Origin: Haloterrigena alkaliphila
Lineage (GTDB): Archaea; Halobacteriota; Halobacteria; Halobacteriales; Natrialbaceae
Reading direction: 5' to 3'
Length of the DNA stretch: 64,000 bases
Assembly: GCF_017352155.2 (NCBI RefSeq)
Contig: NZ_CP071462.1
Location: 1,798,001 to 1,862,000, forward strand
In this document: positions 1 to 64,000 of the stretch, piece after piece
How positions within the stretch are numbered: the stretch's first letter is position 1
Layout of the letters: each line of letters begins with the position of its first letter
Notes under the pieces: model-generated
The model's input: the letters and a program-made list of their open reading frames with translations, nothing else
Databases searched by the model: none
Told to the model about the DNA's origin: nothing
Translations under genes and position numbers: made by a program

Positions 1-313
1 CAGAAATAATCCCATCATAGTCCCATTCTGAAGCCATCTCACGAACTTCGTGGCTTTTCAGAACAGGCCTTTTTGGTGAAGAATCATATTCCTTAGCTTT
101 CTCCTCTATGATGCTCCGGTACCTAGTATTGAATTGGTCTCGGTCATCAACGGCAATAGCTATTGCAATCTCACTCTTGTTCTGAAAACCACCTTCAGAG
201 TAGGTATGGAATGTTGCATCAGAACCGACCCACGCTTCACCTGCTGTAGTCCTATCTTCAGGTGTAGTTTCAGATTCTTCTTCACTCCCCTCAATATCTT
301 CGTCAGAACTCAT
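1..313 (-). CDS. Hypothetical protein, cut by window edge
   Basis: An open frame of 104 codons starts with ATG at 313 and runs off the left edge with no stop. The first 20 or so residues are acidic and Ser/Thr-rich, as in a flexible haloarchaeal N-terminus. A mixed alpha/beta-looking stretch follows, with a hydrophobic strand (EIAIAIAVDD) near residues 58-67 and a charged helix (IIEEKAKEY) after it. I do not recognise the family; the strand-helix pattern faintly recalls DUF3800-like proteins, but this is weak. A TATA-like box 41-50 bp upstream supports the start. Codon use is AT-richer than the rest of the window, as in the next gene, which suggests the same transferred segment. Confidence 0.6.
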   Translation of the reverse strand, partial: MSSDEDIEGSEEESETTPEDRTTAGEAWVGSDATFHTYSEGGFQNKSEIAIAIAVDDRDQFNTRYRSIIEEKAKEYDSSPKRPVLKSHEVREMASEWDYDGIIS

Positions 314-353
314 CTTATTACCGAATTGAATGGCAGCAGTAAATAGGTTTAGG

Positions 354-363
354 ATAAATAAAT
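354..363 (-). promoter_or_regulatory. TATA-like box for the first gene
   Basis: Read on the minus strand the sequence is GGATTTATTTAT, an AT-rich core 41-50 bp before the ATG at 313. That is a usual distance for a haloarchaeal promoter with a short leader. Only composition and spacing support it. Confidence 0.35.
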
Positions 364-653
364 CCCCGGAGTGAAATCACGCACCCGATGCCGCAGCTAG
401 AAACCTAACCGATAGATATTATATGGTAATGGTCTTCGATGTCCTCGTAATAGGTGTGGAGATAGGAGTCAATTGGCCCGCCTATTGAGCCTTTCTCGAC
501 CGAATCATCACCGCATATACTTCACGAATTAGCTGTTTGCGTTTGCTTCCACCTCGTGCTGAATATGCGCTGTGTATCTTGTAAGAGTGCTATCAACCTA
601 CCAACCCTCTGTCAGACTCGGCGTGCTGTATCCAGAGTGTGGCTCGATAGGCA

Positions 654-661
654 TTTATAAA
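654..661 (+). promoter_or_regulatory. TATA box deciding the start at 701
   Basis: TTTATAAA lies about 40-47 bp upstream of ATG 701 and downstream of the possible start at 572. Transcription about 25 bp further on would begin near 686, giving a leader of roughly 15 bases to ATG 701 and excluding the upstream start. This rests on sequence and spacing only. Confidence 0.55.
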
Positions 662-700
662 TCCTTATGGTTTATCCATGTTCAATATTATCTGGACATA

Positions 701-1606
701 ATGCGTGCAATTACGCCGAGAGCAGAGGCCTACTTTGAGGAACTCTTCCAAGATTATCTGCGAATCTTGGAAGAGGACCACGACGTAACCACGGCAAAGG
801 AGTATCTTGAATTTGTAGGAGCAACTTCGCGGCTTAAGGACCCACAATCGATTTTCGAGTATCTCGAAGCCCAGGAGATCGGCATAGATGCCTTCCTTGA
901 ATGCCCACCGCTGCTGGATCAGGACATAGCCTATGCTTCATTGAATCCTGGAATGAAAGGGACGATCCGTCGAGAAGAGTTCATATCTGGACAATATGGG
1001 AGGATTAGAGAGGCCGAAGGCGATATTGAAGAGATTGCATGGAGATGGTCGAGGGAATTCCACAGGTATCTCACTCATTCATCTAATCCGGGCCCTCAAG
1101 CCATCGTAGAGTCGCTCCGCGATTCCCTCGACGTTCTCCCATCTGAGGAAGAGGTCTTGTATGAGGACTACGTAAGCGTAGATTCCCGAACTGATCTGCC
1201 GGATTCCTACTATGGTGACGTCTATCACACTCAGTTCTTCAGACTACCATCTCCTGACGGCTCGATTCTTGAGAATGTCGACCGAGATTACTGGCGAGCA
1301 CGGTTCGCCGACGAGTTGAAGATGGTCAATCCGAGCCTTTTCATCGCGGGCTGCAAAGATGCTTGGCTAGCGGTCATAGATCACATCGTTGGTGACCCGG
1401 CCGAAGAGATAATCCCCCACCGAGATTCGAAAGTTACGAGAAAGTATGGGAACCGCACAGATGATACTGCTGTTTACGGAGTATTTGAAGTTCCAAAGCA
1501 GGATTTGTGGGTAGTCACCAGCTATCAGGAGTCTCGATATTCATTTCTAAAACCAAGCCTCCTCCGGGAGAATCTCGAATACGTGAATAGCCAGATCCAT
1601 ATATAA
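701..1606 (+). CDS. Hypothetical protein, possibly with a uracil-DNA-glycosylase-like core
   Basis: 301 residues from ATG 701; a longer frame opens at 572 but the TATA box at 654-661 argues for the inner ATG. The protein has a helical, acidic N-terminal third. It then has a strand followed by SLNPGMKG near residues 80-87, and later PSLFIAGCKDAW near residues 220-231. The order of an NPG-type loop after a strand, an aromatic-rich middle and a late strand of the P-x-L-x-I-x-x-G type is what uracil-DNA-glycosylase-superfamily proteins show. No catalytic residue can be assigned, so this is a suggestion. It sits in an AT-rich segment next to a recombinase gene and is probably cargo of an integrated element. 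It may equally be an uncharacterised family. Confidence 0.65.
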   Translation: MRAITPRAEAYFEELFQDYLRILEEDHDVTTAKEYLEFVGATSRLKDPQSIFEYLEAQEIGIDAFLECPPLLDQDIAYASLNPGMKGTIRREEFISGQYGRIREAEGDIEEIAWRWSREFHRYLTHSSNPGPQAIVESLRDSLDVLPSEEEVLYEDYVSVDSRTDLPDSYYGDVYHTQFFRLPSPDGSILENVDRDYWRARFADELKMVNPSLFIAGCKDAWLAVIDHIVGDPAEEIIPHRDSKVTRKYGNRTDDTAVYGVFEVPKQDLWVVTSYQESRYSFLKPSLLRENLEYVNSQIHI

Positions 1607-1874
1607 TAACGTGCATAGATAATCGAAAAGAAGACTCATCTCAGCAGTTACTCAAGTCGCTTTTTGATTTCCTTCTACTCCTTGATGTACTGTTCAATCA
1701 TTCTGTCTTGTTCCTCTGGCAGATATGCGTCCTGTATTCAATACAACTCGACGAACATTACAGAAAAATGATGAAAAATTCAGCGGTCAATCCACATCTG
1801 TATGAGCGTCCGTTCTCTCCTAAAGAGATCTAAAGAGGATGAGTTCACTGGAAAATACGGGTAATTCGGCCGTC

Positions 1875-2885
1875 TCAGATATTACCCAGGAATTCCCTTC
1901 GCTGTTCCATTTTCTCTTTCTCGGTCCGCTGATCGTAGTGCTGCTCGAGCACGTCCGGGCTCACATTCGCCCGCTGGCTCACGGCCGTCTCGGGTACGTC
2001 GTTGGCCAAGTAGTGCGTGATCGCGCCGCGACGAAACGGGTGCGGGCTCACGCTCGAGGGGCACTTGCTAGCTTTGTCGATCGGCACGTAGTCGCAGGTC
2101 TCGGGATCCATTCCGTGCGGACAGTCGAGACCGATCTCGCAGGGCCGCGAGTACTCGTAACAGTAGCGCCGAATCGTCGTCCGCGACATGCGACCGTGGG
2201 AGGTAGTCAACAGCGGTTTCCGACCGTGGTCGTCCGTTACCTCCTGCCGGCGGTCGCGGATGTAGTCGTCCAGGACGGTGCAGATCTGCCCCGAGAGCGC
2301 GACGAGGCGCTGTCCACCCTTGCCGTTCTTGATCGGCGTCCCGGTGTCGGCCCGGTCGACGACCGCGAGAAAGTTCTCCTCGCGGTTGTAGTCGCGAAGG
2401 TCGAGCGCGACGACGGCTCCGACTCTGAGCATGGTGTGCCATAGCAGCGACAGCACGACGTGCTGGGGGGTCGCGTACTCGTACTTCTCGAGGTAGGCCA
2501 GCATGGGCTCGGCGTGCTCGCTGTCGAGCATCTCCGTTCGAGCGTGCTCGCCGGGCGTGATCTTCGGCGAGCGGACCTTCAGGTGCAAGTCGGGATCGCA
2601 GCCGTCGATCGTTCCCAGCCAGCGAACGAACACGCGCAGCGTGTTCATCTGGCACCTCTCGGACGACGGCGCGAGATCGCCGTCGTTGCGCCGCCAGATG
2701 CGGTACTCGTGGAGCAGCCGGCCGGTGAGGTCGTTGCAATTGGTGATGCCGCGCTTCTCGCACCAGCGGGTGAAGTGGCTGAGGCGAGAGCGGTGCGACC
2801 GGATCGTCGCCCGCCGGCACTCGGTCTCCCTGTCTGCTACGTACAACTCTACCGCCGTTTCCGGATCGATCGGTTCGAGGTTCAT
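1875..2885 (-). CDS. Tyrosine recombinase (phage-type integrase)
   Basis: 336 residues from ATG 2885; an upstream extension to 3026 is open but the core-binding domain begins right after this Met. An N-terminal SAM-like core-binding domain occupies roughly residues 5-110 and the catalytic domain roughly 130-336. Catalytic residues are visible in order: Arg in TMLRVGAVVAL, Lys in NGKGGQR, His-x-x-Arg in HPFRRGAITH, and the Tyr nucleophile in EQHYDQRTE near the C-terminus. It is therefore complete and likely active. It lies at the right side of the AT-rich segment that begins the window. A second recombinase C-terminus is found at 3170 in the opposite orientation, so this position has probably been used by more than one element. 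No tRNA gene adjoins it. Confidence 0.9.
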   Translation of the reverse strand: MNLEPIDPETAVELYVADRETECRRATIRSHRSRLSHFTRWCEKRGITNCNDLTGRLLHEYRIWRRNDGDLAPSSERCQMNTLRVFVRWLGTIDGCDPDLHLKVRSPKITPGEHARTEMLDSEHAEPMLAYLEKYEYATPQHVVLSLLWHTMLRVGAVVALDLRDYNREENFLAVVDRADTGTPIKNGKGGQRLVALSGQICTVLDDYIRDRRQEVTDDHGRKPLLTTSHGRMSRTTIRRYCYEYSRPCEIGLDCPHGMDPETCDYVPIDKASKCPSSVSPHPFRRGAITHYLANDVPETAVSQRANVSPDVLEQHYDQRTEKEKMEQRREFLGNI

Positions 2886-3169
2886 GATGATCTCCGCGAA
2901 CCGCACGACGGCGCCGTGGCCGAACGGGCCCGTTCGGATTTTGAACGGTTTGGATCCAGATCGGCGGGTTTCGACCGGCCGATCCGACTCCATCCCGACG
3001 CCGTGTGATGATTCCTGGATCACCAATTATCTCGCGAACGGACACCGTTCCGTCAGGGCCCATCCGATTTCTGAATGGTTCAGATCCAAGGGGCGGCGTC
3101 GGGGTATATTTAAACGGCGCGTCGTTCGCCGCTTAGAGCCCGTTCAATTGGTGAACGGGGGTCGACGTC

Positions 3170-3301
3170 GTGAGCGATCGGTGTTACGTCTCGCCGAAGG
3201 TCATCGATCGGCACTACGACGTACGGACGGAGGAGGACAAGATGAGGCAGTGTCGGGAGGTACTCGATGAGATTTTACGCGACGGTTCGGGCGACCGCTG
3301 A
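3170..3301 (+). pseudogene. C-terminal remnant of a second tyrosine recombinase
   Basis: A 43-codon frame from GTG 3170 encodes only the tail of a haloarchaeal integrase: VSPKVIDRHYDVRTEEDKM contains the Tyr nucleophile region and aligns with VSPDVLEQHYDQRTEKEKM of the complete recombinase at 1875-2885. An in-frame TGA lies five codons upstream, and no catalytic Arg, Lys or His-x-x-Arg is encoded before it. It is thus a fragment, either decay of an old integrase or the C-terminal half of a gene split by SSV-like integration. A TATA-like run (tatatttaaa) some 50 bp upstream means the small frame might still be transcribed. It marks the boundary between the foreign segment and ordinary chromosome. 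Confidence 0.75.
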
Positions 3302-3336
3302 CCGATTCGTCGAACCGATCCGTATCCGATCGGTTC

Positions 3337-3995
3337 TCATTCGTCGGTCGACCGCTCGGTTTCGTACTCGCACGTCGCTTCGAACGGACACGACTCGCAG
3401 TTCGGATCCCTCGCCGTGCAGACAGCCGCGCCGAAGTCGATGAGCGCGTGGAGGAAATCGTCGCACCGGCCCGGGGGCGCCAATCGATCCGAGAGATCCC
3501 ACATTTCGGACGATTCGGGTTCCGCCGATTCGCTCCCGAAAACCCGGGCCAGTACGCGCGCCACGTTCGTGTCCACCGCCGAGGCGTTCCGTCCGTACGC
3601 GTGGGCCAGCACCGAGGCGGCGGTGTACTCGCCGACGCCGTGCAATCCGAGGAGTTCCGATCGGGAGTCGGGCACGCGACCGTCGTGACGCGCGAGGAGC
3701 TGGGCGGAAGCGCGCCTGAAGTACGCCGTCCGTTTTCGCAGCCCCAGCGGTTCGATCGATTCACCGATGTCGGTCTCCGCGGCCGCGAGAACGGTGCCGG
3801 CCGTCGGGTACTGCTCCACGAATTCGTCGTAGACGCCGGTGACTGCTCCGCCGAGGTCTGCTGGAGCATGAGCTCGGCGATCAGTATCTCGAAGGGCGAA
3901 GCGTCCGGATCGCGCCAGGGTAAGTCGTGTCGTCCGTTTTCGGCGTACCACTCGAGCAAGCTTTCGACGAACTCGTCCCCATCCTCAACACGCAT
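3337..3995 (-). pseudogene. MutY/Mig-type HhH-GPD DNA glycosylase, frameshifted
   Basis: Starting at ATG 3995, 51 residues read well as a MutY-type N-terminus (LPWRDP, then LMLQQTSAEQ). The frame then changes near 3843: the continuation VTGVYDEF is found one frame over and runs to the stop at 3337. Adding one C on the plus strand near 3843 would restore a protein of about 219 residues. The second part carries the helix-hairpin-helix (LLGLHGVGEYTAA), the catalytic Asp (SAVDTNVARV) and a complete 4Fe-4S loop, C-x6-C-x2-C-x5-C. There is no C-terminal Nudix-like domain. Length and the PPGRCDDF segment resemble the short Mig thymine-DNA glycosylases as much as MutY. It would remove mismatched A or T from G mispairs. 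It is either a recent pseudogene or a one-base sequence error. Confidence 0.85.
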
Positions 3996-4039
3996 GCCGA
4001 ACTGTGGTCCCCTTATCGTACTTAGGGGGTCGGCTGCGC

Positions 4040-4522
4040 TCACTCGCAGAGGCAGTCCCGAGTCCGGGTCAATTGGACGATCTCGTCGTGAAGTTGCGCC
4101 GCGAACTCGTAGATCGTCCGCGCCCGGTACTCGCCGGCGACGCCGGTCCGGTAGTACGACTCCGACCGGTTCTCGATCCAGAGCTCTTCGAGCCGTTCGG
4201 CGACGTCCCGCGAGAAGAGCCCCGCTCGTACACCCAGTTCGTAGACCTCGGTGTGGCGCTGCCCGGCGACGTCGTACCCCTTCTCCTCGACGTAGAACTG
4301 GATCGAGCGTTCGATCGCGACGAAGGAACTCTCGATGATGACGGTGAAGTGACCGTTCCGATCGAGGAGGAAGCCGGCGGCGTCGAGGAGTCGACACGCC
4401 TTCCGCAACTGAAGGACGGCCGGATCGGAGACGTGCTCGAGCCCGACCTCCGGGTTCTGGGGCCTCCGCTGGAAGGCGTCCTCCGCGTCCGCGAGCGCGG
4501 CTTCGAGTTCCTTCGACGTCAT
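4040..4522 (-). CDS. HEPN-domain protein (putative toxin, HEPN-MNT pair)
   Basis: 160 residues, mostly helical. The pattern is that of HEPN proteins paired with minimal nucleotidyltransferases: long amphipathic helices, a hydrophobic core helix around FTVIIESSFVAIERSIQ, and a polar motif ENRSESYYR near residues 115-123. That motif corresponds in place to the R-x4-Y type active-site region of HepT-like ribonucleases. It ends with a further helix and a Cys pair (CLC). Its ATG overlaps the stop of the upstream MNT gene by four bases, so the two are translationally coupled. In known HEPN-MNT systems HEPN is an RNase toxin that its partner silences by AMPylation near the conserved Tyr. Toxicity here is inferred from family and context. 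Confidence 0.8.
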   Translation of the reverse strand: MTSKELEAALADAEDAFQRRPQNPEVGLEHVSDPAVLQLRKACRLLDAAGFLLDRNGHFTVIIESSFVAIERSIQFYVEEKGYDVAGQRHTEVYELGVRAGLFSRDVAERLEELWIENRSESYYRTGVAGEYRARTIYEFAAQLHDEIVQLTRTRDCLCE

Positions 4523-5175
4523 CCGTTCACCCCGAAGACGTCGCGCTTCACTTGCCGGAACGTCTCGCTCTCGACGAGGGGAATCCCCTCCTGCAGGACG
4601 GGTCGCAAATCCTCGCCGCGCTTGCGGGCGCTCTCGGGCGATTCGGCGAAGACCTCGAACTCGTACCGATCGCCGCCGATCGGTTCCTCTTCCAGGTCCC
4701 GTGCGATGTCCGAGACGGTTCGTCGCGCCGAAACCGGATTCTCGTTCTCGCCGACGAGAACGAAGATGTCGATATCGCTCGCGCGATCCGCTTCGCCGCG
4801 CGCCACGCTGCCGAAGCAGAGGATTCCAGCGATCGAGGGCACTTCGTCGTCCACTCGTTCGACGAATCGTCCGAGCGGCTCGCGAAACTCCGCCTGAGGG
4901 ATTTCGAGAAGCGGGTCGTCGGCGTCGCGAAGCCGGCGTTCGTCGATCCGATAGAGGGTCCGATTCCCGACGTCGCGCCTGACGATGAGTCCCATCGCCT
5001 CGAGGAGGGAGAGTGCCTTCGAAACGCTGGGGCCGCCGTAACCGGTTAGTCGCTGGAATTCTCGGTTCGAGAACTCTTCGGTCGGGTTGCGGGCGAGTAT
5101 CTCGAGCGCCTCGTCCATCGCTGCGTACCGAAAGACCTGCTCGTCAGGGAGTGGAAGTCGTACTTCGATGGCCAT
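4519..5175 (-). CDS. Winged-helix + nucleotidyltransferase (MNT) antitoxin
   Basis: 218 residues. The first 90 or so form a winged helix-turn-helix (FSNREFQRLTGYGGPSVSKA as recognition region, then a wing around VRRDVGNRTLYRI). Residues 105-218 form a Pol-beta-type minimal nucleotidyltransferase with the signature GSVARGEADRASDIDIFVL: the G-S motif and two Asp of D-x-D. Fusing a DNA-binding domain to MNT suggests that the protein represses its own operon, which fits the palindrome at 5177-5195 between its ATG and its TATA box. It is first in a two-gene operon with the HEPN gene. In studied systems the MNT partner adds AMP to HEPN and neutralises it. Orientation and gene order support such a module. 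Confidence 0.85.
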   Translation of the reverse strand: MAIEVRLPLPDEQVFRYAAMDEALEILARNPTEEFSNREFQRLTGYGGPSVSKALSLLEAMGLIVRRDVGNRTLYRIDERRLRDADDPLLEIPQAEFREPLGRFVERVDDEVPSIAGILCFGSVARGEADRASDIDIFVLVGENENPVSARRTVSDIARDLEEEPIGGDRYEFEVFAESPESARKRGEDLRPVLQEGIPLVESETFRQVKRDVFGVNG

Positions 5176-5176
5176 T

Positions 5177-5195
5177 CGTTACATCTCTTGTAACG
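5177..5195 (-). promoter_or_regulatory. Perfect inverted repeat at the MNT-HEPN promoter
   Basis: CGTTACA-TCTCT-TGTAACG: two 7-base arms with a 5-base spacer, ending two bases before the MNT start codon. An AT-rich TATA region follows at about 5197-5214 (minus strand). A repressor bound here would cover the transcription start. The winged-helix domain of the MNT protein is the obvious candidate ligand; the arms are seen, the binding is inferred. Confidence 0.7.
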
Positions 5196-5196
5196 A

Positions 5197-5214
5197 GTTA
5201 TACTACATATATTC
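5197..5214 (-). promoter_or_regulatory. TATA region of the MNT-HEPN operon
   Basis: An AT-rich tract (tatatgtagtataac on the minus strand) lies 22-39 bp before ATG 5175, the spacing expected for a leaderless or nearly leaderless haloarchaeal transcript. It directly adjoins the inverted repeat, so occupation of the repeat would hinder initiation. Confidence 0.5.
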
Positions 5215-5420
5215 GTCGGCCAAAAGGTGCTCAACGCGCGAATGATAGGGAGCGAAGCGTAACGAGCAGAACGGAAAACGAACCCGGATCCTGATGTTAC
5301 ACGTCCGTGGTCTCGCCACCGGAACGCCTCGAGAACCCCACGACGGATCGATCACCAATAGAAACGGTGCCGGCATATGCTGTGTGTACTACTACCTACA
5401 GCGGTCGCGGGTCTGTACGT

Positions 5421-5714
5421 ATGATCGTGGACGATTCGGACTATCAGCAGGCCGGCCACACGACGTTCGATCCGGACACCGATCACTCCCTGAGCGAGGC
5501 GGTGTTGACGACCGTCGAGGAACACCAGGGGATCGACCTCGTCGAGGCGGACTTCACGCTGTACGACATCATCGATCCGGAGGCCCTCGAGCGACTCTTT
5601 CGGTTCAATCAGGACGCGGCGACGACGGTCTCGTTCTTCGTCGACGGTACTCGCGTTTCACTCCGAGACGTCGGTGATGTCGTCGAGATCTGGGCCGCGG
5701 AACGACAGCCGTAG
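5421..5714 (+). CDS. HalOD1 output-domain protein
   Basis: 97 residues from ATG 5421 (an upstream frame to 5307 is open but lacks homology-like character). The sequence has the HalOD1 pattern: an N-terminal segment with SLSEAVLTTVEEHQGIDLVE, a short loop with LYDIIDPEALERLF, and a C-terminal pair of strands around TTVSFFVDGTRVSL. HalOD1 is a roughly 75-residue haloarchaeal domain found alone or attached to response regulators and is thought to be a signalling output module; its ligand is not known. It is a single gene here with no partner kinase nearby. Confidence 0.8.
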   Translation: MIVDDSDYQQAGHTTFDPDTDHSLSEAVLTTVEEHQGIDLVEADFTLYDIIDPEALERLFRFNQDAATTVSFFVDGTRVSLRDVGDVVEIWAAERQP

Positions 5715-5849
5715 CTGCAGGATGCGCCATCGATCGAGTTCGGAGCGGTCGCGCGCGTCCTCTCCGGCCCGCTAGACGAACCGGGTGGTGTTCGCTGGGC
5801 GTCGGACTGCGGGGTGCGGCGACCGGCGGTGCCGTGACGCACCTCGTCG

Positions 5850-6122
5850 TCAGTCGATGTACTGTTGTTCCCACTCGCGACGTTGTTCGATCGACTCGTA
5901 GCCCTCGTCGCTGATGGCGTAGTAGTTCGTCCGTCGGTCGAGTTGCCCTTTCTCGACGAGCTCTTTGTTAACGAGCGTGTCGAGATTGGGGTACAGACGG
6001 CCGTGATTGATCTCACTGTTGTAATACTTCTCGACTTCGTCTTTTACTTCCTGGCCAGACGGCTGGTCGGCTCCGGCGATCACGTACAGCAGATCGCGTT
6101 GAAATCCGGTCAGATCGTCCAT
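5850..6122 (-). CDS. PadR-family winged-helix transcriptional regulator
   Basis: 90 residues from ATG 6122, chosen because MDDLTGFQRDLLYVIAG is the standard beginning of this haloarchaeal family and the upstream residues are non-conserved. The DNA-binding core is GRLYPNLDTLVNKELVEKGQ followed by a wing with DRRTNYYAISDEG, typical of PadR. These proteins dimerise and repress nearby or distant genes; no target can be named. It stands alone, convergent with the HalOD1 gene. Confidence 0.88.
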   Translation of the reverse strand: MDDLTGFQRDLLYVIAGADQPSGQEVKDEVEKYYNSEINHGRLYPNLDTLVNKELVEKGQLDRRTNYYAISDEGYESIEQRREWEQQYID

Positions 6123-6481
6123 TTTGCTACCACACCGACAGACCAACTGTCCGACTATTTGTTATCGTATTCGTATCAACTGTTTCTCGGGCGTTTTGAG
6201 GGGCTAATTCCGCTAACGACAGGAATCGTTTCGCCCGCCGACAGTAAGAAGTGGCTACAGCGGCGACCAGCGGGCCGAACTGTTCGGTGTTGAGTTGCGG
6301 ACTCGTGGTGGCCTGGTATGGCTGTCCCTACCACGCGCTCCCGTGCGGACGGTCGGCGGAGTCGAGTCGTCGGACCCATCGACTGTGCGCACTCGAGGCG
6401 ACGACGGCCGTCGCTGTGTGGTGATCGCCTGAAGAATGTGAGTATCGCTGTGAAACCCGTTACCGAACGTACGAAGCCGTG
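6123..6481. other. Intergenic region, no gene seen
   Basis: 359 bases between the start of the PadR gene and the end of cspA, both on the minus strand. It must hold the PadR promoter (AT-rich stretch near 6155-6185) and the cspA terminator. I see no ORF with coding character and no clear structured RNA. Confidence 0.5.
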
Positions 6482-6676
6482 TTACAGGCGGGTGACGTTG
6501 GTGGCGCGGGGGCCCTTGGGGGCCTGTTCGATGTCGAATTCGATCTCTGTGCCTTCTTCGAGGTCCGGACCGCCAACGTCTTCCATGTGGAAGAAAACGT
6601 CCTCGTCCGCGTCGTCAGTCTCGATGAAACCGTAGCCGCCTGTGTCGTTGAAGAAATCAACGTTTCCTTTCGCCAT
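6482..6676 (-). CDS. cspA: Cold-shock domain protein
   Basis: 64 residues, a complete single cold-shock domain. RNP1 is present as GGYGFIETDD and RNP2 as DVFFHMEDV, with the aromatic residues that stack on single-stranded nucleic acid. The C-terminal strand QAPKGPRATNV is the usual last strand. Such proteins bind RNA or ssDNA and act as RNA chaperones in the cytoplasm; several paralogues per genome are usual in haloarchaea. A TATA-like box (CATTATACGT, minus strand, 6701-6710) lies 25-34 bp before the ATG, so the mRNA is probably leaderless. Confidence 0.95.
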   Translation of the reverse strand: MAKGNVDFFNDTGGYGFIETDDADEDVFFHMEDVGGPDLEEGTEIEFDIEQAPKGPRATNVTRL

Positions 6677-6700
6677 TGCAACCGGAGAGAGCGCTGCGAC

Positions 6701-6710
6701 ACGTATAATG
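6701..6710 (-). promoter_or_regulatory. cspA TATA box
   Basis: CATTATACGT read on the minus strand, 25-34 bp upstream of ATG 6676, consistent with a leaderless cspA transcript. The remaining bases to 7017 (about 300) hold no gene that I can support. Confidence 0.5.
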
Positions 6711-7017
6711 GTTGTGTTCTTCGTATCCGTCGACTGCCGAACGCTCGTTCGGCCGATATCCGGGTGTACGCCGCGGTTGACAGCCGGATACCGAGTTCAC
6801 TGCTACGGCTGCTGTCGAACGAACGCAGTCGCGAGGGCTGCTCGAGCTCGCTCCGGATCGGGCCCGCGATACTCGCCCGAGTGGGGAGGAAGTAGACCGG
6901 ACGGTCCCCTCGAGTCGCGGGTTCGAACCCGAGTCGCGGATTCGGGACACCGGGCGAACCCCGCGTCTCGAGGCAGTCTCGAATCGTTTAGGTGGCTTCG
7001 ATGGATACGCGACGTGC

Positions 7018-7746
7018 ATGAGTCGATCGCAGACCCAGCCGTCGGCCGCGCCCACGATCGCGCAGGTGGCCCTGATCGGGCTGTTCGTGACGGCGCTGGT
7101 GACGGCGCAGTTGACGGCATCGAAGGTGCTCGCGTTCTCCCTGCCGGTCTCGCTCCCGATCACCGGCGCGGAGCTGGCGCTGCCCGGTGCGGCGCTGGCC
7201 TACGCGCTGACGTTCCTGGCGAGCGATTGTTACGCGGAGCTGTACGGCCGACGGGCGACGCAGGTGGTCGTCAACGTCGGCTTCGCGATGAACGTCGTCG
7301 TGCTCGCGCTCGTCTGGTCGACGATCGCGGCGCCCGCGGCGGATCCCGGCGCCGCCGACCAGTTCGCGACCGTACTCGGCGCCTCGACGAACATCGTCCT
7401 CGGGAGTTTGCTCGCGTACGTGGTCAGCCAGAACTGGGACGTGGCCGTCTTCCACCGGATCCGCGCGTACACCGGGCGGGAGAAGCTCTGGCTGCGAAAC
7501 ATCGCCTCGACGGCCAGCAGTCAGGCCATCGACACCGTCCTCTTCGTGGGGGTCGCCTTCTCGCTGGCCCCGTCGCTGATCGGCGTGGGTCCGGTCCTCC
7601 CGGCCGGCGACCTCCTCGCGCTGATGCTCGGGCAGTACCTGCTGAAACTCCTCATCGCGGTCCTCGATACGCCGGTCGTCTACGCCATCGTCTCGCTCGT
7701 CCGCTCTCGCGAACCGACGGCCGACGACGACACCGCTGCGGTCTGA
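7018..7746 (+). CDS. Queuosine/archaeosine precursor transporter (VUT/YhhQ family)
   Basis: 242 residues with about six hydrophobic segments: residues 15-35, 55-75, 85-105, 120-140, 175-195 and 205-225. The family signature is seen in the second and third segments (LTFLASDCYAELYGRRATQ) and in the fifth (ASQAIDTVLFVGVAF-like region, written SSQAIDTVLFVGVAF here). YhhQ imports queuosine precursors in bacteria; the archaeal members are expected to import the 7-deazaguanine precursor of archaeosine for tRNA. It acts in the cytoplasmic membrane. It is a single gene, followed 89 bp later by the aminopeptidase gene in the same direction. Confidence 0.9.
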   Translation: MSRSQTQPSAAPTIAQVALIGLFVTALVTAQLTASKVLAFSLPVSLPITGAELALPGAALAYALTFLASDCYAELYGRRATQVVVNVGFAMNVVVLALVWSTIAAPAADPGAADQFATVLGASTNIVLGSLLAYVVSQNWDVAVFHRIRAYTGREKLWLRNIASTASSQAIDTVLFVGVAFSLAPSLIGVGPVLPAGDLLALMLGQYLLKLLIAVLDTPVVYAIVSLVRSREPTADDDTAAV

Positions 7747-7835
7747 AACTGCGTTCGCCGACGCCGCCGCGGTTCTCCTCGAGCGCCGGACGCGCCGAAC
7801 GGGAGCGTTTAGTGGGCCGCTCGTCAGTGTCAGGT

Positions 7836-8918
7836 ATGGACGAACGCGTCCGCGAACACGCCGAGGTACTGGTCGACTGGAGTGCGCGCGTCGAGGAGGG
7901 CGATAACGTCGTCCTCTCCGTGGGGCCCGACGCGCACGAACTCGCCGTCGCGGTCGCCGAGGCGCTCGGTGAGCGGGGTGCGAACCTGCTGGCGACCTAC
8001 GGTTCGGGCGAGATCACCCGCGCCTACCTCCGGGCCCACGACGGCGACTTCGACGAGGATCCGGCCCACGAACTCGCCCTCGTCGAGAACGCCGACGTCT
8101 ACCTCTCGCTCGGCGGTGGGCGCAACACGAGCGCGACGGCGGACGTACCCGGCGAGATGCGTCGGGCCCACCGCAGCGCCAGAACCGGGATCCGCGAAAC
8201 GCGTCTCGACACGCGCTGGGTGTCGACGGTCCACCCGACCCGGTCGCTCGCCCAGCAGGCCACCATGGCCTACGAGGAGTACCAGGACTTCGCGTACAGC
8301 GCGATCCTCCGGGACTGGGAGTCGCTGGCCGACGAGATGGCGCGGATGAAGGACCTGCTCGACGAGGGGTCGGAGGTCCGACTGGTCTCTGCCGGCACCG
8401 ACCTCACCATGCGGATCGAGGGCCGCACGGCGGTCAACAGCGCCGCCTCGGTCGCGTACGACTCGCACAACCTCCCCAGCGGCGAGGTCTTCACCGCGCC
8501 ATACGCCACCGAGGGCGAGGTAACCTTCGACGTCCCGATGACGCTGCACGGCGAGTCGGTCCGAAACGTCCGCCTCGAGTTCGAGGCCGGCGAGGTGGTC
8601 GACTACGAGGCCGAACAGGGCGAGGCGGTGATCGGCGAGATCCTCGAGACCGACGACGGCGCGCGCCGACTGGGCGAACTGGGGATCGGCATGAACCGCG
8701 GGATCGACCGCTACACGGACAACATCCTCTTCGACGAGAAGATGGGCGACACGATCCACCTCGCGCTCGGCCGGGCCTACGACGCGAACCTCCCCGAGGG
8801 CGAGTCGGGCAACGACTCCGCGGTCCACGTCGACCTGATCACCGACGTGAGCGAGGACTCGCGCCTCGAGATCGACGGCGACGTCGTGCAACGAAACGGT
8901 CGGTTTCGGTGGGAGTAG
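7836..8918 (+). CDS. M29-family aminopeptidase (thermophilic metallo-aminopeptidase)
   Basis: 360 residues from ATG 7836. The order and motifs follow aminopeptidase T/PepS. An N-terminal Rossmann-like half contains VLVDWSARVEEGDNVVL and HELAVAVAEAL. The metal-binding half has LPSGEVFTAPYATEGEVTFD (Glu ligands), IGMNRGIDRYTDNILFDEKM with the Glu of F-D-E-K-M, and a final H-L-A-L-G-R-A-Y. Expected action is cytoplasmic removal of N-terminal residues from peptides with two metal ions. Length is slightly below bacterial members (about 370-410). It probably has its own promoter or is read through from the transporter gene. Confidence 0.92.
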   Translation: MDERVREHAEVLVDWSARVEEGDNVVLSVGPDAHELAVAVAEALGERGANLLATYGSGEITRAYLRAHDGDFDEDPAHELALVENADVYLSLGGGRNTSATADVPGEMRRAHRSARTGIRETRLDTRWVSTVHPTRSLAQQATMAYEEYQDFAYSAILRDWESLADEMARMKDLLDEGSEVRLVSAGTDLTMRIEGRTAVNSAASVAYDSHNLPSGEVFTAPYATEGEVTFDVPMTLHGESVRNVRLEFEAGEVVDYEAEQGEAVIGEILETDDGARRLGELGIGMNRGIDRYTDNILFDEKMGDTIHLALGRAYDANLPEGESGNDSAVHVDLITDVSEDSRLEIDGDVVQRNGRFRWE

Positions 8919-9111
8919 CGTGGTTCGGAACGAACGTAGTGAGTGAGAACCACGGATACCGAACGGTGAGCGTAGCGAACCGTGAGGAATAACGAGGGAT
9001 CGAAGATCCCTCGAACGAACGGGCGCTACGCGCCCGTGAGTAGCGCGGTTCGGAGGCCCGAAGGGCCGAGAACCGCAGACACCGAACGGTGGGCGCAGCG
9101 AACCGTGAGGA
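8914..9111. repeat. Two imperfect copies of an 75-bp unit plus small palindromes
   Basis: Copy one (8914-8988) and copy two (9038-9111) both begin GAGTAGCG(T/C)GGTTCGGA and end near GCGAACCGTGAGGA, with GAGAACC(A/G)C and ACCGAACGGTG in between. Perfect palindromic stems lie between and inside them: GAGGGATC-gaa-GATCCCTC (8994-9012), CGGGCGC-tac-GCGCCCG (9020-9036) and a GGCCCGAAGGGCC stem (about 9055-9067). The whole 8919-9452 stretch (534 bases) has no gene. The rest of it up to the DUF309 start holds nothing I can name beyond an AT-rich patch near 9240-9265. Confidence 0.7.
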
Positions 9112-9452
9112 GGGTGGGTTCGAGGCGGAACGATCGGGCTCGCTCGGCAGGATTGATCGCCCCCTCCTCAGACGACCGTAGAACCGGTGGTAGCGTCCAA
9201 TTAACCGACCATTGGGCACTGTCAACGATTACCGTTCGATTTCGAAGCCGCCGCATAATAATGTAGGATCGCGCCCACAGATCGAGTACCGCCGTGACCG
9301 GTGGCGGAAGATAACCGGTCGGGACTCGCTGCGCGTCCCGTTATGTTCACAGTTGTCTGCCCGCCCTGCCGGAGGCGGTTCGTATCCGGCACTCGCGGTT
9401 CTCGAGGCGTCCAGTTCGATAGTCTCTCGAGTCTCGAGTCCGTACGTCGGCC

Positions 9453-10067
9453 ATGCGCGATCAGCTCCGGGCCGGGGCCGCGATCTACAACGCGGGGCAC
9501 TACCACGCGGCCCACGACGCCTGGGAGGCCCACTGGCTCGACCTCGAGGCCGGAACCGACGACGAGCGACTGCTCCACGGGCTGATCCAGTTCACGGCCG
9601 CGGTCCACCACGCCCGCGAGCGCAACTGGGAGGGAGCCGTCGGCCTGGCCGACAGCGCGCTCGAGTACCTCGACGGGTTGCCTCCAAACTACCGCGATGT
9701 CCGGCTCTCGCCGGTCCGATCGTTTCTCGAGGCGCTCGCGGCCGATCCGGAACTCGTCGAGCGCCGGCCACCGGTTCGCCTCGAACACGAGGGCGAGGTT
9801 CCGACGCTCGCGGACATCGGGTTCGCGCCGACGGCGATCGCGGCGACCGTCCTCGCCGGGGAACTGGGCTACGACGCCGAACCGATCGAGCAGGCCCGCG
9901 CGTACGCCCGCAGCGACCTCGAGGCCGGCGACGACGGCAGTCTGTTCATCAGCCTGCTGTTCGACTTCGTCCGCGAGGACGATCACCGCGGGATCGTCTA
10001 TCAGCGCCTGACCGACCACGTCGGCCGCCGCGAGGCCCGCGAGTCCGACGTGGAGGGCCTGTTCTGA
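9453..10067 (+). CDS. DUF309-family protein
   Basis: 204 residues, helical. The DUF309 signature is complete in the first 60 residues: AGHYHAAHDAWEAHW followed by LLHGLIQFTAAVHHARERNW, with several His and Glu that look like a metal site. Beyond residue 110 a haloarchaeal C-terminal extension of about 90 residues (with PTLADIGFAPTAIA) has no recognised motif. The biochemical role of DUF309 is not established; members were once called putative metal-dependent hydrolases. It is convergent with the aldo/keto reductase gene that ends 22 bp away. Confidence 0.88.
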   Translation: MRDQLRAGAAIYNAGHYHAAHDAWEAHWLDLEAGTDDERLLHGLIQFTAAVHHARERNWEGAVGLADSALEYLDGLPPNYRDVRLSPVRSFLEALAADPELVERRPPVRLEHEGEVPTLADIGFAPTAIAATVLAGELGYDAEPIEQARAYARSDLEAGDDGSLFISLLFDFVREDDHRGIVYQRLTDHVGRREARESDVEGLF

Positions 10068-10089
10068 GGAACGTGGATCACCGTGAGTC

Positions 10090-11061
10090 TTACTCGTGGC
10101 CCGCGATCGGCAGCGGCTCGTAGGGTTCCTCGAGGTAGGCGATGTCCGACGCCGACAGCGAGACGTCCAGCGCCTCGACGGCCTCCTCGAGGTGCTCGAC
10201 GCTGGTCGTACCGACGATGGGCGCGTCGACCCAGTCCTTGTGGAGCAGCCACGCGAGGCTGAGCTGGGCCATCGTGACGCCCTTCTCGGCGGCCAGTTCC
10301 TGCACGCGCTCGTTGATCTCCTCGCCGCCGCCCTGCAGGTAGGGAATCTGCTCGAGGTACTGGTCCGTCTGCCCGCGCGTCGTCGACTCGATTTCGGTGT
10401 GAGGGCGCGTGCCGACGCCGCGGGCCAGCGGCGACCACGGGATCACGCCGATCCCCTCCTTCTCACAGAGCGGCAGCATCTCCCGCTCTTCCTCGCGGTA
10501 GAACAGGTTGTAGTGGTTCTGCATCGTCGCGAACCGCTCGAGGCCCAGTCGGTCGCTGGTCTGCAGGGCCTCGGCGAACTGGTGGGCCCACATCGAGGAG
10601 GTGCCGACGTAGCGAACCTTGCCGCGCCGGACGGCGTCGTCCAGCGCCCGCAGCGTCTCGTCGATCGGCGTGTCGTAGTCCCACCGGTGGGTCTGGTAGA
10701 GGTCGACGGTCTCGAGGCCGAGCCGGTCGAGGCTGGCCTCGAGTTCCTGCTCGATGGCCTTCCGCGAGAGCCCGCTGGCGTTGGGGTTGTCGGGATCCAT
10801 CTCCGCGTAGACCTTCGTCGCGACGACCTGCGCGTCCCGGTCGTAGTCGGCGAGGACGTCGCCGAGGATCTCCTCGGACTCGCCCGTCGAGTAGACGTTC
10901 GCCGTGTCGAAGAAGTTGATCCCGAGGTCGATCGCGCGCTCGATCAGTTCGGTGCTCTCCTCGCGCTCGAGCATCCACTCCCGGCCGCTGCCGAAACTCA
11001 TGCAGCCGAGTCCGATGCGACTGACGGACATGCCGGTCGATCCGAGCGTGGTGTACTCCAT
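10090..11061 (-). CDS. Aldo/keto reductase
   Basis: 323 residues from ATG 11061 (METTTLG-like start, here MEYTTLGSTG). It is an (alpha/beta)8 barrel with the AKR tetrad: Asp in NFFDTANVYSTG, Tyr in the same segment, Lys in VVATKVYAEM and His in LYQTHRWDYDTP. The NADP-binding C-terminal part is VIPWSPLARGVG and IVGTTSVEHLEEAV. This is the YajO/AKR11-like group of single-domain oxidoreductases that reduce aldehydes or ketones with NADPH; the substrate is not predictable. A second, distinct AKR is at 21470. Confidence 0.92.
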   Translation of the reverse strand: MEYTTLGSTGMSVSRIGLGCMSFGSGREWMLEREESTELIERAIDLGINFFDTANVYSTGESEEILGDVLADYDRDAQVVATKVYAEMDPDNPNASGLSRKAIEQELEASLDRLGLETVDLYQTHRWDYDTPIDETLRALDDAVRRGKVRYVGTSSMWAHQFAEALQTSDRLGLERFATMQNHYNLFYREEEREMLPLCEKEGIGVIPWSPLARGVGTRPHTEIESTTRGQTDQYLEQIPYLQGGGEEINERVQELAAEKGVTMAQLSLAWLLHKDWVDAPIVGTTSVEHLEEAVEALDVSLSASDIAYLEEPYEPLPIAGHE

Positions 11062-11155
11062 AGGCAGTGTTGGACGGGCCGACGACAAAACCTCGTGGCT
11101 CGCCGGAACGGGTTGCTGGCTCTCGCCTCCGTGCGCTCGAGTGCGAAAACGGCTC

Positions 11156-11899
11156 TCAGTCGTGGCGCGCGGAGTTGTCCCGCGGCTCGTACCCCAGAAC
11201 CTCCTTCGCGCGCTCGAGCGAGTAGTACTTCCGATCGTTGTCGGAGATGCCGTAGACGATCTCGTACTCGTAGTCGGCCCGGATGCAGCGATCGAACAGG
11301 TGCGCGCAGTCCCGGTAGGAGAGCCACATCGCCTGCCCGCGCTCGTAGTCGATCGGCGGGTGCCCCTCGGTGAGGTTACCGATGCGGACGTTGACCACCG
11401 AGAGATCGTACTCGTCGTGGTAGTACCGACCCAGCGTCTCGCCGGCGGCCTTCGAGACGCCGTAGAGGTTGCCCGGTCGGGGGAGTTCCGTCCCGTCGAG
11501 GAGGTAGTCGTCGTGTGGACGGTACAGGTCGGGCGTGCGCTCCTCGGTTTCGTAGGCGCCGACCGCGTGGTTCGAGGAGGCGAAGGCGACCTTCTCGACG
11601 CCGGCGTCGACGGCGGCCTCGAAGACGGTCCGGGTGCCGTCGATGTTGTTCGTCAGGACGCTGTCCCACGGCGCCTCCGGGCGCGGATCGCCCGCGAGGT
11701 GGATCACGACGTCGATGCCGTCCATCGCCTCGCGGACGGCCTCCATCTCGGTGATGTCCGCGACGACGAACTCGCCCGGGTAGTCCTCCGTCGGCGGATC
11801 GCGATCCAGCAAGCGCCACTCGTGTTCGTCCGCGAGGCCGCCGAGGATGGCCTCTCCGACCCGCCCCGCAGCCCCAGTAAGCAGGACTGACTGTGCCAT
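11156..11899 (-). CDS. azf: NAD-dependent glucose-6-phosphate dehydrogenase (Azf type)
   Basis: 247 residues from ATG 11899. It is an extended short-chain dehydrogenase with the NAD-binding GAAGRVG motif at residues 9-15, Asp at the end of the second strand (LLDRDP), SSNHAVGAYE in place of the usual Ser/Thr region, and the catalytic Y-x3-K in LYGVSKAAGE. The sequence matches the haloarchaeal Azf family, shown in Haloferax volcanii to oxidise glucose 6-phosphate with NAD as the entry to an oxidative pentose phosphate pathway. Other NAD-dependent epimerases are alternatives, but the SSNHAVG region is characteristic. The 398-bp gap upstream holds a dispersed repeat. Confidence 0.85.
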   Translation of the reverse strand: MAQSVLLTGAAGRVGEAILGGLADEHEWRLLDRDPPTEDYPGEFVVADITEMEAVREAMDGIDVVIHLAGDPRPEAPWDSVLTNNIDGTRTVFEAAVDAGVEKVAFASSNHAVGAYETEERTPDLYRPHDDYLLDGTELPRPGNLYGVSKAAGETLGRYYHDEYDLSVVNVRIGNLTEGHPPIDYERGQAMWLSYRDCAHLFDRCIRADYEYEIVYGISDNDRKYYSLERAKEVLGYEPRDNSARHD

Positions 11900-12051
11900 T
11901 CGTTCGGTGGAAAGGAAAGCGGCGATAAGAAGCATGCGGTTCCGCGGCAGTTCGGTCGGGGGTAGCACGCTCCCGTCGAGTTCCTCCGTTCGCCGTTCTC
12001 TCGGTATCGGTATCTCGTCCGCGTCTCTCTTTCGCCCGCTGATCTCGTGCC

Positions 12052-12184
12052 GTGGCGCGCGCTGTCGGGGGGCCGAGCGATAGCGAGGCCGACCGACGTA
12101 CTTGCGCGAGGGATGAGCGAGGGAGCGGGGCGACCGAGCGAATCGGCTGGGGAGGGCGTGGCGATTCCCCGTTGCCACGATCGC
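12052..12184 (-). repeat. Dispersed ~130-bp repeat, copy A (inverted)
   Basis: Read on the minus strand it begins GTGGCAACGGGGAATCGCCA, continues with the CCCTCCCCAGCCGATTCGCT core and CTCGCTCATCCCTCGCGCA, and ends GCGCGCGCCAC. The same series, in the same order, is found at 12772-12910 (plus) and 28096-28221 (plus). Its ends can pair (GTGGC with GCCAC), and an inner GTGGC...GCCAC stem closes on the first 20 or so bases. No ORF is conserved among the copies. It fills most of the 398-bp gap between azf and mptD. It could be a small non-autonomous mobile element or a structured RNA gene. Confidence 0.75.
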
Positions 12185-12297
12185 AGACCGCTCGTTGTTC
12201 GGACGGCGGCTCGTCACCGTTCGTACCGCCTTTCGATCCGACCGCGAGAGTCGCGCGCATCGCAACTCCCTTCCCGAGCGCACGCGAGCACTCGAGC

Positions 12298-12684
12298 ATG
12301 ACGACCGATTCCGACGAGTCCGATCCGACGGACGCCGAGGCCGCGTGCTTCGAGGCCGGCATCAAGTTCGGCACGCTCTACCACCAGTTCGCCGGAACGC
12401 CGATCTCGCCGGACAGCGCCGCGAGTCTCGAGCGGGCGATGGAAGAAGCGATCGAGAACCAGCCCCACTGTACCGAGGTGACCGTCGCCGTCCGGACCGA
12501 CGAACTCGAGGCCGAACTCGCCGACTCGGCGGCCGACTACACCGAACTGACGGGGCGATTCCTCGAGGTCGAAATCGTAGTCGACTACGAGGGCTGTGAG
12601 GTCGTCACGCGAATGGCGATGGAGGACGGCTACCCGCTGATGCGCGTCGAATCGGTTCGGGGTCGCGACTCGTCAGCTGACTGA
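12298..12684 (+). CDS. mptD: Archaeal dihydroneopterin aldolase MptD
   Basis: 128 residues from ATG 12298. The protein matches the archaeal MptD family (COG2098): FEAGIKFGTLYHQFAGTPIS at residues 19-38 contains the Glu, Tyr/His and Gln positions that surround the pterin, and SLERAMEEAIENQP follows. The C-terminal half has paired strands LEVEIVVDYEG and YPLMRVESV. MptD cleaves 7,8-dihydroneopterin to 6-hydroxymethyl-dihydropterin and glycolaldehyde in the folate/methanopterin branch. The first enzyme of the same archaeal route, MptA, is encoded at 60490, but not in an operon with it. Confidence 0.88.
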   Translation: MTTDSDESDPTDAEAACFEAGIKFGTLYHQFAGTPISPDSAASLERAMEEAIENQPHCTEVTVAVRTDELEAELADSAADYTELTGRFLEVEIVVDYEGCEVVTRMAMEDGYPLMRVESVRGRDSSAD

Positions 12685-12771
12685 ATTAGTTGTGGGACTC
12701 GAGAAGTCCGTTCAGTCGACGTGCGAATGGACCGATGCTGCGATTGAAGCGGCGGGTGCAGCGAAGCGTCT

Positions 12772-12910
12772 TGCTATCGTGGCAACAGGGAATCGCCACG
12801 CCCTCCCCAGCCGATTCACTCGGTCGCTTCGCTCCCTCGCTCATCCCTCGCGCAGCATCGCTGACCGCCCTCGCTTTCGCTCGGTCGGTCACCAGCGCGC
12901 GCCACCGCAC
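12772..12910 (+). repeat. Dispersed ~130-bp repeat, copy B
   Basis: Same element as copies A and C, in plus orientation: TGCTATCGTGGCAACAGGG, AATCGCCACGCCCTCCCCAG, CCGATTCACTCGG, CTCGCTCATCCCTCGCGCAG and the end GCGCGCGCCACCGCAC. With copy A it flanks mptD as a pair of inverted repeats about 0.6 kb apart, so the gene could be inverted by recombination. The surrounding gap (12685-13110) contains otherwise only the DUF5790 promoter. Confidence 0.75.
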
Positions 12911-13078
12911 GCCTGTTCCCAGACCGGAGTCATATAGAGTAGATCCGATTCGCGTGGGCGTGAATCACGAGACGGCCCGGCAGTCGTCGAAATCGAGTCC
13001 CGTTGTTTTCGAAATACAGCCGACATTCGGCCGATATCGATCCGCTCGAGTCGCTTTTCACTTTCACTTTCGGGCGAC

Positions 13079-13085
13079 CTTTTAA
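13079..13085 (+). promoter_or_regulatory. TATA box of the DUF5790-like gene
   Basis: CTTTTAAC (about 13078-13085) lies 26-33 bp before ATG 13111, the classical leaderless spacing in haloarchaea. Confidence 0.5.
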
Positions 13086-13110
13086 CCCCAGCCCCCGTGA
13101 AGGAGATGAC

Positions 13111-13593
13111 ATGAGCCAAGCGACGTTCGGCGACGACGAGGAACTGTTCGGCGAGGCCGCCAACGAGATGCGCGAGGACGTCGAATCCTCGCTCGAGGAG
13201 GGGTGGGCGGCACTCCCCGGCGCCGACGACATCTGGGAGACCGACGCCGACAACGTGCTCGGCGTGCTCAACGGGCTCAACTCCGCGCTGGACGCCGGCG
13301 ACGCCGAGGACAGCCTCCGCGACGCGAAGAAGTGGTTCACGATGGGCCAGCGCGCCGACGCCTTCGAGGACGCCGACGATCTCGAGGAGGAGATCGCCGA
13401 CCTCGAGGCGGCCATCACGGACATCGCCGAGGCGGGCGAACAGGTCGGCGAACTCACCTCGACGATCCCGGCGCTCCGGGGGACCCTCGAGGACGCCGGT
13501 CCCGACGCCGACGCGGACGAGGACGACGAGGAAGCTGAAGCCGAGGAGGAGGCCGAGGCCGACGAAGACGACGCCGAAGAAGACGAAGAGTAA
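13111..13593 (+). CDS. Conserved haloarchaeal acidic protein (DUF5790-like)
   Basis: 160 residues. The conserved part is residues 1-100: MSQATFGDDEELFGEAANEM, helices with a Trp pair (EEGWAALPGADDIW), SLRDAKKWFTMG, and a coiled-coil-like DDLEEEIADLEAAITDIAEA. The last 35 residues are almost only Asp, Glu and Ala, a low-complexity tail. The family is found throughout haloarchaea with no assigned function; the helical content suggests a protein-binding or structural role. It has a single promoter and no operon partners. Confidence 0.8.
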   Translation: MSQATFGDDEELFGEAANEMREDVESSLEEGWAALPGADDIWETDADNVLGVLNGLNSALDAGDAEDSLRDAKKWFTMGQRADAFEDADDLEEEIADLEAAITDIAEAGEQVGELTSTIPALRGTLEDAGPDADADEDDEEAEAEEEAEADEDDAEEDEE

Positions 13594-13728
13594 CGGGTCC
13601 ACCGAAACGGGCAGGCGTCCGATCTCGGTTCCTCGCCGTCGTCCTCGAGTCGCACCCCTCGCTTTGCACCCTCTCGAGTCGTACCCCTCGAGTCGAGTCG
13701 CTCTCGTGAGTACGGCCGCAGGTCACCG

Positions 13729-14496
13729 CTATTCCCGGCGCGGGGGCCGCGAGACGTCTCGCTCGGCGACCGCCTCGAGCAGCCGCGCCAGCCCGTCGGC
13801 CGCGAGCTCGAGCAGTTCCTCGCCCCGCCGCGCGTCCCCGTCTTCGGGGTCGCCAACGACGCCGTTGTCGGTGAACTCCGCCGCGTCGTAGGCCAGATTC
13901 GCGTAGCTCGTCCAGTCCCCCCAGCTCTCGGCGCGCCCGTCGCGGGCCTCGTCGATCCGATCCTCGCGGACGAGTTCCGGCTCGCAGTGCCGGAGGAGGG
14001 CCGTCTCGAGCGGGCCGCCGTGGCCCATCTCGGCCGTGTGCTCGCCGACGGCCTCGAACCAGGTGAAGGGGACGGCGTAGGCGTCGCCGTCGCGGGTGAT
14101 CCGGGCGCCGACCTCCCGCAGGGCGTCGACGTTGCCGCCGTGGCCGTTGACGATGACGACGCGGTCGAAGCCGTGGTGGGCGAGGCTCTCGACGGCCTCG
14201 CGCACGTAGTTTCGAAACGTGTCCGCGGAGACCCACATCGTGCCCGGGAACTGGCGGTGTTCTTCGGCGATACCGACCGGAATCGCCGGCGCGCGCACGA
14301 CCTCGCGCTCGACGCGCTCGAGGCCGGCGTCGGCGACCGCCTCCGCGGTCACGACGTCCGTGCCGAGGGGGGCGTGGGGCCCGTGTTGTTCCGTGCTGCC
14401 GACGGGGACGACCGCCAGATCGGTCTCGCAGTCGCGGACGTCCGTCCACGTCGCGTCGCGTAGGTCCATGCGCGAGTACTCCCACGGAGCGAACAT
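13729..14496 (-). CDS. Creatininase-family amidohydrolase (possibly ArfB-like)
   Basis: 255 residues from ATG 14496; an inner ATG at 14466 is also possible. Family motifs are clear: VPVGSTEQHGPHAPLGTD with Glu, His and Asp metal ligands, VIVNGHGGNVDAL with the His ligand, and a late GHGGPLETAL. These enzymes are cytoplasmic metal-dependent amidases. In archaea a member of this family, ArfB, deformylates a pyrimidine intermediate on the way to riboflavin and F420; MftE and creatininase are other members. The exact substrate cannot be fixed from the motifs. It is divergent from the DUF5789-like gene. Confidence 0.85.
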   Translation of the reverse strand: MFAPWEYSRMDLRDATWTDVRDCETDLAVVPVGSTEQHGPHAPLGTDVVTAEAVADAGLERVEREVVRAPAIPVGIAEEHRQFPGTMWVSADTFRNYVREAVESLAHHGFDRVVIVNGHGGNVDALREVGARITRDGDAYAVPFTWFEAVGEHTAEMGHGGPLETALLRHCEPELVREDRIDEARDGRAESWGDWTSYANLAYDAAEFTDNGVVGDPEDGDARRGEELLELAADGLARLLEAVAERDVSRPPRRE

Positions 14497-14613
14497 GAAA
14501 GTTCCGCGGTCGTCGGGGGATCCGGTCCGTCGCCAGTACACCCGTTCAGTCTCCGGAAGCGGTGGCGAACGCAGGGCTAACCGGTTTCCGCGGGCGCACT
14601 CAATCCTTCGCAC

Positions 14614-14958
14614 ATGACTGATGAGGACCGCCAAAGCGGCGTCGACATCGGCGATCTCGGCGACGAACTCGAGTCCGCGGACTACCCGTTGAGCGAGGAC
14701 GAACTCCTCGAGCGCTACGGCGACGAGGAGATCGAGATGGAAGGGAACACGACGACGCTCGAGGAACTCATCGGGCCGATGGGTGTCGAGGAGTATCAGG
14801 ATTACGGGGAGGTCGAGAACGCGATCATGAACATGGTCGGCGACGAGGCGATCGGACGGAAGAACTACAGCGACCGCACCCCGCCCGCGGCGGGCGAGCA
14901 GCGACAGGACGAGGGCGCGCCGGACCAGGGCGACCAGGAAGGTCAGGAGTCGTTCTAA
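14614..14958 (+). CDS. Conserved haloarchaeal protein (DUF5789-like)
   Basis: 114 residues. The first 85 show the DUF5789/DUF2795-like pattern: an opening IGDLGDELESADYPLSEDEL, a middle with TLEELIGPMGVEEYQDYGEV and the helix VENAIMNMVGDEAIGRKNY. The last 25 residues are a Gln/Gly/Glu-rich disordered tail. The family is common in haloarchaea and is of unknown function. It is divergent from the creatininase gene and convergent with the Yip1 gene. Confidence 0.8.
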   Translation: MTDEDRQSGVDIGDLGDELESADYPLSEDELLERYGDEEIEMEGNTTTLEELIGPMGVEEYQDYGEVENAIMNMVGDEAIGRKNYSDRTPPAAGEQRQDEGAPDQGDQEGQESF

Positions 14959-14982
14959 CGGCCATGTTCGTCGGTTTGGTAC

Positions 14983-15612
14983 TCAGTTGATGAGAAAGAG
15001 GACCACCGAACCCAGCCCTACGACGACCGCCGGAGTCACGGCCCGATCGACCGGGACGTCGTGCGTCTCAGCGATTCCGTAGGTGAGAATGTAGACGCTC
15101 CAGACCGTCGTCGCGAGCACCAGGAGTATCGGGACGATTCCCATGCCGGCCTGTGACGCGACGCTATCGAACTCGGCGGCCAGCCGGTCGGGATCGGAAC
15201 CGTTGAACGAGAGTTGCCGGACCGTCCACCAGCCGTAGAGTGCGCTCGGAACGAGGGAGACGAGTTCCGGAGCGTAGGCCCAACCGGCGACGCTGAGAGC
15301 GTCGGTGAACGTTCCCGGACCGTTCGAGCCGCTGGTCCCGTAATGCATGATCGCGGCGACGACGAGCCACGCGATGACGATGACGATCGTGGTGATCACG
15401 ATTATCCCGGTGATGGCCGACATGATCTGCTGCTCGAGTCGCGGGCCCAGATCGTGCACCTGAGCGAATAGGAGTCTGATGGCGACGGACAACCAAGCGA
15501 TTTCTAGGACGACGAAGAGGACGAAGACGCCGATCCCCCTGTTCTGTGCGGTGGCGCGGCTTGTGCGAGCGAAGTACTCCGCGGGATCAAACAACGGTGT
15601 TCGCGGGGCCAT
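14983..15612 (-). CDS. Yip1-domain membrane protein
   Basis: 209 residues from ATG 15612. Five hydrophobic segments are seen, around residues 27-48, 70-90, 110-135, 160-180 and 185-208, in a layout typical of archaeal Yip1 proteins. The N-terminal cytoplasmic segment is FDPAEYFA, and a polar loop (GTSGSNGPGTFTDAL) precedes the third membrane segment. Yip1 proteins are integral membrane proteins of unclear role in prokaryotes. It lies just downstream of the ABC exporter gene, but 58 bp of AT-rich DNA separates them, so it may have its own promoter. Confidence 0.8.
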   Translation of the reverse strand: MAPRTPLFDPAEYFARTSRATAQNRGIGVFVLFVVLEIAWLSVAIRLLFAQVHDLGPRLEQQIMSAITGIIVITTIVIVIAWLVVAAIMHYGTSGSNGPGTFTDALSVAGWAYAPELVSLVPSALYGWWTVRQLSFNGSDPDRLAAEFDSVASQAGMGIVPILLVLATTVWSVYILTYGIAETHDVPVDRAVTPAVVVGLGSVVLFLIN

Positions 15613-15669
15613 ATCTCTCCTACCAAACAAAAATAATAAAAATCCACGAATTTACAACAAAATCACATA

Positions 15670-17634
15670 TCAGTCGTCATCGTCACCGACGTCCACGTCG
15701 ACTTCCGTCCGCGCCTGCCGGCGCTGGGCGCGCTCGATGAACTCCTGGGGCAGTTCGTCGATCTCACCGGCCTGGACCCCCCAGAGGTGCGAGTAAAGGC
15801 CGTCGTTCTCGAGTAGTTCCCCGTGGGTGCCGCGCTCGACGACCTCGCCGCCCTCGAGGACGAGGATCTGGTCGGCGTCCCTGATCGTCGAGAGGCGGTG
15901 GGCGATGGCGAAGGTGGTGCGGTCGGCGGCGAGTTCGTCGATCGAGCGCTGGATGAGCATCTCCGTCTCGGTGTCGACGTCGCTGGTCGCCTCGTCGAGG
16001 ACGAGGATGTCCGGGTCCTTGAGGATCGCCCGCGCGATGGAGATGCGCTGACGCTGGCCGCCCGAGAGTTTGACGCCGCGTTCGCCGACCTCGGTGTCGT
16101 ACCCCTCGGGGAGATTTTGAATGAAGTCGTGGGCCTCGGCCATCTTCGCGGCCTCGATCACGTCCTCGCGGTCGGCGTCGAAGGTGCCGTACTTGATGTT
16201 CTCCTCGACGGTGCCGTAGAAGAGGAAGGTGTCCTGACTGACGTAGCCGATCGACTCCCGAAGGCTCGCGATGGTGACGTCGCGGACGTCCTGTCCGTCG
16301 ACGGTGATCGCCCCCTCGTCGACGTCGTACATCCGCAGGAGGAGTTTGAGGACCGTCGACTTGCCGGCGCCCGTCGGACCGACGAGGGCCAGCGTTTCGC
16401 CGCCCGCGACGGTGAAGTCGACGTCTTCGATGATGATCTCCTCGTCTTCATCGTAGCCGAACGTGACGTCGTCGTACTCGACGCGACCCTCCGTTACCTC
16501 GAGGGCGGGCGCGTCGGGGTTCTCGGCGACCTGACTCGGTTCGTCCATCAGGCCGAACATCCGGGCCGAGGAGGCGCGGGCGCGCTGGTACATGTTGATG
16601 ATCTGCCCGAACTGGGCCATCGGCCAGATAAAGCGCTGCGTGTAGAGGATGAAGACGACGAACTCGCCCTCGCTCAGCGTGCCGGTGAAGGGGCCGGGCG
16701 GCCCCTGAAAGACCCACAGGCCACCGACGAGGAAGGTGACGACGAAGCCGATGCCGGCGATGACCCGCAGGCCGGGGAAGAACTTGATGCGGGTCTCGAT
16801 GGCGTCCCAGTTAGCGTCGAAGTAGTCCCGCGAGACGTCCTCGACGCGGTCGGACTCGTACTCCTCGGTGGTGCTCGACTTGATCACCTGGATCCCGCCG
16901 AGGTTGTTCTCCAGTCGCGAGTTGACCTTCCCGACGGTCGAGCGGACGGCGGCGTACTTCGGCTGGATGACCTTGACGAACAGGTAGGTGAAGACGGCGA
17001 TCAGCGGCACCGGGAGCAGGGCAACCAGCGCGAGCTGCCAGTTGTACGCGAAGAGGATGGCGCCGATGCCGAGGACCATCACCGCCAGCCGGAACAGGGA
17101 GTTCATCCCGTCGTTGAGAAAGCGCTCGAGGCGGTTGACGTCGTTCGAGAGGATGGACATCATCTCCCCGGTCTGCTTGTCGGCGAAGAAGTCCATGTTC
17201 AGCCGCTGCATCTTGTCGTAGGTGTCGGTCCGGATGTCGTGCTGGATGTTCTGGGCGAAGGCGTTGAAGCCCCAGTTGCGGAGCCAGTGGAAGGTCGCGC
17301 CGAGGAAGAACGCGGCGGCGATGACGCCGACGGTCAGGTAGAACTGTCCGACCTGCGTCGCGGGGACGTACGGGGCGACGAGGCCGCCGCCGAAGGGGAG
17401 GGCGTCCGCGTACTCGGTTTCGCCGCGAAACACCGCGTCGAGCGCGACCGCCAGCATGATCGGCGGGAGCAGATCCAGAATTCGGGCGAAGGTACTCGCG
17501 ACAACGCCGACGACCGCCTGAAACGTGTAGTTGCGTCCGTACTCGAGGAACAGCCGCTTCATCGGGTTCTCGATCTCCTCGCGCTGTTCCTCGAACGGGT
17601 CGTCCTCGTCCCAGTCGGCGCCACTCCCGCTCAT
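15670..17634 (-). CDS. ABC exporter, fused permease and ATPase
   Basis: 654 residues from ATG 17634. The first 60 or so are an acidic cytoplasmic lead. Six membrane segments (about residues 60-370) form the exporter-type transmembrane domain. The nucleotide-binding domain follows: Walker A GPTGAGKST, Q-loop at SIGYVSQDTF, signature LSGGQRQRISIARAI, Walker B ILVLDEATSDVD with the catalytic Glu, and the H-loop in FAIAHRLSTI. All are canonical, so it can work as a homodimer. It is MsbA/MdlB-like; the substrate (lipid, drug or peptide) is not predictable. The C-terminus ends in a run of Asp. Confidence 0.93.
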   Translation of the reverse strand: MSGSGADWDEDDPFEEQREEIENPMKRLFLEYGRNYTFQAVVGVVASTFARILDLLPPIMLAVALDAVFRGETEYADALPFGGGLVAPYVPATQVGQFYLTVGVIAAAFFLGATFHWLRNWGFNAFAQNIQHDIRTDTYDKMQRLNMDFFADKQTGEMMSILSNDVNRLERFLNDGMNSLFRLAVMVLGIGAILFAYNWQLALVALLPVPLIAVFTYLFVKVIQPKYAAVRSTVGKVNSRLENNLGGIQVIKSSTTEEYESDRVEDVSRDYFDANWDAIETRIKFFPGLRVIAGIGFVVTFLVGGLWVFQGPPGPFTGTLSEGEFVVFILYTQRFIWPMAQFGQIINMYQRARASSARMFGLMDEPSQVAENPDAPALEVTEGRVEYDDVTFGYDEDEEIIIEDVDFTVAGGETLALVGPTGAGKSTVLKLLLRMYDVDEGAITVDGQDVRDVTIASLRESIGYVSQDTFLFYGTVEENIKYGTFDADREDVIEAAKMAEAHDFIQNLPEGYDTEVGERGVKLSGGQRQRISIARAILKDPDILVLDEATSDVDTETEMLIQRSIDELAADRTTFAIAHRLSTIRDADQILVLEGGEVVERGTHGELLENDGLYSHLWGVQAGEIDELPQEFIERAQRRQARTEVDVDVGDDDD

Positions 17635-17710
17635 TGTCCTCGCCTCCGGGACGGCCGCCAATAAGGGTTGCTACGAATCGAAACAGTAGCGCGCGGGGGC
17701 GGTCGCCGTC

Positions 17711-18205
17711 TCACTCGTAGTCGATTTCGATCCGGTCGCCGGCCGCCATCCCCGTCTCGTTGGCGTACCCCCGCGGAACCTCGAGGACCCACTTCGCCGT
17801 GCCGGCGTACTCGAGTTCCTCGCCGTCCTCACCGGGGCCGGGTGCGCGGGCGTGTTCGATCGACGTGATCTCGCCGTCGGCGTCGACGAAGACGATGTCG
17901 ATGTCGAACTCCATCTCCCGCATCACGTAGGTTCGCTCGCCCTCGTCGTCGTGGACGAACAGCATCCCTTCGCCGGCCTCGAGCGACTCGTGGTCGCTCA
18001 ACCCGGTGTAGCGCTCCTTCGGGGTGTCCGCGACCTCGACCTCGACGGTCGCGAGTTCCTCGCCGGTCTCGCCGTCGACGACGCGGACGGTGCCCGCGTC
18101 TACGGTCCACGGCGGCGTGACCAACCCCATCTGGAGAACGAGGACCGCGATCACGGCGACGGCTGCGACCGCGAAGAGGGCCTTCTGGACGCGCTCGAGG
18201 GCCAT
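17711..18205 (-). CDS. DUF192-family membrane-anchored protein
   Basis: 164 residues. One hydrophobic segment (residues 8-28) anchors or exports the protein. The DUF192 domain follows, with TPKERYTGLSDHESLEAGEG, MLFVHDDEGERTYVMREM, the strand DIDIVFVDADGEITSIEHA and the end WVLEVPRGYANE. The domain lies outside the cell or at the membrane surface; its function is unknown. It is a single gene between the ABC exporter and tRNA-Val. Confidence 0.88.
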   Translation of the reverse strand: MALERVQKALFAVAAVAVIAVLVLQMGLVTPPWTVDAGTVRVVDGETGEELATVEVEVADTPKERYTGLSDHESLEAGEGMLFVHDDEGERTYVMREMEFDIDIVFVDADGEITSIEHARAPGPGEDGEELEYAGTAKWVLEVPRGYANETGMAAGDRIEIDYE

Positions 18206-18266
18206 GGCTGCTCCTCGGCCGCGAGAAAGTAAAGGTTATTCGGACGGGGTGACTTGGTTCGGATGC

Positions 18267-18340
18267 GGGCTCGTGGTCTAGCTGGTTATGACGCGGCCTT
18301 TACAAGGCCGAGGTCGGTGGTTCGAACCCGCCCGAGCCCA
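18267..18340 (+). tRNA. tRNA-Val (anticodon UAC)
   Basis: 74 bases form a full cloverleaf: acceptor GGGCTCG/CGAGCCC, D arm with AGCTGGTTA, anticodon stem CGGCC/GGCCG around loop TTTACAA (anticodon TAC), T arm with GGTTCGAAC and discriminator A. No intron and no encoded CCA. A long perfect stem-loop follows one base later. Confidence 0.95.
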
Positions 18341-18341
18341 C

Positions 18342-18378
18342 TATTGCTGTCGCGAACAATCCGTGAGCGGCAGCAATA
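18342..18378 (+). repeat. Post-tRNA stem-loop, tRNA-Val copy
   Basis: A 12-bp stem (TATTGCTGTCGC with GCGGCAGCAATA, one G-T pair) encloses the 13-base loop GAACAATCCGTGA. It starts 2 bases after the tRNA. The loop agrees with those behind tRNA-Phe and tRNA-His while the outer stem differs but still pairs. It has no T-run like a bacterial terminator. Confidence 0.8.
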
Positions 18379-18390
18379 TGACGCGAGTGG

Positions 18391-18600
18391 CGGGTTCGAA
18401 CCCTGCAAGTCACAGCGCTCGAGCGAATGCGAGAGCGACCGTTTTGCTTCGGTTCGAACCCGATCGAGCCTATTTCGGGGACGAACGTTAGTGAGCCACA
18501 GAAATGGAGGGCGGTTCGAACGAGACCGAGATTCTGGCTACAGGCGGAGGTTCTCGGACGTTGTTCGAACCCGCTCGAGCCCGTCTCTCGGCCACGAACA
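18391..18600 (+). repeat. Decayed tandem copies of the tRNA-Val 3' half
   Basis: Four further T-arm cores, GTTCGAAC, lie at 18394, 18452, 18514 and 18563. Three are followed by acceptor-like text (GATCGAGCC, GACCGAG, GCTCGAGCCC) close to the tRNA's CCCGAGCCC. After the copy at 18452, TTTCGGGGACGAACG...GTGAGCCACAGAAA resembles a worn version of the post-tRNA stem-loop. Each unit is 50-75 bases and none could be a functional tRNA. No gene lies between 18341 and 18695. Confidence 0.65.
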
Positions 18601-18663
18601 CTCGTGTCTCGAGTCCGATGGGTCGTCGGCGACACGGCTGTTACTACTCCCGTGTTCACAACA

Positions 18664-18671
18664 GCGTTTAA
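18664..18671 (+). promoter_or_regulatory. TATA box of the small zinc-finger gene
   Basis: GCGTTTAAGG lies 25-32 bp before ATG 18696, the leaderless distance, and so supports translation of this very short gene. Confidence 0.45.
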
Positions 18672-18695
18672 GGGCGTCACAGCGTACGGGTGCTG

Positions 18696-18809
18696 ATGAC
18701 GTGTGATGTCTGTGGCGAGGCTATCGAAGGGGTGCGACTGTACAAAGCGAGTACGAGCAAAGGACGGACGGGCGGTCTCGATGTCTTTCACCGGAATTGC
18801 GCACCGTAG
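18696..18809 (+). CDS. Small CPxC-like zinc-finger protein, 37 residues
   Basis: MTCDVCGEAIEGVRLYKAST begins a 37-residue frame ending HRNCAP. Two Cys (C-D-V-C) near the start and H-x2-C near the end form a C-x2-C...H-x2-C zinc-knuckle pattern, common among very small haloarchaeal proteins, some of which affect growth or biofilm traits. The TATA box at leaderless distance and the conserved Cys/His spacing are the evidence. The function is unknown. Confidence 0.7.
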   Translation: MTCDVCGEAIEGVRLYKASTSKGRTGGLDVFHRNCAP

Positions 18810-19146
18810 GCGAGATAGCTGCTCCGGATTCCGTTCAGGCCAGTTCCGGCCTCGAGCCCAGGGTCACGCCGTGTGAGCGGACGCGACGTGGAACTGATGT
18901 TCCACGAACCGACACCTGGCTGGTACGAACTGGCTAGAGTAGGTCATGCACGCCGTTGTCTGACTGGCGACGGACGAGTAACGCGGGACTAGGGGCGTCG
19001 CAGTAGCTATCGAGCCGTTAGAATGCCTCTTTGAAGAGAGAAGCACGATCGGTCCCCGGTCGCTACCGCGGGTCGATTTCGCGGCGCAAAACGGCGGCGC
19101 TGCCCTCGAGCCAACCGAATCGAGCGTCGGTGTCCGTGCGCGGCCG
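18810..19146. other. Intergenic region, no gene seen
   Basis: 337 bases between the small zinc-finger gene and the end of the DUF7344-like gene. Both strands are interrupted by stops, and no tRNA, hairpin family or repeat that occurs elsewhere in the window is visible. Confidence 0.5.
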
Positions 19147-19593
19147 TCAGTGTTTGAGTCGGGCGACGTTCTCCCGAACCCGGCCCAGCAGCCCGTCGCC
19201 GGACTCGTGTTCGAGGGCGGCGTGGAGCGTCGAGTTCTCCGGTTCGTCCTTGACGACGACCCGGAGGTAGGGCTCGAGCTGGTCGAAGTTGCTCGCGAGG
19301 ACGACGGTGTGGTTCTCCTCGTCGTGGTCGACGACGCCCGCGTCGGCCAGTTTCGGGACGTGACACTGGACCGAGGAGACGTAGACGCTCTTGTACTCGT
19401 TTTTGGCTACTTCGTCCGGTGGTACGTCGTGTTCCCAGCCGGCCACCTGCTCGGCCAGCGCGGAGAGCTCGATCGGGTCTTCCTGCCCGCGGAGCGCGTA
19501 GAGGAGATATCGTCGCCGGCGGTTAGCCAGCAGCTCGAGGATGGTATCTGCAGAGAGTTCCTGCTCCTCCTGACTCGAGGCAAGTGCTTCCAT
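19147..19593 (-). CDS. DUF7344-like winged-helix protein
   Basis: 148 residues. The sequence fits the haloarchaeal HTH family seen as DUF7344. LSADTILELLANRRRRYLLY forms the first helices. ELSALAEQVAGWEHDVPPDE follows, then a recognition helix with YVSSVQCHVPKLADAGVVDH and a wing ENHTVVLASN. The C-terminal third is helical. It is presumably a cytoplasmic transcription regulator, with targets unknown. It has its own promoter and no co-directional partner. Confidence 0.82.
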   Translation of the reverse strand: MEALASSQEEQELSADTILELLANRRRRYLLYALRGQEDPIELSALAEQVAGWEHDVPPDEVAKNEYKSVYVSSVQCHVPKLADAGVVDHDEENHTVVLASNFDQLEPYLRVVVKDEPENSTLHAALEHESGDGLLGRVRENVARLKH

Positions 19594-19785
19594 AACACGA
19601 TGTTACTCGCCAGACCGGAAAAGGGTGTCTTGAATATCTATAATTCCAACAGACTGGCGTCAATGATTGATAAACTCGTTTGTATTCTCCACGTTACCGA
19701 TCGATATGGTGTCCTAACCGAACCGATGGTGGGCGGATCGGGTATCGGATCTGGACGACGGCGCGGTGGCTCCGATTCGAAATCC

Positions 19786-19794
19786 TTTTTTATA
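19786..19794 (+). promoter_or_regulatory. tRNA-Phe promoter
   Basis: CTTTTTTATACC (core 19786-19794) lies 23-31 bp before the first base of tRNA-Phe, so transcription would start at or just before the mature 5' end. Confidence 0.65.
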
Positions 19795-19816
19795 CCATGG
19801 ACGGAGGTAGAGATGC

Positions 19817-19890
19817 GCCGCCTTAGCTCAGACTGGGAGAGCACTCGACTGAAGATCGAGCTGTCCCCGGTTCAAATCCGGGAGGCGGCA
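19817..19890 (+). tRNA. tRNA-Phe (anticodon GAA)
   Basis: 74 bases with acceptor GCCGCCT/AGGCGGC, D arm with AGCTCAGACTGGGAGAGC, anticodon stem CTCGA/TCGAG around CTGAAGA (anticodon GAA), T arm CCCCGGTTCAAATCCGGG and discriminator A. No intron. It is immediately followed by a post-tRNA stem-loop. Confidence 0.95.
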
Positions 19891-19923
19891 TTTCTGTCGC
19901 GAACAACTCGTGAGCGACAGAAA
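19891..19923 (+). repeat. Post-tRNA stem-loop, tRNA-Phe copy
   Basis: A 10-bp perfect stem, TTTCTGTCGC with GCGACAGAAA, surrounds the 13-base loop GAACAACTCGTGA. It starts on the base after the tRNA. The loop is the same type as behind tRNA-Val and tRNA-His, with a different but complementary stem. Confidence 0.82.
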
Positions 19924-20050
19924 TGGAACCCGACCGGTTTGAACCAGACGAGTCGCAGCCCGCGAGCGAAGTCGATCGAAACGGCGGAGCCGTTTCGTGA
20001 TGACGAGAGAGCTTCGCTCTCTCGAACCACGAGCAGGAACGTCTCGGCGA

Positions 20051-20078
20051 GGTTCAAATTCGGGAGGTGGCGCTTCTG
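20051..20078 (+). repeat. Decayed copy of the tRNA-Phe 3' end
   Basis: 28 bases agree at 24 positions with 19869-19896, i.e. the T-loop, the T stem, the acceptor 3' strand and the first bases of the stem-loop. A more worn T-arm (GGTTTGAACCAGACGAG) lies at 19936. Between them are two small palindromes, CGAAACGGC-gga-GCCGTTTCG and CGAGAGAGC-ttc-GCTCTCTCG. The pattern is that of an attachment-site duplication or tandem copying of the tRNA end. Confidence 0.7.
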
Positions 20079-20167
20079 CTGGACCCGAAATCACGTGTCC
20101 GGCGAGTCTCCACGACCGCTATCGGAATGAAGAAAGAATCATATGTTGTCGACCGAGTGACAGCCCA

Positions 20168-21295
20168 ATGCGCGAACGGATCTACAGCATCGACGCCGTT
20201 CGAGCCGTCGCGATGGCGTTCATCGTCGCCATCCACGCCGATCTGTTCCGAGGGCTCGGTGCGACCGGGAACGCCGTCAATCTCGTCATCGACACGGTGG
20301 GCCGGTTCGCGGTTCCGTTTTTCTTCCTGACGTCAGGGTACCTCTTCGCTCGCAAGTGTACGCGTACGGAGCCCGCGGCCTACGTCAGGGCCCACCTCGA
20401 GCGAGTCGGTTCGATCTACGGCTACGCGGTGCTGGGTTACTTCCCGCTCGTTCTCCTCGTGGCCGCGGGCGGGACCGCTCGAGCGGGCGGCGACGTGTCG
20501 AGTGCCGTCCTCGCCCGCGCGCTCGAGGCGCTATCACCTCTCGGACTGCTCTACTACGGCGATTCGGTGCTGCTGTTCCTGTGGTTCCTGCCGTCGCTCG
20601 CGATTTCGATCGCTCTCGTCTACGCCGTCGTCGCCGTCGAGAAGACCCGGTACCTGCTGCCGGTCGCCGCCACGTTCCACGTCGTGGGGATCCTCGACCA
20701 GAGTTACCCGATGCTCGTCGACGTCCCGTTCGTGACTCGAGACGCGCTGTTCTTCGGGTTCTTCTACACGAGCGTCGGCTACTGCATCGGCTCGTGGCAG
20801 TGGTCGCCGAGCCGCGACCGGAGCGGGCTGTACCTCGCCGCGACGGTGACGTTCGGCGCGATTCACCTCGCCGAGCGGTACGTCCTCGGCTACGTGCTGA
20901 CGGGCGACTCGATCGCGCAGGGCGTCTACGTCACCAAGTACACCGCGACGACCCCGCTGTTCGCGACGGCGCTGTTCGTCTACGTCCTCTCGAGGCCGAC
21001 CCTCGGGAAGGGAACGGGGCTGCCCTGGCTCGGGAGTCACGCGGTCTGGATCTACGTCGTCCACCCCCTCGTCCTGTTCTCGCTCGTCGGGGTGAGCGGG
21101 GCCGTCGAACTGCTCGGCTACGACCTCGGCGAGAGCGCCCTCTGGCACGTGGCGCTGTCGACGCTCACGTACGCCGGCGCGCTGGCTATCTCCCTGTTTC
21201 TCACGCGGACGACGCTTCTCCGGCGGGCGAGTCGCGTCACCTCCCGGGACCGCCTCCGAACCGTGGTGAACGCGATGGTAGGCGGGCGAAACTGA
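20168..21295 (+). CDS. Acyltransferase 3-family membrane protein
   Basis: 375 residues with about ten membrane segments. The family start is seen in IYSIDAVRAVAMAFIVAIHA: R and the conserved His of the first segment correspond to the catalytic region of OafA/WecH-type acyltransferases. RFAVPFFFLTSGYLFA follows as the second signature. Such enzymes transfer acetyl or other acyl groups to sugars or lipids at the membrane; the acceptor is unknown. It is a single gene, 100 bp downstream of the tRNA-Phe-derived copies, in ordinary GC-rich DNA. Confidence 0.88.
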   Translation: MRERIYSIDAVRAVAMAFIVAIHADLFRGLGATGNAVNLVIDTVGRFAVPFFFLTSGYLFARKCTRTEPAAYVRAHLERVGSIYGYAVLGYFPLVLLVAAGGTARAGGDVSSAVLARALEALSPLGLLYYGDSVLLFLWFLPSLAISIALVYAVVAVEKTRYLLPVAATFHVVGILDQSYPMLVDVPFVTRDALFFGFFYTSVGYCIGSWQWSPSRDRSGLYLAATVTFGAIHLAERYVLGYVLTGDSIAQGVYVTKYTATTPLFATALFVYVLSRPTLGKGTGLPWLGSHAVWIYVVHPLVLFSLVGVSGAVELLGYDLGESALWHVALSTLTYAGALAISLFLTRTTLLRRASRVTSRDRLRTVVNAMVGGRN

Positions 21296-21469
21296 CCCGC
21301 GCGGTCGGAATCGGCCTCGCGTCGGCGGTGGCTATCGCGTCGGCAGTGGCTACGCCGCGGTCGCGTCGCGGGCGGTCGTTTCGCAGCACCGCGACGGGTC
21401 GCTGGGCCGAATCGAGGGACGGCTTGCTGGCTGGCCAACGGTTATCCGTCCGCCGGGAATAGCACGCCC

Positions 21470-22330
21470 GTGAGCAGCGACACGATCCAAAACGAGAGCG
21501 ACACGTTCGATATCGGCGACACGACCATCCACCGGCTCGGGTACGGGGCGATGCGCATCACCGGCGACGAGATCATCGGCCCGCCCGAGGACGAGGCCCA
21601 GGCCCGCGAGGTGCTCGAGCGGGCGGTCGAGGTCGGCGTCGACTTCGTCGACACGGCCGACTCCTACGGCCCCGCGGTCAGCGAGCGACTCATCGGCGAG
21701 GCCATCGGCGACCGCGACGACGTGCTGGTCGCGACCAAGGCCGGCCTGCTGCGCAACCGCGAGGGCGAGTGGCTCGCCCACGGCGATCCGGACTACATCC
21801 GCAATCAGGTGCTCACCTCGCTCGACCGACTCCGTACCGATACCATCGACCTCTACCAGTTCCACCGACCCGACGACGACACGCCCTTCGAGGACTCCGT
21901 CGCCGCCTTCGCGGAACTCAAAGACGAGGGGCTCGTCGACGAGGTGGGACTCAGCAACGTCTCGCCCGAACTCATCGATCAGGCCCGCGAGCAGGTCGAG
22001 GTCGCGACCGTCCAGAACCGGTACAACCTCGACGACCGCGGCGCCGCCGACTCCCTCGAGCTCTGTACGGAGGCGGGCATCGGCTTCATCCCGTGGGCGC
22101 CGATCAACGGCGACGATCTGGACGAACACGGCGACCTCCTCGACGAGATCGCCGAGGATCACGACGCGACGCGCCGACAGGTCGGGCTGGCGTGGCTCCT
22201 CGAGCGCTCGGAGGTCATCCTCCCGATTCCGGGCACGTCCGATCCCGACCACCTCGAGTCGAACGTCGCGGCCTCGCAGCTGTCGCTGTCCGACGACGAG
22301 GTCCAGCGACTGACCGAGGCGGCGGACTGA
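21470..22330 (+). CDS. Aldo/keto reductase (second copy)
   Basis: 286 residues from a GTG start. The AKR tetrad is present: Asp and Tyr in VDFVDTADSYGPAVSE, Lys in VLVATKAGLLRNREG and His in YQFHRPDDDTPFE. The end contains ILPIPGTSDPDHLESNV for the cofactor phosphate. It begins with HRLGYGAMRITGDEI, typical of a different AKR group (AKR5/AKR14-like, often oxidoreductases of small aldehydes) from the protein at 10090. The acceptor is not predictable. Confidence 0.9.
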   Translation: MSSDTIQNESDTFDIGDTTIHRLGYGAMRITGDEIIGPPEDEAQAREVLERAVEVGVDFVDTADSYGPAVSERLIGEAIGDRDDVLVATKAGLLRNREGEWLAHGDPDYIRNQVLTSLDRLRTDTIDLYQFHRPDDDTPFEDSVAAFAELKDEGLVDEVGLSNVSPELIDQAREQVEVATVQNRYNLDDRGAADSLELCTEAGIGFIPWAPINGDDLDEHGDLLDEIAEDHDATRRQVGLAWLLERSEVILPIPGTSDPDHLESNVAASQLSLSDDEVQRLTEAAD

Positions 22331-22414
22331 ACGCCTCCGCCGTGGTCCTCACCCCCTATCTGAGAAACACAAGAAGACGTTAATTTATTGTGCGCTGAAC
22401 AGAGAACCGAACGC

Positions 22415-22534
22415 ATGAACGTACTCAAGATAGTCGCTGAAGCGATCGAGGGATACATTTCCGGTGGAGCCGACGAAGCGGTGTCGGAAACCGTCGAGGA
22501 GACGGCCGAAGAGGCGACCGGGAAAGACCTCTGA
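22415..22534 (+). CDS. Small acidic protein, 39 residues
   Basis: A short frame from ATG 22415: MNVLKIVAEAIEGYISGGAD and then a strongly acidic amphipathic helix (EAVSETVEETAEEATGKDL). Start context and composition look like a real haloarchaeal micro-gene, with an AT-rich promoter-like stretch (TTAATTTATTG, 22379-22390) 25-35 bp before the ATG. No motif is recognised. A function cannot be given. Confidence 0.55.
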   Translation: MNVLKIVAEAIEGYISGGADEAVSETVEETAEEATGKDL

Positions 22535-22779
22535 CGAGCGGGAGGCGTCGTCAGAGGTCTCGCGTCCGGCTAACCACGCGAACCGATTCGGGACCGACCG
22601 GAACGAGCCGTCTGCCGAAGAACGGGGACGCACGACCGGTACTGGCCGCGTCTCGTCGCGACGCCGCGGTCCGTCTCGGCGCGTCGACCGCCGGTCGTCA
22701 GTCCACCTACAGCGGGATTCCCGTCCGTCCCGTCCAGTTCAGGCCCCACGCCTACCGGACCGGACGTGGGAGGGCCGAT

Positions 22780-23172
22780 ATGGGTGATCGAACTGCGCTG
22801 GACGATGCGACCGAGGACGAGCGAGTCGCCCTCGAGGAGATCGAACGCGGCCTCGAGGAGTTCCGCCGGGCCCACGGCGCCCTCGTGGAGTTCCACCACG
22901 CGGTCGGCAGCGGAATCGAACACTTCGACGAGGCCGAGGAGCGACTGAACGAGGACGACGACCTCTCGGAGCGACTCCGCGCGGAGATCCTCCCGGCTGG
23001 CGTCACCGACGACGGCAAACTGACCTACCAACTCGTCGCCGAGTTCGAGGAAGGACTGCTGGCCGACGTCGAATCGATCGGCGACGACGCGCTCGCGGCG
23101 CTCGCCGACGGCCGGCGGTATCCGATCGAACGCGCGGAGCGCGACGGGATCGAGGTCGACGAGTCGGCGTAG
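22780..23172 (+). CDS. Conserved haloarchaeal hypothetical protein
   Basis: 130 residues, helical and acidic, with His-rich FHHAVGSGIEHFDEAEERL in the middle. The last 60 residues (RLRAEILPAGVTDDGKLTYQ to the end) look globular. I do not recognise the family. It is convergent with the long membrane protein gene 28 bp away. Confidence 0.7.
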   Translation: MGDRTALDDATEDERVALEEIERGLEEFRRAHGALVEFHHAVGSGIEHFDEAEERLNEDDDLSERLRAEILPAGVTDDGKLTYQLVAEFEEGLLADVESIGDDALAALADGRRYPIERAERDGIEVDESA

Positions 23173-23200
23173 CGTCCGGGCCCCGAGTCGTCGATCGAAC

Positions 23201-24502
23201 TCAGTTCTCGAGTTGACTGGCGATGCGATGAGAGAGTTCGGTGAGGTAGAACGACCCCCAGATCGCCGCGACGGCGGCGCCGACGACGTCGTAGACGAGG
23301 TCGACGATCGTGTCGCTGAGGCCGTGCTGGGCGACGACCGCGCTGAGGCCGAGTTGCTGTGCGCCCCAGTCGAGCGCGAACTCGAGCAGTTCCCAGAGGA
23401 CGCCGAAGGCCAGCACGAACACGAGGATGAACGCGACCAGCATCCGCGGCGGGACGTAGATCTCGTCGGTGTGGAGGTCGATCGCCCGGACGACGGCGTA
23501 CCCCGCGGCGGCGACGATCGACGCCGACATCGTGTGGGTCAGGCTGTCCCACGGGCCGATGAACGCGTACAGCCCGGCCGAGCCCAAGGCGTGCAGGAAC
23601 ACCGCCGCGGTGAGCCAGAAGACGAGTCCGGGCTCGAGGGGGAGCCGACGGTCGCGCTCGAGTACCGCGGGGAGGAACGTGATCCCGAGCGCGATGGCGC
23701 TGTTGGAGACCGTCGTCAGGTCTCGCGCGACGATACCGTACACGAGGAGGACGGCGAGGGCGGCCTGCATGACTCGCGAGAGCACGACCACGGTTCCATC
23801 GGGGACGTCGAGTCGGTCGCGGATCAGGCTCGGGACGGCGGTTGGTCCCTCGTCCGGCGCATCGCCGTCCCCGTCCGACGCACCGTCGGTGGGGACGTAC
23901 GTTCGCGTGCGGTCGATCTCCTCCGGAGCGTAGGCAAAGTACCGGCCGAAGAGGACCGCCGCGAGCAGTCCGGCCAGCGCCGCGTACGCGAAGTCGATCA
24001 TCAGGTCGTAGTTGGCCGCGTCCTGCGACTGCCCGCCCAGAATGTAGTCGGTCCCGAACGCCACGTCCGAGAGCCACTGGGCGACGTTCCACGTGCCGGC
24101 GACGGCCAGCGTCGTGAGCACGACCAGCACGACGGCGAACGCGTGGTTCATCCGAACTTCGGTAAACCGATCGATCTCGACGGTCGCGAGGAGCGCCACC
24201 GAAGCCACGGCGACGTAGGTCGCGACCGTCGTCAGCGGCGACTCGCCGAACACCGTCGCGTCGACGACCGGGATGGCGACCAGCACCAGTAGTTCCCAGG
24301 GCGGCATCGCGAGCGGATCCCGGAACGCGGCCACGGGGAGCACGGCGATCGCGACCGCGAAGCCGGTGAAGACGAACCAGCGATAGGAGTTCTCGAGGCC
24401 GTGGCTGATCGCGAACGCGACCAGAACGATCGTGACGACCCAGGCCAGCACGGCGTTTCGCTGGGTCTCGTCGAAGCTCCGGCCGAGTCTGGCGTCCGCC
24501 AT
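23201..24502 (-). CDS. Polytopic membrane protein with internal duplication (DUF2238-like)
   Basis: 433 residues with at least eleven hydrophobic segments. Two related stretches are seen: WNVAQWLSDVAFGTDYI with ANYDLMIDFAYAALAGLLAA near residues 140-195, and LWELLEFALDWGAQQLG with SDTIVDLVYDVVGAAVAA near residues 375-425. In each, W-x(2,3)-E/Q is followed by an aspartate-containing D-x-x-x-D segment, as in YjdF/DUF2238 proteins. A 30-residue acidic loop separates the halves. The role is unknown. It is a single gene between convergent neighbours. Confidence 0.75.
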   Translation of the reverse strand: MADARLGRSFDETQRNAVLAWVVTIVLVAFAISHGLENSYRWFVFTGFAVAIAVLPVAAFRDPLAMPPWELLVLVAIPVVDATVFGESPLTTVATYVAVASVALLATVEIDRFTEVRMNHAFAVVLVVLTTLAVAGTWNVAQWLSDVAFGTDYILGGQSQDAANYDLMIDFAYAALAGLLAAVLFGRYFAYAPEEIDRTRTYVPTDGASDGDGDAPDEGPTAVPSLIRDRLDVPDGTVVVLSRVMQAALAVLLVYGIVARDLTTVSNSAIALGITFLPAVLERDRRLPLEPGLVFWLTAAVFLHALGSAGLYAFIGPWDSLTHTMSASIVAAAGYAVVRAIDLHTDEIYVPPRMLVAFILVFVLAFGVLWELLEFALDWGAQQLGLSAVVAQHGLSDTIVDLVYDVVGAAVAAIWGSFYLTELSHRIASQLEN

Positions 24503-24686
24503 ACGCCGTCGTACACGACACGCCTCCTAAACGCGGGCGCTTGAGTACGCCGCCGAACCGAGGTTCGGTCTTCAAGCGGGTCGCTCGCGGGAGACACCTC
24601 GAGTGCTATCGCATCGCGGTTGCTGCTGTCCGTAGAGTGTTGCTGCTGTCCGAAAAGTGACCTTCCCGCGTGCGAACAGATGGCAT

Positions 24687-25544
24687 ATGGTCGACTCGGA
24701 CGACTTCGACGCTCTCGAGCACGGGCTGGCGCGGGTCAACGGCGTCAAACTGCACTACGTGACCGCCGGCGAGGGGCCGCCGCTGGTCTTGCTCCACGGC
24801 TGGCCCCAGACCTGGTACGAGTGGCGCGAGGTGATCCCCGACCTCGCCGCCGAGTACACCGTCATCGCCCCGGACCTGCGGGGGCTGGGTGACTCGGAGG
24901 CGCCGCTATCGGGCTACGACAAGGACACCGTCGCGACCGACGTGCGCGAACTCGTTCACGACCTCGGGTTCGGCGACGAGCCGATCGCGCTCGTCGGCCA
25001 CGACTGGGGGATGCCGACGGCCTACGCCTACGCCGCCCAGTACCGCGACGAGGTCGACGCCCTCTGCGTCCTCGAGGCGGGGCTCCCGGGCGTCCGCGAG
25101 GACGAGAAACGCCACCTCTGGCACACGCGCTTTCACGGCGTTCGCGACCTGCCGGAGCGGCTGGTCGCCGGCCGCGAAGAACTCTACCTCTCGTGGTTCT
25201 ACAAGGAGGGCGCCTACGATCCCTCGGCGATCGACGAGGACGCCCGCGACGAGTACGTCCGCTGTTACTCCCAGGCCGGGGGCCTACGCGGTGGGTTCGA
25301 GTACTACCGCGCCTACGACGAGGACGCCGAGAATAACGGTGCGCACGCCGCGGACCCGCTCGAGATGCCCGTCCTCGCGCTCGGTGGCGCGGCGTCCTTC
25401 CGAACGCTGCCGATCGAAGACATGGAAACCGTCGCCACCGATGTCGAGGGTGAGGTCGTCGAGCGAGCCGGCCACTGGATCCCCGAGGAGCGCCCCGACT
25501 ACTTCGTCGAGCGGTTGACGACGTTTCTCGAGGACGTGACGTAA
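24687..25544 (+). CDS. Epoxide hydrolase-like alpha/beta hydrolase
   Basis: 285 residues from ATG 24687. The motif set is that of epoxide hydrolases/haloalkane dehalogenases: oxyanion-hole HGWPQTW at residues 35-41, nucleophile Asp in LVGHDWGMPTAYAYA, and the final catalytic His in ERAGHWIPEERPD. The cap region includes two Tyr candidates. A cytoplasmic enzyme opening epoxides with water is the most likely role, with dehalogenation as an alternative. It is the last host gene before the AT-richer segment that ends at tRNA-His. Confidence 0.88.
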   Translation: MVDSDDFDALEHGLARVNGVKLHYVTAGEGPPLVLLHGWPQTWYEWREVIPDLAAEYTVIAPDLRGLGDSEAPLSGYDKDTVATDVRELVHDLGFGDEPIALVGHDWGMPTAYAYAAQYRDEVDALCVLEAGLPGVREDEKRHLWHTRFHGVRDLPERLVAGREELYLSWFYKEGAYDPSAIDEDARDEYVRCYSQAGGLRGGFEYYRAYDEDAENNGAHAADPLEMPVLALGGAASFRTLPIEDMETVATDVEGEVVERAGHWIPEERPDYFVERLTTFLEDVT

Positions 25545-25788
25545 GGAGTGGCTCGAGGTGGGGGTGGGGCTCGAGCGATGCCTGTGGCCGGACCAGTCGG
25601 CGGCCCGATTGACGCCCAAGATAGTATGCGAAGATGAGAATCGAACCGACAAGACCGGTGATGAACACCGATAACGAAACATAGTCTAGGACACCGCAAG
25701 ACACGAGGTGACACTTCGTTCTCGGATGAGAGACAATCGCAAAAAATCCTAACTGGGATTTTTCAGCCCAACTGTGGGACTGACCAAT

Positions 25789-26139
25789 ATGGGGTTCCTT
25801 AGCAACATCCGCAAGATGAAACGGACAGCGGATAAGGTATCCAGAACGGCCAAGAAAATAGATAGAAGCGCTCAAGATCATAGAAAGAAGACTCTCAAGG
25901 CGAAATTTTACCAAGGACAAATCAGTGCATCTGAGTTCGAAAGCGAATTCTCTGGCCAGAACGCGGGCATCAAAGTCATACTTGAGGATGTCAATGGTGT
26001 CGGCGAATCCACGAGTCAAGCAATTGCCCAAGAGTACGAGAATCTCGCCGACTTAGAAGGAACTGATCGTGAACGACTCGAGTCCGTCCGCGGAGTTGGT
26101 CCAAGTACGGCTGATGCAGTTCTTGATCTGATTCGGTGA
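25789..26139 (+). CDS. Protein with tandem helix-hairpin-helix motifs
   Basis: 116 residues from ATG 25789. The first half is basic (KMKRTADKVSRTAKKIDRSA), unusual in a haloarchaeon. The second half holds two helix-hairpin-helix motifs, VNGVGESTSQAIAQEYENLA and VRGVGPSTADAVLDLI, separated by 20 residues. These bind DNA backbone non-specifically, as in RadA, XPF or DisA. The lower GC content and the neighbouring recombinase suggest that the gene belongs to an integrated element. A DNA-binding role for the element is likely but unproven. Confidence 0.75.
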   Translation: MGFLSNIRKMKRTADKVSRTAKKIDRSAQDHRKKTLKAKFYQGQISASEFESEFSGQNAGIKVILEDVNGVGESTSQAIAQEYENLADLEGTDRERLESVRGVGPSTADAVLDLIR

Positions 26140-26172
26140 TCGGCACGCACTCTCGATTTGATCACCTGTCTA

Positions 26173-27042
26173 CTAGTGATCTAACTGATTTCGCAGCACG
26201 CCTACACGGTCCCAGCCGTACCTGTCGAGAACGATCGCGAACGCGTACAAGAGTTCCCGGACCTCGTATGGATCAGCGCCAGCGTCGATCGATCCCCGGT
26301 TATCCCGATTCTTCGAAGATTCCTCTTTTGGGATACGGAGTACCGCATTATTCGTATCGACCCATGAGACGACCGCGCGTTTCACCTCAACGGGGCGTAA
26401 GCTTGTATCCAAGCTGGTCCAGACGAGGGATGGTATCTTCCAGTTGTTCATACGATCCCAGTCATCGGGCGTGACCTCCGTCATAGGCTTCTCCAGCATC
26501 ATCGAGATGTATCTTTTCCACCTCGAGCGTTCCTCTGGGGTGAGGTTACTATACGCCGGTACAGAACCATACTCGAGTGCCGCTTCGCGGAGGTCCTTCC
26601 GTTCGTCAAGCGTGAAGAAATCCTGTGGTTGGTACTCATCCCCTGATGGGTAGAAGGATATATCCGGATCCCATGGTTGTTCTCCCCGTTCGTGCTGTTT
26701 CCACTTGAAGAGGCGATTGAGGGCTTTCAGATATTCCGCCTTATTGGAGTTTTGCCAGTCCCTTCCAGCGATTTCTCGAAGATAGGCGTCAGCATGGTCG
26801 TGAGTAAGTTGCGTGGTATACCCTTCCCGGTCCCATAACCACCGATAGATCTTCGAGAGCCGGTATGCCATGTTCCGCGTCACAGCAAGACTGTATCCCT
26901 CGGCGACGTCCGGGCTCTTACCGAGGTCGTATAGCCAACCCAAAACTTCCTTCCGGTGTTGTTTGTAGTCTTCCAACTGGCGTTGGTTCAGATACTCTCG
27001 ATCGTCGCTGATGACCAATGGGACGTCCTCTGGGAGGGTCAT
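26173..27042 (-). CDS. Tyrosine recombinase lacking its catalytic C-terminus
   Basis: 289 residues. The N-terminal SAM-like domain (residues 15-120) and the start of the catalytic domain are present: WTSLDTSLRPVEVKR contains the first catalytic Arg, and VLRIPKEESSKN is the beta-hairpin with Lys. Afterwards the normal sequence stops: the last 45 residues (SIDAGADPYEVRELLYAF to the end) contain neither His-x-x-Arg nor a Tyr nucleophile in context. The family continues for about 120 more residues. The gene is therefore a truncated integrase, inactive on its own, beside the HhH gene and 270 bp from tRNA-His, the probable integration site. Confidence 0.8.
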   Translation of the reverse strand: MTLPEDVPLVISDDREYLNQRQLEDYKQHRKEVLGWLYDLGKSPDVAEGYSLAVTRNMAYRLSKIYRWLWDREGYTTQLTHDHADAYLREIAGRDWQNSNKAEYLKALNRLFKWKQHERGEQPWDPDISFYPSGDEYQPQDFFTLDERKDLREAALEYGSVPAYSNLTPEERSRWKRYISMMLEKPMTEVTPDDWDRMNNWKIPSLVWTSLDTSLRPVEVKRAVVSWVDTNNAVLRIPKEESSKNRDNRGSIDAGADPYEVRELLYAFAIVLDRYGWDRVGVLRNQLDH

Positions 27043-27199
27043 GATCGGACCCCCGAATGGAATTTGTCCTGATATGATTGGAATCGCCCGACAGCGTCGA
27101 TTCGACCGTTCGTACTAACTTGGCAGGCTTTCGGCGTCATTTGTGTCCTCGATGTGTTGACTCCGAAAACCGGCGTCTAAGGACTGAAGAAGCCTGAAA

Positions 27200-27223
27200 A
27201 AGTCCGGGTGCGAGAATCGAACC
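27200..27223 (-). repeat. Direct repeat of the tRNA-His 3' end (probable att)
   Basis: AAGTCCGGGTGCGAGAATCG plus AACC is identical in 27200-27223 and 27310-27333, the latter being the tRNA-His T arm and acceptor end. A looser match (GAGAATCGAACC) is present at 25636-25647 at the other end of the AT-richer segment. Such repeats result from integration into tRNA genes; with the truncated recombinase between, they suggest a remnant element. Confidence 0.7.
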
Positions 27224-27278
27224 ACGGTCGTTCCGCTCACTGCGTTCGCTTCACTCCCTGATTCGATTCTCGACGGAT

Positions 27279-27310
27279 TCCTGCGGCTCACGAATTTGTT
27301 CGCCGCAGGA
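27279..27310 (-). repeat. Post-tRNA stem-loop, tRNA-His copy
   Basis: On the minus strand TCCTGCGGC pairs with GCCGCAGGA (9 bp) around the 14-base loop GAACAAATTCGTGA, starting one base after the tRNA-His C73 position. The loop keeps the GAACAA...CGTGA ends seen behind tRNA-Val and tRNA-Phe. Confidence 0.8.
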
Positions 27311-27311
27311 A

Positions 27312-27384
27312 GTCCGGGTGCGAGAATCGAACCCGCGTCTCAGCCTCCACAAGGCTGAAGGATAACCACTACCCCAACCCGGAC
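27312..27384 (-). tRNA. tRNA-His (anticodon GUG)
   Basis: 73 bases read from 27384 to 27312. An encoded G-1 pairs with C73, as expected for archaeal tRNA-His; acceptor TCCGGGT/ACCCGGA, anticodon stem CAGCC/GGCTG around TTGTGGA (anticodon GTG), T arm with GGTTCGATTCTCGC. No intron. Confidence 0.95.
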
Positions 27385-27556
27385 ACGCTTGCAAACAGAA
27401 TTACGTCCGGTCGGACTGAAATACGTTACGACTCGAGTACGATCCCGTGCGACTCCGTACCGGGGGATTTCCGGCTGTACTCACGATGACGCGCTAGCCC
27501 TCGACGACTCGAGACCGGGACGTTTTTCGGCACACCGTCCATAGAGACGCCAACGC

Positions 27557-28012
27557 GTGGCCATCACCGACAAAATCTACGTCAAAAACCACCGCCAGCT
27601 CAGCTCCCAGCTCGAGACGAACATCCCGAAGGGCGCGTTCAAGGGAGCGACGCTGGACGTGCTCTTCCAGGGACAGGGCCTCGAGAAGCTCGACGACGCC
27701 ACCCGGGACCGCGTCCTCGACTTCGCGGAGGACTTCCTGGATTGCGACTGCGACGACAACCCCTACTGCGGCTGTGCGGAGCGGAAGTTCATGGAGTACC
27801 TGCTCGAGTTGCGCGCGGAGGGGCTGGGGCCGGACGCCATCGTCGACGTGATGACCGACGACTACATGGTCTACGCCTACTCCGGCGACGTCCTCTCGTT
27901 TCTGGACAACGCCGTCCGGACGCTCGAGGCGGCCGAGGGGCTGGCTCGAGTCGATGGTCAGGACGAGAAGTACGACGAGATCCGACAGGCGAAGCAGAAT
28001 CTGGCTCGATAA
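27557..28012 (+). CDS. Conserved haloarchaeal Cys-rich protein (DUF5814-like)
   Basis: 151 residues from a GTG start. The conserved body includes GAFKGATLDVLFQGQGLEKL, a cysteine cluster CDCDDNPYCGC at about residues 56-66 that could bind zinc or an Fe-S cluster, and a helical C-terminal half. Similar sequence occurs as the C-terminal domain of large haloarchaeal DEAD/DEAH helicase-like proteins (DUF5814). Here it stands alone, without a helicase gene beside it. Function unknown; possibly a free-standing nucleic-acid-related accessory domain. Confidence 0.75.
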   Translation: MAITDKIYVKNHRQLSSQLETNIPKGAFKGATLDVLFQGQGLEKLDDATRDRVLDFAEDFLDCDCDDNPYCGCAERKFMEYLLELRAEGLGPDAIVDVMTDDYMVYAYSGDVLSFLDNAVRTLEAAEGLARVDGQDEKYDEIRQAKQNLAR

Positions 28013-28095
28013 ACGGCTGTTTACGCATTGAGGCTGCCCGTCAGTAGCCGGGCTGACGAACGAGCGTTTGAGTGACCGGTAAGGGAACCGAGTTC

Positions 28096-28221
28096 TGCTG
28101 CCGCTGGCAACAGGGATTTCCACACCCTCCCCAGCCGATTCGCTCGCTCACTCATCCCTCGCGCAACACCGTCGGCGCGCTCGAGTACTGCGAGAGCGCG
28201 CCGACAGCGCGCGCCACCGCA
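28096..28221 (+). repeat. Dispersed ~130-bp repeat, copy C
   Basis: Same order as copies A and B: GCTGGCAACAGGGATTTCCA, CACCCTCCCCAGCCGATTCG, CTCACTCATCCCTCGCGCA and the end GCGCGCGCCACCGCAC, followed by CTGGATCGG. The first stem is worn (TTTCCACAC in place of ATCGCCACG). It lies in the 245-bp gap between two convergent genes, where a promoter role is unlikely. Confidence 0.72.
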
Positions 28222-28257
28222 CTGGATCGGATCGCTGTAGTGCCATCGTTCCGCCTA

Positions 28258-28665
28258 TTATCGCAACTGGTACGATTCGTCCTCCTCGTCCAGATCGTCG
28301 AGCAGCAGGACCTCGTCCTCCTCGTCCTCGAGTCGGTCCTGCAGGTCGTTGACGTAGCCCTTGTACTCGTCGAGTTGCTCCCGGAGGTGGTCGGCCTCGA
28401 GTTCGAGGCGCTCGTGTTCGCGAATGAAGCTCTTGGGGACCTCGACGGTCGGCGGGAACGTCTGCTCTCCGTCGTCGCCGCTCCCCATCGCCTCGAGTTC
28501 CTCCTCGGGGACGACCTGGACCTGTCCGTCGTGTTCGACGAGCTGGTCGACGTAGTCCCGGAAGACGGCGGACAACGAGATGTCGCGTTCTTCGGCGATA
28601 TCCTGGAGCGCGTCGAACGCGTCCTCGTTCACGCGAAACGAGATCGTCTTGTTCTTGTTGCCCAT
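28258..28665 (-). CDS. Ribbon-helix-helix protein with coiled-coil tail
   Basis: 135 residues. The first 45 are a ribbon-helix-helix: KTISFRVNEDAFDALQDIAE with the ribbon T-I-S-F-R-V, then RDISLSAVFRDYVDQL. Residues 80-125 form a heptad-rich coiled coil (IREHERLELEADHLREQLDE onward). It should bind DNA as a dimer or higher oligomer. The long coiled coil is a haloarchaeal addition to the usual 50-residue CopG. No target is evident. Confidence 0.85.
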   Translation of the reverse strand: MGNKNKTISFRVNEDAFDALQDIAEERDISLSAVFRDYVDQLVEHDGQVQVVPEEELEAMGSGDDGEQTFPPTVEVPKSFIREHERLELEADHLREQLDEYKGYVNDLQDRLEDEEDEVLLLDDLDEEDESYQLR

Positions 28666-28815
28666 TGCCCCTCATTCGTCGTTCGTGATACTTAACGGTT
28701 CGTCAGACGAGGGTCCAGTAGCTGCGTCCGGGCGGCAGCGATCAGCCAAGGCCGGCAGCGAACGTCCAAGGGATGACGGGAGACAGTATATCCGCCTCGA
28801 GGCCCAATACCGCCC

Positions 28816-29856
28816 ATGCTCACCGACACGCCGGGCCTCCACCACGTCACGGGACTGGTCGGGGACCCACAGGAGGCGATCGATTTCTACGCGGGCGTGC
28901 TCGGTCTCCGACTCGTCGCGCAGACGGTGAACTTCGAGGATATCCTGCAGCACCACCTCTACTTCGGCGACGCGGCCGGCACCCCGGGAACGGTGCTGAC
29001 CCACTTTCCCGACCCCCACGCCGAACCGGGTCGGGTCGGCAAACCGCAGGTCGCCGCGGTCGCGTTCGCCGTCCCCGAGGGGTGCCTCGAGTTCTGGCGA
29101 GACCGACTCACCGATCACGGAATCGCCATCGAGGGGCCGCTCGAGCGCTTCGACGAGCGCCTCCTGCGGTTCGAGGACCCCGTTGGGACGCGACTGGAAC
29201 TCGTTGCTGTCCCATCCGACGCGCCGGTGTCGACCGCCTCGACCGGCACCGAGCCCTGGACCGAGGGGCCGATTCCCGACGACGCGGCGATCCGCGCGCT
29301 CCACGGCGTTGCGACGCTGTCGGGCAACCCCTACGCGACCGCTGGAATGCTCGAGACGCTGGGGTTCGAGTACGAGGCGGAACGCGACGACCGGATCCGG
29401 TACCGGGCCGCGGGGGACCGCGCCACCGTCGTCGACGTCCTCGACCGGGACGCCCCGTTCGGTCGCGAAGGCCCCGGCACCCTGCATCACGTCGCGGTCC
29501 GCGTCGAGCGCGAGGACGACCTCCACAGGTGGCGCGACCTGTTCGACGAGCGCGGTCACGACGTCTCGCGAGTGAAGGATCGGCACTTCTTCCACTCGCT
29601 GTACGTCCGCGAACCGGGCGGCGTCCTCTTCGAACTCGCGACCGAGACTGACAGCGTCGCCGCCAGCGGCCCAACGGGCGGCCCCGGCGAGTCGCTCCAC
29701 CTCCCCGACTGGTTCGAACGGGACCGGGACCTGATCGAGAGCCAACTGCCGGCGCTGACGGTTCCGACGGGCTCGAAGCGTTCCGATGGCGACACCAAAG
29801 ACGCGACTACCGACGACTCGACTACCGACGACGCGACTGTCGACGCCGACCGATGA
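28816..29856 (+). CDS. Ring-cleaving dioxygenase of the VOC superfamily (MhqO-like)
   Basis: 346 residues with two vicinal-oxygen-chelate repeats. The first opens with LHHVTGLVGDPQEAIDFYAG (metal His) and contains LYFGDAAGTPGTVLTHFP. The second starts near residue 160 with ALHGVATLS and continues with GTLHHVAVRVEREDDLHRWR, then EPGGVLFELATE (metal Glu). The last 40 residues are a Thr/Asp-rich tail with short repeated TTDD words. This is the arrangement of MhqA/MhqO-type extradiol dioxygenases that open hydroquinone rings. Its stop overlaps the next start by four bases, so dioxygenase and hydrolase form an operon. Confidence 0.9.
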   Translation: MLTDTPGLHHVTGLVGDPQEAIDFYAGVLGLRLVAQTVNFEDILQHHLYFGDAAGTPGTVLTHFPDPHAEPGRVGKPQVAAVAFAVPEGCLEFWRDRLTDHGIAIEGPLERFDERLLRFEDPVGTRLELVAVPSDAPVSTASTGTEPWTEGPIPDDAAIRALHGVATLSGNPYATAGMLETLGFEYEAERDDRIRYRAAGDRATVVDVLDRDAPFGREGPGTLHHVAVRVEREDDLHRWRDLFDERGHDVSRVKDRHFFHSLYVREPGGVLFELATETDSVAASGPTGGPGESLHLPDWFERDRDLIESQLPALTVPTGSKRSDGDTKDATTDDSTTDDATVDADR

Positions 29857-30524
29857 CGAGAACCGACTCGGGACGCCCGATGGAGTCGGTTTCGGGTCCC
29901 CACGCCGGGCAGCCGCTGCTCACGGCCGGTGCGCCGGCGCTCGGCGCCGAGGCCGCGCTCGTACTCTGTCACGGCCTCGGCGCGACGGTCCAGGGCGTCG
30001 TCAACCTCTTCGAACCGGTGTATCGCCACGGACTCGCCGTCTTCGCCCCGCAGGCCGAACGGAGCCGCTGGTATCCCCGCCGGGCGAGTGCATCCCGATC
30101 CGAGAACGAGCCGTGGCTCTCTTCGAGCGTCGACTGCGTGGCCGCCGCGCTCGAGTCGGCGGCCGAGATCGGCATCCCTGCGGAGCGAACCGTCCTCGCC
30201 GGCTTCTCGCAGGGCGCCTGCGTCGTCGCGGAGTTCGAACGACGCAATCCGGACCGCTACGGCGGGCTCGCCGTCCTCTCGAGCACGTTTCCCGGAACGG
30301 ACCACGAACTCGAATCGACCGTCATCGACGGCTCGCTCGCGGAGACGCCGGTCCTCCTCGGCTACGGCGCTGACGATCCCCACGTCGACCCCGAGCGCGT
30401 CGCGGCCACGGGCCGCGTTTTCGAGCGCGCGGACGCCGCGGTCGACGAGCGGAGATATCCGGAAACGGGCCACGAGGTCACCGACGACGAGTTCGACGCG
30501 ACCGGATCGATGCTCGAGGACTGA
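29853..30524 (+). CDS. Phospholipase/carboxylesterase-type hydrolase (MhqD-like)
   Basis: 223 residues. Alpha/beta hydrolase with CHGLGATVQGVVNLFEPV (oxyanion region), nucleophile Ser in LAGFSQGACVVAEF, Asp in GADDPHVDPERV and His in PETGHEVTDDEF. The YpfH/MhqD group of carboxylesterases matches best. It is translationally coupled to the ring-cleaving dioxygenase, the same pairing as in the bacterial mhq quinone-resistance genes, so it probably hydrolyses ring-cleavage products. No nearby MarR-type regulator is seen; the VOC gene at 30549 is convergent. Confidence 0.88.
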   Translation: MTRTDSGRPMESVSGPHAGQPLLTAGAPALGAEAALVLCHGLGATVQGVVNLFEPVYRHGLAVFAPQAERSRWYPRRASASRSENEPWLSSSVDCVAAALESAAEIGIPAERTVLAGFSQGACVVAEFERRNPDRYGGLAVLSSTFPGTDHELESTVIDGSLAETPVLLGYGADDPHVDPERVAATGRVFERADAAVDERRYPETGHEVTDDEFDATGSMLED

Positions 30525-30548
30525 ACGAGGCTGAACCCGACGCCGCGA

Positions 30549-31037
30549 TCACTCGGAATCGGACGCCAGCCCCTTCTCCGCGAGTTCCTCGAGCGCACCG
30601 TCGGTCTTCTCGAGCCCGCCGAAGCCCATCCCCTCGAGGACGTGATCCGCCTTCGCGAACTGGATCTCCTCGTAGTCGACGATCTGGAACCGATTACCCC
30701 ACGGATCGCGGAACTCGAGTCCCGGTACGTCGAGACGGTCGATCTCGAGGTCCTCGAGTCGCTCGGCGACGCGGTCCGCGTCGTCGACGACAAGTCCGAA
30801 GTGCCGAGCGTCGTCGATTTCCTCACCAGCCGCGTCGGTCTCCGCGAGCGCGATGAACTGGTCGCCCATATCGAGGAACGCGTTCGTCTCGCTCCGGCTC
30901 CGGAGGTCGAATTCGAACAACGACTCGTAGTACTCGAGGGCCTCGTCGACGTCGCCGACCTCGAGGGCGACGTGGTTGAGTCCGACGAGTCGGGCGCGGT
31001 CGCCGCTGCGCTCTGGCGCGTCGTCCGTGTCGTTCAT
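30549..31037 (-). CDS. VOC-family protein (glyoxalase/bleomycin-resistance fold)
   Basis: 162 residues from ATG 31037. A single VOC module: LVGLNHVALEVGDVDEALEY with the metal His, DARHFGLVVDDADRVAERL with the second His, and FRDPWGNRFQIVDYE with the last ligand region. A helical tail of 35 residues follows. It may be a lyase, dioxygenase or resistance protein; the substrate cannot be told. It is convergent with the hydrolase gene and not part of that operon. Confidence 0.85.
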   Translation of the reverse strand: MNDTDDAPERSGDRARLVGLNHVALEVGDVDEALEYYESLFEFDLRSRSETNAFLDMGDQFIALAETDAAGEEIDDARHFGLVVDDADRVAERLEDLEIDRLDVPGLEFRDPWGNRFQIVDYEEIQFAKADHVLEGMGFGGLEKTDGALEELAEKGLASDSE

Positions 31038-31151
31038 CGAAAATACGTACGCACTGCCGTCCGGTAACGCCTGTGCTGGCACAGCATCCGCTCTCGCACT
31101 CGCCAGTCGTCTCGAGCGGTCGAAAAAACGAACCGAGTACGATCGATCGTC

Positions 31152-31799
31152 TCAGGCCGAGGCTTCGGCGTCGTCGGTCTCGCCTTCGGCGTCCTCGAGC
31201 TGCTCCAGGGCCTGAATGACGTTATTGCGGTAGTTGACGACCGGCGAGTCGTACTGCTCGCGGGCCATCTGGGCGTACTCGTTGGTGGGCGCCGTCGAGC
31301 CGCTCTCGGGGGCCTCCTGCTCGGCTTCCCACTCCTCGAAGGCCTCGATCCGGTCGAGGGTTCGCTCGGCGGTCTCGACGACCCAGCGGTCGCGGGTGGC
31401 GTCGTCGACGACCGCGATGGACTCGGGCCGGACGGAGACGTTGACGGTCCCGTCGTCGGTCTCGTAGGTCCGGGGTTTGCCGACGATGGAGACGTACGCC
31501 GGCGGCTCCGTGTCCCGCAGGGCCGCGGCGGCCTCGGGCTGGTACTGGCCGGCGTAGACGAAGAACGTCCCGGTCGGGTCGACGACCCGGCCGCGCCAGT
31601 ACTCGCTGTCCTCGCCGACGTCTTCGGTCTCGGTCAGGGTACCGACGATGAACACGCGGTTGGCGCGGTCGCCGGTCGGGAGCAGCGCGTAGTTGGGCGC
31701 GCGCTCGTCGTCGCTCTCTTTGAAGGTGTACGTCGAGTCGTTGAATTCGGAGGCGAAGACGCGGCGGGCGACTTCGCGGGTGAGTTCTGCCTGGCTCAT
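31152..31799 (-). CDS. rpap3: RPA-associated protein (RPAP)
   Basis: 215 residues. An N-terminal segment (LTREVARRVFASEFNDSTYT) precedes an OB-fold-like core: FIVGTLTETEDVGEDSEYWR, GRVVDPTGTFFVYAG and YVSIVGKPRTYETDDGTVNV. An acidic helical tail ends the protein. This is the COG3390 family always found beside archaeal RPA. Only one base separates its ATG from the stop of the RPA gene, so both are one transcript. In Haloferax volcanii the partner protein works specifically with its own RPA in DNA repair and replication. The suffix 3 is chosen because the gene pair lacks the third gene of the rpa1 operon. Confidence 0.88.
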   Translation of the reverse strand: MSQAELTREVARRVFASEFNDSTYTFKESDDERAPNYALLPTGDRANRVFIVGTLTETEDVGEDSEYWRGRVVDPTGTFFVYAGQYQPEAAAALRDTEPPAYVSIVGKPRTYETDDGTVNVSVRPESIAVVDDATRDRWVVETAERTLDRIEAFEEWEAEQEAPESGSTAPTNEYAQMAREQYDSPVVNYRNNVIQALEQLEDAEGETDDAEASA

Positions 31800-31800
31800 A

Positions 31801-32730
31801 TCACATCGACCTCGCTTTGATCAGCAGCTGTTCGGCATCCACCGGCCCGTCGAGTTCTTCGACGTCGTCGGCCAGCACGTAGCGGCCGAAGGTCGGCCCC
31901 TCGATCCGGTAGTAGGTCCCGACGATGTCCTCGTGGATCTCGTCGGCGACGATGGTCGTGTCGAGGGCGTCCATCGCCATCTCCTTGGCCTCTTCGAGGC
32001 TGAGCCCGGTCAGCTCCTCGGTGGCCTCCTTGTCGAAGATGACCTCGTGGGCGTCGATGCCGTCGTCGACGACGGCCTTGATCCGGAGGTCGAACTCGCC
32101 CTCGACCTCGCCGTGTTCGTTACAGCGGCCGTTCTGGAGGACGCGCGTGCAGTCGTCCTCCGGGCAGCGCTTGATGAGGCCGCTCCCGCTTTGCATGTCC
32201 ACGAGCGCGCCCTCGATCTCGCTGGTGTCGTCGCCGACCTCGAGGTCCTCGTCGAGTTCCTCGATGACGGTCGTCGAGTTGAGTTTGACCGAGTACCGGC
32301 CCTGGTACTCGTCGGTGACGACGTTCCGGAGTTCGTAGACCGCGCCCTCCTGGAGTGCGGGGAGGTCCGATTTGGCCCACTTGGTGAACTTGATCGTGCC
32401 CGTCGGGTCGCCCAGCAGGCCGACCTGCGCGACGGAGTCGCTCCGGGGGTCCCAGAGCTCGATGACCTTCGCGGTGAGGTCGATCCACTGCTCGGGTTCG
32501 TCCACGTCCTCGACGTTCGCGGCCTCGCTGCCGCCCCGCGAGATGTCCTCGCGCTCGAGGCCGGCCTCCTCGAGGTAGTGGTTGGTGACGCTCCGGCGTG
32601 CCTCGTCGATGGGTACCTTGTACTCGTCGACGAGCGTGGTCAGGCGCTCCTCGACGTCGTCGACGGAGACGTCGATGTGGTCCGAAAACTGGTCGTGTAT
32701 GTCGTCCGCGTGCTGTCGTACGTCGCTCAT
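31801..32730 (-). CDS. rpa3: Replication protein A (RPA3 type), single-stranded DNA-binding
   Basis: 309 residues from ATG 32730. A helical N-terminus (residues 1-65) is followed by an OB fold (IDLTAKVIELWDPRSDSVAQ to the NSTTVIEEL region). A second part contains a zinc motif CPEDDCTRVLQNGRCNEHGE (three Cys and one His) and strands EFDLRIKAVVDDGIDAHEVI. It coats single-stranded DNA in replication, recombination and repair. Size, one OB fold plus zinc finger, and the coupling with the COG3390 gene agree with RPA3 of haloarchaea. A TATA box at 32788-32797 precedes it by about 58 bp. Confidence 0.9.
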   Translation of the reverse strand: MSDVRQHADDIHDQFSDHIDVSVDDVEERLTTLVDEYKVPIDEARRSVTNHYLEEAGLEREDISRGGSEAANVEDVDEPEQWIDLTAKVIELWDPRSDSVAQVGLLGDPTGTIKFTKWAKSDLPALQEGAVYELRNVVTDEYQGRYSVKLNSTTVIEELDEDLEVGDDTSEIEGALVDMQSGSGLIKRCPEDDCTRVLQNGRCNEHGEVEGEFDLRIKAVVDDGIDAHEVIFDKEATEELTGLSLEEAKEMAMDALDTTIVADEIHEDIVGTYYRIEGPTFGRYVLADDVEELDGPVDAEQLLIKARSM

Positions 32731-32787
32731 TGTGTCACGCCTCCTCTTTGGTTTCACTGGGAGGCATACCTCGTTTCGCGCCCGATA

Positions 32788-32797
32788 GTATTTAAAG
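32788..32797 (-). promoter_or_regulatory. Promoter of the rpa3-rpap3 operon
   Basis: CTTTAAATA read on the minus strand, about 58-67 bp before ATG 32730. It gives a leader of roughly 30 bases, longer than the leaderless genes of this window. Confidence 0.55.
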
Positions 32798-32950
32798 TAC
32801 CGGCACCGGGGCGAAAGTGAACGCCGCCGGATCGGATCGCGTGGCGGCGACGTGATGGAGTCGATCGCCGGGTGGTGGGGAACGATCACGCCGCGACGCC
32901 GTCACGGCGCCGCACGGCGAATCGGGGTGGGTGCCGCGAGCGCCGAGCGC

Positions 32951-33001
32951 CGCGAGCACCGAAGCCGCGAGCACCGAAGCCGCGAGTACCGAAGTTGCGA
33001 G
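32951..33001. repeat. 15-bp tandem repeat
   Basis: CGCGAGCACCGAAGC occurs twice exactly (32951, 32966), then as CGCGAGTACCGAAGT (32981), then partly (TGCGAGC). It lies between the mgtE stop and the rpa promoter. No gene uses it on either strand. Confidence 0.75.
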
Positions 33002-33019
33002 CGGCGGTGGGACCGCCCC

Positions 33020-34264
33020 TCAGAGGACGGACTGTGCCAGCCCGAGGAAGATGAAAAAGCCCAGCACGTCCGTCATCGTCGTGATGAAGATCGTCGCGGA
33101 CGTCGCCGGGTCCTTGCCGATCTCCTCGAGGAGCAGCGGGATGATGGTCCCGAAGAAGCCGGCGATGACGAGGTTCAACACCATGGAGACGCCGAGAACG
33201 AGGCCGAGCAGCGGACTCTGGTTGAACACCGACGCGATGACCGCGACGAGGACGCCCGTGATGAGGCCGTTAACGGCGCCGGCGATGATCTCGTTGACGA
33301 CCGCGCGACTCCCGGTCGACAGCGAGATCTGCTCGAGGGCGATGCCGCGGACGGTGACGGCCATCGACTGTGTGCCGGCGTTCCCGCCCATCCCGGCGAC
33401 CACCGGCATGTACACGGCGAGCAGCGTGAACGCGGCGATCGTATCCTCGAAGAAGCCGACCGCACCGGCCGCCAGAAACGCCGTCCCGAGGTTGATGATC
33501 AGCCACTTGTACCGGTAACGGACCTTCGAGAGCGGGCCGTCGAGGATGCTCTCCTCCTCCTGGACGCCCGTGAACTCGTAGAGCGTCTCGGTCGCCTCCT
33601 CCTCGACGACGCGGAGGAGGTCCTGGGCGTAGATGACGCCCATGACGGTGCCGTCGTCGTCCAGTACGGCTACCGAACTCTCGGGGTGTTCCCGGAAGAC
33701 GTCGATAACCTCCTCGTCGGGCGCGTCGTACGCGACCGCCGCTGTGTCGGAGACGTGATCGCGGAGCTCCACCGGTCCGTCGTCGCTCATCGCCAGAACC
33801 TGTCCGGGGAGTTCCCCGACGAGTTCGCCGCCCTCGGTGACGAAGATGGTCGGGATCCGGCCGGTTCGAGACTCGTGGCGCTGGACTCGCTGGGCGACGG
33901 CCTCGAGACCCTGGTCGATCTCGAGGGTCACGTAGTCGAGGTGCATGAGACCGGCGGCGCTCTCGGAACTGAACCCGAGCAGATACTCGGCTCGCTCTCG
34001 ACGGTCTTCGTCGAGTTGCCGGAGCACCGCCGTCCGCGTCTCTTCGTCCGCCAGTCCGAGTACGTCCGCGACTTCGTCGGGATCGAGCCGCCCGACGAAT
34101 CCCCGTAACTGCTCGCGATCCATGTCCTCGACCAGCGACTGCTGGACCGTCTCCGGAAGGAGAAAGAACACCTCCCGCTGTCGGCGTCGCGACAGCCGTT
34201 CGAACTCCCCGGCGGGCGTCGACGACGTCGCGATCGCCTGCTGGACATCCGATAGCTCTTCCAT
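33020..34264 (-). CDS. mgtE: Magnesium transporter MgtE
   Basis: 414 residues. The MgtE N-domain (residues 1-110; EVADVLGLADEETRTAVLRQ) is followed by a tandem CBS pair (residues 120-245) with HLDYVTLEIDQ and SSVAVLDDDGTVMGVIYAQD. The membrane domain has five segments from about residue 265, including MPVVAGMGGNAGTQSMAV, the conserved pore-lining signature, and PLLLEEIGKDPATSA with the selective Asp site. The N- and CBS domains close the channel when cytosolic magnesium is high. Length is slightly below bacterial MgtE (about 450). It is a single gene. Confidence 0.95.
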   Translation of the reverse strand: MEELSDVQQAIATSSTPAGEFERLSRRRQREVFFLLPETVQQSLVEDMDREQLRGFVGRLDPDEVADVLGLADEETRTAVLRQLDEDRRERAEYLLGFSSESAAGLMHLDYVTLEIDQGLEAVAQRVQRHESRTGRIPTIFVTEGGELVGELPGQVLAMSDDGPVELRDHVSDTAAVAYDAPDEEVIDVFREHPESSVAVLDDDGTVMGVIYAQDLLRVVEEEATETLYEFTGVQEEESILDGPLSKVRYRYKWLIINLGTAFLAAGAVGFFEDTIAAFTLLAVYMPVVAGMGGNAGTQSMAVTVRGIALEQISLSTGSRAVVNEIIAGAVNGLITGVLVAVIASVFNQSPLLGLVLGVSMVLNLVIAGFFGTIIPLLLEEIGKDPATSATIFITTMTDVLGFFIFLGLAQSVL

Positions 34265-34408
34265 CGTCCATCGTGGGTGTGGCCGTCATCTAAACGATTG
34301 TGGTCCCGGACAGCTTGGCGTTCACCCGTTCTCGTCCGTCGCGTCCGCTCTCCGAACGGGTGTGGCGCAGCGACGGGCCTATGTGGGACGCGATCCTACG
34401 AGCCGGCA

Positions 34409-34720
34409 ATGGCGGATCGTCGTCGGCTCGAGCGGTTCCTGCGCTCGAAGCTCCGGGAGGCTGGCGAGCAGTACGAACAGGTTCGCGGCTCGACGAACGA
34501 GCAACTCGAGGAAGCCCGCGAGGCCTACGAAGTGGCGAGAAACGCCCGCAGCCTCCCCTCCGACGAAGAGGGACGGGCGAAGATCGTCTGTCGCCGCTAC
34601 GCCGAACGGCGGGCGGCGATGCTCGACGAGCAGTTCCAACCGGCCTGCTACGAAGACGGCCATCCCGACTGCGAGGGCTGTGCGGAGGACGTCCGAGAGG
34701 GACGGATCGAGACGTGGTGA
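34409..34720 (+). CDS. Conserved haloarchaeal protein with C-terminal Cys motif
   Basis: 103 residues from ATG 34409. The first 65 are a charged helical hairpin (RRRLERFLRSKLREAGEQYE onward). The end contains CYEDGHPDCEGCAEDVREG, three Cys plus a His spaced C-x6-C-x2-C, possibly a zinc site. The family is of unknown function (DUF7091-like). It is convergent with the cba oxidase genes and probably unrelated to them. Confidence 0.75.
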   Translation: MADRRRLERFLRSKLREAGEQYEQVRGSTNEQLEEAREAYEVARNARSLPSDEEGRAKIVCRRYAERRAAMLDEQFQPACYEDGHPDCEGCAEDVREGRIETW

Positions 34721-34752
34721 GCGGCCGCTGTTGTCGGTTCCGACGGGGCGGA

Positions 34753-34962
34753 TCAGTCGAGACCTGACGGCTCCGTCTCGGCGTCACCGTCGGGCGGCCA
34801 CACCGCCCAGACGACGATCGCGAGCACGAACACCGCGGCCAGCGCGACCGACTCGAGGATCGACAGTTCGACCCCGAACCACGAGAGCGCCGTCCGGAGT
34901 TCGACGACGACGGGGACGAGCAGCGCGCCGACGATGACCAGCGAGGTCTTGGAGATCCGCAT
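34753..34962 (-). CDS. cbaC: CbaC-like small membrane protein of the ba3 oxidase operon
   Basis: 69 residues with two hydrophobic segments (residues 7-24 and 36-58) and an acidic tail. It begins on the base after the stop of cbaA, which means strict translational coupling. In Natronomonas pharaonis the ba3 operon is cbaDBACE, and the gene after subunit I is cbaC, a small membrane subunit; position and topology agree. No cbaE follows, since the next gene is on the other strand. Confidence 0.8.
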   Translation of the reverse strand: MRISKTSLVIVGALLVPVVVELRTALSWFGVELSILESVALAAVFVLAIVVWAVWPPDGDAETEPSGLD

Positions 34963-36711
34963 CTACCGGACCACCTCTCCGAGGGACTCGAGGAGCCCCG
35001 CGTCGGGGGCGATGGTGAGCCGGAAGCCGTCGATGCCGGGCCCGAAGAGGCCGCCGGAGTCGACGATGCTCGCCAGCGGGAGCGTGTACGCGAAGACCAC
35101 GAGAACGACGGCGATGGTGGTCCAGAGTTTGAGGTTGTCGAGGATGGCCGGCGAGTCCTCGGGACCCGAGAGCGCCCCGGCGTAGGTGTTGTCCGGAATC
35201 GCGTCGCTGGTGCCGTTGAACGACGTCACGACCATGTTCAGCAGGAACAGGGCCAGCGAGACGGTCAGCAACACGGCGCCGAGGGCGACCTGCGCGTTGA
35301 TCTCGGCGACGGTCCCGGCCACGGGCTCGAACTCGAAGCCGTTGTACTGGGGTTCGGCGGTCCGGCGGGGCATGCCGAACAGCCCGGAGCGGTGCATCGC
35401 GTTCGACATGAACGTCATGCCGACGAACCACAGCAGGACCTGTGCCAGTCCGACCGAACGACTCCACAGCTCCTTGCCGGTCACCTGCGGGATGAACCAG
35501 TAGGCGACCGCCATGAACGTCAGCGCGACGGCGGTGCCGACGGTCAGGTGGAAGTGGCCGACGATCCACCACGTGTTGTGGACGAGGTAGTTGATGTTCA
35601 TCCCCGCGTTGATCATGCCGGAGAAGCCGGCCGCGGCGAACATGAGCCCCGAGAGCGCCATCCCCGTGAACACCGGATCGCGCCAGGGGAGCGCCGTGAG
35701 CCAGCCCAGACGTCCCGTCCCGCCGCGCTGGCGCGCGCCGTGTTCCATGCTGGCGACGACGGTGAAGGCGGTGAGCAGACTGGGCAACAGCAGGAACATC
35801 GTGTTCGTCATCGCGATGAACTTGTACCCCTCCGCGATGCCGGGATCCAGATACTGGTGGTGGATCCCCAGCGGCGTCGAGAGCAGCAGGAACAGCACGA
35901 AGACGACCCGTGCGAGCGGGTCGCTGAACAGCTTCCCGCCGGAGAACTTCGGCAGCATGACGTACCACATGATGTACGTCGGCATCAGCCAGAAGTAGAC
36001 GACTGCGTGGCCGAAGTACCAGAACAGCGTCCGGGTCAGCAGCGGATTGACGGAGTCGACGATCCCGAGCGACCACGGCAGCAGGAAGACGATGATCGAC
36101 AGCGCCACGCCGAGCGTACAGATGTACCAGAACAGCGTCGTCGTCAACACCATGAACGCCGGGAGCGGGATCCGCTCGTCGGGGTTCTCGTCCCGCCAGG
36201 CCCACCACGTCCGGAACCAGTCGACGCCGGCGATCCAGGTGCCGACGACGAACAGCGCCAGCCCCAGATAGAAGAAGGGGTGGGCCTCGAGGGGCGCGTA
36301 GAACGTGAAGAGCACGTCGGCGCTCAGCACCGACCCGAGTATTTCCGGCGGCGACTCGATGAACCCGGCGAAGATCGTGATCGCGGCCATCACCGCGCCG
36401 ACCACCATCAACGCGTACCACGACCAGGTGAAGCGGATATCCACGACCCCGCGCTCGAGGCTGGTCGTCACCGCCCAGGTGAAGATCCCCACGAGGAAGA
36501 AGATCGTGAACGTGATCGCCAGCAACACGCCGTGGGCGGTCAACACGGTGTAGTAGTCCGCCGAACTGATGAACCGGAGCACGTCCGTCCGGTGGAGCGC
36601 CTGCACGAGTCCGAGCACGCCGCCGATCGCCAGCGCGATGAAGGAGCTCCAGAACGCCGCCTTGATCAACCGGGCTTCGGCCGGGAACTGGTCGATGTAG
36701 GCGTTACGCAT
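34963..36711 (-). CDS. cbaA: ba3-type cytochrome c oxidase subunit I
   Basis: 582 residues, about thirteen membrane segments. Ligands are in ba3 positions: His60 (TAHGVLL) for the low-spin heme, His235 and Tyr239 in FGHAVVYFW (CuB ligand and cross-linked Tyr), His284-His285 (GIHHQ) for CuB, His386 and His388 in VGHFHLTVG for the hemes. No D-channel residues of aa3 oxidases are apparent, as is usual for type B. The enzyme reduces oxygen at the membrane and pumps protons, taking electrons from a copper protein through subunit II. Its ATG overlaps the stop of cbaB by eight bases. It uses the neighbouring copper-handling genes for CuA/CuB loading, by inference. Confidence 0.95.
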   Translation of the reverse strand: MRNAYIDQFPAEARLIKAAFWSSFIALAIGGVLGLVQALHRTDVLRFISSADYYTVLTAHGVLLAITFTIFFLVGIFTWAVTTSLERGVVDIRFTWSWYALMVVGAVMAAITIFAGFIESPPEILGSVLSADVLFTFYAPLEAHPFFYLGLALFVVGTWIAGVDWFRTWWAWRDENPDERIPLPAFMVLTTTLFWYICTLGVALSIIVFLLPWSLGIVDSVNPLLTRTLFWYFGHAVVYFWLMPTYIMWYVMLPKFSGGKLFSDPLARVVFVLFLLLSTPLGIHHQYLDPGIAEGYKFIAMTNTMFLLLPSLLTAFTVVASMEHGARQRGGTGRLGWLTALPWRDPVFTGMALSGLMFAAAGFSGMINAGMNINYLVHNTWWIVGHFHLTVGTAVALTFMAVAYWFIPQVTGKELWSRSVGLAQVLLWFVGMTFMSNAMHRSGLFGMPRRTAEPQYNGFEFEPVAGTVAEINAQVALGAVLLTVSLALFLLNMVVTSFNGTSDAIPDNTYAGALSGPEDSPAILDNLKLWTTIAVVLVVFAYTLPLASIVDSGGLFGPGIDGFRLTIAPDAGLLESLGEVVR

Positions 36712-37552
36712 CGCCAGCACCTCCCTCCGCGGAGCTGTTGCCAGTGCCGCCGTCGCCACCGCCGTCGCTCCCGTCGCCGCCACCCGCCGCGTCGACGACC
36801 GAGAGCGTGCCGCTCTCCTCGTAGCCGTCGGCGGTCACCGTCCAGTCGTGGTCTCCCGCGCCCAGTTCGGCGGTGTCGACCGAAAATTCGACGGTTTCGC
36901 TACTGTCTCCGGCGACCGTGACGGCTTCCTCGTACTGCTGGTCGCCGATCTCGAGGGCGACCGTCGTCTCGAGGTCGGTCTGCATGCCGTTCTGGACGGT
37001 CGCGTTGATCGTCGTCTCGTTGCCCGCCTCGACCTCGTCGGGGGCCTCGACGGAGAGTTCGGTCAGGTCGAACTCGTCTTCCGGGACGACGGTTAGCTTT
37101 CCTTCCATCGTGTGGTGACCCTCTCCGCAGTACTCGTTGCAGAGAATGCCGTACTCGCCGGGTTCGTCGAACTCGACGGTCATCTCCGAGATTTGGCCGG
37201 GGACGACCATCGTGTTGACGTTCGTCCCGACCACGGAGAAGCTGTGAGTGACGTCTCGGCTCGTGACGTAGAACGTCACCTCGCTGCCGGCCGGCACCTC
37301 GATCTCGCTCGGCGAGTACGACCACGCCTGCGCGACGACGGTGACCTCGTACTCGTTGCCGCCGACGTGTTCGACGCCCGTGTCACCGAACCGCTCGTGG
37401 TCGCTGATCTCGCCGGGGTCGATCGACCCGCCGTCGTCGTCGACCATCGCGATGCCGGGACCGACCGCGCCGTACGTGATCGTCGCGATGAAGCCGACGA
37501 TCAACGCCATCGCCGCGCCCAGCCAGATCTTCTCGTAGGTGTGGATGTTCAC
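36704..37552 (-). CDS. cbaB: Cytochrome c oxidase subunit II with extra Ig-like C-terminal domain
   Basis: 282 residues from GTG 37552, whose first bases overlap the cbaD stop (GTGA). One membrane segment lies at residues 10-30. The CuA cupredoxin domain spans about 62-160 with His103, Cys138, Glu140, Cys142, His146 and Met149 in the order C-x-E-x-C-x3-H-x2-M. Behind it is an unusual extension of 120 residues. It looks like a CARDB/Ig-like beta domain (ELSVEAPDEVEAGNETTINA to GTLSVV), followed by a Gly/Asp/Ser-rich tail. Subunit II of ba3 oxidases normally ends after the CuA domain. The extra domain faces outside and may dock a halocyanin donor, by inference. Confidence 0.93.
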   Translation of the reverse strand: MNIHTYEKIWLGAAMALIVGFIATITYGAVGPGIAMVDDDGGSIDPGEISDHERFGDTGVEHVGGNEYEVTVVAQAWSYSPSEIEVPAGSEVTFYVTSRDVTHSFSVVGTNVNTMVVPGQISEMTVEFDEPGEYGILCNEYCGEGHHTMEGKLTVVPEDEFDLTELSVEAPDEVEAGNETTINATVQNGMQTDLETTVALEIGDQQYEEAVTVAGDSSETVEFSVDTAELGAGDHDWTVTADGYEESGTLSVVDAAGGGDGSDGGGDGGTGNSSAEGGAGDA

Positions 37553-37785
37553 GCCAGTCCCACCACCGTCACGAGCGCCCCGACCACGGTCGGCCCGTTG
37601 CCGAGGAACTCGACGAAGTACATGAACAGCCACAGCAGTACCAGTATCACGAAGTAGATCGCGATCAGGATCAGCGTCCCGATCGGATCGTACTCGTCGT
37701 GACCGATCGTGCGAACCGGACCGGTCTCCCCGGACGCGGTTTCGCCGGCCTGATCGGTCGTCCGTCGTTCTGTTGCCGAACCCAT
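37549..37785 (-). CDS. cbaD: CbaD-like small subunit of the ba3 oxidase
   Basis: 78 residues from ATG 37785. A Thr/Glu-rich N-terminus of 33 residues is followed by DPIGTLILIAIYFVILVLLW and a further hydrophobic segment to the C-terminus. It is the first gene of the operon and overlaps the cbaB start. The N. pharaonis order D-B-A-C matches. Such one- or two-helix subunits (like subunit IIa of Thermus ba3) stabilise the complex. Confidence 0.82.
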   Translation of the reverse strand: MGSATERRTTDQAGETASGETGPVRTIGHDEYDPIGTLILIAIYFVILVLLWLFMYFVEFLGNGPTVVGALVTVVGLA

Positions 37786-37885
37786 ACGGGTGGATAGGGA
37801 AGGGGGAGGACTTACGACCGATCGTAATTCCCGACCGATGGGAACTTCTCGAGGTATTAACTCGTTGACCGCCCGAGAGACGGTT

Positions 37886-38095
37886 ATGGCGCTCGAGACT
37901 GTCACGCCGCGGTACGCGGCGGCCGTCGGACTGCTCGCGGTCGTTCCGGTCATCGTCTACGGAGTCACTAACTCGGGGGTCGCCGGCCTCGTCAGCGCGG
38001 TCAACGTCGCGCTGATCATCGGCTCGCTGTACCTCGCGATGTCGCCGGCCGAGGGTGCACACGGCGACCACTCCGGGAACGGAACAGCCCGTTGA
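37886..38095 (+). CDS. Small membrane protein divergent from the oxidase operon
   Basis: 69 residues with two hydrophobic segments (about 11-27 and 34-54) and a short tail with His and Gly. It starts 100 bp from the cbaD start on the opposite strand and its stop overlaps a possible TTG start of the next gene. Context suggests a role with the oxidase or its assembly factors; the sequence alone gives none. Confidence 0.72.
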   Translation: MALETVTPRYAAAVGLLAVVPVIVYGVTNSGVAGLVSAVNVALIIGSLYLAMSPAEGAHGDHSGNGTAR

Positions 38096-38109
38096 CGACC
38101 GCCGCTCCG

Positions 38110-38985
38110 ATGACCGCTATGGCACTCGCATCGTCCCCGTTCGCCGTCATCGCTTTTCCCGGACTCGATCGGCTCGTCGCTGACGCGACGCTCGCGAGTG
38201 CGGCCGGCCCGGGGATCGGATTCGAGCACGCGGACTTGCTCGTCCTCTTCGTCGTCGGACTGCTCGCCGGCGCCCACTGTCTGGGAATGTGCGGGCCGCT
38301 GGTGACGACCTACGCCGATCGGATCGGCGCCGCCAGCGACAAGCGCCGCGACGATACGCTTACGGCCTACGAGGTGCGTCAGCACGCGCTGTTCAACCTC
38401 GGTCGGACGGCCAGCTACGCGGTACTCGGCGGCTTCTTCGGGCTCCTCGGCGCCGCGACGGTCGCCTCGAGCGAGGCCATCGCCGCGGTCGGCGACCCCG
38501 TCAGGGGCGCGACGGGCATCCTCGTGGGGATCGCCATCGTCGCGAGCGGGCTCTACTACGTTCGCGGGCGGACGGCCGTCCCCGGCCACGACCTCCCCGT
38601 CGTCGGAGCGCTGTTCCGGCGCCTGTCGGGCGCGCTCTCGAGTCGGATCGATCGACTCGCGACCTCGCCGGGGATCGCGGCCCTCGGTGCGGTCCACGGA
38701 TTCATGCCGTGTCCGATCATCTACCCGGCCTACCTCTACGCGTTCGCCGTCGGATCGCCGACGCGGGGGGCGCTCTCGCTGGCCGTCCTCGGCCTCGGGA
38801 CGATTCCCACGTTGTTCGCCTACGGAACGGTGCTGACCAGTCTCGAGGCCACGACGCGCGTCCGACTCCACCGCGGGCTGGGCGTCGCGTTCGTCGTCCT
38901 CGGCTCCGTCCCGCTCTCGCACGGACTGCTGCTGTACGGGATTCAGCTCCCCCACCTGCCGCTCCCGTTCGTTCCCCTCTCCTGA
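38110..38985 (+). CDS. TauE/SafE-like (UreH/CcoH-type) membrane protein
   Basis: 291 residues from ATG 38110; a TTG at 38092 overlapping the previous stop (TTGA) would add six. Seven hydrophobic segments are seen. The motif [20 protein letters not shown] and the mirrored [18 protein letters not shown] identify the sulfite exporter TauE/SafE-like family, in which such Cys/His/Met motifs are linked to metal handling. In bacteria a member of this group is next to the cbb3 assembly genes. Its stop lies 2 bases before the ATPase start, so it should be co-transcribed with it. Confidence 0.85.
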
Positions 38986-38987
38986 CG

Positions 38988-41471
38988 ATGACTGAAAACA
39001 CGCAACCGTCTGTGCGACCGCCCGAACCGCCGTCGACGGCCGCGTCCGGCTCCGACGCCTGCGATCTCTGCGACCTCCCGACGCCGCCGGAGCCGATCAC
39101 CGATCCAGACGTGGACGGCAGCTACTGCTGTCGCGGCTGTCTCGAGGTCTCGCGGACGCTCGAGCGGACCGACGACGCGCCCGACGAGTCGGCGGTCCGA
39201 TCGCGACTGGACGGCTCCGGCGCGGCTGACGGCCGCGACCTCGACGACCTCGACGGCGAGGACGCCTTCCTCGCGGTCGAGGGCATGCACTGCTCGACCT
39301 GCGAGGCGTTCCTCGAGACGACAGCCGAGCGCGAGGGCGGCGTGCTGGGCGCGACGGCCAGCTACGCGACGGACACGATCCGGCTCGTCTACGATCCCGA
39401 CCGGCTCGCGGCCGCGGACCTCCCCGAGATCGTCTCGGGGCACGGCTACACCGCGTTCGATCGGTCGGCCGGCGACGGCGGCGAGGCGGACGACGGCGTC
39501 GCCGCGCTCCTGCTCGGGGGCTTCTTCGGGATGATGGTCATGGTGTGGTACATCCTGTTTCTCTACCCGACCTACTTCGGCTTCGAACCGGTCGCGGCGT
39601 TCAGCGGTTACGAGAGCGCCTTCCTCGCGGCGAACATCTGGCTGTTCACGTCGTTCATCCTCTTTTACACCGGCTCCTCGATCCTCCGGGGGGCCGTCGT
39701 CAGTCTCCGGGCGCGTCGGCCGAACATGGACCTGCTCGTCGCGACCGCCGCGCTGGGATCGTACGGCTACAGCACGCTCGCGATACTCCTCGGGGAGCAC
39801 CACCTCTACTTCGACGTCACCGTCGCCATCGTCCTCGTCGTCACCGCGGGGACCCACTACGAGAAACTCGTCAAACGCCGCGCGACGGGGTTGCTCTCGG
39901 AGCTGACCGAACGACAGGTCGACGAGGCCCGCCTCGAGAGCGGCGAGACGGTGCCCCTCGAGGCCGTCGAGCCCGGCGATCGGCTCCTCGTCCGGCCCGG
40001 CGAGCGGATCCCCCTCGACGGCGAGGTCGTCGAGGGGTCGGCCGCCGTCGACGAGTCGCTGGTCACCGGCGAATCGCTGCCGGTCGGGAAGGCGGTCGGC
40101 GACGCGGTCCGCGGCGGCACCGTCGTCACCGACGCGCCGCTCGTCCTCGCGGTCGGCGACGAGGCCGAGAGCACCCTCGATCGGCTCGTTTCGCTGCTCT
40201 GGTCGATCCAGAGCGCCCGCCCGGGCGTCCAGCGCCTCGCGGACAAGCTCGCGACCGTCTTCGTCCCGCTGGTCGCCGCCCTCGCTGTCGGAGCGACCGC
40301 CGTCGCGCTCGCGACCGGCTCGAGTCCGTCCGCGGCCCTGCTGCTCGGGCTCACGGTCGTCATCGTCTCCTGTCCCTGCGCGCTCGGGCTGGCGACGCCG
40401 CTGGCGATCGCCGCCGGCGTTCAGGCGGCCGCCGAGCGTGGGATCGTGGTCGCCGCGGCGACCATCTTCGAGGACGCCCCGGACGTCGACGTCGTCGTCC
40501 TCGACAAGACGGGGACCATGACGACCGGGACGATGGCCGTCGAGGCCGTTCACGCGGCCGACGACACCGATCCCGACGAACTGCTCCGCCGCGCCGGCGC
40601 GGTCGAGGCGCTCTCGGCGCATCCGATCGCCGCCGCCGTCGCGGACGCGGCGCCCGAGGGTGCGGTCGCGGACGCCTCCGGTGCTCCGAGCGATCCCGAC
40701 GAAATTCGGGACGCAGACGCCGCGAACGGCGCCGGCTGTCCCGGCGCCGTCGAGTCCTTCGAGCGGTTCGACCGCGGCGTCAGCGGCGTCGTCGACGGCG
40801 AGCGCGTCGTCGTCGGCCACCCCGACGCCCTCCGCGAGCGCGGGCTGTCGGTCCCCGGGGCGCTCGAGTCCCCGATCGAGGACGCCCGCGAGGCGGGGCG
40901 AGTTCCGGTCGCCGTCGGCTGGGACGGCCGGACTCGCGGCGTCGTCGCCGTCGGCGATTCGCCCCGCGAGGACCTGGCGGCGGCGCTCGAGACGCTCTCG
41001 GACGGTCGCGAGGTCGTCGTCCTCACCGGCGACGAGGGGCCGGCCGCCGAGCGGTTCCGCGCGCTCGATGGCGTCGACGAGGTGTTCGCGGGCGTCCCGC
41101 CGGCGGCGAAGGCCGAGACCGTCGACCGCCTTCGGGCCCGCGGGACGGTCGCGATGGTCGGCGACGGGAGCAACGACGCCCCCGCGCTGGCCGCCGCCGA
41201 CGTCGGCATCGCGATGGGCGGCGGGACGAAACTCGCGACCGACGCGGCCGACGCGGTGATCGTCGGCGACGACCTCGCGGCCGTCGCCGAGACGTTCGAC
41301 ATCGCCTCGAGCACCCACCGGCGGGTCCGCCAGAACCTCGGCTGGGCGTTCTGTTACAACGCGGTGGCGATTCCGCTGGCCGTCGCGGGCCTTCTCAACC
41401 CCCTGTTCGCCGCCGTCGCGATGGCCGCCAGCAGCCTGCTGGTGGTTTGTAACTCCGCGCGGTCGCTCTGA
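38988..41471 (+). CDS. P1B-type copper-transporting ATPase (FixI/CcoI-like)
   Basis: 827 residues. An N-terminal treble-clef-like region has Cys25/Cys28 and Cys47, Cys48, Cys51, the arrangement of FixI/CcoI. A heavy-metal-associated domain with [11 protein letters not shown] (Cys102, Cys105) follows. Eight membrane segments include the metal-binding SCPCALG (Cys462-Pro-Cys464). The phosphorylation site DKTGT is at Asp506, with SAHPIA (nucleotide His-Pro), and [10 protein letters not shown] closing the hinge. It moves copper across the membrane by ATP hydrolysis. The FixI-like N-terminus and its place directly behind the TauE/SafE gene, opposite the ba3 oxidase operon, argue for copper supply to the oxidase rather than detoxification. 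Confidence 0.93.
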
Positions 41472-41524
41472 CGCTTGACGCTGGCCGCTGGGAAGGTCGA
41501 TCGAGAACCGGAGACGCGCCGCCG

Positions 41525-41761
41525 TTACTCCTCGTCGTCCGCGTCGGTCACGACGCGTTCGACTTCCTGGCGCTCGCCGTCCTCGTAGACGTAGGTCGTC
41601 CCTTCGTCCTCGTCTCGCGTTCGCCGATGGCTCCCGTCGCAGAACGGGAAGGACTCTGAGAGACCGCACTGACAAACCGCGACGTCGCCCTTTTCGTCGT
41701 CGATATCCGACGGATCCAGTTTCCGCGGCCCCTGCTCCTCGAGTTCGACCAGTCGTGACAT
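41525..41761 (-). CDS. CDGSH iron-sulfur domain protein
   Basis: 78 residues. The CDGSH motif is CQCGLSESFPFCDGSHR: three Cys and one His in C-x-C-...-C-D-G-S-H, binding a 2Fe-2S cluster, near residues 30-46. The remainder is acidic. Members carry a redox-active or labile cluster; the archaeal role is not known. It is convergent with the ATPase gene. Confidence 0.92.
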   Translation of the reverse strand: MSRLVELEEQGPRKLDPSDIDDEKGDVAVCQCGLSESFPFCDGSHRRTRDEDEGTTYVYEDGERQEVERVVTDADDEE

Positions 41762-41944
41762 GGCCGTCGGTTCGGCGCCGCCGAAGAAAAAGGGCCGGTC
41801 GGAAGCGGTGGCGACCCGCTGTCGGCGTTCCGTCGGTACCCCTCGAACGGCCCGCGCGGCCGATTCGCCGCTGGCTGAGGTGGCCGAATTCGTCGTAAAC
41901 GCAAGCTACTTGGGTCCCGTTCGTAATTTCGACGTACGAAGTCC

Positions 41945-42238
41945 ATGACTTTCCACGACGCGGGAACGTCGACCGCCATCACGCTCGCCGTCGTCAAGAC
42001 GCTCATCCTGCTCGTGGGCAGTCTCATCACGTTCCTCGCGTTCAAAGCCTACCGGCGCACTCGCCAGCGCGCACTGGGATTTCTCGCCGCCGGATTCGGT
42101 CTCGTCACCCTCGGACTGGTCTTGGCCGGCCTCCTCTACGAACTGCTCGAGGTCCCGCTGATGACCGGGATCCTGCTCGAGAGCCTCCTCATGCTCGTCG
42201 GCTTCCTCGTGATCGCCTACTCGCTGTACGTTACGTAG
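41945..42238 (+). CDS. Small three-helix membrane protein (DUF7521-like)
   Basis: 97 residues with three hydrophobic segments (about 10-33, 43-65 and 72-95) joined by KAYRRTRQRA, a positive loop that would be inside. The layout matches a haloarchaeal family often next to HTH regulators, but here no regulator is adjacent. Function unknown. Confidence 0.75.
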   Translation: MTFHDAGTSTAITLAVVKTLILLVGSLITFLAFKAYRRTRQRALGFLAAGFGLVTLGLVLAGLLYELLEVPLMTGILLESLLMLVGFLVIAYSLYVT

Positions 42239-42295
42239 CTGCTCTCCGGGATCGGTGGTCACGTGCTCGAGGGAGACGATCGACTCGAGGACTAA

Positions 42296-42946
42296 GTGAC
42301 TGCGTCCCGCGAGTACGATCCGGTGACCGGATCTGAAAACGGCGGCTCCCGACCCGACGCGGACTCGCGACGAGAACCGGCCCTCGAGGCGGACGATGGC
42401 CCCTCCCCGGCCGTTCGCGCGGTCGTCGACGAACGCTCGCCGGGGCGCGCACTCGACGTCGCCACCGGCACCGGCCGGAACGCCGTCGCCCTCGCCGAGT
42501 GCGGCTGGACCGTCGACGCCGTCGACATTTCGATGACGAAGCTTTCGCAAGCGCAGGCCCGCGAGCGGGCGAACGAGCGATCGGTCTCCGTCGACTGGAT
42601 CCTGGCCGACGTCGACAGCTACTGCTTCCCGACGGCGGTCTACGACCTCGTGACGGTGCGCTTCTTCGACGCGCGCGGTCGTCTGTCAGCCCTGACCGAC
42701 GCGCTCGCTCCCGGCGGAATCCTCTGTTACGAACACTACCTCGCGTCGCCGGCGGGGGAGTCCGGTCCGGGGGACCGGTTTCGATTCGAGCCGAACGAAC
42801 TCCTGTCGGCGTGTTCCGATCTGGTAATCCTGTACTACGCCGAACACCACGAGGGCGACGAGCCGCGGGTCACGCTGATCGCGCGCGACGAGGACGGGTC
42901 GTCGCGGTGGCGGCCGCAGTCGTCGTCGCTCCGTCGCGTCCCCTGA
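42296..42946 (+). CDS. Class I SAM-dependent methyltransferase (TehB-like)
   Basis: 216 residues from a GTG start. The AdoMet-binding motif I is ALDVATGTGRNAVALAE (residues 51-67), followed by the acidic VDAVDISMTKL and motif IV YDLVTVRFFDARG. The first 45 residues are disordered. No substrate motif is seen; TehB- or UbiE-like small-molecule methylation is most likely. It is convergent with the epimerase gene 10 bp away. Confidence 0.85.
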   Translation: MTASREYDPVTGSENGGSRPDADSRREPALEADDGPSPAVRAVVDERSPGRALDVATGTGRNAVALAECGWTVDAVDISMTKLSQAQARERANERSVSVDWILADVDSYCFPTAVYDLVTVRFFDARGRLSALTDALAPGGILCYEHYLASPAGESGPGDRFRFEPNELLSACSDLVILYYAEHHEGDEPRVTLIARDEDGSSRWRPQSSSLRRVP

Positions 42947-42956
42947 GTCGGCCGAC

Positions 42957-43877
42957 TCACAGCCAGGTCGGTGCCGACACGTCCCCCTCCCGCTCGTGGA
43001 CCGTGTACTCGGGCGTCCAGCCGAGCAGCTCGGCGGCCTTCGCGTTCGACAGCGCCGACTCTTTCCCCTCGAGCGAGGAGTCCTCGGGCAGGTCGCCACA
43101 GACCGCCTCGACGATCTCCGCGGTCGGCCGCCCGAGGTAGTTCTCGTCGGCGACGCAGAGGAACGCCTCGTGGCCCTCGAGGTCGGCCGCCAGCGCCGCT
43201 TCGACCATCCGGGCGACGTCGCGGACGTCGACGGAGGACGCGAAGTTCCCGCTCGGTTCCTCGCTCGCGAGATCGGAGCCGTCCTCGGGCGGGCGCGCTC
43301 GCTCCTTCGTCGGCGAGAAGATCGTCGCCGGTCGGATCGTCGCGATCGAGATTCCGTACCGGCGGGCGATCGCCTTCGCGATTTCCTCGCCGCAGACCTT
43401 CGAGAGCCCGTAGGCGTCCTCTGGCCTGCGCTCGTGGGCCTCGTCGATCGGCAGGTAGTCGGGCGTCCACGCGGATTCGGCGAACAGCGCGCCGTAGGTC
43501 GCCTGCGAGGACGACCAGACGACGTCGATCCCCTCGCGGCCGGCCGCCTGCAGGACGTTGTACGCGCTCGTGACGTTGTTCTCGAAGAGCCGCGTCGACG
43601 GGTTCTCGAGCGGATCCGAGAGCGCCGCGAAGTGAACGACTGCGTCGGGGTCGACCTCGTGAATCGTCTCCCAGGTGTCGACCCCCTCGGTCAGATCGAC
43701 GGCGCGAAAGGTGGCGTTCGCGCGGACGCCCTCGGGCCGGTCGACGTCGACCCCGACGACGTCGACTCCCCGGTCGGCCAGTCGGTCGACGACCCACGAC
43801 CCGACGTCGCCGGTCGCGCCCGTGACGATCACCGTCTCCGCGTCGAACTCGAACTCCGCCGTCGATAGCTCGTCCAT
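42957..43877 (-). CDS. NAD-dependent epimerase/dehydratase
   Basis: 306 residues from ATG 43877. Extended SDR with VIVTGATGDVGSWVVDRLAD (NAD loop), Asp at GVDVDRP, HFAALSDPLENP, catalytic Ser region WSSSQATYGA, and Y-x3-K in YGLSKVCGEE. Most like UDP-sugar or dTDP-sugar epimerases of the haloarchaeal type; the substrate is not defined. It is unrelated by close sequence to Azf at 11156, though of the same fold. Confidence 0.9.
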   Translation of the reverse strand: MDELSTAEFEFDAETVIVTGATGDVGSWVVDRLADRGVDVVGVDVDRPEGVRANATFRAVDLTEGVDTWETIHEVDPDAVVHFAALSDPLENPSTRLFENNVTSAYNVLQAAGREGIDVVWSSSQATYGALFAESAWTPDYLPIDEAHERRPEDAYGLSKVCGEEIAKAIARRYGISIATIRPATIFSPTKERARPPEDGSDLASEEPSGNFASSVDVRDVARMVEAALAADLEGHEAFLCVADENYLGRPTAEIVEAVCGDLPEDSSLEGKESALSNAKAAELLGWTPEYTVHEREGDVSAPTWL

Positions 43878-44003
43878 ACCGGTCGTCCAACGGTCACCCA
43901 CTAAACCGTGGTTCCTGCATCGTGACCGGTGCGTTCGCCGGTTCTCCTCGGATCGTCGGTCGGCTGGCGGTATCGCGTCGGGTGGTGTCCGGCCGAATCG
44001 GGC

Positions 44004-44813
44004 TCAGCGCGGCTCTCCGTCGGCGTCCTCGAGATCCTCGTCGTCGGAATCGGGGTCCGAGACGGCGCCCTCGTTCCCCCGCGGCGGGGCCTCCTCCGAC
44101 ATCGGTTCGGGATCGGTTCCCTCGAGCGAGGGGTACGCCTGCTCGGCATCGGGTCCCGTCGCCTCGCTGGCTTCGTCGGCCATCGCGGCCTCGGAGAGGC
44201 CGACCTCGACGTGGTCGTCGGGCGTCGATTCGTCGTCGGTATCGGGCCGCCGCGGATCTTCCTCGTCCGCGTCCTCGAGGTGGGGCTTCGGCGACGCGTT
44301 CTCCGTCTGGTCCGTGGTGAACCGCACGGCCCCCTCGTCGGGGGCGGTCTCGGTCTCGACGTCCGGCTCCCCCGAGACGCCGCGGGGGTTCGTCTCGGAC
44401 TCGTGGAGCACGTCGGATCGCTCGCGGTGGGCCACGGCCTCGTCGGAGGTCTCGCCCGCGTCGTCGCCGATTCCGATCGACTCGGTGGCGGCGTCCTCGT
44501 CCGACTCGGCGGTCTCCGTGAACGAGTCGGGTAGCTCCACGATGGTCGCCCCGCCGCTCGAGCGGCGCAGCCGGAGGCCGACGCCGAGCAACGCGCCGCC
44601 GACGAACGCGCGAACGCCGGCGCGGCGTCGGTCGCGTCCCGCGTTCCGCACTGCGCCGACGAGCAGGCCGGCGCCGGCCAGTAGCGGGAGGCGTCCGTTC
44701 CGGGCGTGGGTGGTGACGCTCGACAGGAGTCGTCTCGATCTGGACCGGGTGTCGGTTTCGTCGGTTCCGTACGTCGCCTCGAGGTCGGCCGTATCGGTGC
44801 TGTGAGAGGACAT
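44004..44813 (-). CDS. Acidic, mostly disordered haloarchaeal protein
   Basis: 269 residues. Residues 25-85 are the only ordered-looking part, with Arg-rich text and two short hydrophobic runs (LPLLAGAGLLVGAV and AFVGGALLGVGLRL) that could be membrane hairpins. The rest, about 180 residues, is almost entirely Asp, Glu, Ser, Thr, Pro and Gly. I do not recognise it. It stands alone, 194 bp from tRNA-Thr. Confidence 0.65.
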   Translation of the reverse strand: MSSHSTDTADLEATYGTDETDTRSRSRRLLSSVTTHARNGRLPLLAGAGLLVGAVRNAGRDRRRAGVRAFVGGALLGVGLRLRRSSGGATIVELPDSFTETAESDEDAATESIGIGDDAGETSDEAVAHRERSDVLHESETNPRGVSGEPDVETETAPDEGAVRFTTDQTENASPKPHLEDADEEDPRRPDTDDESTPDDHVEVGLSEAAMADEASEATGPDAEQAYPSLEGTDPEPMSEEAPPRGNEGAVSDPDSDDEDLEDADGEPR

Positions 44814-45007
44814 AACTGGTACTGAAAGCGAGTTCGAACTGGCCGTTTGATCGTCCGGACCATGATACGATTTCGCGACGGTTGAATCCCCGCCACGCCA
44901 CTGCTGACAAACCGGGACACGGAACCGACGAACGCCGACTACGCCTCGATCGAAGCGACGGCGCTTTTGACGCTCGTCGCAGTTGCTGAGTGCGTGAATT
45001 CTGAGAA

Positions 45008-45079
45008 AGCCTAGGCCGGGATTTGAACCCGGGCTCTCGTCCTTACCAAGGACGCGCTTTACCGCTAAGCTACCCAGGC
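45008..45079 (-). tRNA. tRNA-Thr (anticodon GGU)
   Basis: 72 bases read from 45079 to 45008: acceptor GCCTGGG/CCTAGGC (one G-T pair), D arm with AGCTTAGCGGTAAAGC, anticodon stem CGTCC/GGACG around TTGGTAA (anticodon GGT), T arm CCGGGTTCAAATCCCGG. The discriminator base is T. No post-tRNA stem-loop of the Val/Phe/His type follows. Confidence 0.95.
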
Positions 45080-45173
45080 GCGCAGTTCCTCGTTGTCTCG
45101 AGTCGTCTTTATGACTTTCGATCCGCCACAGGGCGTGGGTCCGCGTGGCGCGGCCAGCGATAGCCCGCTCGGT

Positions 45174-45977
45174 TCAGGGATCCGTCGCGGACGTCGCTCG
45201 ATCGGTCGTGTGGTCCTCGAGGGCCCGGTCCCACAGCGACGGCTCGAGGTCGGCGAGACACTCGGCGGCCGGCGGGAACGAGGGGCCGACGGCGTCGGCG
45301 ATGGCGTCGGCGGTGGCCAGCAGCCGCGGCGGCGGGGAGTCGCCGCTCGCGGCGGCGCCGGTGCGGACGGCGAGTTCGAGGATGTCCCGCTCGAGGTTGG
45401 CGTCGATGGACGCGGGATCGACGCCGGCGTCCCCGTCGGTCGCGGACTCGTCGTCGGCGATGGCGTCGCGCCGGGTCTGGTCGCGGCCGAACGCCTGGAC
45501 GGTTCGGACCGCCTTCCCGGCGGCGTCGGTGCGCGCGAGCAGGTAGAAGCCCCGGGCGACGAGGATGTCGGCGGCGAGGATCTCGAGGTCGCCCCGCTCG
45601 CCGTTCTCGAGGTCGCCTCGCTCCGCCTCGAGATCGGCCCAGGGTTCCTCGTGGGCGAGCGAGCGCGTCAGGCGCAGCCCCTCGTAGATGAGTTGGACCC
45701 CGGCCGCTTGGGTGGCGATCCCGCCGGTATCGGTCTCGGGGTCGCCGGAGTCTGGGCCGCGGTCGATCTCGGCTGCCCGCTCTCGATTCCCGTCGCTCTC
45801 GTACTCGAGAACGCTTCTTCGGTCGGGAGCCATCGCTGCGGCGCTCTCGATGGTGAGTACGCCGGGAACCATCGAGGCCTCGTCGAGCGTCGTTTCGATG
45901 AGGTCGTGCAACTGGGGTGGTTCGACGTCCGCGACGGCCTCGGCGGCGACACGCCGACAGCTATCGGCCGTTTCCAT
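45174..45977 (-). CDS. Haloarchaeal helical protein (DUF7114-like)
   Basis: 267 residues from ATG 45977, helical throughout. AAGVQLIYEGLRLTRSLAHE and LEILAADILVARGFYLLART recall the helices of isoprenoid diphosphate synthases, but the Asp-rich D-D-x-x-D motifs are missing, so catalytic activity of that kind is unlikely. It is divergent from the enoyl-CoA hydratase gene, whose start is 62 bp away. Function unknown. Confidence 0.75.
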   Translation of the reverse strand: METADSCRRVAAEAVADVEPPQLHDLIETTLDEASMVPGVLTIESAAAMAPDRRSVLEYESDGNRERAAEIDRGPDSGDPETDTGGIATQAAGVQLIYEGLRLTRSLAHEEPWADLEAERGDLENGERGDLEILAADILVARGFYLLARTDAAGKAVRTVQAFGRDQTRRDAIADDESATDGDAGVDPASIDANLERDILELAVRTGAAASGDSPPPRLLATADAIADAVGPSFPPAAECLADLEPSLWDRALEDHTTDRATSATDP

Positions 45978-46038
45978 TGACGGACGCTTACGAGGGCGGA
46001 GCCAAAGACCTTTGGAAACGTCCGGTCGACTGGCGAAC

Positions 46039-46749
46039 ATGATCGACGTCGCCACCGACGCCGACCGATCCGTTCGCACCGTCACGATCGACCGCCCCGA
46101 GGCGCGCAACGCGCTCACCGTCGAGGGCCTCGAGGCCCTCGAGGCGGCGGTCGACGACGCCGAGGAGAGCGTAATCTACCTCCGCGGCGCCGGCCCGGCG
46201 TTCTGCGCGGGCGCGGATCTGGCGGCGGTCGGCGACCTCGACGGCGACTCCGAGCGGGCGATCGAATTCGCCCGGCTGGGCCAGCGCGTCGCGCGAACGA
46301 TCGAGGACTCGCCGGCCGTCGTCGTGGCCGGGATCGACGGCCCCGCGCGCGGCGGCGGTCTCGAACTCGCGCTGGCCTGCGACGTTCGCGTGGGGACGCC
46401 CGACTCGACCTACGGCGAGCCCGGCGTCACGTTCGGCCTCTTCGGCGCCTGGGGCGGCACCGTCCGCCTGCCCCGAGTGCTGGGGGAGGGCGACGCCCTC
46501 GAGTTCGCACTCTCCGGCCGAACCGTCGACGCCGAGGCGGCGCTGCGGATGGGCCTGATCTCGCGAATCGAGGCCGAGCCGCGCGCGGTCGCGGAAGAGA
46601 TTGCCGAGAACGCCGACGACGCCCTCACCGTCCTCAAACGACGGATTCGCGACGACCGGGAACGGGCGACGCAGGAACGGCTCGAGGCGGACGCGTTCGG
46701 AGACCTCGTCGCGGTCCACGCCGACGACATCGACGCCGTCCTCGAGTGA
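46039..46749 (+). CDS. Enoyl-CoA hydratase/isomerase family protein
   Basis: 236 residues from ATG 46039. Crotonase fold: TIDRPEARNALTVEGLEAL, the first oxyanion-hole segment GPAFCAGADLAAVGDL, and the second GPARGGGLELALACDVRVG. The glutamates of true hydratases are present only in part: the position after GGGLELA-CD is occupied by TYGEPGVTFGLF with one Glu. Residue pattern allows hydratase or isomerase. It acts on acyl-CoA in the cytoplasm. No other fatty-acid gene is close. Confidence 0.88.
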   Translation: MIDVATDADRSVRTVTIDRPEARNALTVEGLEALEAAVDDAEESVIYLRGAGPAFCAGADLAAVGDLDGDSERAIEFARLGQRVARTIEDSPAVVVAGIDGPARGGGLELALACDVRVGTPDSTYGEPGVTFGLFGAWGGTVRLPRVLGEGDALEFALSGRTVDAEAALRMGLISRIEAEPRAVAEEIAENADDALTVLKRRIRDDRERATQERLEADAFGDLVAVHADDIDAVLE

Positions 46750-46818
46750 CGCGCAGCGGATGTTGGTTGCTACCACACCACAACTAGCTTTTTTGTCACC
46801 CCAGCGAAACGGAGGGCC

Positions 46819-47358
46819 ATGCCAGACGCAGTGTTTCTGTCCGGCGATCGCGTCGATCTCCGACCGATCGAGGAGGACGACCTCGAGTTCCTGCAGCGGG
46901 AGATCAACGATCCGCGCGTCTGGCGGGCGATCGGCGGCTCGAGACCGATCAATCGCGCGCAGGAACGGGAGTTCTTCGAGAACGTCGTCTGTGACGACGA
47001 CTCGGTGAACCTCCTGATCGTCGCCGATTCGACGCCGGTGGGAACGATCGGCTTCAACTCGATCGAGTGGGAGCCCCAGCGCGCGGAGATCGGCTACTGG
47101 ATCGCACCGGAGCACCACCGGCACGGGTACGGCACCGACGCGACCGAGCGCGTCGTCAGATACGGGTTCGACCAGCTCGGCCTGCACAAGATCGAGGCTC
47201 GCGTCTTCGAGTTCAACGCGGCCTCGAGACGACTCCTCGAGTCGGTCGGGTTCACGGAGGAGGGCGTCCACCGCGACGAGGTGTTCATCGACGGCGAGTA
47301 CCAGGACACCTACTGGTACGGGCTCCTCGAGGACGAGTGGCGGTCGCAGACCGAATAG
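46819..47358 (+). CDS. GNAT-family N-acetyltransferase (RimJ/RimL-like)
   Basis: 179 residues. The acetyl-CoA loop is HHRHGYGTDATERVV (R-x-x-G-x-G/A) at about residues 100-114. It is followed by the HKIEARVFEFNAASRRLLES strand-helix with the conserved Asn, and GFTEEGVHRDEVFIDGEYQD typical of the RimJ/RimL group. It acetylates an amino group of a protein terminus or a small molecule. It starts 69 bp after the hydratase gene, in the same direction, and may be cotranscribed. Confidence 0.9.
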   Translation: MPDAVFLSGDRVDLRPIEEDDLEFLQREINDPRVWRAIGGSRPINRAQEREFFENVVCDDDSVNLLIVADSTPVGTIGFNSIEWEPQRAEIGYWIAPEHHRHGYGTDATERVVRYGFDQLGLHKIEARVFEFNAASRRLLESVGFTEEGVHRDEVFIDGEYQDTYWYGLLEDEWRSQTE

Positions 47359-47364
47359 CTGCGA

Positions 47365-48159
47365 TCAGTCCAGCGGCTCCGGCGCCGGCGGCACCTGACG
47401 CTTGTGCGCGCTGCCCTCGTACATCCCGCGGACCTTCTCGACCGTTTCCTCGTCGATCTCGAGCAGCCGAGCCGTCGCGGCCACCGACAGCGGGCCGTCG
47501 ACGTGCGTCGCGAGGATCGAGTCGAGCGTCTCGTAGCTGACGCCCATCTCGTCCTCGTCGGTCTGGTCGGCCCACAGCCCCGCCGTGGCCGTCTTCGCGG
47601 CGAGGTCCTCGGGCACGCCCACGTGGCGGGCGAGCTGGCGGACCTGCGCCTTGTAGAGGTTCCCGATCGGGTGGCAGTCGACGGCGCCGTCGCCGTACTT
47701 GGTGAAGTAGCCGACCGCGGCCTCGCTGCGGTTGCCCGTCCCGAGGACCATCCGACTCTCGTGGTTGGCCACGAGGTAGTTCAGGACGCCCCGGACACGC
47801 GCGCGGGCGTTCCCGACGGCCACGTGGTCACCCTCCGCTTCGGGGTAGGCCGACAACAGCGCGTCGACGATGGGCTCGACCTCGATGACGTCGTAGCTCA
47901 TCTCGAGGTCCTGCGCGACTCGTTCGGCGTCGCTCATGTTCCCCTCGCTGCTGACGCGGGCCGGGAGGACGAGCCCGTAGACGTTCTCGGGGCCCAGCGC
48001 CTCGGTGGCGAGGGAGGCGACGAGCGTGCTGTCGATTCCCCCCGACAGCCCCAGTACGGCGCCGCCGGTACCCGCGGCGTCGACCTGATCTCGGATGAAT
48101 GCGGTGATGTGTTCGCGTCGCCGTTCCAGTTCGTCCTCTGAGAAGCGAAGGTCGAGCAT
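47365..48159 (-). CDS. nadE: NAD+ synthase
   Basis: 264 residues. ATP pyrophosphatase motif LGLSGGIDSTLVASLA at residues 37-52, and the NadE signature MVLGTGNRSEAAVGYFTKYG with DCHPIGNLYKAQVR. The synthetase domain alone is present, so ammonia is the nitrogen donor. It makes NAD from nicotinic acid adenine dinucleotide in the cytoplasm. A NAD kinase gene (53930) is also in the window. Confidence 0.95.
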   Translation of the reverse strand: MLDLRFSEDELERRREHITAFIRDQVDAAGTGGAVLGLSGGIDSTLVASLATEALGPENVYGLVLPARVSSEGNMSDAERVAQDLEMSYDVIEVEPIVDALLSAYPEAEGDHVAVGNARARVRGVLNYLVANHESRMVLGTGNRSEAAVGYFTKYGDGAVDCHPIGNLYKAQVRQLARHVGVPEDLAAKTATAGLWADQTDEDEMGVSYETLDSILATHVDGPLSVAATARLLEIDEETVEKVRGMYEGSAHKRQVPPAPEPLD

Positions 48160-48329
48160 CTGTCTGGCTGTCCGTACGGCTGGCCCGTCCTAATAGCCTC
48201 CCCTCACTGGCAAAAAGTGGACGACCGTCCGATCGTCGACGCGTCGGAACGGATGGGGCTCGAGACAGAGCGCTACGTTCAAGTGAAACCGCCGGCTACG
48301 TGTCGGTGTTCGCAGTGCGTTCGTAGTGA

Positions 48330-48399
48330 GCAGTTCCGACGGAACTGCGATCCACGGCGCGCGAGGTGCGCCGGTGGCGAGCAAATCCGGAGGATTTGC
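48330..48399. repeat. Two stem-loops with matching flanks upstream of tRNA-Gly
   Basis: GCAGTTCC-gac-GGAACTGC (48330-48348) and GCAAATCC-gga-GGATTTGC (48381-48399) share the flanks GA before and GA after, while the stem letters differ but keep pairing. Between and after them GTGCGCCGGTGG appears at 48366-48377 and again at 48435-48446 as the first bases of tRNA-Gly. The gap 48160-48435 has no gene. Confidence 0.65.
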
Positions 48400-48435
48400 G
48401 AGTTGCGGCGCGCAAACGAACGGAGTGAGTGCAGT

Positions 48436-48506
48436 GCGCCGGTGGTCCAGTGGTAGGACTCGAGCTTCCCAAGCTCGCGGCCCGGGTTCAATTCCCGGCC
48501 GGCGCA
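48436..48506 (+). tRNA. tRNA-Gly (anticodon CCC)
   Basis: 71 bases: acceptor GCGCCGG/CCGGCGC, D arm GTCCAGTGGTAGGAC, anticodon stem CGAGC/GCTCG around TTCCCAA (anticodon CCC), T arm CCGGGTTCAATTCCCGG and discriminator A. No intron. Confidence 0.94.
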
Positions 48507-48605
48507 CTTCTCGAGCAACGAAAATCCGATAGTGGCGTCTCCACCCACTCTTCGAGATGAACGCGCGCCTTCTCGTGCGGGCCGGAAAGCGACCCAAACA
48601 ATCGA

Positions 48606-49571
48606 TTACTCGTGGATGCCCATCGCTTCGATCTGCTCCTGGTAGCGGTTCCGGATGGTCACTTCCGTGACCTGCGCGACGTCGGAGACCTCCCGCTGGG
48701 TCTTCTTCTCGTTACAGAGCAGCGAAGCCGCGTAGATCGCGGCGGCGGCGTAGCCGGTCGGCGACTTGCCCGAGAGGAGCCCCTTCTCGGTCGTCGTGGT
48801 GATGATCTCGTTGGCCTTCACCTCGACCTCCTCGGAGAGATCGAGTTCGGAACAGAACCGCGGCACGTACTGCTTCGGATCGACCGGCTCCATCTCGAGG
48901 CCGAGTTCTTGGGCGACGTAGCGATAGGTGCGCCCGATCTCCTTTCGCTCGACCCGGGAGACGGCGGCGACTTCCTCGAGCGAGCGCGGGATGCCCTCCA
49001 TCCGGCAGGCGGCGTAGAGGGTGCTCGTGGCGACGCCCTCGATCGAGCGGCCGCGGATGAGGTCCTCGTCGAGCGCCCGTCGGTACATGACGCAGGCGAC
49101 CTCGCGGACGGATCGGGGGATCCCCAGCGAGGACGCCATCCGGTCGGTTTCCGAGAGGGCGAACTGGAGGTTCCGTTCGCCGGCGTCCTTGGTTCGGATC
49201 CGTTCCTGCCACTTGCGCAGGCGGCGCATCTGGTTCCGTTTGTCCGAGGAGATCGACCGGCCGTAGGCGTCCTGGTTCTTCCAGTCGATCGAGGTCGTCA
49301 GCCCCTTGTCGTGCATCGTCTGGGTCGTCGGCGCGCCGACGCGGGACTTGTTCTGTCGTTCGGAGTGGTTGAACGCGCGCCACTCGGGTCCGTGATCGAT
49401 GTTCGTGCCCTCGACGATCAGCCCACATTGATCGCAGACGAGTTCGCCCTGATCCTCGCTTTTGATGAGCGTGCCGCCGTCACACTCGTCACACACCCGC
49501 TCGGGATTCGATTCCTTCGTTTTCTCGGTCGATTTCGGATCTCGGTTTCGCTGGCGGGTGGGGCTTTCCAT
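48606..49571 (-). CDS. tfb: Transcription initiation factor TFB
   Basis: 321 residues from ATG 49571. A zinc ribbon with C-D-E-C and C-D-Q-C spans residues 26-52, followed by the B-finger/linker ([20 protein letters not shown]). Two cyclin repeats cover about 120-210 and 215-310, each with conserved DNA-binding helices; the second ends with [22 protein letters not shown] binds TBP and the BRE and recruits RNA polymerase. Haloarchaea hold several tfb genes with different promoter preference, so the exact paralogue number is left open. Confidence 0.95.
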
Positions 49572-49681
49572 CTCGTATAGATACCGACGGTGCAAGACCT
49601 TAAGGCCTCGCCACCGAGAGAGCGTGGTTCAACTACCCGATCGAGCGGCGTTTCGGCGCCGAAAGAGCGCGATTTGACCGT

Positions 49682-51130
49682 TCAGATGTAGCCGAGCAGG
49701 GTTCCGGCCAGCACTAGCACCCACATCGCGACGCCGGCGACCAGCATGTCGTTGAGCCGAGACTCTCGCGTCGCCCGCTTGGCCGCGCCGCCGGCGATCA
49801 GCCCGAGCGCGACGACGACGAGCATCCGCTGGAGGACGACCTCGACGGGCAGCGAGTCCACGCCGAGCATCCCGTAGTCGATCCAGATCGCCGCGGCCAG
49901 CGAGCCGGCGGCGACGAGCGCGGCGTCGAGCCGTCGGGTCAGCGTGCCCGCGACCAGATACGTCGCCGCCGGAATCCCGATCCCGATCACCGGGTAGAGG
50001 ATGGCGGCGATCTGGTGGGGCGTGAGGGTGTCGACCTGTCGCTCGAGGGCGATCCCGGCGGTCCGGACGCCGAGGAACAGCGCGAGGACGGTGACGGCGA
50101 GCGCGAGGTGACCGATCTCGAGGCGGTCGTAGGCGGCCGCGATCCGGCGCCGGTCGACGTCGGTCAGGTGGTCGTCGATGGCCTCGGGCGTCCGCCGAGA
50201 CAGGCGTTCTCCCGTGGTCTCGCCGCTGCCGGCGGCGGCGCGAACCCGTCTGCGGGCGCCGAGGCCGAGCACGATGGGGACGACGAACATACTGCGGAGG
50301 TCGACGACGGTCGCCCAGCCGTCGGCGTCCGCGGAGTTCCTGTTGTCGAGGTACACCCGTCGCACGTCCTCCTGGACGTCGATCCGCGGGTGGGCCATGA
50401 AGTCGTTCTCGACTTTCGTCTGGGCGTCCTGCGAGCCGTGGACCCGGTGGCGGAGCGTGAACCAGTCGAAGTGCTCCGAGTGGGTCTGCATGGCCACCCA
50501 CTGGTCGTCCTCGTTGGGGCTCTCGTAGAGCCGGATGTGGTAGCGCTGCCCGAAGTAGTCGCCGTCCTCGAGCTGGCGCGTCTCGGTCGTCCAGTAGCCG
50601 TTCTCGTCCGGACCGGGATCGACGTAGGCGTAGCGAGTCCCGCCGTCGGCCTGCCCCCAGTTGAGGGCTGGACCGCCGTCAAGTTCGTTCGATTCGTCGG
50701 GTTCCTCGCTGGCGTTCGTGGCGGGGTCGTCGCTCGCGTTCGGGGCGGACGTGTTGTTTTCCGTCTCGTTTTCATCGACCGTCTCGTTACCGCCTCCGTC
50801 GAGCGCGTACGTTTCCGGGCCGGCCTCCAGTTCGGACTCGTTGATCTCCGACCAGTCGCCGTCGCTCGCCTCGGTCAGCACCCGCTCGACGTCGTCGACG
50901 GAGCCGCGGACGATGACGTTGATCGGGCTCCGCTGCTGGAACCGTTCCTGCGGGCTGAGGTAGCGCCAGAACCGGCTCTCGGAGTCCTCGACGCTGGTCA
51001 TCCGCGGAGTTATCTCCCGGTCGTCGGGCGCGACGTTGTCGGTCGACGGCGAGAAGAACAGCGACGGCCCGCCGACGAAGAACACGGCGAGCGCGAGCAA
51101 CGCGAGGCCGATCACGAGCGAACGACGCAT
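49682..51130 (-). CDS. Membrane protein with external LssY-C-like domain
   Basis: 482 residues. A signal-anchor (residues 5-25) leads into an external part to about residue 290. There a disordered Asn/Glu/Thr-rich stretch (about 115-150, several N-x-T/S sites) is followed by RYHIRLYESPNEDDQWVAMQ and TLRHRVHGSQDAQTKVENDF. This resembles the LssY C-terminal domain, which is common next to PAP2-type phosphatases. Five hydrophobic segments form the C-terminal third. Function unknown; a cell-surface role is inferred from topology. Confidence 0.75.
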   Translation of the reverse strand: MRRSLVIGLALLALAVFFVGGPSLFFSPSTDNVAPDDREITPRMTSVEDSESRFWRYLSPQERFQQRSPINVIVRGSVDDVERVLTEASDGDWSEINESELEAGPETYALDGGGNETVDENETENNTSAPNASDDPATNASEEPDESNELDGGPALNWGQADGGTRYAYVDPGPDENGYWTTETRQLEDGDYFGQRYHIRLYESPNEDDQWVAMQTHSEHFDWFTLRHRVHGSQDAQTKVENDFMAHPRIDVQEDVRRVYLDNRNSADADGWATVVDLRSMFVVPIVLGLGARRRVRAAAGSGETTGERLSRRTPEAIDDHLTDVDRRRIAAAYDRLEIGHLALAVTVLALFLGVRTAGIALERQVDTLTPHQIAAILYPVIGIGIPAATYLVAGTLTRRLDAALVAAGSLAAAIWIDYGMLGVDSLPVEVVLQRMLVVVALGLIAGGAAKRATRESRLNDMLVAGVAMWVLVLAGTLLGYI

Positions 51131-51208
51131 CTCTCCTGTACTAGCGACGGGTTACATATCAATCTATGTGATTACTGTCCGACGTATCGGGCCGGCCGCG
51201 GCGACCGG

Positions 51209-51643
51209 TCAGGCGTCGACGTCCGGCCCGACGGTCAGGACGGGCGCGGGCGCCTCGCGGACGACGCGCTGGGAGACGCTACCGACGACGTTTCGCTCGT
51301 ACTCGTCACCGCTCGTTCCCATCACGATCAGGTCGACCTCGTGGTCGGCGGCGTAGTCGACGATACACTCGGCGGGGTGGCCCGTCTCGGTGGCCGTCGC
51401 CACCTCGAGGCCGCGGCCCGCCGCGTCCGTCGCGACCGAATCGATCGCGTCGCGGGCGTTGGCCCGCAGGTCGTCGCGGACCGCCTCGATGCGGTCGGCG
51501 TCGAGCACCAGAAACGCGCGGTCGTCGACGACCGAGAGGACGTGGACCGTCGCCGATCGCGTCGCCGCGATATCGAACGCGTGGGCGGCGGCGACCGTCG
51601 CCTGCTCGCCGCCGTCGGTGGGAACGAGGAGCGTCTCGTACAT
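51209..51643 (-). CDS. Universal stress protein UspA family
   Basis: 144 residues, one Usp domain. YETLLVPTDGGEQATVAAAH opens it, and the ATP-binding signature is LIVMGTSGDEYERNVVGSVS with SQRVVREAPAPVLTV, i.e. G-x2-G-x(8-9)-G-(S/T). ATP binding is likely. The family works in stress signalling by unknown means. It is a single gene. Confidence 0.93.
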   Translation of the reverse strand: MYETLLVPTDGGEQATVAAAHAFDIAATRSATVHVLSVVDDRAFLVLDADRIEAVRDDLRANARDAIDSVATDAAGRGLEVATATETGHPAECIVDYAADHEVDLIVMGTSGDEYERNVVGSVSQRVVREAPAPVLTVGPDVDA

Positions 51644-51794
51644 TGGAACCTACTCGAGACACTCGAGCGGGACGAAAAAGCGATTGCCGTCGTTCTCCCC
51701 GCGTGGGAATACCCGCCTGTCACGGTCAGCGGGGCCGTCCGACCGCTCCCGACGTCCGGCGCGGATCGGCCAGCTGGCGGTCCGCCAGCCACCG

Positions 51795-52157
51795 CTAGAC
51801 GCCCGGGACGCCGAGCGCGTCCGGCGTGACGAGGCCGAGCGTCGAGGCCGCGTAGAGGAGCGCGACCGCGACGACCCAGGCGATGACGCCGATAGCCGCC
51901 GCCGTCCCCCAGCCGCCGGGGTAGCGCCAGTTGATCACGGCGACCCAGGCGACGAGCATCAAGAGCGCGCCGAGCAGCGGGATCCAGCCGACGAAGTAGC
52001 TGGTGATCGCCCAGACGGCCGCGCCGACGAGCGCGGTGAACGCGGCGTTGGGTATTCGGGCGTCCCGATCGAGGACGAATCGGGCGCCCGCCAGTATCGC
52101 GACTGTTCCGACGACGAGGCTGAGGCCGAAGATGATCGCGGAATCGATGGCAGACAT
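51795..52157 (-). CDS. Small four-helix membrane protein
   Basis: 120 residues with four hydrophobic segments (about 8-28, 38-55, 60-77, 85-108). The last residues (TPDALGVPGV) are external or cytoplasmic. I do not recognise the family. It precedes no co-directional gene closely, but the amphi-Trp gene ends 14 bp upstream on the same strand and may be in one transcript. Confidence 0.7.
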   Translation of the reverse strand: MSAIDSAIIFGLSLVVGTVAILAGARFVLDRDARIPNAAFTALVGAAVWAITSYFVGWIPLLGALLMLVAWVAVINWRYPGGWGTAAAIGVIAWVVAVALLYAASTLGLVTPDALGVPGV

Positions 52158-52171
52158 TGGTACTCACTCCG

Positions 52172-52411
52172 TCAGGGACTCCAGCTCAGTTCGATCTCGA
52201 CCGTCTTGCGACTGCTGTGCAGCAACGAGGAGCGTTCGATGACGTCGAGCGAGAAGTCGACCTCGTCGGCCGGTGTGAGCGATATCGACCTGTTGCCGAC
52301 GTCGATGGTGATCTCCTCCGCGTCGCTACCGAACTCCTCGGAGAGGGTCGCGAGAGACGCCGCGAGTTCCGATCGCGGGAGTGTTCTGTCGGCCGTAGTC
52401 CGGTGGGCCAT
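52172..52411 (-). CDS. Amphi-Trp-like small protein
   Basis: 79 residues from ATG 52411. Pattern: an N-terminal helix with RSELAASLATLSEEFGSDAE, then alternating strands EITIDVGNRSISLTPADEVD and TVEIELSWSP, closing with a Trp. This resembles the haloarchaeal amphi-Trp domain, an abundant small module of unknown role. It is 14 bp upstream of the four-helix membrane protein gene, same strand. Confidence 0.75.
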   Translation of the reverse strand: MAHRTTADRTLPRSELAASLATLSEEFGSDAEEITIDVGNRSISLTPADEVDFSLDVIERSSLLHSSRKTVEIELSWSP

Positions 52412-52530
52412 ACCACGTCGTGACCGCGATATCCGCAAAAGTATGGGCAACGAACGGGGTCATAACGCCCATTTACTACTGAATGGGAGAGCGAACCGTC
52501 AACAGTTCCGAACTCAGACGTGCGCTGACA

Positions 52531-53679
52531 TCAGAAGAGGTTCGCCTGCTGGTAGACCGAGATCCCCTCGCTCGTGATCTCGTAGGGCTTTTTCTCGCGG
52601 GAGTGGTTCGCGTCCCGGATCTTCTGAATCTCGATCGCCAGCCGCGTCTCCCGGAAGTCGTCCGGGCGGACGTACTGCAACACGAAAACCGCGTCCGTGA
52701 GGTACTCGACGATCCCGTATCGGGAGGCGTACGGCGTCTCCTCGGCGGCCTCGCTCGTCAGCACCGCGGTGACGCCGGCCTCCTTCAGGCTCCGGGTAAA
52801 ATCGTAGATCTCGTTGCGCCGCGTCGCTCGGTCCTCGTACATCATCTCGAGCAAGGAGACCGAATCGAGGACGAGTCGGGAGGCGTCGAACTCCTCGACG
52901 AGCGTCGGCAGTTCGTTCTTGATCGACGTCAGACTGTTGGCCATCTCGATGGGGTCGACGTCGACGACCGCGAGTCGGTCCTCGGCGACGTACTCGTCGA
53001 ACGCGTACCCCTTCTCGGTCGCGCTGTTGATCACGCGCTCGCGGCTCTCCTCGAGCGTGATGAACACCGCCTTCTCGCCGTTCGCCAGCCCGTGAGCGAG
53101 AAATTGCAGTCCGAAGGTCGTCTTCCCGGTCCCGGCGCTGCCCATCGCGACGATCAGCGACCGCTCGGGGACCCCGCCCTGAATCATCCGATCGAGGCCG
53201 TCGATACCCAGATCGAGCCGGGGGAGCTCGGAGTCGACCGCCTCGTCGAAGTCGGGTTCGTCGGCCCCCTCGAGTCCGAAGTCGACGTCCGAAAAGCCGT
53301 CCGGCCCGGCGTCGTCGCCGACGGACGGCATGTCGGCGCCCTCGAGCGCCGCGCCGAAGTCGTCGTCGAACAGGCCGTCGCCCTCGTCGATTGCGCCGCC
53401 TTCGTCGTCGCTGTCGGTCGCCTCGCCGTCGGCGTCATGGTCGCTTGTCTCGCCATCGGCGGCACCCTCGAGCATCTCCCATTCGTCGGCAACGGAGGCC
53501 GCGTCGCTCGGTTCCGCTGGCGTAGCGTCGGCTTCGGATTCGGTCGCTGCGTCGTCCCTGGATTCGGCCGCCGCATCGTCACCCGACTCCGTTGGCGCGT
53601 CGTCGCTGTCCGCGAGCGCGCGTTCGAACCAGTCCTCTGTCCCGTCGCGTTCGGCGTCGGACTCGTCACTCACGGGCAT
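52531..53679 (-). CDS. KaiC/RAD55-like ATPase with long acidic N-terminus
   Basis: 382 residues from ATG 53679. The first 150 are nearly all Asp, Glu, Ser, Ala, Thr and Gly with no fold. The RecA-type domain is residues 155-382: LGIDGLDRMIQGGVPERSLI, Walker A GSAGTGKTTFGLQF, the catalytic Glu pair in VFITLEESRERVINSA, Walker B ASRLVLDSVSLLEMM and EAGVTAVLTSEAAEETPYAS. A single ATPase domain is typical of haloarchaeal RAD55/KaiC-like proteins, some of which act in signalling or motility (ArlH is a relative). No arl or che genes are near. The acidic arm is longer than usual. Confidence 0.88.
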   Translation of the reverse strand: MPVSDESDAERDGTEDWFERALADSDDAPTESGDDAAAESRDDAATESEADATPAEPSDAASVADEWEMLEGAADGETSDHDADGEATDSDDEGGAIDEGDGLFDDDFGAALEGADMPSVGDDAGPDGFSDVDFGLEGADEPDFDEAVDSELPRLDLGIDGLDRMIQGGVPERSLIVAMGSAGTGKTTFGLQFLAHGLANGEKAVFITLEESRERVINSATEKGYAFDEYVAEDRLAVVDVDPIEMANSLTSIKNELPTLVEEFDASRLVLDSVSLLEMMYEDRATRRNEIYDFTRSLKEAGVTAVLTSEAAEETPYASRYGIVEYLTDAVFVLQYVRPDDFRETRLAIEIQKIRDANHSREKKPYEITSEGISVYQQANLF

Positions 53680-53929
53680 CACCGGGGCGACCGTGCCCGA
53701 ATCCGTTCCGCTCGAGGTCGGTACCGGCACCGGACTCGGTCGTTCGTGCCCCTCTCATCGACGCGTGCGGCCGACGATTCGAGGTAGCGTCTCTCATTCG
53801 GGGTCTGCGACGCGAACGTCGCGGGATCGTTCACCTACCCGAGTGTGCCCCACCACGATGAATGTTGTTGCCGCGGGTCGGCGCCCGCGAAGGGTGGCTT
53901 TTTGCCGACGGGGCGGGTAGCCGCCGACG

Positions 53930-54790
53930 ATGGACGTCGCCGTCGGAATCGTCGCCCAGCGGAACAACGAGCGCGCACAGGGACTCGCCGCGACGCTGCT
54001 CGAGACGCTCGAGCGCGGCGGCGAAGGGGGGGAGACGGACGCGACCGCCTCGGTCGTCGTCGACGAACTGACCGGCGAGGCGATCGACGCGCCCGCCCGC
54101 CGGGTCGCCGGGATGGCCGACCGGGACCTCGTCGTGAGTATCGGCGGCGACGGCACGCTGCTGTTCGTCGCCCGCGAAATCGGTTCGACGCCGATTCTCG
54201 GCATCAACCTCGGCGAAGTCGGCTTCCTCAACGCCGTCGCGCCCGCGGACGCCGTCGACGTCGTCACCGACCTCGTCGAGACGTATCGCGAGCGCGACGC
54301 CTTCGAGGCCCGCGAACTCGATCGGCTCGCGGTCACGCCCGAGGACGCCGACTGGTCGCTCGAGCCGGCGCTCAACGAGATCGTCGTCCACGGCCCCCGC
54401 CGAGGGAACGGCGGCGGCGCGACGATCGACGTCCGGGTCGACGGCGGCCGGTACGCCGGGAGCCACGCCGACGGCGTCCTCGTGGCCACGCCGGCGGGGT
54501 CGACCGCGTACAACCTGAGCGAGCGCGGCCCGCTCGTTCACCCGCGGGCGGACGCGCTGGTCGTCACCCAGATGGCCGCCGAGGACGCGATGCCGCCGCT
54601 GGTCGTCGATCCCGACACCGAGCTCTCGATCACCGTTTCGGACGCCGACACCGCCTACGCCATCAGCGACGGCCGGAACCGTCAGCGCCTCGAGCCGCCC
54701 GCTACGGTCTCCGTCTCGATCGCCGACGACCCCGTCCGGCTCGTCGGCCCGCGGGGAGACTTCGTCGCCAGCCTCGAGAAAATCGACTAG
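53930..54790 (+). CDS. nadK: NAD kinase
   Basis: 286 residues. VVSIGGDGTLLFVARE (GGDGT motif) is near residues 67-80, then the NE-type motif EPALNEIVVHG and the conserved GVLVATPAGSTAYNLSERGP. The C-terminal beta sandwich ends FVASLEKID. It phosphorylates NAD to NADP. Length fits archaeal NadK. It is divergent from the KaiC-like gene. Confidence 0.94.
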   Translation: MDVAVGIVAQRNNERAQGLAATLLETLERGGEGGETDATASVVVDELTGEAIDAPARRVAGMADRDLVVSIGGDGTLLFVAREIGSTPILGINLGEVGFLNAVAPADAVDVVTDLVETYRERDAFEARELDRLAVTPEDADWSLEPALNEIVVHGPRRGNGGGATIDVRVDGGRYAGSHADGVLVATPAGSTAYNLSERGPLVHPRADALVVTQMAAEDAMPPLVVDPDTELSITVSDADTAYAISDGRNRQRLEPPATVSVSIADDPVRLVGPRGDFVASLEKID

Positions 54791-54814
54791 AAACGCCGAT
54801 TGCTGGGCGACCGG

Positions 54815-55459
54815 CTACCGCTGTGCACCCTGTTCCGCCCCATCGACCAGCCGCTCGAGCTGTGCTGGCGGGACGGCGCCGCGGGCGACGTGCTCGTCGT
54901 AGATGAAGGTCGGTACGCCGGTGATGCCCCGGCGCTGGGCCGCCTGAAACCGATCCTCGAGTTCGGTCCGGAGGCCGTCGTCGTCTATCGCCGATTCGAT
55001 TTCCGCGACCGGCAGGTCGACGTCTTCGGCGAGGTCCGCCAGCACGTCGATATCGCCGATGTCGCGCTCGTCCTTCCAGAGCGCCTCGTAGATCGCCTCG
55101 TCGAACGCCGCCCACTGCTCGGGGTACTCCTGCTTGACGTACCACGAGGCCTGCTGGGCCGGCAGCGAGTCGACCTCGGTGGCCAGTATCTGTGCCATCT
55201 CGACGCCGTACTCGTCCTGCAGGCGGCGGACGTTCTGCTTCGCCTGCTCGAAGTACTGCTCGTCCTTGCCGTCGTCGGCCTCGTGATCGATCGAGCCGTC
55301 GGGGTTTCGCTTCCCGCTGCGGAGGTCGAACGGCCGCCAGTCGATCACGAGCGGCTCGTCCCGGTCCTCGCGGTACTGCTCGAGGGATCGGGTCCCGAGG
55401 TAACAGAACGGGCAGACGTAATCGGCGTAGAGTTCGAGGCGGTCGGGTGAATCGGACAT
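54815..55459 (-). CDS. DsbA-family oxidoreductase (FrnE-like)
   Basis: 214 residues from ATG 55459. The thioredoxin-fold redox motif YADYVCPFCYLGTRSLEQY has C-P-F-C at about residues 15-18. The helical insertion and the final cis-Pro region GITGVPTFIYDEHVARGAVP complete a FrnE/2-hydroxychromene isomerase-type DsbA. No signal peptide, so it acts in the cytoplasm, possibly on disulfides or polyketide-like substrates. Confidence 0.9.
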   Translation of the reverse strand: MSDSPDRLELYADYVCPFCYLGTRSLEQYREDRDEPLVIDWRPFDLRSGKRNPDGSIDHEADDGKDEQYFEQAKQNVRRLQDEYGVEMAQILATEVDSLPAQQASWYVKQEYPEQWAAFDEAIYEALWKDERDIGDIDVLADLAEDVDLPVAEIESAIDDDGLRTELEDRFQAAQRRGITGVPTFIYDEHVARGAVPPAQLERLVDGAEQGAQR

Positions 55460-55590
55460 ACACCCGCTAGGCAGCGGTGACGGAAAAGCCGACGGCAACC
55501 GGAATCGGTCGCCGTATCGTGGCCGTCTCGGACGGCGGCGCCGAAGCGCTATCAGGACGGGAGAGCGCGCTCGAGACGGGAGACGACGGT

Positions 55591-55680
55591 GCGGGCGAAC
55601 GGCTCTGATTCCGGGACGCTGCGGGCAAACGGATTCCGGGACGCTGCGGGCAAACGGATTCCGGGACGCTGCGGGCGGGC
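55591..55680. repeat. 25-bp tandem repeat after the RNAP epsilon gene
   Basis: GCGGGCAAACGGATTCCGGG plus ACGCT is repeated exactly at 55621 and 55646; a 30-base variant (with a CTCTGA insertion region) precedes at 55591 and a partial unit (GCGGGC) follows at 55671. It ends 4 bases before the stop of the epsilon gene on the minus strand, so it is its 3' flank. Confidence 0.85.
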
Positions 55681-55683
55681 CGA

Positions 55684-56460
55684 TCAGGTTCCGTTGGCGC
55701 CCTCGCCGGCCGCAACGCCGCCCTCGCCGGCGTCGGTCGTTTCGGTGACGTCCGGCAGGTTGGGGTCCCGGTACGGGTTCCGGCCGTAGGCGGGGAGGTC
55801 GTCGTCGAGTTGCTCCTTGAGGACGCGCCGGAGGCGGTTCAGGCTGGTCGTGTCCAGCCCGTAGTCGGCCGCGAGGCGCTCGAACGTCTCCTCGTCGGTG
55901 ATGTCGTGGGCGCGGTACTGGCCGAACAGCTCTTCCATCCGGTCGGCCGAGAGCTGCTGGGCGTCGATGTCGTCGAGCCCGAAGTACTGCTGCCGGTCGA
56001 CGTCGACGACGTGACGGATCGCCACCAGCGCGACCTTCTCGATCGCCCGCTGGCTGCCGAACTCGGTCAGGTCGATCTCGTCCATGACGCCCAGCGCGAG
56101 GTCCCGTTGCCAGGGCGTCACGTCGAGCGCGTTACACAGCGCCTGGGTTGTCCGCAGCCGATCGAGGTGGTGGGCGCGCTCGCTGTACCCCGGCGTCGCG
56201 GCGTGCTGTTCGTCGTGGAGGCGACGGACGCTCTCGGAGAGGTCCGCCTCGGGCGACTCCGCGCGGCCGATGACGGTCGCGCTCGGCGTGACGACGCCCC
56301 ACTGGCGCACCGTCGAATCGCGCTGGACGTCGGCCCGCGAGAGCGATCCGGAGCCGGGTCGGTTCTCGAGACGGCGTTCATCGTCGTACTCGAGTCGGGG
56401 GCTGTCGCCGACGGCCGCGCGGTCGGCGTCCGGACCGGGTTCAGCACCGTCGTCTCTCAT
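55684..56460 (-). CDS. Haloarchaeal RNA polymerase subunit epsilon
   Basis: 258 residues. The first 45 residues are disordered. Conserved text follows: RDSTVRQWGVVTPSATVIGR, YSERAHHLDRLRTTQALCNA, VTPWQRDLALGVMDEIDLTE and FGSQRAIEKVALVAIRHVVD. This is the haloarchaeal protein annotated as DNA-directed RNA polymerase subunit epsilon. The two-fold helical repeats with a W-Q-R region resemble cyclin-like TFB folds. Its exact role in the polymerase is not settled. The 456-bp gap behind its start contains two copies of the five-copy element, in line for regulatory or neutral insertion. Confidence 0.85.
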   Translation of the reverse strand: MRDDGAEPGPDADRAAVGDSPRLEYDDERRLENRPGSGSLSRADVQRDSTVRQWGVVTPSATVIGRAESPEADLSESVRRLHDEQHAATPGYSERAHHLDRLRTTQALCNALDVTPWQRDLALGVMDEIDLTEFGSQRAIEKVALVAIRHVVDVDRQQYFGLDDIDAQQLSADRMEELFGQYRAHDITDEETFERLAADYGLDTTSLNRLRRVLKEQLDDDLPAYGRNPYRDPNLPDVTETTDAGEGGVAAGEGANGT

Positions 56461-56610
56461 TACCTCCCGCTCGGACCGGCAGACGGAAAAAGGCTCCTCC
56501 TAGTCGAACGGTCGCTCGGACGGACTACCAGTTCGACGAACAGGTCGGGGACCACCGGACGGAGCCGGGGCTCTCGAACTCGTCTCGGGTTTCGACGCGG
56601 CGAAAAGCTC

Positions 56611-56645
56611 CTCGTATCTTCACCTTATGACCAGAGGCACTTAAG
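56611..56645 (+). repeat. Five-copy element, copy 1 (short)
   Basis: CTCGTATCTTCACCTTATGA followed by CCAGAGGCACTTAAG, the right half of the element; the left hairpin is absent. It lies 150-185 bp upstream of the RNAP epsilon start (minus strand). The gap 56461-56916 has no gene. Confidence 0.75.
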
Positions 56646-56734
56646 GGGGGTCGCAGCGACCGGCTCGAATCGAACACGCGTCTCAGTCCGCCGGGTTCGG
56701 CCGCTGCGCGGACCGTCGGCTGGCCGTCGATGAT

Positions 56735-56793
56735 CCCTCGAGAACGACGACCTCCCGTCGTCGCTTCACCTTGTGACCGGATGCACGTGAAGC
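56735..56793 (+). repeat. Five-copy element, copy 2
   Basis: CCCTCGAGAACGACGACCTC, CCGTCGTCGCTTCACCTTGT and GACCGGATGCACGTGAAG. The hairpin ACGAC...GTCGT is intact; the CACTTAAAG end is changed to CACGTGAAG. Spacing from copy 1 is 124 bp. Confidence 0.78.
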
Positions 56794-56916
56794 GCGGTCG
56801 TTCCCCCCCGACCCAACACGGTGGTTCCGACGCTCTCGAGTCGCCGGTCGTCCGCCGTTACCGGAACATGACGCCAGCGCAATGAGAAGGTCTTACAACC
56901 GTTCCGCCGGTAACAA

Positions 56917-58941
56917 GTGGAAATGGATTCATCCGTCGGGAAGGATGGCGAACGGTCGCCGCGCGTTCGTCAGCAGGCGGTCATCACCGAACTCGGGCAG
57001 CGAGCGCTCGAGACCGACGACCTCGACGAACTGCTGTCCGACGCGACCGTCGCGGTCGCCGAGACGGTGAACGCCGAGTACTGTCACGTGCTCGAGTTAC
57101 TGCCCGACGCGGACGAACTCGTTCTCCGACAGGGGGTTGGTTGGGACGCCGGCCTCGTCGGCACTGCGAGCGTCCCTACGGAACGGGATTCGCAGGCGGG
57201 CTATACGTTGCTCTCGGAGGAGCCGATCATCGCCGACGACCTGCGTGACGAAGGCCGCTTTGCCGGGGACAACCTGCTGCGCGACCACGACGTCGTCAGC
57301 GGAATCACCGTCCCCATCGGCTCGATCGACGCCCCGTGGGGTGTACTGGGTACGTTCACGTCCGACCACCGAGCGTTCACCGAGCACGACGCCAACTTCG
57401 TCCAGAGCGTGGCGTCTATCCTCGCGGCGGCAGTCGAACGAGCGAACAAAGACCGCCGGTTGCGCGAGCGCGAGGCACAACTGAACGTCGCGACGCAGGC
57501 CGCCTCGATCGGACTCTGGAGCTGGGACGTCCAAGCGAACGTCGTCACCGCCGACGAATTTCTCGCGGAGTCGTACGGCATGGAGTCGGAGTTGGCAGCG
57601 GAGGGCGCCCCGATGGCGACGTTCTTCGAACCGATCCACGAGGACGACACGGCGACCACGTGGGAGCAACTCGAGCGAGCGCTGGAGACGGGGACGTTCG
57701 CGGCCGAATACCGCGTCCGAGACGCGGACGGGACCGTCATGTGGGTGGTTTCCCGCGGCGAGGTCGAGTACGATCGGACCGGCGAGCCGGTGCGACTAAA
57801 CGGCGCCATCGCCGACATCACCGAGCGAAAACGCCGCGAGCAGGCGCTCGAGGAGAGCGAGGAGCGCTATCGGGATCTGTTCACCTCGATGTCCGAGGGA
57901 TACTGCGTCATCGAGAAACTGGACGCGCCTGGAGAGCCGGTCGACTTCCGGTACGTGGAGGCGAACCCGGCCTTCGAGGAACACACCGGTATCGACGACG
58001 TGGTCGGGCGGACTCTTCGGGAGGTCGTGCCGAAAACGACGCAGAAATGGGTCGATACCTACGATCACGTCGCCGAGACCGGCGAACCGGTTACGTTCGA
58101 ACGCGAACTCGTCGCGCAGGGACGGATCCTGGAGTGTTACGCGTTTCCGGTCGGCGACGAGACGACGGCTCAGGTGGGCGTGATTTTCACGGACATCACC
58201 GAGCGGGTCGAACACGAGCGACGGTTAGAGGAGCTGGTCGACGAGCTAGAGGAGTCGAACGAGCGCCTCGAACAGTTCGCCTACGCCGCCTCCCACGACC
58301 TGCAAGAGCCCCTGCGGATGGTCACGAGCTACCTCCAGTTGATCGAGGCTCGATACGAGGATGCACTCGACGAGGACGCCGAGGAGTTCATCGCCTACGC
58401 CGTCGACGGCGCCGAGCGCATGCGCGAGATGATCGACGGCCTGCTGGCGTACTCCCGAATCGAGACGCAGGGCGATCCGTTCGAACCGACGGACCTCAAT
58501 GCGGTACTCGACGACGTGCTGGCGGATCTGCAGCTCCAGATCGACGAGCACGACGCCGAGATCACGTGCGACGAGCTACCCCGGGTCCACGGCGACGGCG
58601 GGCAGCTGCGGCAGGTGTTCCAGAACCTGCTGGACAACGCGATCGAGTACAGCGGCGACGACCCGCCGCGGATTCACGTCGCGGCCGAACGCGACGGGTC
58701 GGCGTGGCGCGTCTCGGTACGCGACGAGGGAATCGGCATCGATCCGGACCAGCAGAGCCGCGTCTTCGACGTGTTCCAGCGGCTCCACTCTCGCGGCGAG
58801 CACGCCGGGATGGGAATCGGGCTCGCGCTCTGCCAGCGAATCGTCGAGCGCCACGGCGGCGACATCCGCGTCGAGTCCGAGCCCGGCGCCGGTGCGACGT
58901 TTTCCTTCACGCTTCCGGCCGCGGGCGGCCACGTCTCGTGA
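56917..58941 (+). CDS. GAF-PAS-PAS sensor histidine kinase
   Basis: 674 residues from GTG 56917 (ATG two codons later is equally possible). GAF domain: about residues 20-175. First PAS: about 190-305 with its PAC strand EVEYDRTGEPVRLNGAIADI. Second PAS: about 315-430. HisKA: FAYAASHDLQEPLRMVTSYL with phospho-acceptor His460. HATPase: QVFQNLLDNAIEY (N box), VRDEGIGIDPDQQSRVFDVF (G1) and GMGIGLALCQRIVERHGG (G2). No membrane segment, so a cytoplasmic sensor of redox or small ligands. No response regulator adjoins, as is common for haloarchaeal orphan kinases. Confidence 0.93.
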   Translation: MEMDSSVGKDGERSPRVRQQAVITELGQRALETDDLDELLSDATVAVAETVNAEYCHVLELLPDADELVLRQGVGWDAGLVGTASVPTERDSQAGYTLLSEEPIIADDLRDEGRFAGDNLLRDHDVVSGITVPIGSIDAPWGVLGTFTSDHRAFTEHDANFVQSVASILAAAVERANKDRRLREREAQLNVATQAASIGLWSWDVQANVVTADEFLAESYGMESELAAEGAPMATFFEPIHEDDTATTWEQLERALETGTFAAEYRVRDADGTVMWVVSRGEVEYDRTGEPVRLNGAIADITERKRREQALEESEERYRDLFTSMSEGYCVIEKLDAPGEPVDFRYVEANPAFEEHTGIDDVVGRTLREVVPKTTQKWVDTYDHVAETGEPVTFERELVAQGRILECYAFPVGDETTAQVGVIFTDITERVEHERRLEELVDELEESNERLEQFAYAASHDLQEPLRMVTSYLQLIEARYEDALDEDAEEFIAYAVDGAERMREMIDGLLAYSRIETQGDPFEPTDLNAVLDDVLADLQLQIDEHDAEITCDELPRVHGDGGQLRQVFQNLLDNAIEYSGDDPPRIHVAAERDGSAWRVSVRDEGIGIDPDQQSRVFDVFQRLHSRGEHAGMGIGLALCQRIVERHGGDIRVESEPGAGATFSFTLPAAGGHVS

Positions 58942-59011
58942 TCGCTGTACGATTGGATGCTACCCCGTAGCCTCCGTTACTGTTCACACCGCAGGCTGAT
59001 TACTCGAAGAA

Positions 59012-59070
59012 TCCTCGAGAACGACGATCTCCCGTCGTAGCTTCACCTTGTGACCAGAAGCACTTAAAGA
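59012..59070 (+). repeat. Five-copy element, copy 3
   Basis: TCCTCGAGAACGACGATCTC, CCGTCGTAGCTTCACCTTGT and GACCAGAAGCACTTAAAGA. It is close to the consensus, and lies between the convergent ends of the kinase and nucleotidyltransferase genes, where a promoter has no target. The hairpin has one changed base (GATCTC). Confidence 0.8.
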
Positions 59071-59100
59071 ACGATCCCCCTCGAGGCGAATCCGGCCGAA

Positions 59101-60021
59101 CTACGCCACGGCGTCGATCATCTCGTCGATGAAGCCGTCCAGTCGGTCGGTTTCGGGGCCGCTACGCGCGTGGACCGCGGGATCGATCTCGCGGGGCGGG
59201 GTGGCGAACTCGCGACCGACGGCGTCGCCGACCGTGGCCGCCCCCTCCCCCGCTCGCTTCCGCTCGAGCAACTCGCGGGCGCGCTCGATCCGGTCGTGGT
59301 CGAAGACCGCGGGCGCCTGCTCGTCCAGGAAGCGATCGAACTCGATTAGGGGCAGTTCGTGGTCGCCTCGCTCCCCGGTGGCCTTCAGGTATCGCGCGGC
59401 CATCGCCGCCCGGTAGATCGTCAGGTTCCGCTTCACCGTGGGTTTCGTCTGCGTCTCGGTGAAGCGCTCGTCGTCGGCCGGAACGGTCATCGTCCCTTCG
59501 TCGGCCTCGACGAGGTAGCCGTCGGCGTAGCTCTCGACGATGGGGAACAGTTCGTCGTCGGTGCGCACCAGGTGGTGGGAGACGTACTTCCGGTAGTTGC
59601 TCGTCGCGATCCCGCGCCACGCGTGATAGAGATCCATCGGATCGTACGCTCCCTCCACGTACGTCCGAAGGTCGGCCGGATCGTACGCGACGCGGTAGCG
59701 GATCGGGCTCCGGAGCGCGTCGATCGCGCCGTCGTTGGAGTCGCCGAGCAGGCGCGCGAACGTCCGGACGTCCCACCCCTGAAACTCGAACTCGTCGCGC
59801 TGCTCGAGGACGACCTCCGTCGGCCCCTCGAGGTGGGCGTATCGGCGCAGATCCCGGGGGACGAAGACGAAGCCGACGTCGTAGTCGCTGACCGGGCTTG
59901 CCGCGCCCCAGGCGCGACTCCCGCGGGCGACGGCGAAGACGACGGTGACGCCGTGGTCGATCTCGATCCACGTCAGCGCGTCGTCGATGGCCTCGTAGAT
60001 GTGGTCCGGGACGGCCGCCAT
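59101..60021 (-). CDS. Predicted nucleotidyltransferase (COG3541-like)
   Basis: 306 residues. VTVVFAVARGSRAWGAASPV followed by SDYDVGFVFV gives the Pol-beta-type G-S-R-x-W-G...D-x-D signature in the first 60 residues. RSPIRYRVAYDPADLRTYVE and the helical C-terminal half (ending PETDRLDGFIDEMIDAVA) match the COG3541/YcgL-like stand-alone nucleotidyltransferases. They may transfer nucleotides to RNA or small molecules; none is proven here. Its upstream region carries two copies of the five-copy element. It is unrelated in sequence to the MNT at 4519. Confidence 0.85.
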   Translation of the reverse strand: MAAVPDHIYEAIDDALTWIEIDHGVTVVFAVARGSRAWGAASPVSDYDVGFVFVPRDLRRYAHLEGPTEVVLEQRDEFEFQGWDVRTFARLLGDSNDGAIDALRSPIRYRVAYDPADLRTYVEGAYDPMDLYHAWRGIATSNYRKYVSHHLVRTDDELFPIVESYADGYLVEADEGTMTVPADDERFTETQTKPTVKRNLTIYRAAMAARYLKATGERGDHELPLIEFDRFLDEQAPAVFDHDRIERARELLERKRAGEGAATVGDAVGREFATPPREIDPAVHARSGPETDRLDGFIDEMIDAVA

Positions 60022-60107
60022 GGCTGTCGCTCGACCGTTCGCGGAGCGAGTGCGAGAAGGTTGCGGCCGAAACCCGACCGCGCTCGAGTCGTCGCTGGTC
60101 TTCTGGA

Positions 60108-60168
60108 CCCTCGAGAAGCGACGACCTCCCGTCGTATCTCTACCTTGTGACCAGAGTCACTTAAAGAG
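60108..60168 (+). repeat. Five-copy element, copy 4
   Basis: CCCTCGAGAAGCGACGACCT, CCCGTCGTATCTCTACCTTG and TGACCAGAGTCACTTAAAGA. It lies 87-147 bp upstream of the nucleotidyltransferase start (minus strand). On that strand its end reads CTTTAAGTG, TATA-like at a distance that would give a leader of about 110 bases. Confidence 0.8.
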
Positions 60169-60281
60169 TTTACAGAGCGAACGGACGACGGTCGGATCGC
60201 CGATAGGGCTGGCAACGAGCGATTCGCTGAGCGGGCTGACGACGAACAGTTCGCCGATAGCCTCGGCTGGCGGAACCGGAA

Positions 60282-60341
60282 CCTCTCAGAAGGACGTTCT
60301 CCCGTCGTATCTTCACCTTGTGACCAGAAGCACTTAAAGAG
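60282..60341 (+). repeat. Five-copy element, copy 5
   Basis: CCTCTCAGAAGGACGTTCTC, CCGTCGTATCTTCACCTTGT and GACCAGAAGCACTTAAAGA. The left arm of the hairpin is changed (GGACGTTCTC) but the right 35 bases are consensus. It lies in the 468-bp gap between the nucleotidyltransferase and mptA, 114 bp from copy 4. Confidence 0.78.
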
Positions 60342-60489
60342 CCAACGGGCTACGGACTGCGTTCGGTTCGATTTTGAACCGCAGTACGCGGGGGTTCTCG
60401 AGTCGCCGGCGTTCGCGGAACCGGCGCCCCGACGACCGACGTCTTCGCGTTCCGAAAGGTTGAATCGCCGCCTGCCCTGAATGCGGACA

Positions 60490-61422
60490 ATGAGTCACCA
60501 GCTCCCGGACGTGCAGGCGTCGTCGCCCGACGTCACCGTCGGCCTGAGTCAGGTCGGCGTCACCGGCGTCGATAAACTCGTCAAGATCGCCCGCGAGGGC
60601 AAGCGCCCGATCGTCCTCACCGCCGAGTTCGAGGTCTTCGTCGACCTGCCCGCCTGGCGCAAGGGCGCGGACATGAGCCGTAACATGGAGGTCATCGACG
60701 AGATCCTCGAGGACGCGACCCGCGAGGAGGCCTACCGCGTCGAGGACGTCTGCGGCGACGCCGCCGAACGGCTCCTCGAGAAACACGACTACACCTCGAA
60801 GGCGATGGTCGCGATGGAAGCGGAGTTCATGCGCCGCGAGCAGACCCCCGCGAGCGACCGCGAGACCCAGCACACGGTCGACATCGTCGCCTCCGCGACG
60901 GCGACGGAGGAGGGCACCCGCGAGGAGATCGGCGCCACCGTCACCGGCATGACCGTCTGTCCCTGCTCGCAGGGGATGTCCGCAGCGCGCGCGAAGCAGA
61001 CGCTCGAGGACTTGGGCGTCGAGGAGGGGACGATCACGGAGTTCCTCGAGCAAGTTCCCCAGCCGGGTCACTCCCAGCGAGGGCACGCGACGCTGACGGT
61101 CGAGTCGAACGGCGACCCCGAGGTCGACCTGAACGACGTCATCGACATCGCGCGCGACTCGATGAGCGCCCGGATCTACAACCTCGCGAAGCGGCCCGAC
61201 GAGGATCACATGACCTACGAGGCCCACGCCGACGCGAAGTTCGTCGAGGACTGCGTGCGCGCGCTCGCCGAGGGCGTCGTCGACGAGTTCGACCACCTCC
61301 CCGACGACGCGGTGATCACGATGAAACAGTCCAACGACGAGTCGATCCACCAGCACAACGCCCACGCCGAGCGGAAAGTCGAGATGGGTACCCTGCGAGA
61401 GGAAGTCGGCGACGACGACTGA
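60490..61422 (+). CDS. mptA: GTP cyclohydrolase MptA
   Basis: 310 residues from ATG 60490. MptA/FolE2 group: [20 protein letters not shown] near the start, [40 protein letters not shown] with Cys ligands of the iron or zinc, and [14 protein letters not shown] at the end with His ligands. It converts GTP to 7,8-dihydroneopterin 2',3'-cyclic phosphate, the first step of the archaeal pterin route, later followed by MptD (gene at 12298). The 3' end is 90 bp before the next gene. Confidence 0.93.
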
Positions 61423-61480
61423 TCGCGCTCCGATCGGTCGCGCAGCGATTCGCAACGCGGCGGTACCGAGCGAGACCAAC

Positions 61481-61488
61481 CTTTATCG
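61481..61488 (+). promoter_or_regulatory. TATA box of the MBL-fold gene
   Basis: CCTTTATCGG (core 61481-61488) lies 24-31 bp before GTG 61512, fitting a leaderless transcript and supporting this start. Confidence 0.5.
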
Positions 61489-61511
61489 GTGCGACTCGGA
61501 TACGACCCCTC

Positions 61512-62261
61512 GTGACAGTACGCCACGACGAGTTGACGGTCACGTGGCTCGGCTACGCCACCGTCAGGATCGAGTCGGACGAGGGGACGGTCGTCTACGT
61601 CGACCCGGGCCGATACGGCACGCTCACCGGCGAGTGGGACGGCGACCGCCCGCATCCGCCCGGCCGAGACTACGACGAGCGCGACGGCGACCTCGTCCTG
61701 ATTACCCACGACCACCACTACGACTCCGACGGCGTCCGCCGGGTCGCGAGCGACGACGCGACCGTCGTCGCCTACGAAGCCGTCGACGCCGACGCGATCC
61801 GCGACGGCGGCCGCGACGTCGAGGCCCTCGAGGCGCTCCCCTACGACGTCCGGCGCGTCGAGTACGGCGACGAACTCGCGATTCGGGGCGTCGACCTCGA
61901 GGTTTTCCCGGCCTACAACCACTCCGACGGGCGCAACACCGATGCGGACGGCGAGCCGATCCACCCCGAGGGATTCGGCTGTGGCTACCGGTTCGTCGTC
62001 AACGGTACGAGCGCGTTCTGGCCGGGGGACTCCGACGTGCTCGAGGTCCACGAGGACCTCGCGATCTCGCTGTTCCTGCCGCCGATCGGGACGAACTTCA
62101 CGATGAACCGAACCGAAGCCGCCGAGTTGGCAGCCACGATCGAACCGGACCTCGCGCTCCCGATCCACTACAACACGTTCCCCGACCTCGAGGCCGAGTC
62201 CCGAGAGTTCGCGGCCGACGTCGCGGCCGCTAGCGTGCCGGTCGTCCTCGACGAGGAGTAA
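61512..62261 (+). CDS. MBL-fold metal-dependent hydrolase
   Basis: 249 residues from a GTG start supported by the TATA box. VTWLGYATVRIESDEGTVVY, the metal motif LVLITHDHHYDSDGVRR (H-x-H-H-x-D variant), FPAYNHSDGRN with a further His and TSAFWPGDSD with the bridging Asp. It is an UlaG/YtkL-like beta-lactamase fold enzyme with two metals, in the cytoplasm. Substrate unknown. Convergent with the TrmB gene, 9 bp apart. Confidence 0.9.
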   Translation: MTVRHDELTVTWLGYATVRIESDEGTVVYVDPGRYGTLTGEWDGDRPHPPGRDYDERDGDLVLITHDHHYDSDGVRRVASDDATVVAYEAVDADAIRDGGRDVEALEALPYDVRRVEYGDELAIRGVDLEVFPAYNHSDGRNTDADGEPIHPEGFGCGYRFVVNGTSAFWPGDSDVLEVHEDLAISLFLPPIGTNFTMNRTEAAELAATIEPDLALPIHYNTFPDLEAESREFAADVAAASVPVVLDEE

Positions 62262-62270
62262 TCGAGCGCG

Positions 62271-63074
62271 TCAGAACTCGAGCGACTCGGCCTCCTCCCA
62301 CCGCGGGACGAACTCCTCGTGGACGTTCGCGGCGAACTCCGGATCCTTCAGGTCGATCATGCCGAACGCGTCGCCCGACGAGAGCGGGTTCGGCACCTGA
62401 ATGCAGACTTCCACGCCATCGATGATGTTGAACGACCCGCTGATGTCGTCGTTCGTTCGCACGTCGAAATCGTCGCGCTGTTGGAGAGTCTCCCGGTAGC
62501 GCTGGCCCACGTCTTCGGACATCGAGGCGACCATCTCACGGGTCATCAGGAGGTCGACCGTGACGCCCCGATCGAGGGCGTCCTCGAGTTGCGCGTTGAC
62601 CTCCTCGCTGACGGCCTGCATGTCCCACTGGGGAGACGGATCCGCCGATACCATCACGATGTGGTCGTCGGCGGCCGCGAGTCGCTCGAGCATGAGGTCG
62701 ACCGTCTCCTCCGGGCCGACGGCGGCGGTCCAGAACTGGTCCTCGACCGGTTCGGCGGCGTCGAGTTCGTCGGCCAAGTCGTCGACGATCGACTCGTACT
62801 GGTCGGCCTTCTCCTCGAGTTCGCGTTTCTTGTCCTCGAGCAGCCGATCCAGCGCCGTCGACGGCTCGACGGCGACGTACTTCTTCGGCCGACTCGCGGT
62901 CTGGCTCCGGACGAGGTTGTACTGCTCGATGCTGTTGAGGACGTCGTAGATCCGCCCCATCGGCACGTCGCTGGCGCGGGACAACTCCTTGGCCGTTGTG
63001 GGCCCGGTGTTGAGCAGCGCCCGATACGCTCGAGCCTCGTACTCCGAGAGCCCGAGGTCCCTGAGACTGGCCAT
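62271..63074 (-). CDS. TrmB-family transcriptional regulator
   Basis: 267 residues. The N-terminal winged helix is LGLSEYEARAYRALLNTGPT with AKELSRASDVPMGRIYDVLN (recognition helix). A coiled-coil linker (ALDRLLEDKKRELEEKADQY) leads to the effector domain, which contains a PLD-like TrmB middle (DHIVMVSADPSPQWDMQ). It ends before the sugar-binding C-terminal domain of longer TrmB proteins, so its ligand cannot be assigned. In haloarchaea TrmB controls sugar metabolism genes. TATA box at 63100-63106 gives a leaderless mRNA. Confidence 0.9.
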   Translation of the reverse strand: MASLRDLGLSEYEARAYRALLNTGPTTAKELSRASDVPMGRIYDVLNSIEQYNLVRSQTASRPKKYVAVEPSTALDRLLEDKKRELEEKADQYESIVDDLADELDAAEPVEDQFWTAAVGPEETVDLMLERLAAADDHIVMVSADPSPQWDMQAVSEEVNAQLEDALDRGVTVDLLMTREMVASMSEDVGQRYRETLQQRDDFDVRTNDDISGSFNIIDGVEVCIQVPNPLSSGDAFGMIDLKDPEFAANVHEEFVPRWEEAESLEF

Positions 63075-63099
63075 ACGCTGAGAAAACCGACCGAAGAAA

Positions 63100-63106
63100 C
63101 ATAAAC
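63100..63106 (-). promoter_or_regulatory. trmB-type gene TATA box
   Basis: GTTTATG on the minus strand, 26-32 bp before ATG 63074, in an A/T-rich patch (gaaacataaacg on the plus strand). Confidence 0.5.
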
Positions 63107-63160
63107 GCTGTGGTCGTTTGACACGCGAGTTACTCGCGGCCCACAGCGGCTCTGTCGACG

Positions 63161-64000
63161 TTATTCGAGGACCGACCGGACGCGTTCGCTCAACTCGTCG
63201 GGTGTTTCGGCGGTCGGCGACACCTCGTCGCCGCGCTCGACGCGGGCCCGTCCGGCCTCGAGGTCGTCGGCGTCGGGAACGACGACCTTCTCGTGGTCGG
63301 CCATCCGCAGGGCGGCCCGGTGGAGGTCGGAACCGGGGTCGGCCGCGACGCGGATCACCAGCGGGCCCTCGAGCAGCCGCGAGACGGCGGTCGCGTAGCG
63401 GGCCATCTGGACGCCGAAGCGATCGCTGGCGCCCGCGAAGGCCTCGAGCGTCTCTCGGGCGACCGCCCGGTAGCGATCCTCGCCGGTTAGCACGGACAGT
63501 TCGAGCAGCGCGTCCGCGAGAGCGACGTTCGAATCCAGCGGCCGGAGCGGCCGGTCGAGCAGGCCGGCCCCGGACGCCGGCCCGTCGAGGAACGAGTCCC
63601 CGTCGCGGAGTCGGTCGATCGTCGCGTCCGCGACGGCGGTCGCGTCCTCCAGGACGTCGGTCTCGAACGTGCTCGCCGTTGTGGTGAGGGCACCCAGCGC
63701 TCGGGCCTGGTTCGCGAGCAGCGGGATCGGTTCGTCGTTCGGTCCGGATTCGGCGTCGCCCTCGAGGACGTGGACGGCGACGCCGTCGACGAGCAACTCC
63801 TCGCGGAGGGTCTCGAGGGCCCGATCCGCGTACCGACGGGCGCGCTCGTCGTCGGTGTAGGCGTAGTAGGTCAGCAGGCCCTCGATGGCCAGCGCGTTCG
63901 GGCCGGCGAACACCCCCGCGTCGACCGGCGGGGCGTCCGCGGTGGCCCGGTCGGTCGCGTCGAGGGTGTGGGCGGCGCCCTCGCCGGGCGCCTGACTGTT
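63161..64000 (-). CDS. YyaL/DUF255-type protein, C-terminal part, cut by window edge
   Basis: 279 codons up to the right edge, reading in frame to base 64000; the start lies outside. LRPLDSNVALADALLELSVL and FAGPNALAIEGLLTYYAYTD, with a helix-rich arrangement, match the C-terminal (alpha/alpha)6-like part of YyaL/SSP411 proteins, in which a thioredoxin-like DUF255 domain precedes it. The final segment (ADHEKVVVPDADDLEAGRAR) is the family tail. The role is unknown; cellular thiol or sugar chemistry is suspected. The GTG at 63913 is internal, not the start. Confidence 0.82.
   Translation of the reverse strand, partial: NSQAPGEGAAHTLDATDRATADAPPVDAGVFAGPNALAIEGLLTYYAYTDDERARRYADRALETLREELLVDGVAVHVLEGDAESGPNDEPIPLLANQARALGALTTTASTFETDVLEDATAVADATIDRLRDGDSFLDGPASGAGLLDRPLRPLDSNVALADALLELSVLTGEDRYRAVARETLEAFAGASDRFGVQMARYATAVSRLLEGPLVIRVAADPGSDLHRAALRMADHEKVVVPDADDLEAGRARVERGDEVSPTAETPDELSERVRSVLE

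Follow-up and report, generated by a model that had tools for sequence, protein, structure and literature searches.

The question raised by this locus is what kind of element a small hairpin is that lies directly behind three different tRNA genes, and how it came to be there. The window analysed, meaning the whole stretch of 64,000 nt, comes from Haloterrigena alkaliphila (GCF_017352155.2, NZ_CP071462.1, positions 1,798,001-1,862,000, forward strand). The hairpins, here called H1, were located right behind tRNA-Val, tRNA-Phe and tRNA-His exactly where the initial annotation had placed them, and their loop ends, described there as fixed (GAACAA..CGTGA), occur three times in the window against an expectation of 0.13. 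A covariance model built from other genomes, R1, gave strong matches in the window to exactly these three H1, the next match having an E value of 0.008. Rfam at gathering and relaxed thresholds returned only tRNAs plus one sub-threshold match. Matches to CGAACAAGTAGCGTGAGC were recognised by eye as 23S rRNA and put aside. What had been overlooked is that each hairpin opens a longer unit, closed by a repeat of the 3′ end of its own tRNA. The features are as follows (fold z is against shuffles; tRNAs by Rfam RF00005 and ARAGORN).

18267-18340, plus strand: tRNA-Val(tac); the copied segment, nt 54-73, is 18321-18340
18342-18378, plus strand: H1 behind tRNA-Val, loop GAACAATCCGTGA; fold z -5.1, R1 E 2.7e-7
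18389-18400, plus strand: first Val unit, inverted arm (T-loop/T-stem), GGCGGGTTCGAA
18401-18452, plus strand: first Val unit, region of hairpin H2
18453-18472, plus strand: direct copy (17/20) of tRNA-Val nt 54-73; a second hairpin, decayed, comes after it
18564-18583, plus strand: further direct copy of tRNA-Val nt 54-73, 18/20, also followed by a decayed hairpin
19817-19890, plus strand: tRNA-Phe(gaa); nt 54-73 is 19871-19890
19891-19923, plus strand: H1 behind tRNA-Phe, loop GAACAACTCGTGA; fold z -6.4, R1 E 3.6e-9
19933-19944, plus strand: Phe unit, inverted arm (T-loop/T-stem), ACCGGTTTGAAC, from sequence and fold
20053-20072, plus strand: direct copy of tRNA-Phe nt 54-73, 17/20
27312-27383, minus strand: tRNA-His(gtg); nt 54-73 is 27331-27312
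27279-27310, minus strand: H1 behind tRNA-His, loop GAACAAATTCGTGA; fold z -5.8, R1 E 6.5e-12
27262-27273, minus strand: His unit, inverted arm (T-loop/T-stem), TCGAGAATCGAA
27222-27261, minus strand: His unit, region of hairpin H2 with apical loop GAACGCAGTGA
27202-27221, minus strand: direct copy of tRNA-His nt 54-73, exact, 20/20

The unit thus reads, in order, tRNA, H1, an inverted copy of that tRNA's T-loop and T-stem, a second hairpin (H2), and a direct copy of the last 20 nt of the tRNA (nt 54-73), in some cases in tandem. It measures about 85-150 bp and carries no gene; the inserts between repeats are 66-258 bp within the limit of the search, and no integrase gene lies in them. The edges of the direct copy are sharp. 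Among 198 first units, identity between tRNA and copy is 0.93 at nt 53, 0.93-0.99 at nt 54-72 and 0.89 at nt 73, and it drops beyond these edges to 0.70 at nt 52, 0.42 at nt 51, 0.55 at nt 74 and 0.38 at nt 76; the same edges were found in a set of 131 units. The inverted arm, which pairs with nt 54-62, starts at nt 54 as well, pairing being 0.86 at this position and 0.44 at nt 53. It also tracks the individual tRNA: at nt 57 the pair is A-T in 148 cases and G-C in 73, with 16 and 6 transition mismatches, respectively (p 1.5e-38). The H1 loops (GARCAA..CGYGA) and the inner parts of H2 are alike across about 30 tRNA anticodon types and across families. H1 is intact in 118 of the 198 first units and in 43 of 79 later ones, so its decay reveals no clear polarity of the arrays and does not demonstrate insertion at their tRNA end.

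Units of this kind are common both in this genome and in its class. A direct copy matching at least 17/20 stands behind 23 of the 46 tRNAs of the genome, accompanied in 22 of these by the inverted arm, whereas in a control the ends of other tRNAs fitted the same flanks in 2 of 2026 trials. An H1 model trained without this genome found 18 strong matches in it, 17 of them associated with tRNAs (among these are the two apparently displaced units discussed below), so the copies are not scattered away from tRNA genes. The pattern of T-loop plus H1 occurs in 185 of 292 Halobacteria and in none of 242 other Halobacteriota, and the unit was found in most sampled genera of the class; the initial annotation would have treated the structure as a chance family if related genomes held no further tRNA-linked copies, and such copies are present throughout the class. 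Its statement that tRNA-Thr and tRNA-Gly lack the hairpin holds within the window, where these genes are tRNA-Thr(ggt) and tRNA-Gly(ccc), but it fails as a rule for tRNA-Gly: elsewhere in this genome Gly-tcc and Gly-gcc carry a unit, and in a congener so does Gly-ccc. Near tRNA-Gly(tcc) lie an ORF resembling a metallo-beta-lactamase and a partial tRNA-Gly with another unit behind it, and no integrase was seen in the stretch inspected there. A scan of IMG/VR for the T-loop and H1 gave a single match, within a coding region of a phage contig, which we judged to be due to chance.

Related species differ by whole units, with junctions that are exact at nt 54. At tRNA-Arg(tct), genome G004 has one extra unit of 124 bp (104 bp plus the 20-bp copy) that is missing from G002 and G000, in a locus whose 1385-bp flank is 89% identical between G004 and G002. 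Similarly, at tRNA-Gln(ctg) Haloarcula amylolytica has two more units than H. sebkhae. Such a surplus may alternatively reflect losses from the species with fewer units, through recombination between repeats.

A functional RNA structure, such as a trailer used in 3′ processing or a terminator, was suggested at the outset; in the version considered here, the tRNA trailer would fold into H1 and H2 and either end transcription or guide 3′ processing of the pre-tRNA. H1 begins 1-6 nt past the tRNA in 12 cases in this genome, has a T-rich beginning and folds stably, and the stem covariation then noted is real: 129 two-sided changes were counted against 40.7 in shuffles, none of 500 shuffles reaching as high, and 88% of stem pairs are Watson-Crick compared with 55% when the arms are shuffled. 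However, the mismatches do not have the character of an RNA helix. There is no clear excess of G-T (G-U in RNA) over A-C either in the H1 stem (51:42) or in the outer arm of H2 (44:40), whereas the T-stems of the same set of tRNAs show 56:0. Because the two mismatches are equally common in H1, unlike in T-stems, the evidence favors a palindrome in DNA over a helix in RNA. In addition, half of the tRNAs lack a unit, close species are unlike at the same tRNA, pairing does not require an exact copy of nt 66-73, and a hairpin alone leaves the exact copies of the tRNA 3′ end unexplained. A purely RNA role, as trailer or terminator, is therefore decidedly improbable, and of the earlier suggestions it is two asides, a target for element integration and a mobile hairpin that prefers tRNA ends, that come nearest to what the evidence favors.

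Two further explanations place the origin of the units in DNA. They could have arisen and turned over passively, without any dedicated enzyme, as short direct and inverted repeats recombined unequally and caused template switching, the symmetry of H1 and H2 being maintained by palindrome correction and the likeness of the copies to their tRNA by gene conversion. Equal numbers of G-T and A-C mismatches are what would be expected if pairing is restored at the DNA level, and tRNA-Tyr of G000 and G004 resembles the outcome of recombination between inverted-arm repeats inside an array; moreover, many repeat-mediated deletions are described in Haloquadratum, two of them at partial tRNA duplications (PMC3119063). 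We nevertheless regard this origin as unlikely, since it explains neither how a given tRNA comes by its first unit nor why H1 loops and inner parts of H2 are similar at so many anticodon types and across families. Alternatively, the units could be footprints of ordinary integrative elements, formed from the joined left and right ends after loss of the middle. Tyrosine integrases that target tRNAs typically leave a direct repeat running from the T-loop to the 3′ end, and integrase genes, weak or clear, are found immediately behind the tRNA-His and tRNA-Lys arrays, the candidate by the tRNA-His array being at 26173-27042 of the window (PHROG integrase, E 1.5e-4). On the other hand, apparent integrase-bearing insertions of 54 kb at tRNA-Arg(tcg) and 19 kb at tRNA-Pro(tgg) end in a repeat of nt 61-73 only, with no H1 at the tRNA and a unit beyond the far end. 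These two displaced units, apparently pushed 54 and 19 kb from their tRNAs by such elements, already weaken the footprint reading, and a search of the 9.5-kb flanks of all G000 tRNAs revealed no autonomous element ending in H1 and H2. We consider footprints quite unlikely.

The reading that we prefer, with confidence a little short of even, is that H1 is the head of a mini-cassette that moves, or once moved, by site-specific recombination in the tRNA T-loop. The cassette has the appearance of a tiny mobile element with tRNA genes as its insertion sites. Its anatomy, boundaries, tRNA specificity, covariation and class-wide spread are observed, as is the fact that entire units are gained or lost with exact junctions; its mobility we infer. 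Recombination would then be the maker of the units, a tyrosine recombinase the presumed enzyme, and a folded single strand a putative participant. In such a scheme, exchange would take place at the G53/T54 step in the 7-nt T-loop of the tRNA gene. Upon insertion, the cassette's own copy of nt 54-73 would restore the tRNA, and the former 3′ end would be left at the far side of the cassette, giving an exact direct repeat. H2 would be the recombination site, folded in the manner of an integron attC site, its outer stem formed by the inverted T-loop arm paired with the following copy of nt 54-73; the arm would follow the sequence of each tRNA because the outer arms of H2 must pair. H1, right after the discriminator base, could be a second folded site or a harmless 3′ border.

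Candidate enzymes were surveyed in 24 unit-rich genomes. Y1 transposases are missing from 5, Cas1 from 11 and IS110 from 20 of them; these enzymes are thus not always found where units abound, which speaks against repeats derived from IS200/IS605 (Y1) or made by IS110 or Cas1, but they may have been active in the past. Tyrosine recombinases occur in all 24, and a XerA-like one that all unit-rich genomes share is also present in all 65 genomes without detected units. This recombinase is universal and shows no association with units, so nothing singles the XerA-like protein out. The core recombinase scores 20-24 bits on the integrase_gron model, whose cutoff is 265.

If the recombination reading is correct, many haloarchaea would have had the last 20 bases of roughly every second tRNA gene exchanged by a tiny element, tying tRNA evolution to site-specific recombination and extending folded-DNA recombination past integrons. 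Genetic tools could also gain from the units a natural point of entry at tRNA genes. Should they prove immobile, they still form a large and apparently undescribed repeat family that is easily detected and tested.

No description of the haloarchaeal unit was found in the literature outside subscription journals, but several known systems resemble it in part. The RtT repeats of E. coli (Rfam RF00391, rttR; tyrT/tyrV-tpr), which we compared in K-12 at tRNA-Tyr only, are likewise tandem units behind a tRNA gene; each closes with a repeat of the tRNA 3′ end, which also occurs inverted ahead of a hairpin that lies in between (GGGGAAGGAT ... ATCCTTCCCC), and with this layout in common our mechanism, if true, is a candidate explanation for them. 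They differ in that the units are about 178 bp, the copy starts at nt 58-59 rather than 54, and there is no GARC..GYGA H1; the RF00391 model matched E. coli at 137 bits and in two further places, but none of the haloarchaeal units put to it (L078 and L086) and nothing in the window. Elements that target tRNAs with tyrosine integrases, such as SNJ2, HF2-like elements and others, also have a tRNA 3′-end repeat at both borders (PMC8371274, PMC3119063), whereas our unit is about 100 bp, lacks an integrase, has hairpins common to many tRNAs and harbors the tRNA end in inverted form as well. The small mobile repeats of Haloquadratum, PATEs and MITEs are similarly haloarchaeal, palindromic, transposase-free and about 110 bp; as far as the consulted part of PMC3119063 describes them, the small mobile repeats differ in having no target duplication, many insertions in other elements and no tRNA link.

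The integron cassette with its attC site (PMC2727003) shares the layout of the unit: it starts at the TT of a G/TT site, exchange falling between G and TT, its far end is an imperfect hairpin with the inverted core halves R″ and R′ as outer arms, an unpaired spacer, an inner helix and a variable tip, and it forms tandem arrays. The haloarchaeal repeat starts at T54 behind G53, and its inverted arm pairs with nt 54-62 and follows nt 57 as inverted core halves would; the outer G-C pair of the attC boxes (AAC/GTT) has no regular counterpart, nt 53 being paired in 0.44 of units. Unlike the integron cassette, the unit is gene-less and targets the tRNA T-loop, its arms are longer and tRNA-specific, and no IntI linked to the units was seen. 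It is a tentative and unlikely proposal that these units are an archaeal counterpart of the integron, in which gene-less mini-cassettes with T-loop insertion sites and folded hairpin sites, served by a host Xer-type recombinase, would repeatedly replace tRNA 3′ ends across the class.

The initial annotation had described hairpins behind tRNA-Val, tRNA-Phe and tRNA-His in this window of a 3.82-Mb haloarchaeal chromosome, and all three are present at those places and fold strongly. Each is the first hairpin (H1) of a longer unit. In the 3' direction, H1 is followed by the preceding tRNA's T-loop and 3' T-stem repeated in inverted orientation, by a second hairpin region (H2) and by a direct copy of the last 20 nucleotides of that tRNA (54-73; T3'). 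The direct copy is exact behind tRNA-His (20/20) and in part decayed behind tRNA-Val and tRNA-Phe (17-18/20). A 289-aa ORF just 3' of the tRNA-His unit (window 26173-27042, minus strand), with a weak phage-integrase match (PHROG, E 1.5e-4) and no match in a Pfam search, is perhaps a remnant that used the copy of the tRNA end.

When the flanks of all 46 tRNAs of this genome were scanned, 23 tRNAs had a direct copy of at least 17/20 within 360 nt, and 22 of these 23 also had the inverted arm at a match of at least 8/9; of 2026 control trials with the ends of other tRNAs, 2 fitted these flanks. An H1 covariance model trained exclusively on other genomes gave 18 matches at E<1e-4 in this one. Of these, 12 begin 1-6 nt 3' of a tRNA, and another three are located inside arrays or follow a partial copy of tRNA-Gly. 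On the reverse strand of stretch L095, a partial tRNA-Gly with its own H1/H2 unit lies 1.6 kb behind tRNA-Gly(tcc), separated from that true gene by a metallo-beta-lactamase-like ORF. Two further matches look like orphans, yet in front of each, nt 61-73 of a tRNA far upstream on the same strand recur unchanged (Pro-tgg at 19 kb, Arg-tcg at 54 kb), and tyrosine integrase genes adjoin both units. In the following two regions of the chromosome (G000:C1; stretches L345-L347), nt 61-73 recur as 13-bp repeats and the far end carries integrase genes; both regions are probably integrated elements:

G000:C1 1647835-1667265, putative integrated element of ~19 kb behind tRNA-Pro(tgg)
G000:C1 2514773-2569218, putative integrated element of ~54 kb behind tRNA-Arg(tcg)

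The simplest reading is that these elements pushed the Pro-tgg and Arg-tcg units away from their tRNAs. The sole match without a tRNA link is at G000:C1 1753739-1753769 (minus strand, stretch L342, E 6.9e-5), where a tRNA end was sought in front of the hairpin and none was found.

Among 198 first units, identity between tRNA and copy is 0.42 at nt 51, 0.70 at 52, 0.93 at 53, 0.93-0.99 at 54-72, 0.89 at 73, 0.55 at 74 and 0.38 at 76, the values within the repeat being conditioned on the search threshold and the edges being independent of it. The inverted arm pairs with nt 54-62, ends like the direct copy at the 54/53 edge, and tracks tRNA nt 57 (148 A57-T and 73 G57-C pairs, against 16 and 6 transition mismatches). 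The H1 loop reads GARC..GYGA with covarying R and Y (A-T 117, G-C 89, G-T 4, A-C 1), the larger unit set having been gathered in part with the H1 pattern. The H2 tip is often alike (GARC-n-GYGA in 64/104), and its inner helix, detected in 82 units with at least four out of five positions paired, occurs in many different sequences. In 23S rRNA (L002, L008 and other stretches), CGAACAAGTAGCGTGAGC looks like the H1 loop and its tandem G-A mismatches; this likeness is either chance or a common stable loop.

Covariation in H1 is strong (0.519 versus 0.209 in shuffles), and Watson-Crick pairs make up 88% of its stem pairs versus 55% when 3' arms are swapped between units. A strand that folds as RNA is expected to accept G-U and shun A-C. 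G-T and A-C mismatches are about equally frequent in H1 (51:42) and in the outer arm of H2 (44:40), unlike in the tRNA T-stems of the same loci (56:0; p 3e-11 for H1 versus T-stem), and we therefore conclude that the H1/H2 symmetry is maintained at the DNA level. The unit may have an additional role as RNA.

The T-loop plus H1 pattern matches 185 of 292 genomes and 50 of 77 genera of the class (named carriers include Natrinema, Natrialba, Halorubrum, Haloarcula, Halorhabdus and Halopiger), with 0 matches for the reversed control pattern in the same scan and 0 in 242 genomes from other classes of the phylum. The pattern detects only part of the family, and therefore a genome with no match is not proof of absence. 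The few non-haloarchaeal matches in a scan of named genomes look like chance. Congeners mostly carry different units behind orthologous tRNAs. Some differences between relatives are single and clear, within conserved flanks. Behind tRNA-Arg(tct), the congener G004 has T3'-unit-T3', where the related genome G002 and the present genome have one T3' before the unit that comes next in all three. The additional DNA in G004 measures exactly 124 bp, and 1385 bp of flanking sequence match G002 at 89% identity. Haloarcula amylolytica has two units more than H. sebkhae behind tRNA-Gln(ctg). The tRNA-Glu(ttc) unit of G002 is absent in G004, where the copy has decayed, so losses also occur; the direction of change in arrays has few comparisons behind it.

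The unit begins at T54, directly after G53, restores the repeat on both sides and closes at the far end with an imperfect hairpin whose core arms are inverted. This plan of start, restored repeat and imperfect far-end hairpin is also that of integron cassettes and their folded recombination site, attC (attC boxes and exchange point are given in PMC2727003). By analogy, we infer that an integron-like mechanism may account for the tRNA-following arms. The T-loop would take the role of attI, formation of the recombination site would require pairing between the inverted arm and the T3' carried by the cassette, and that T3' would have to fit the tRNA; because of this pairing and fit, both would follow the tRNA without a copying step. 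Y1, Cas1 and IS110 proteins are each absent from some unit-rich genomes. Tyrosine recombinases occur in every unit-rich genome, one of which has just two, one of them XerA-like. The XerA-like protein is a candidate only, because all 65 genomes examined have it, whether or not units were detected in them. One genome in which a Pfam search found no Cas1 has CRISPR-DR56-like repeats at L078 6215-8138, ~6-8 kb downstream of tRNA-Lys(ttt).

In the open-access literature searched, we found no description of a class-wide family with its own hairpins and edges at ~30 tRNA anticodon types, and the Rfam model of the E. coli RtT repeats (RF00391) does not recognize the haloarchaeal units searched with it. 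The 178-bp repeat of E. coli tyrT/tyrV has long been known. Tandem units follow these genes; the last 19 bp of each are copied from the tRNA 3' end, with an inverted copy before each direct copy as we read the sequence. Because these repeats share with the haloarchaeal units the tandem arrangement, the tRNA-end copy and the inverted copy, the layout is not unique to haloarchaea.

Follow-up and report, generated by a model that had tools for sequence, protein, structure and literature searches.

A TATA-containing repeat co-inherited with the RNA polymerase epsilon subunit gene in haloarchaea

We found that a short element, repeated five times in a 64-kb stretch of a 4.27-Mb haloarchaeal genome (positions 1798001-1862000 of the contig, hereafter the window), tracks rpoeps, the gene for RNA polymerase subunit epsilon, rather than the locus in which it was first seen. 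We consider it probable that these repeats form a promoter class served by an epsilon-containing RNA polymerase and organized as tandem short units flanking rpoeps. The motif with its boundaries, the number of copies, the fact that they are co-inherited with and adjacent to rpoeps, and a variant that accompanies a divergent epsilon were computed directly from the genomes; contact between epsilon and the element, transcription of the element and the feedback are what we infer. Our confidence is strong for the linkage and moderate for the mechanism. The link with rpoeps was absent from the initial annotation, which had described the repeat and proposed several readings of it. Its observation was confirmed and, of its readings, the promoter gained support while an RNA family and a mobile element did not; the subject is now epsilon.

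Re-reading of the window bore out that the five copies all lie between genes and in one orientation. When the window was searched with a 23-nt core allowing up to 3 mismatches, 5 matches were obtained against 0.01 expected from dinucleotide shuffles, so that chance does not explain the five copies, and a control with the reversed pattern gave 0 matches across the genome. On the minus strand, each copy reads TTTAAGTGNYTCTSGYSACAAGGTRRAGMTAYGANGGRA. With block limits taken from a comparison of 374 copies, copy 1 (56598..56655, minus strand) is the nearest to rpoeps and its TATA, CTTAAGTG, starts at 56645. Copy 2 (56744..56801, minus strand) is degenerate, TTCACGTG replacing TTTAAGTG, so that the TATA is lost and the remainder is intact; among the five, degeneration is greatest in copies 1 and 2. 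Copy 3 (59021..59078, minus strand) has a consensus core and is located between the convergent genes of a histidine kinase and of RlaP, and copies 4 (60118..60175) and 5 (60291..60348, with a consensus core), also on the minus strand, are both upstream of the RlaP gene. The gene positions first given were therefore right: copies 1 and 2 are upstream of rpoeps, copies 4 and 5 upstream of the nucleotidyltransferase, and copy 3 between convergent genes. A search of the whole genome and of its relatives, as the initial annotation had suggested, was carried out with patterns, on which all copy counts given here are based. Outside the window, this genome has just two more copies, 118 bp apart and 266 kb away (1588486-1588632 of the same contig), for a total of 7 copies in two clusters. 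Within the genus, all six genomes contain the element, with 7-13 copies each; two clusters were seen in this genome and in the genus genomes inspected, some of which also have single copies on other replicons.

To define the anatomy of the element, we used 374 distinct copies from 118 loci, weighted for redundancy; positions are given relative to the first T of TTTAAGT, read on the window's minus strand. The copies share a gap-free conserved block of ~57 bp, from ~-10 to ~+47. The repeat had been described as a 60-bp element; the conserved repeat stands, and its cross-family extent is that of this block. In order, the block contains a CCG-like patch at -10, TYC, the TATA TTTAAGTG and then NYTCTSGYSACAAGGTRRAGMTAYGANGGRA. 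Each position of the TATA-like sequence already noticed on the minus strand, TTTAAGT, shows 95-100% conservation. Between it and the putative start is a near-palindrome, CTSGYSACAAG, followed at +27 to +33 by a start-like motif, GATAYGA. Outside the block, the copies are near background: upstream nothing is conserved, and downstream only two loose motifs are found, TTCTC at ~+45 to +55 and AGYSRC at ~+60 to +78. In 161 tandem pairs, the spacing was almost never below ~108 bp and mostly 110-150 bp. The hairpin ACGAC...GTCGT that had been noted is local to some copies and is not a feature of the family, since single-copy RNA folds have no excess stability (mean z-score +0.2, 195 copies). A micro-ORF was also considered and rejected: although an ATG stands at the expected start of some copies, ATACGA takes its place in most, and the frame is interrupted by single-base indels. 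In a scan of the window at Rfam gathering thresholds, only tRNAs were matched, and the exact element pattern was absent from viral contigs.

An archaeal pre-initiation complex has a footprint of ~-38 to +20 around the start, and the conserved span of the element, which has the same length, would occupy this interval if the start lies ~25 bp past the TATA. As in an archaeal TATA/BRE promoter recognized by TBP and TFB, TTTAAGT stands ~25 bp ahead of a conserved purine/TA region, here the putative start. Unlike in such a promoter, the spacer and the putative initially transcribed region hardly vary, and the purine/A-rich BRE is absent from the 374 copies, which are instead pyrimidine-rich (TYC) just upstream of the TATA, with T/C, C/T and C at -3 to -1. 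Since conservation extends from the TATA through the spacer and the likely start to ~20 bp further, the shared promoter or leader, one of the options first put forward, is the best supported reading, on the minus strand.

In the window, rpoeps (55684..56460, minus strand) encodes a protein of 258 aa, and the RlaP gene (59101..60021, minus strand) an RNA-repair-associated polymerase-beta-type nucleotidyltransferase (Pfam PF10127); a histidine kinase and the GTP cyclohydrolase MptA are the other neighbors. In most of ~70 aligned loci, a separate TATA-like sequence precedes the ATG of rpoeps by ~30 bp and lies downstream of the elements. In the window, the probable core promoter of rpoeps is CTTTTTCC (56486..56496, minus strand), ~30 bp before the ATG and apart from the repeats, as judged from the sequence and these loci. 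The elements thus form short units of their own rather than simply being the promoter of rpoeps; a GNAT gene, like rpoeps, seems to have its own promoter downstream of elements. In the genus-mates, the start codon of RlaP is 80 bp past the TATA of an element and a second TATA is not evident; there the element probably drives RlaP directly. RlaP is a neighbor in most of the family, 96 of whose 125 genomes encode it; several genomes lacking a detectable RlaP keep the elements. The constant neighbor across haloarchaeal families is rpoeps, not RlaP.

The protein encoded at 55684-56460 is the sole recurrent gene product at loci chosen by the element in several families with differing synteny, and adjacency of the element and rpoeps was also observed in unrelated gene neighborhoods, including a plasmid-sized contig. 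We assign it to the epsilon family from the public annotation of close homologs: its plasmid homologs are annotated "DNA-directed RNA polymerase subunit epsilon", and the homolog at Halobacterium loci is 73-77% identical, the reference for the name being OE_1279R (rpoeps) of Halobacterium salinarum. Conversely, of 80 named contigs found by epsilon alone, at least 70 carry elements in the flanking sequence that was retrieved, most of them located within 100-350 bp upstream of rpoeps. In a sample of 392 genomes, a strong rpoeps was found in 163 of the 164 with a strict-pattern element (Fisher 3e-89, a p-value inflated by phylogeny because related genomes are not independent). The single exception is an 87%-complete assembly. 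Outside the family of this genome, 71 of 72 element-bearing genomes have a strong rpoeps; in one family, the only element-bearing genome (6 copies) has rpoeps as well. In the other direction, rpoeps was found without a strict element match in 17 of the 392 genomes. When the loci of ten of these 17 were read with a relaxed 39-nt pattern, an element was found near rpoeps in all ten, with 2-7 mismatches, against at least 13 mismatches in 12 control loci. The link is thus near-complete both ways. By this near-exclusive occurrence with rpoeps and beside it, we define it as an epsilon-linked element; co-inheritance alone is no proof that epsilon contacts it directly.

Some genomes contain a divergent epsilon paralog of ~216 aa (E ~1e-20) that has its own element variant, TTTAAGTRYTTCTTGCGACAATRTGCGT, downstream of the paralog stop codon. 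The variant pattern TTTAAGTRNTYCYTGCGACAATNTGCG was found in 12 of 392 genomes, all of which belong to the set of 39 that show a signal of the paralog (Fisher 2e-13, inflated in the same manner), and the paralog adjoins the variant element at 13 of 13 loci. Directly after the variant element, ~430 nt of noncoding sequence are conserved, with a consensus fold of 37 pairs, 15 of which have two-sided changes. Because the alignment consists of 12 rows in two groups, this structured RNA is a candidate only; an Rfam scan of it gave sub-threshold chance matches only. In addition, on a plasmid of Halobacterium hubeiense, a 30%-identical epsilon lies beside a TBP gene with an element upstream. A factor and a site that diverge together are what direct recognition would predict, and this is not proof of it.

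We then looked at epsilon itself. Its AlphaFold model is all-helical with a mean pLDDT of 64, rising to ~85-90 across large parts of residues 91-160 and 190-220. With this model, the top Foldseek rows were mostly cyclins and TFIIB/Brf2, with weak E-values (best 0.37), and the top VIA-align rows were mostly cyclin-fold proteins, with Pyrococcus TFB (1d3u_B) at Z 9.7 over 98 residues, a score that is at times fortuitous in helical bundles. At the profile level, hhalign of epsilon against the six TFBs of its own genome gave no relationship (probability 0.2%), for which TFB homology by profile was dropped; in Pfam, a TFIIB match was absent for epsilon itself and weak for one paralog (E 0.1). A sequence search of solved structures with epsilon returned nothing meaningful, and neither did a defence-protein library with epsilon, RlaP or the proteins of the paralog module. 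A helical epsilon with a cyclin/TFIIB-like core is a supported lead and not a family membership. This predicted fold comes from a model of mean pLDDT 64 and could be convergent, given the missing profile relationship and the weak Foldseek E-values.

In 1983, the subunit was co-purified with the RNA polymerase of Halobacterium; purified polymerase containing it is reported to transcribe native templates efficiently, while epsilon-free polymerase does not (PMC8305020, citing Madon and Zillig 1983). This was the sole relevant source in the literature searched for rpoeps, in which no cis-element for epsilon was found. The claim that the repeat belongs to an undescribed family is not contradicted, either by this literature or by Rfam. 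Bacterial sigma factors and the expanded archaeal TFBs likewise have factor genes linked to their sites and divergent paralogs linked to site variants. Epsilon differs from them in being described as an extra subunit of the purified polymerase and in bearing no TFB signature detectable by sequence, and that it touches the site is a proposal here.

We propose that the repeats are minus-strand promoters of a hitherto undescribed class and that the epsilon-bearing polymerase uses or controls them. TBP would bind TTTAAGT, and epsilon, through its predicted TFB-like core, would help to recognize the unusually conserved DNA from the TATA to the start, TCTSGYSACAAGG, and also that of the start region, RRAGMTAYGANGGRA. 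The units of ~110 bp would stand in tandem beside rpoeps and a few other genes. As rpoeps would be read from its own leaderless promoter downstream of the elements, we propose that the arrays yield short, mostly unconserved transcripts, or merely hold the epsilon-polymerase. They would thereby set epsilon levels, a feedback on their own locus, and some elements would drive a gene directly, such as RlaP with a leader of ~50 nt. More tentatively, epsilon may be a TFB-like alternative initiation factor with the repeats as its dedicated promoters, its subfamilies and their variants having co-evolved and its products being mainly noncoding RNAs, short in the arrays and ~430 nt and structured in the paralog module; we regard this stronger version as possible but less likely than not.

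The chief rival to a promoter class is that the repeats are operators, where epsilon or the epsilon-polymerase binds as a regulator or is titrated, and not productive promoters. Their co-inheritance and adjacency with rpoeps would be equally expected, the near-palindrome before the start fits, and the downstream genes seem to have their own promoters. This reading is kept alive by the near-random sequence past +47, even within one array (28.7% identity vs 27.0%). We nevertheless find it rather unlikely, since the conserved TATA and the ~20 bp conserved past the expected start have the shape of a promoter, the tandem spacing, almost never below ~108 bp, exceeds the needs of an operator, and the paralog variant directly precedes a candidate structured RNA. 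That same minimum unit of ~108 bp in the tandem pairs, the loose TTCTC and AGYSRC motifs and the ~430-nt candidate, with its two-sided changes in 15 of 37 pairs, would suit multicopy small RNA genes with their own promoter, for example RNAs binding epsilon or polymerase. As in tandem small-RNA arrays, the units follow one another head-to-tail, and their minimum length is close to 110 bp; unlike in these, only the promoter part is conserved and the putative RNA body is not, even between copies of one array. Together with the mean folding z of +0.2 and the unmatched Rfam scan, this makes small RNA genes improbable and leaves the RNA family first envisaged unsupported for the window copies.

The position of RlaP between copies 3 and 4, in a cluster shared by the genus and many relatives, would accord with RNA-repair ncRNAs partnering RlaP, like the Y RNAs of bacterial RNA-repair operons. 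This idea was dropped on distribution, as RlaP is not constantly linked: nine genomes of the own family have elements and no detectable RlaP, and in other families the elements lie by rpoeps, with RlaP absent from the fetched loci. It now appears highly improbable. A neutral or mobile repeat of the MITE or REP type would account for copies that are multiple, intergenic and at times on secondary replicons. Instead of the hundreds of scattered copies that the initial annotation had named as the sign of a neutral repeat, the genome has 7, in two clusters that match those of its genus-mates, and the element is kept across families together with rpoeps. Such a repeat, including the small non-autonomous element first suggested, is for practical purposes refuted.

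The biological relevance of epsilon has been called enigmatic (PMC8305020). If epsilon recognizes the elements, the paralog epsilon would be expected to serve TTCTTGCGACAATATGCG but not TTCTGGTCACAAGG. An element that follows rpoeps, along with a variant that follows its paralog, makes the role of epsilon experimentally approachable at named sites.

In the window, a gene for a GAF/PAS histidine kinase (56917-58941) was located between element copies 2 and 3. Since this kinase was not found in the corresponding cluster of the inspected genus-mates, the gene seems to have been inserted into the element array. Near rpoeps were also found a TFB gene (48606-49571), about 7 kb away and one of several in the host genome (17 TFIIB-repeat matches), and, a few genes away, the gene for a KaiC-domain protein (TIGR03880, 52531-53730).

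Two further copies form a second cluster on contig C1 of the same genome (G000:C1:1588486-1588632; positions 8488 and 8606 of the fetched locus L006), with the gene for an AEC-type permease on one side and that for a GNAT acetyltransferase on the other. At this permease/GNAT site, genus-mates carry two to five copies, and in some of them another element precedes a PAP2 phosphatase. More diverged copies, single or paired, were observed on other contigs (loci L041, L046, L048, L051, and L052), close to uncharacterised genes and, for several of them, with the leader ATATAGCAGGGAGTCGTTCTC.

In distant haloarchaea, a recurrent module was observed at loci L185-L190 and L193-L204. As exemplified by L202, it comprises, in order, an epsilon-like gene (747-1424), one variant element (1501), a conserved noncoding stretch of about 430 nt that is a candidate structured RNA without an Rfam entry (about 1526-1960), and small ORFs, which in some loci encode a zinc-ribbon protein (about 128 aa) together with a protein of about 100 aa. 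The genes flanking the module vary between loci. On plasmid pSTJ003 of Halobacterium hubeiense (locus L165), a 30% identical epsilon paralog (1367-1927) was observed near a TATA-box-binding protein gene (2950-3864), with an element between them at 2720.

Finally, in other families, elements (L064:5739, L070:6334, L065:5901, and L071:5469) were found 125-147 bp ahead of genes that seem to encode MenA, seryl-tRNA synthetase (both labels assigned by eye), and a DsbA-like protein. This arrangement hints that the elements serve a small regulon.
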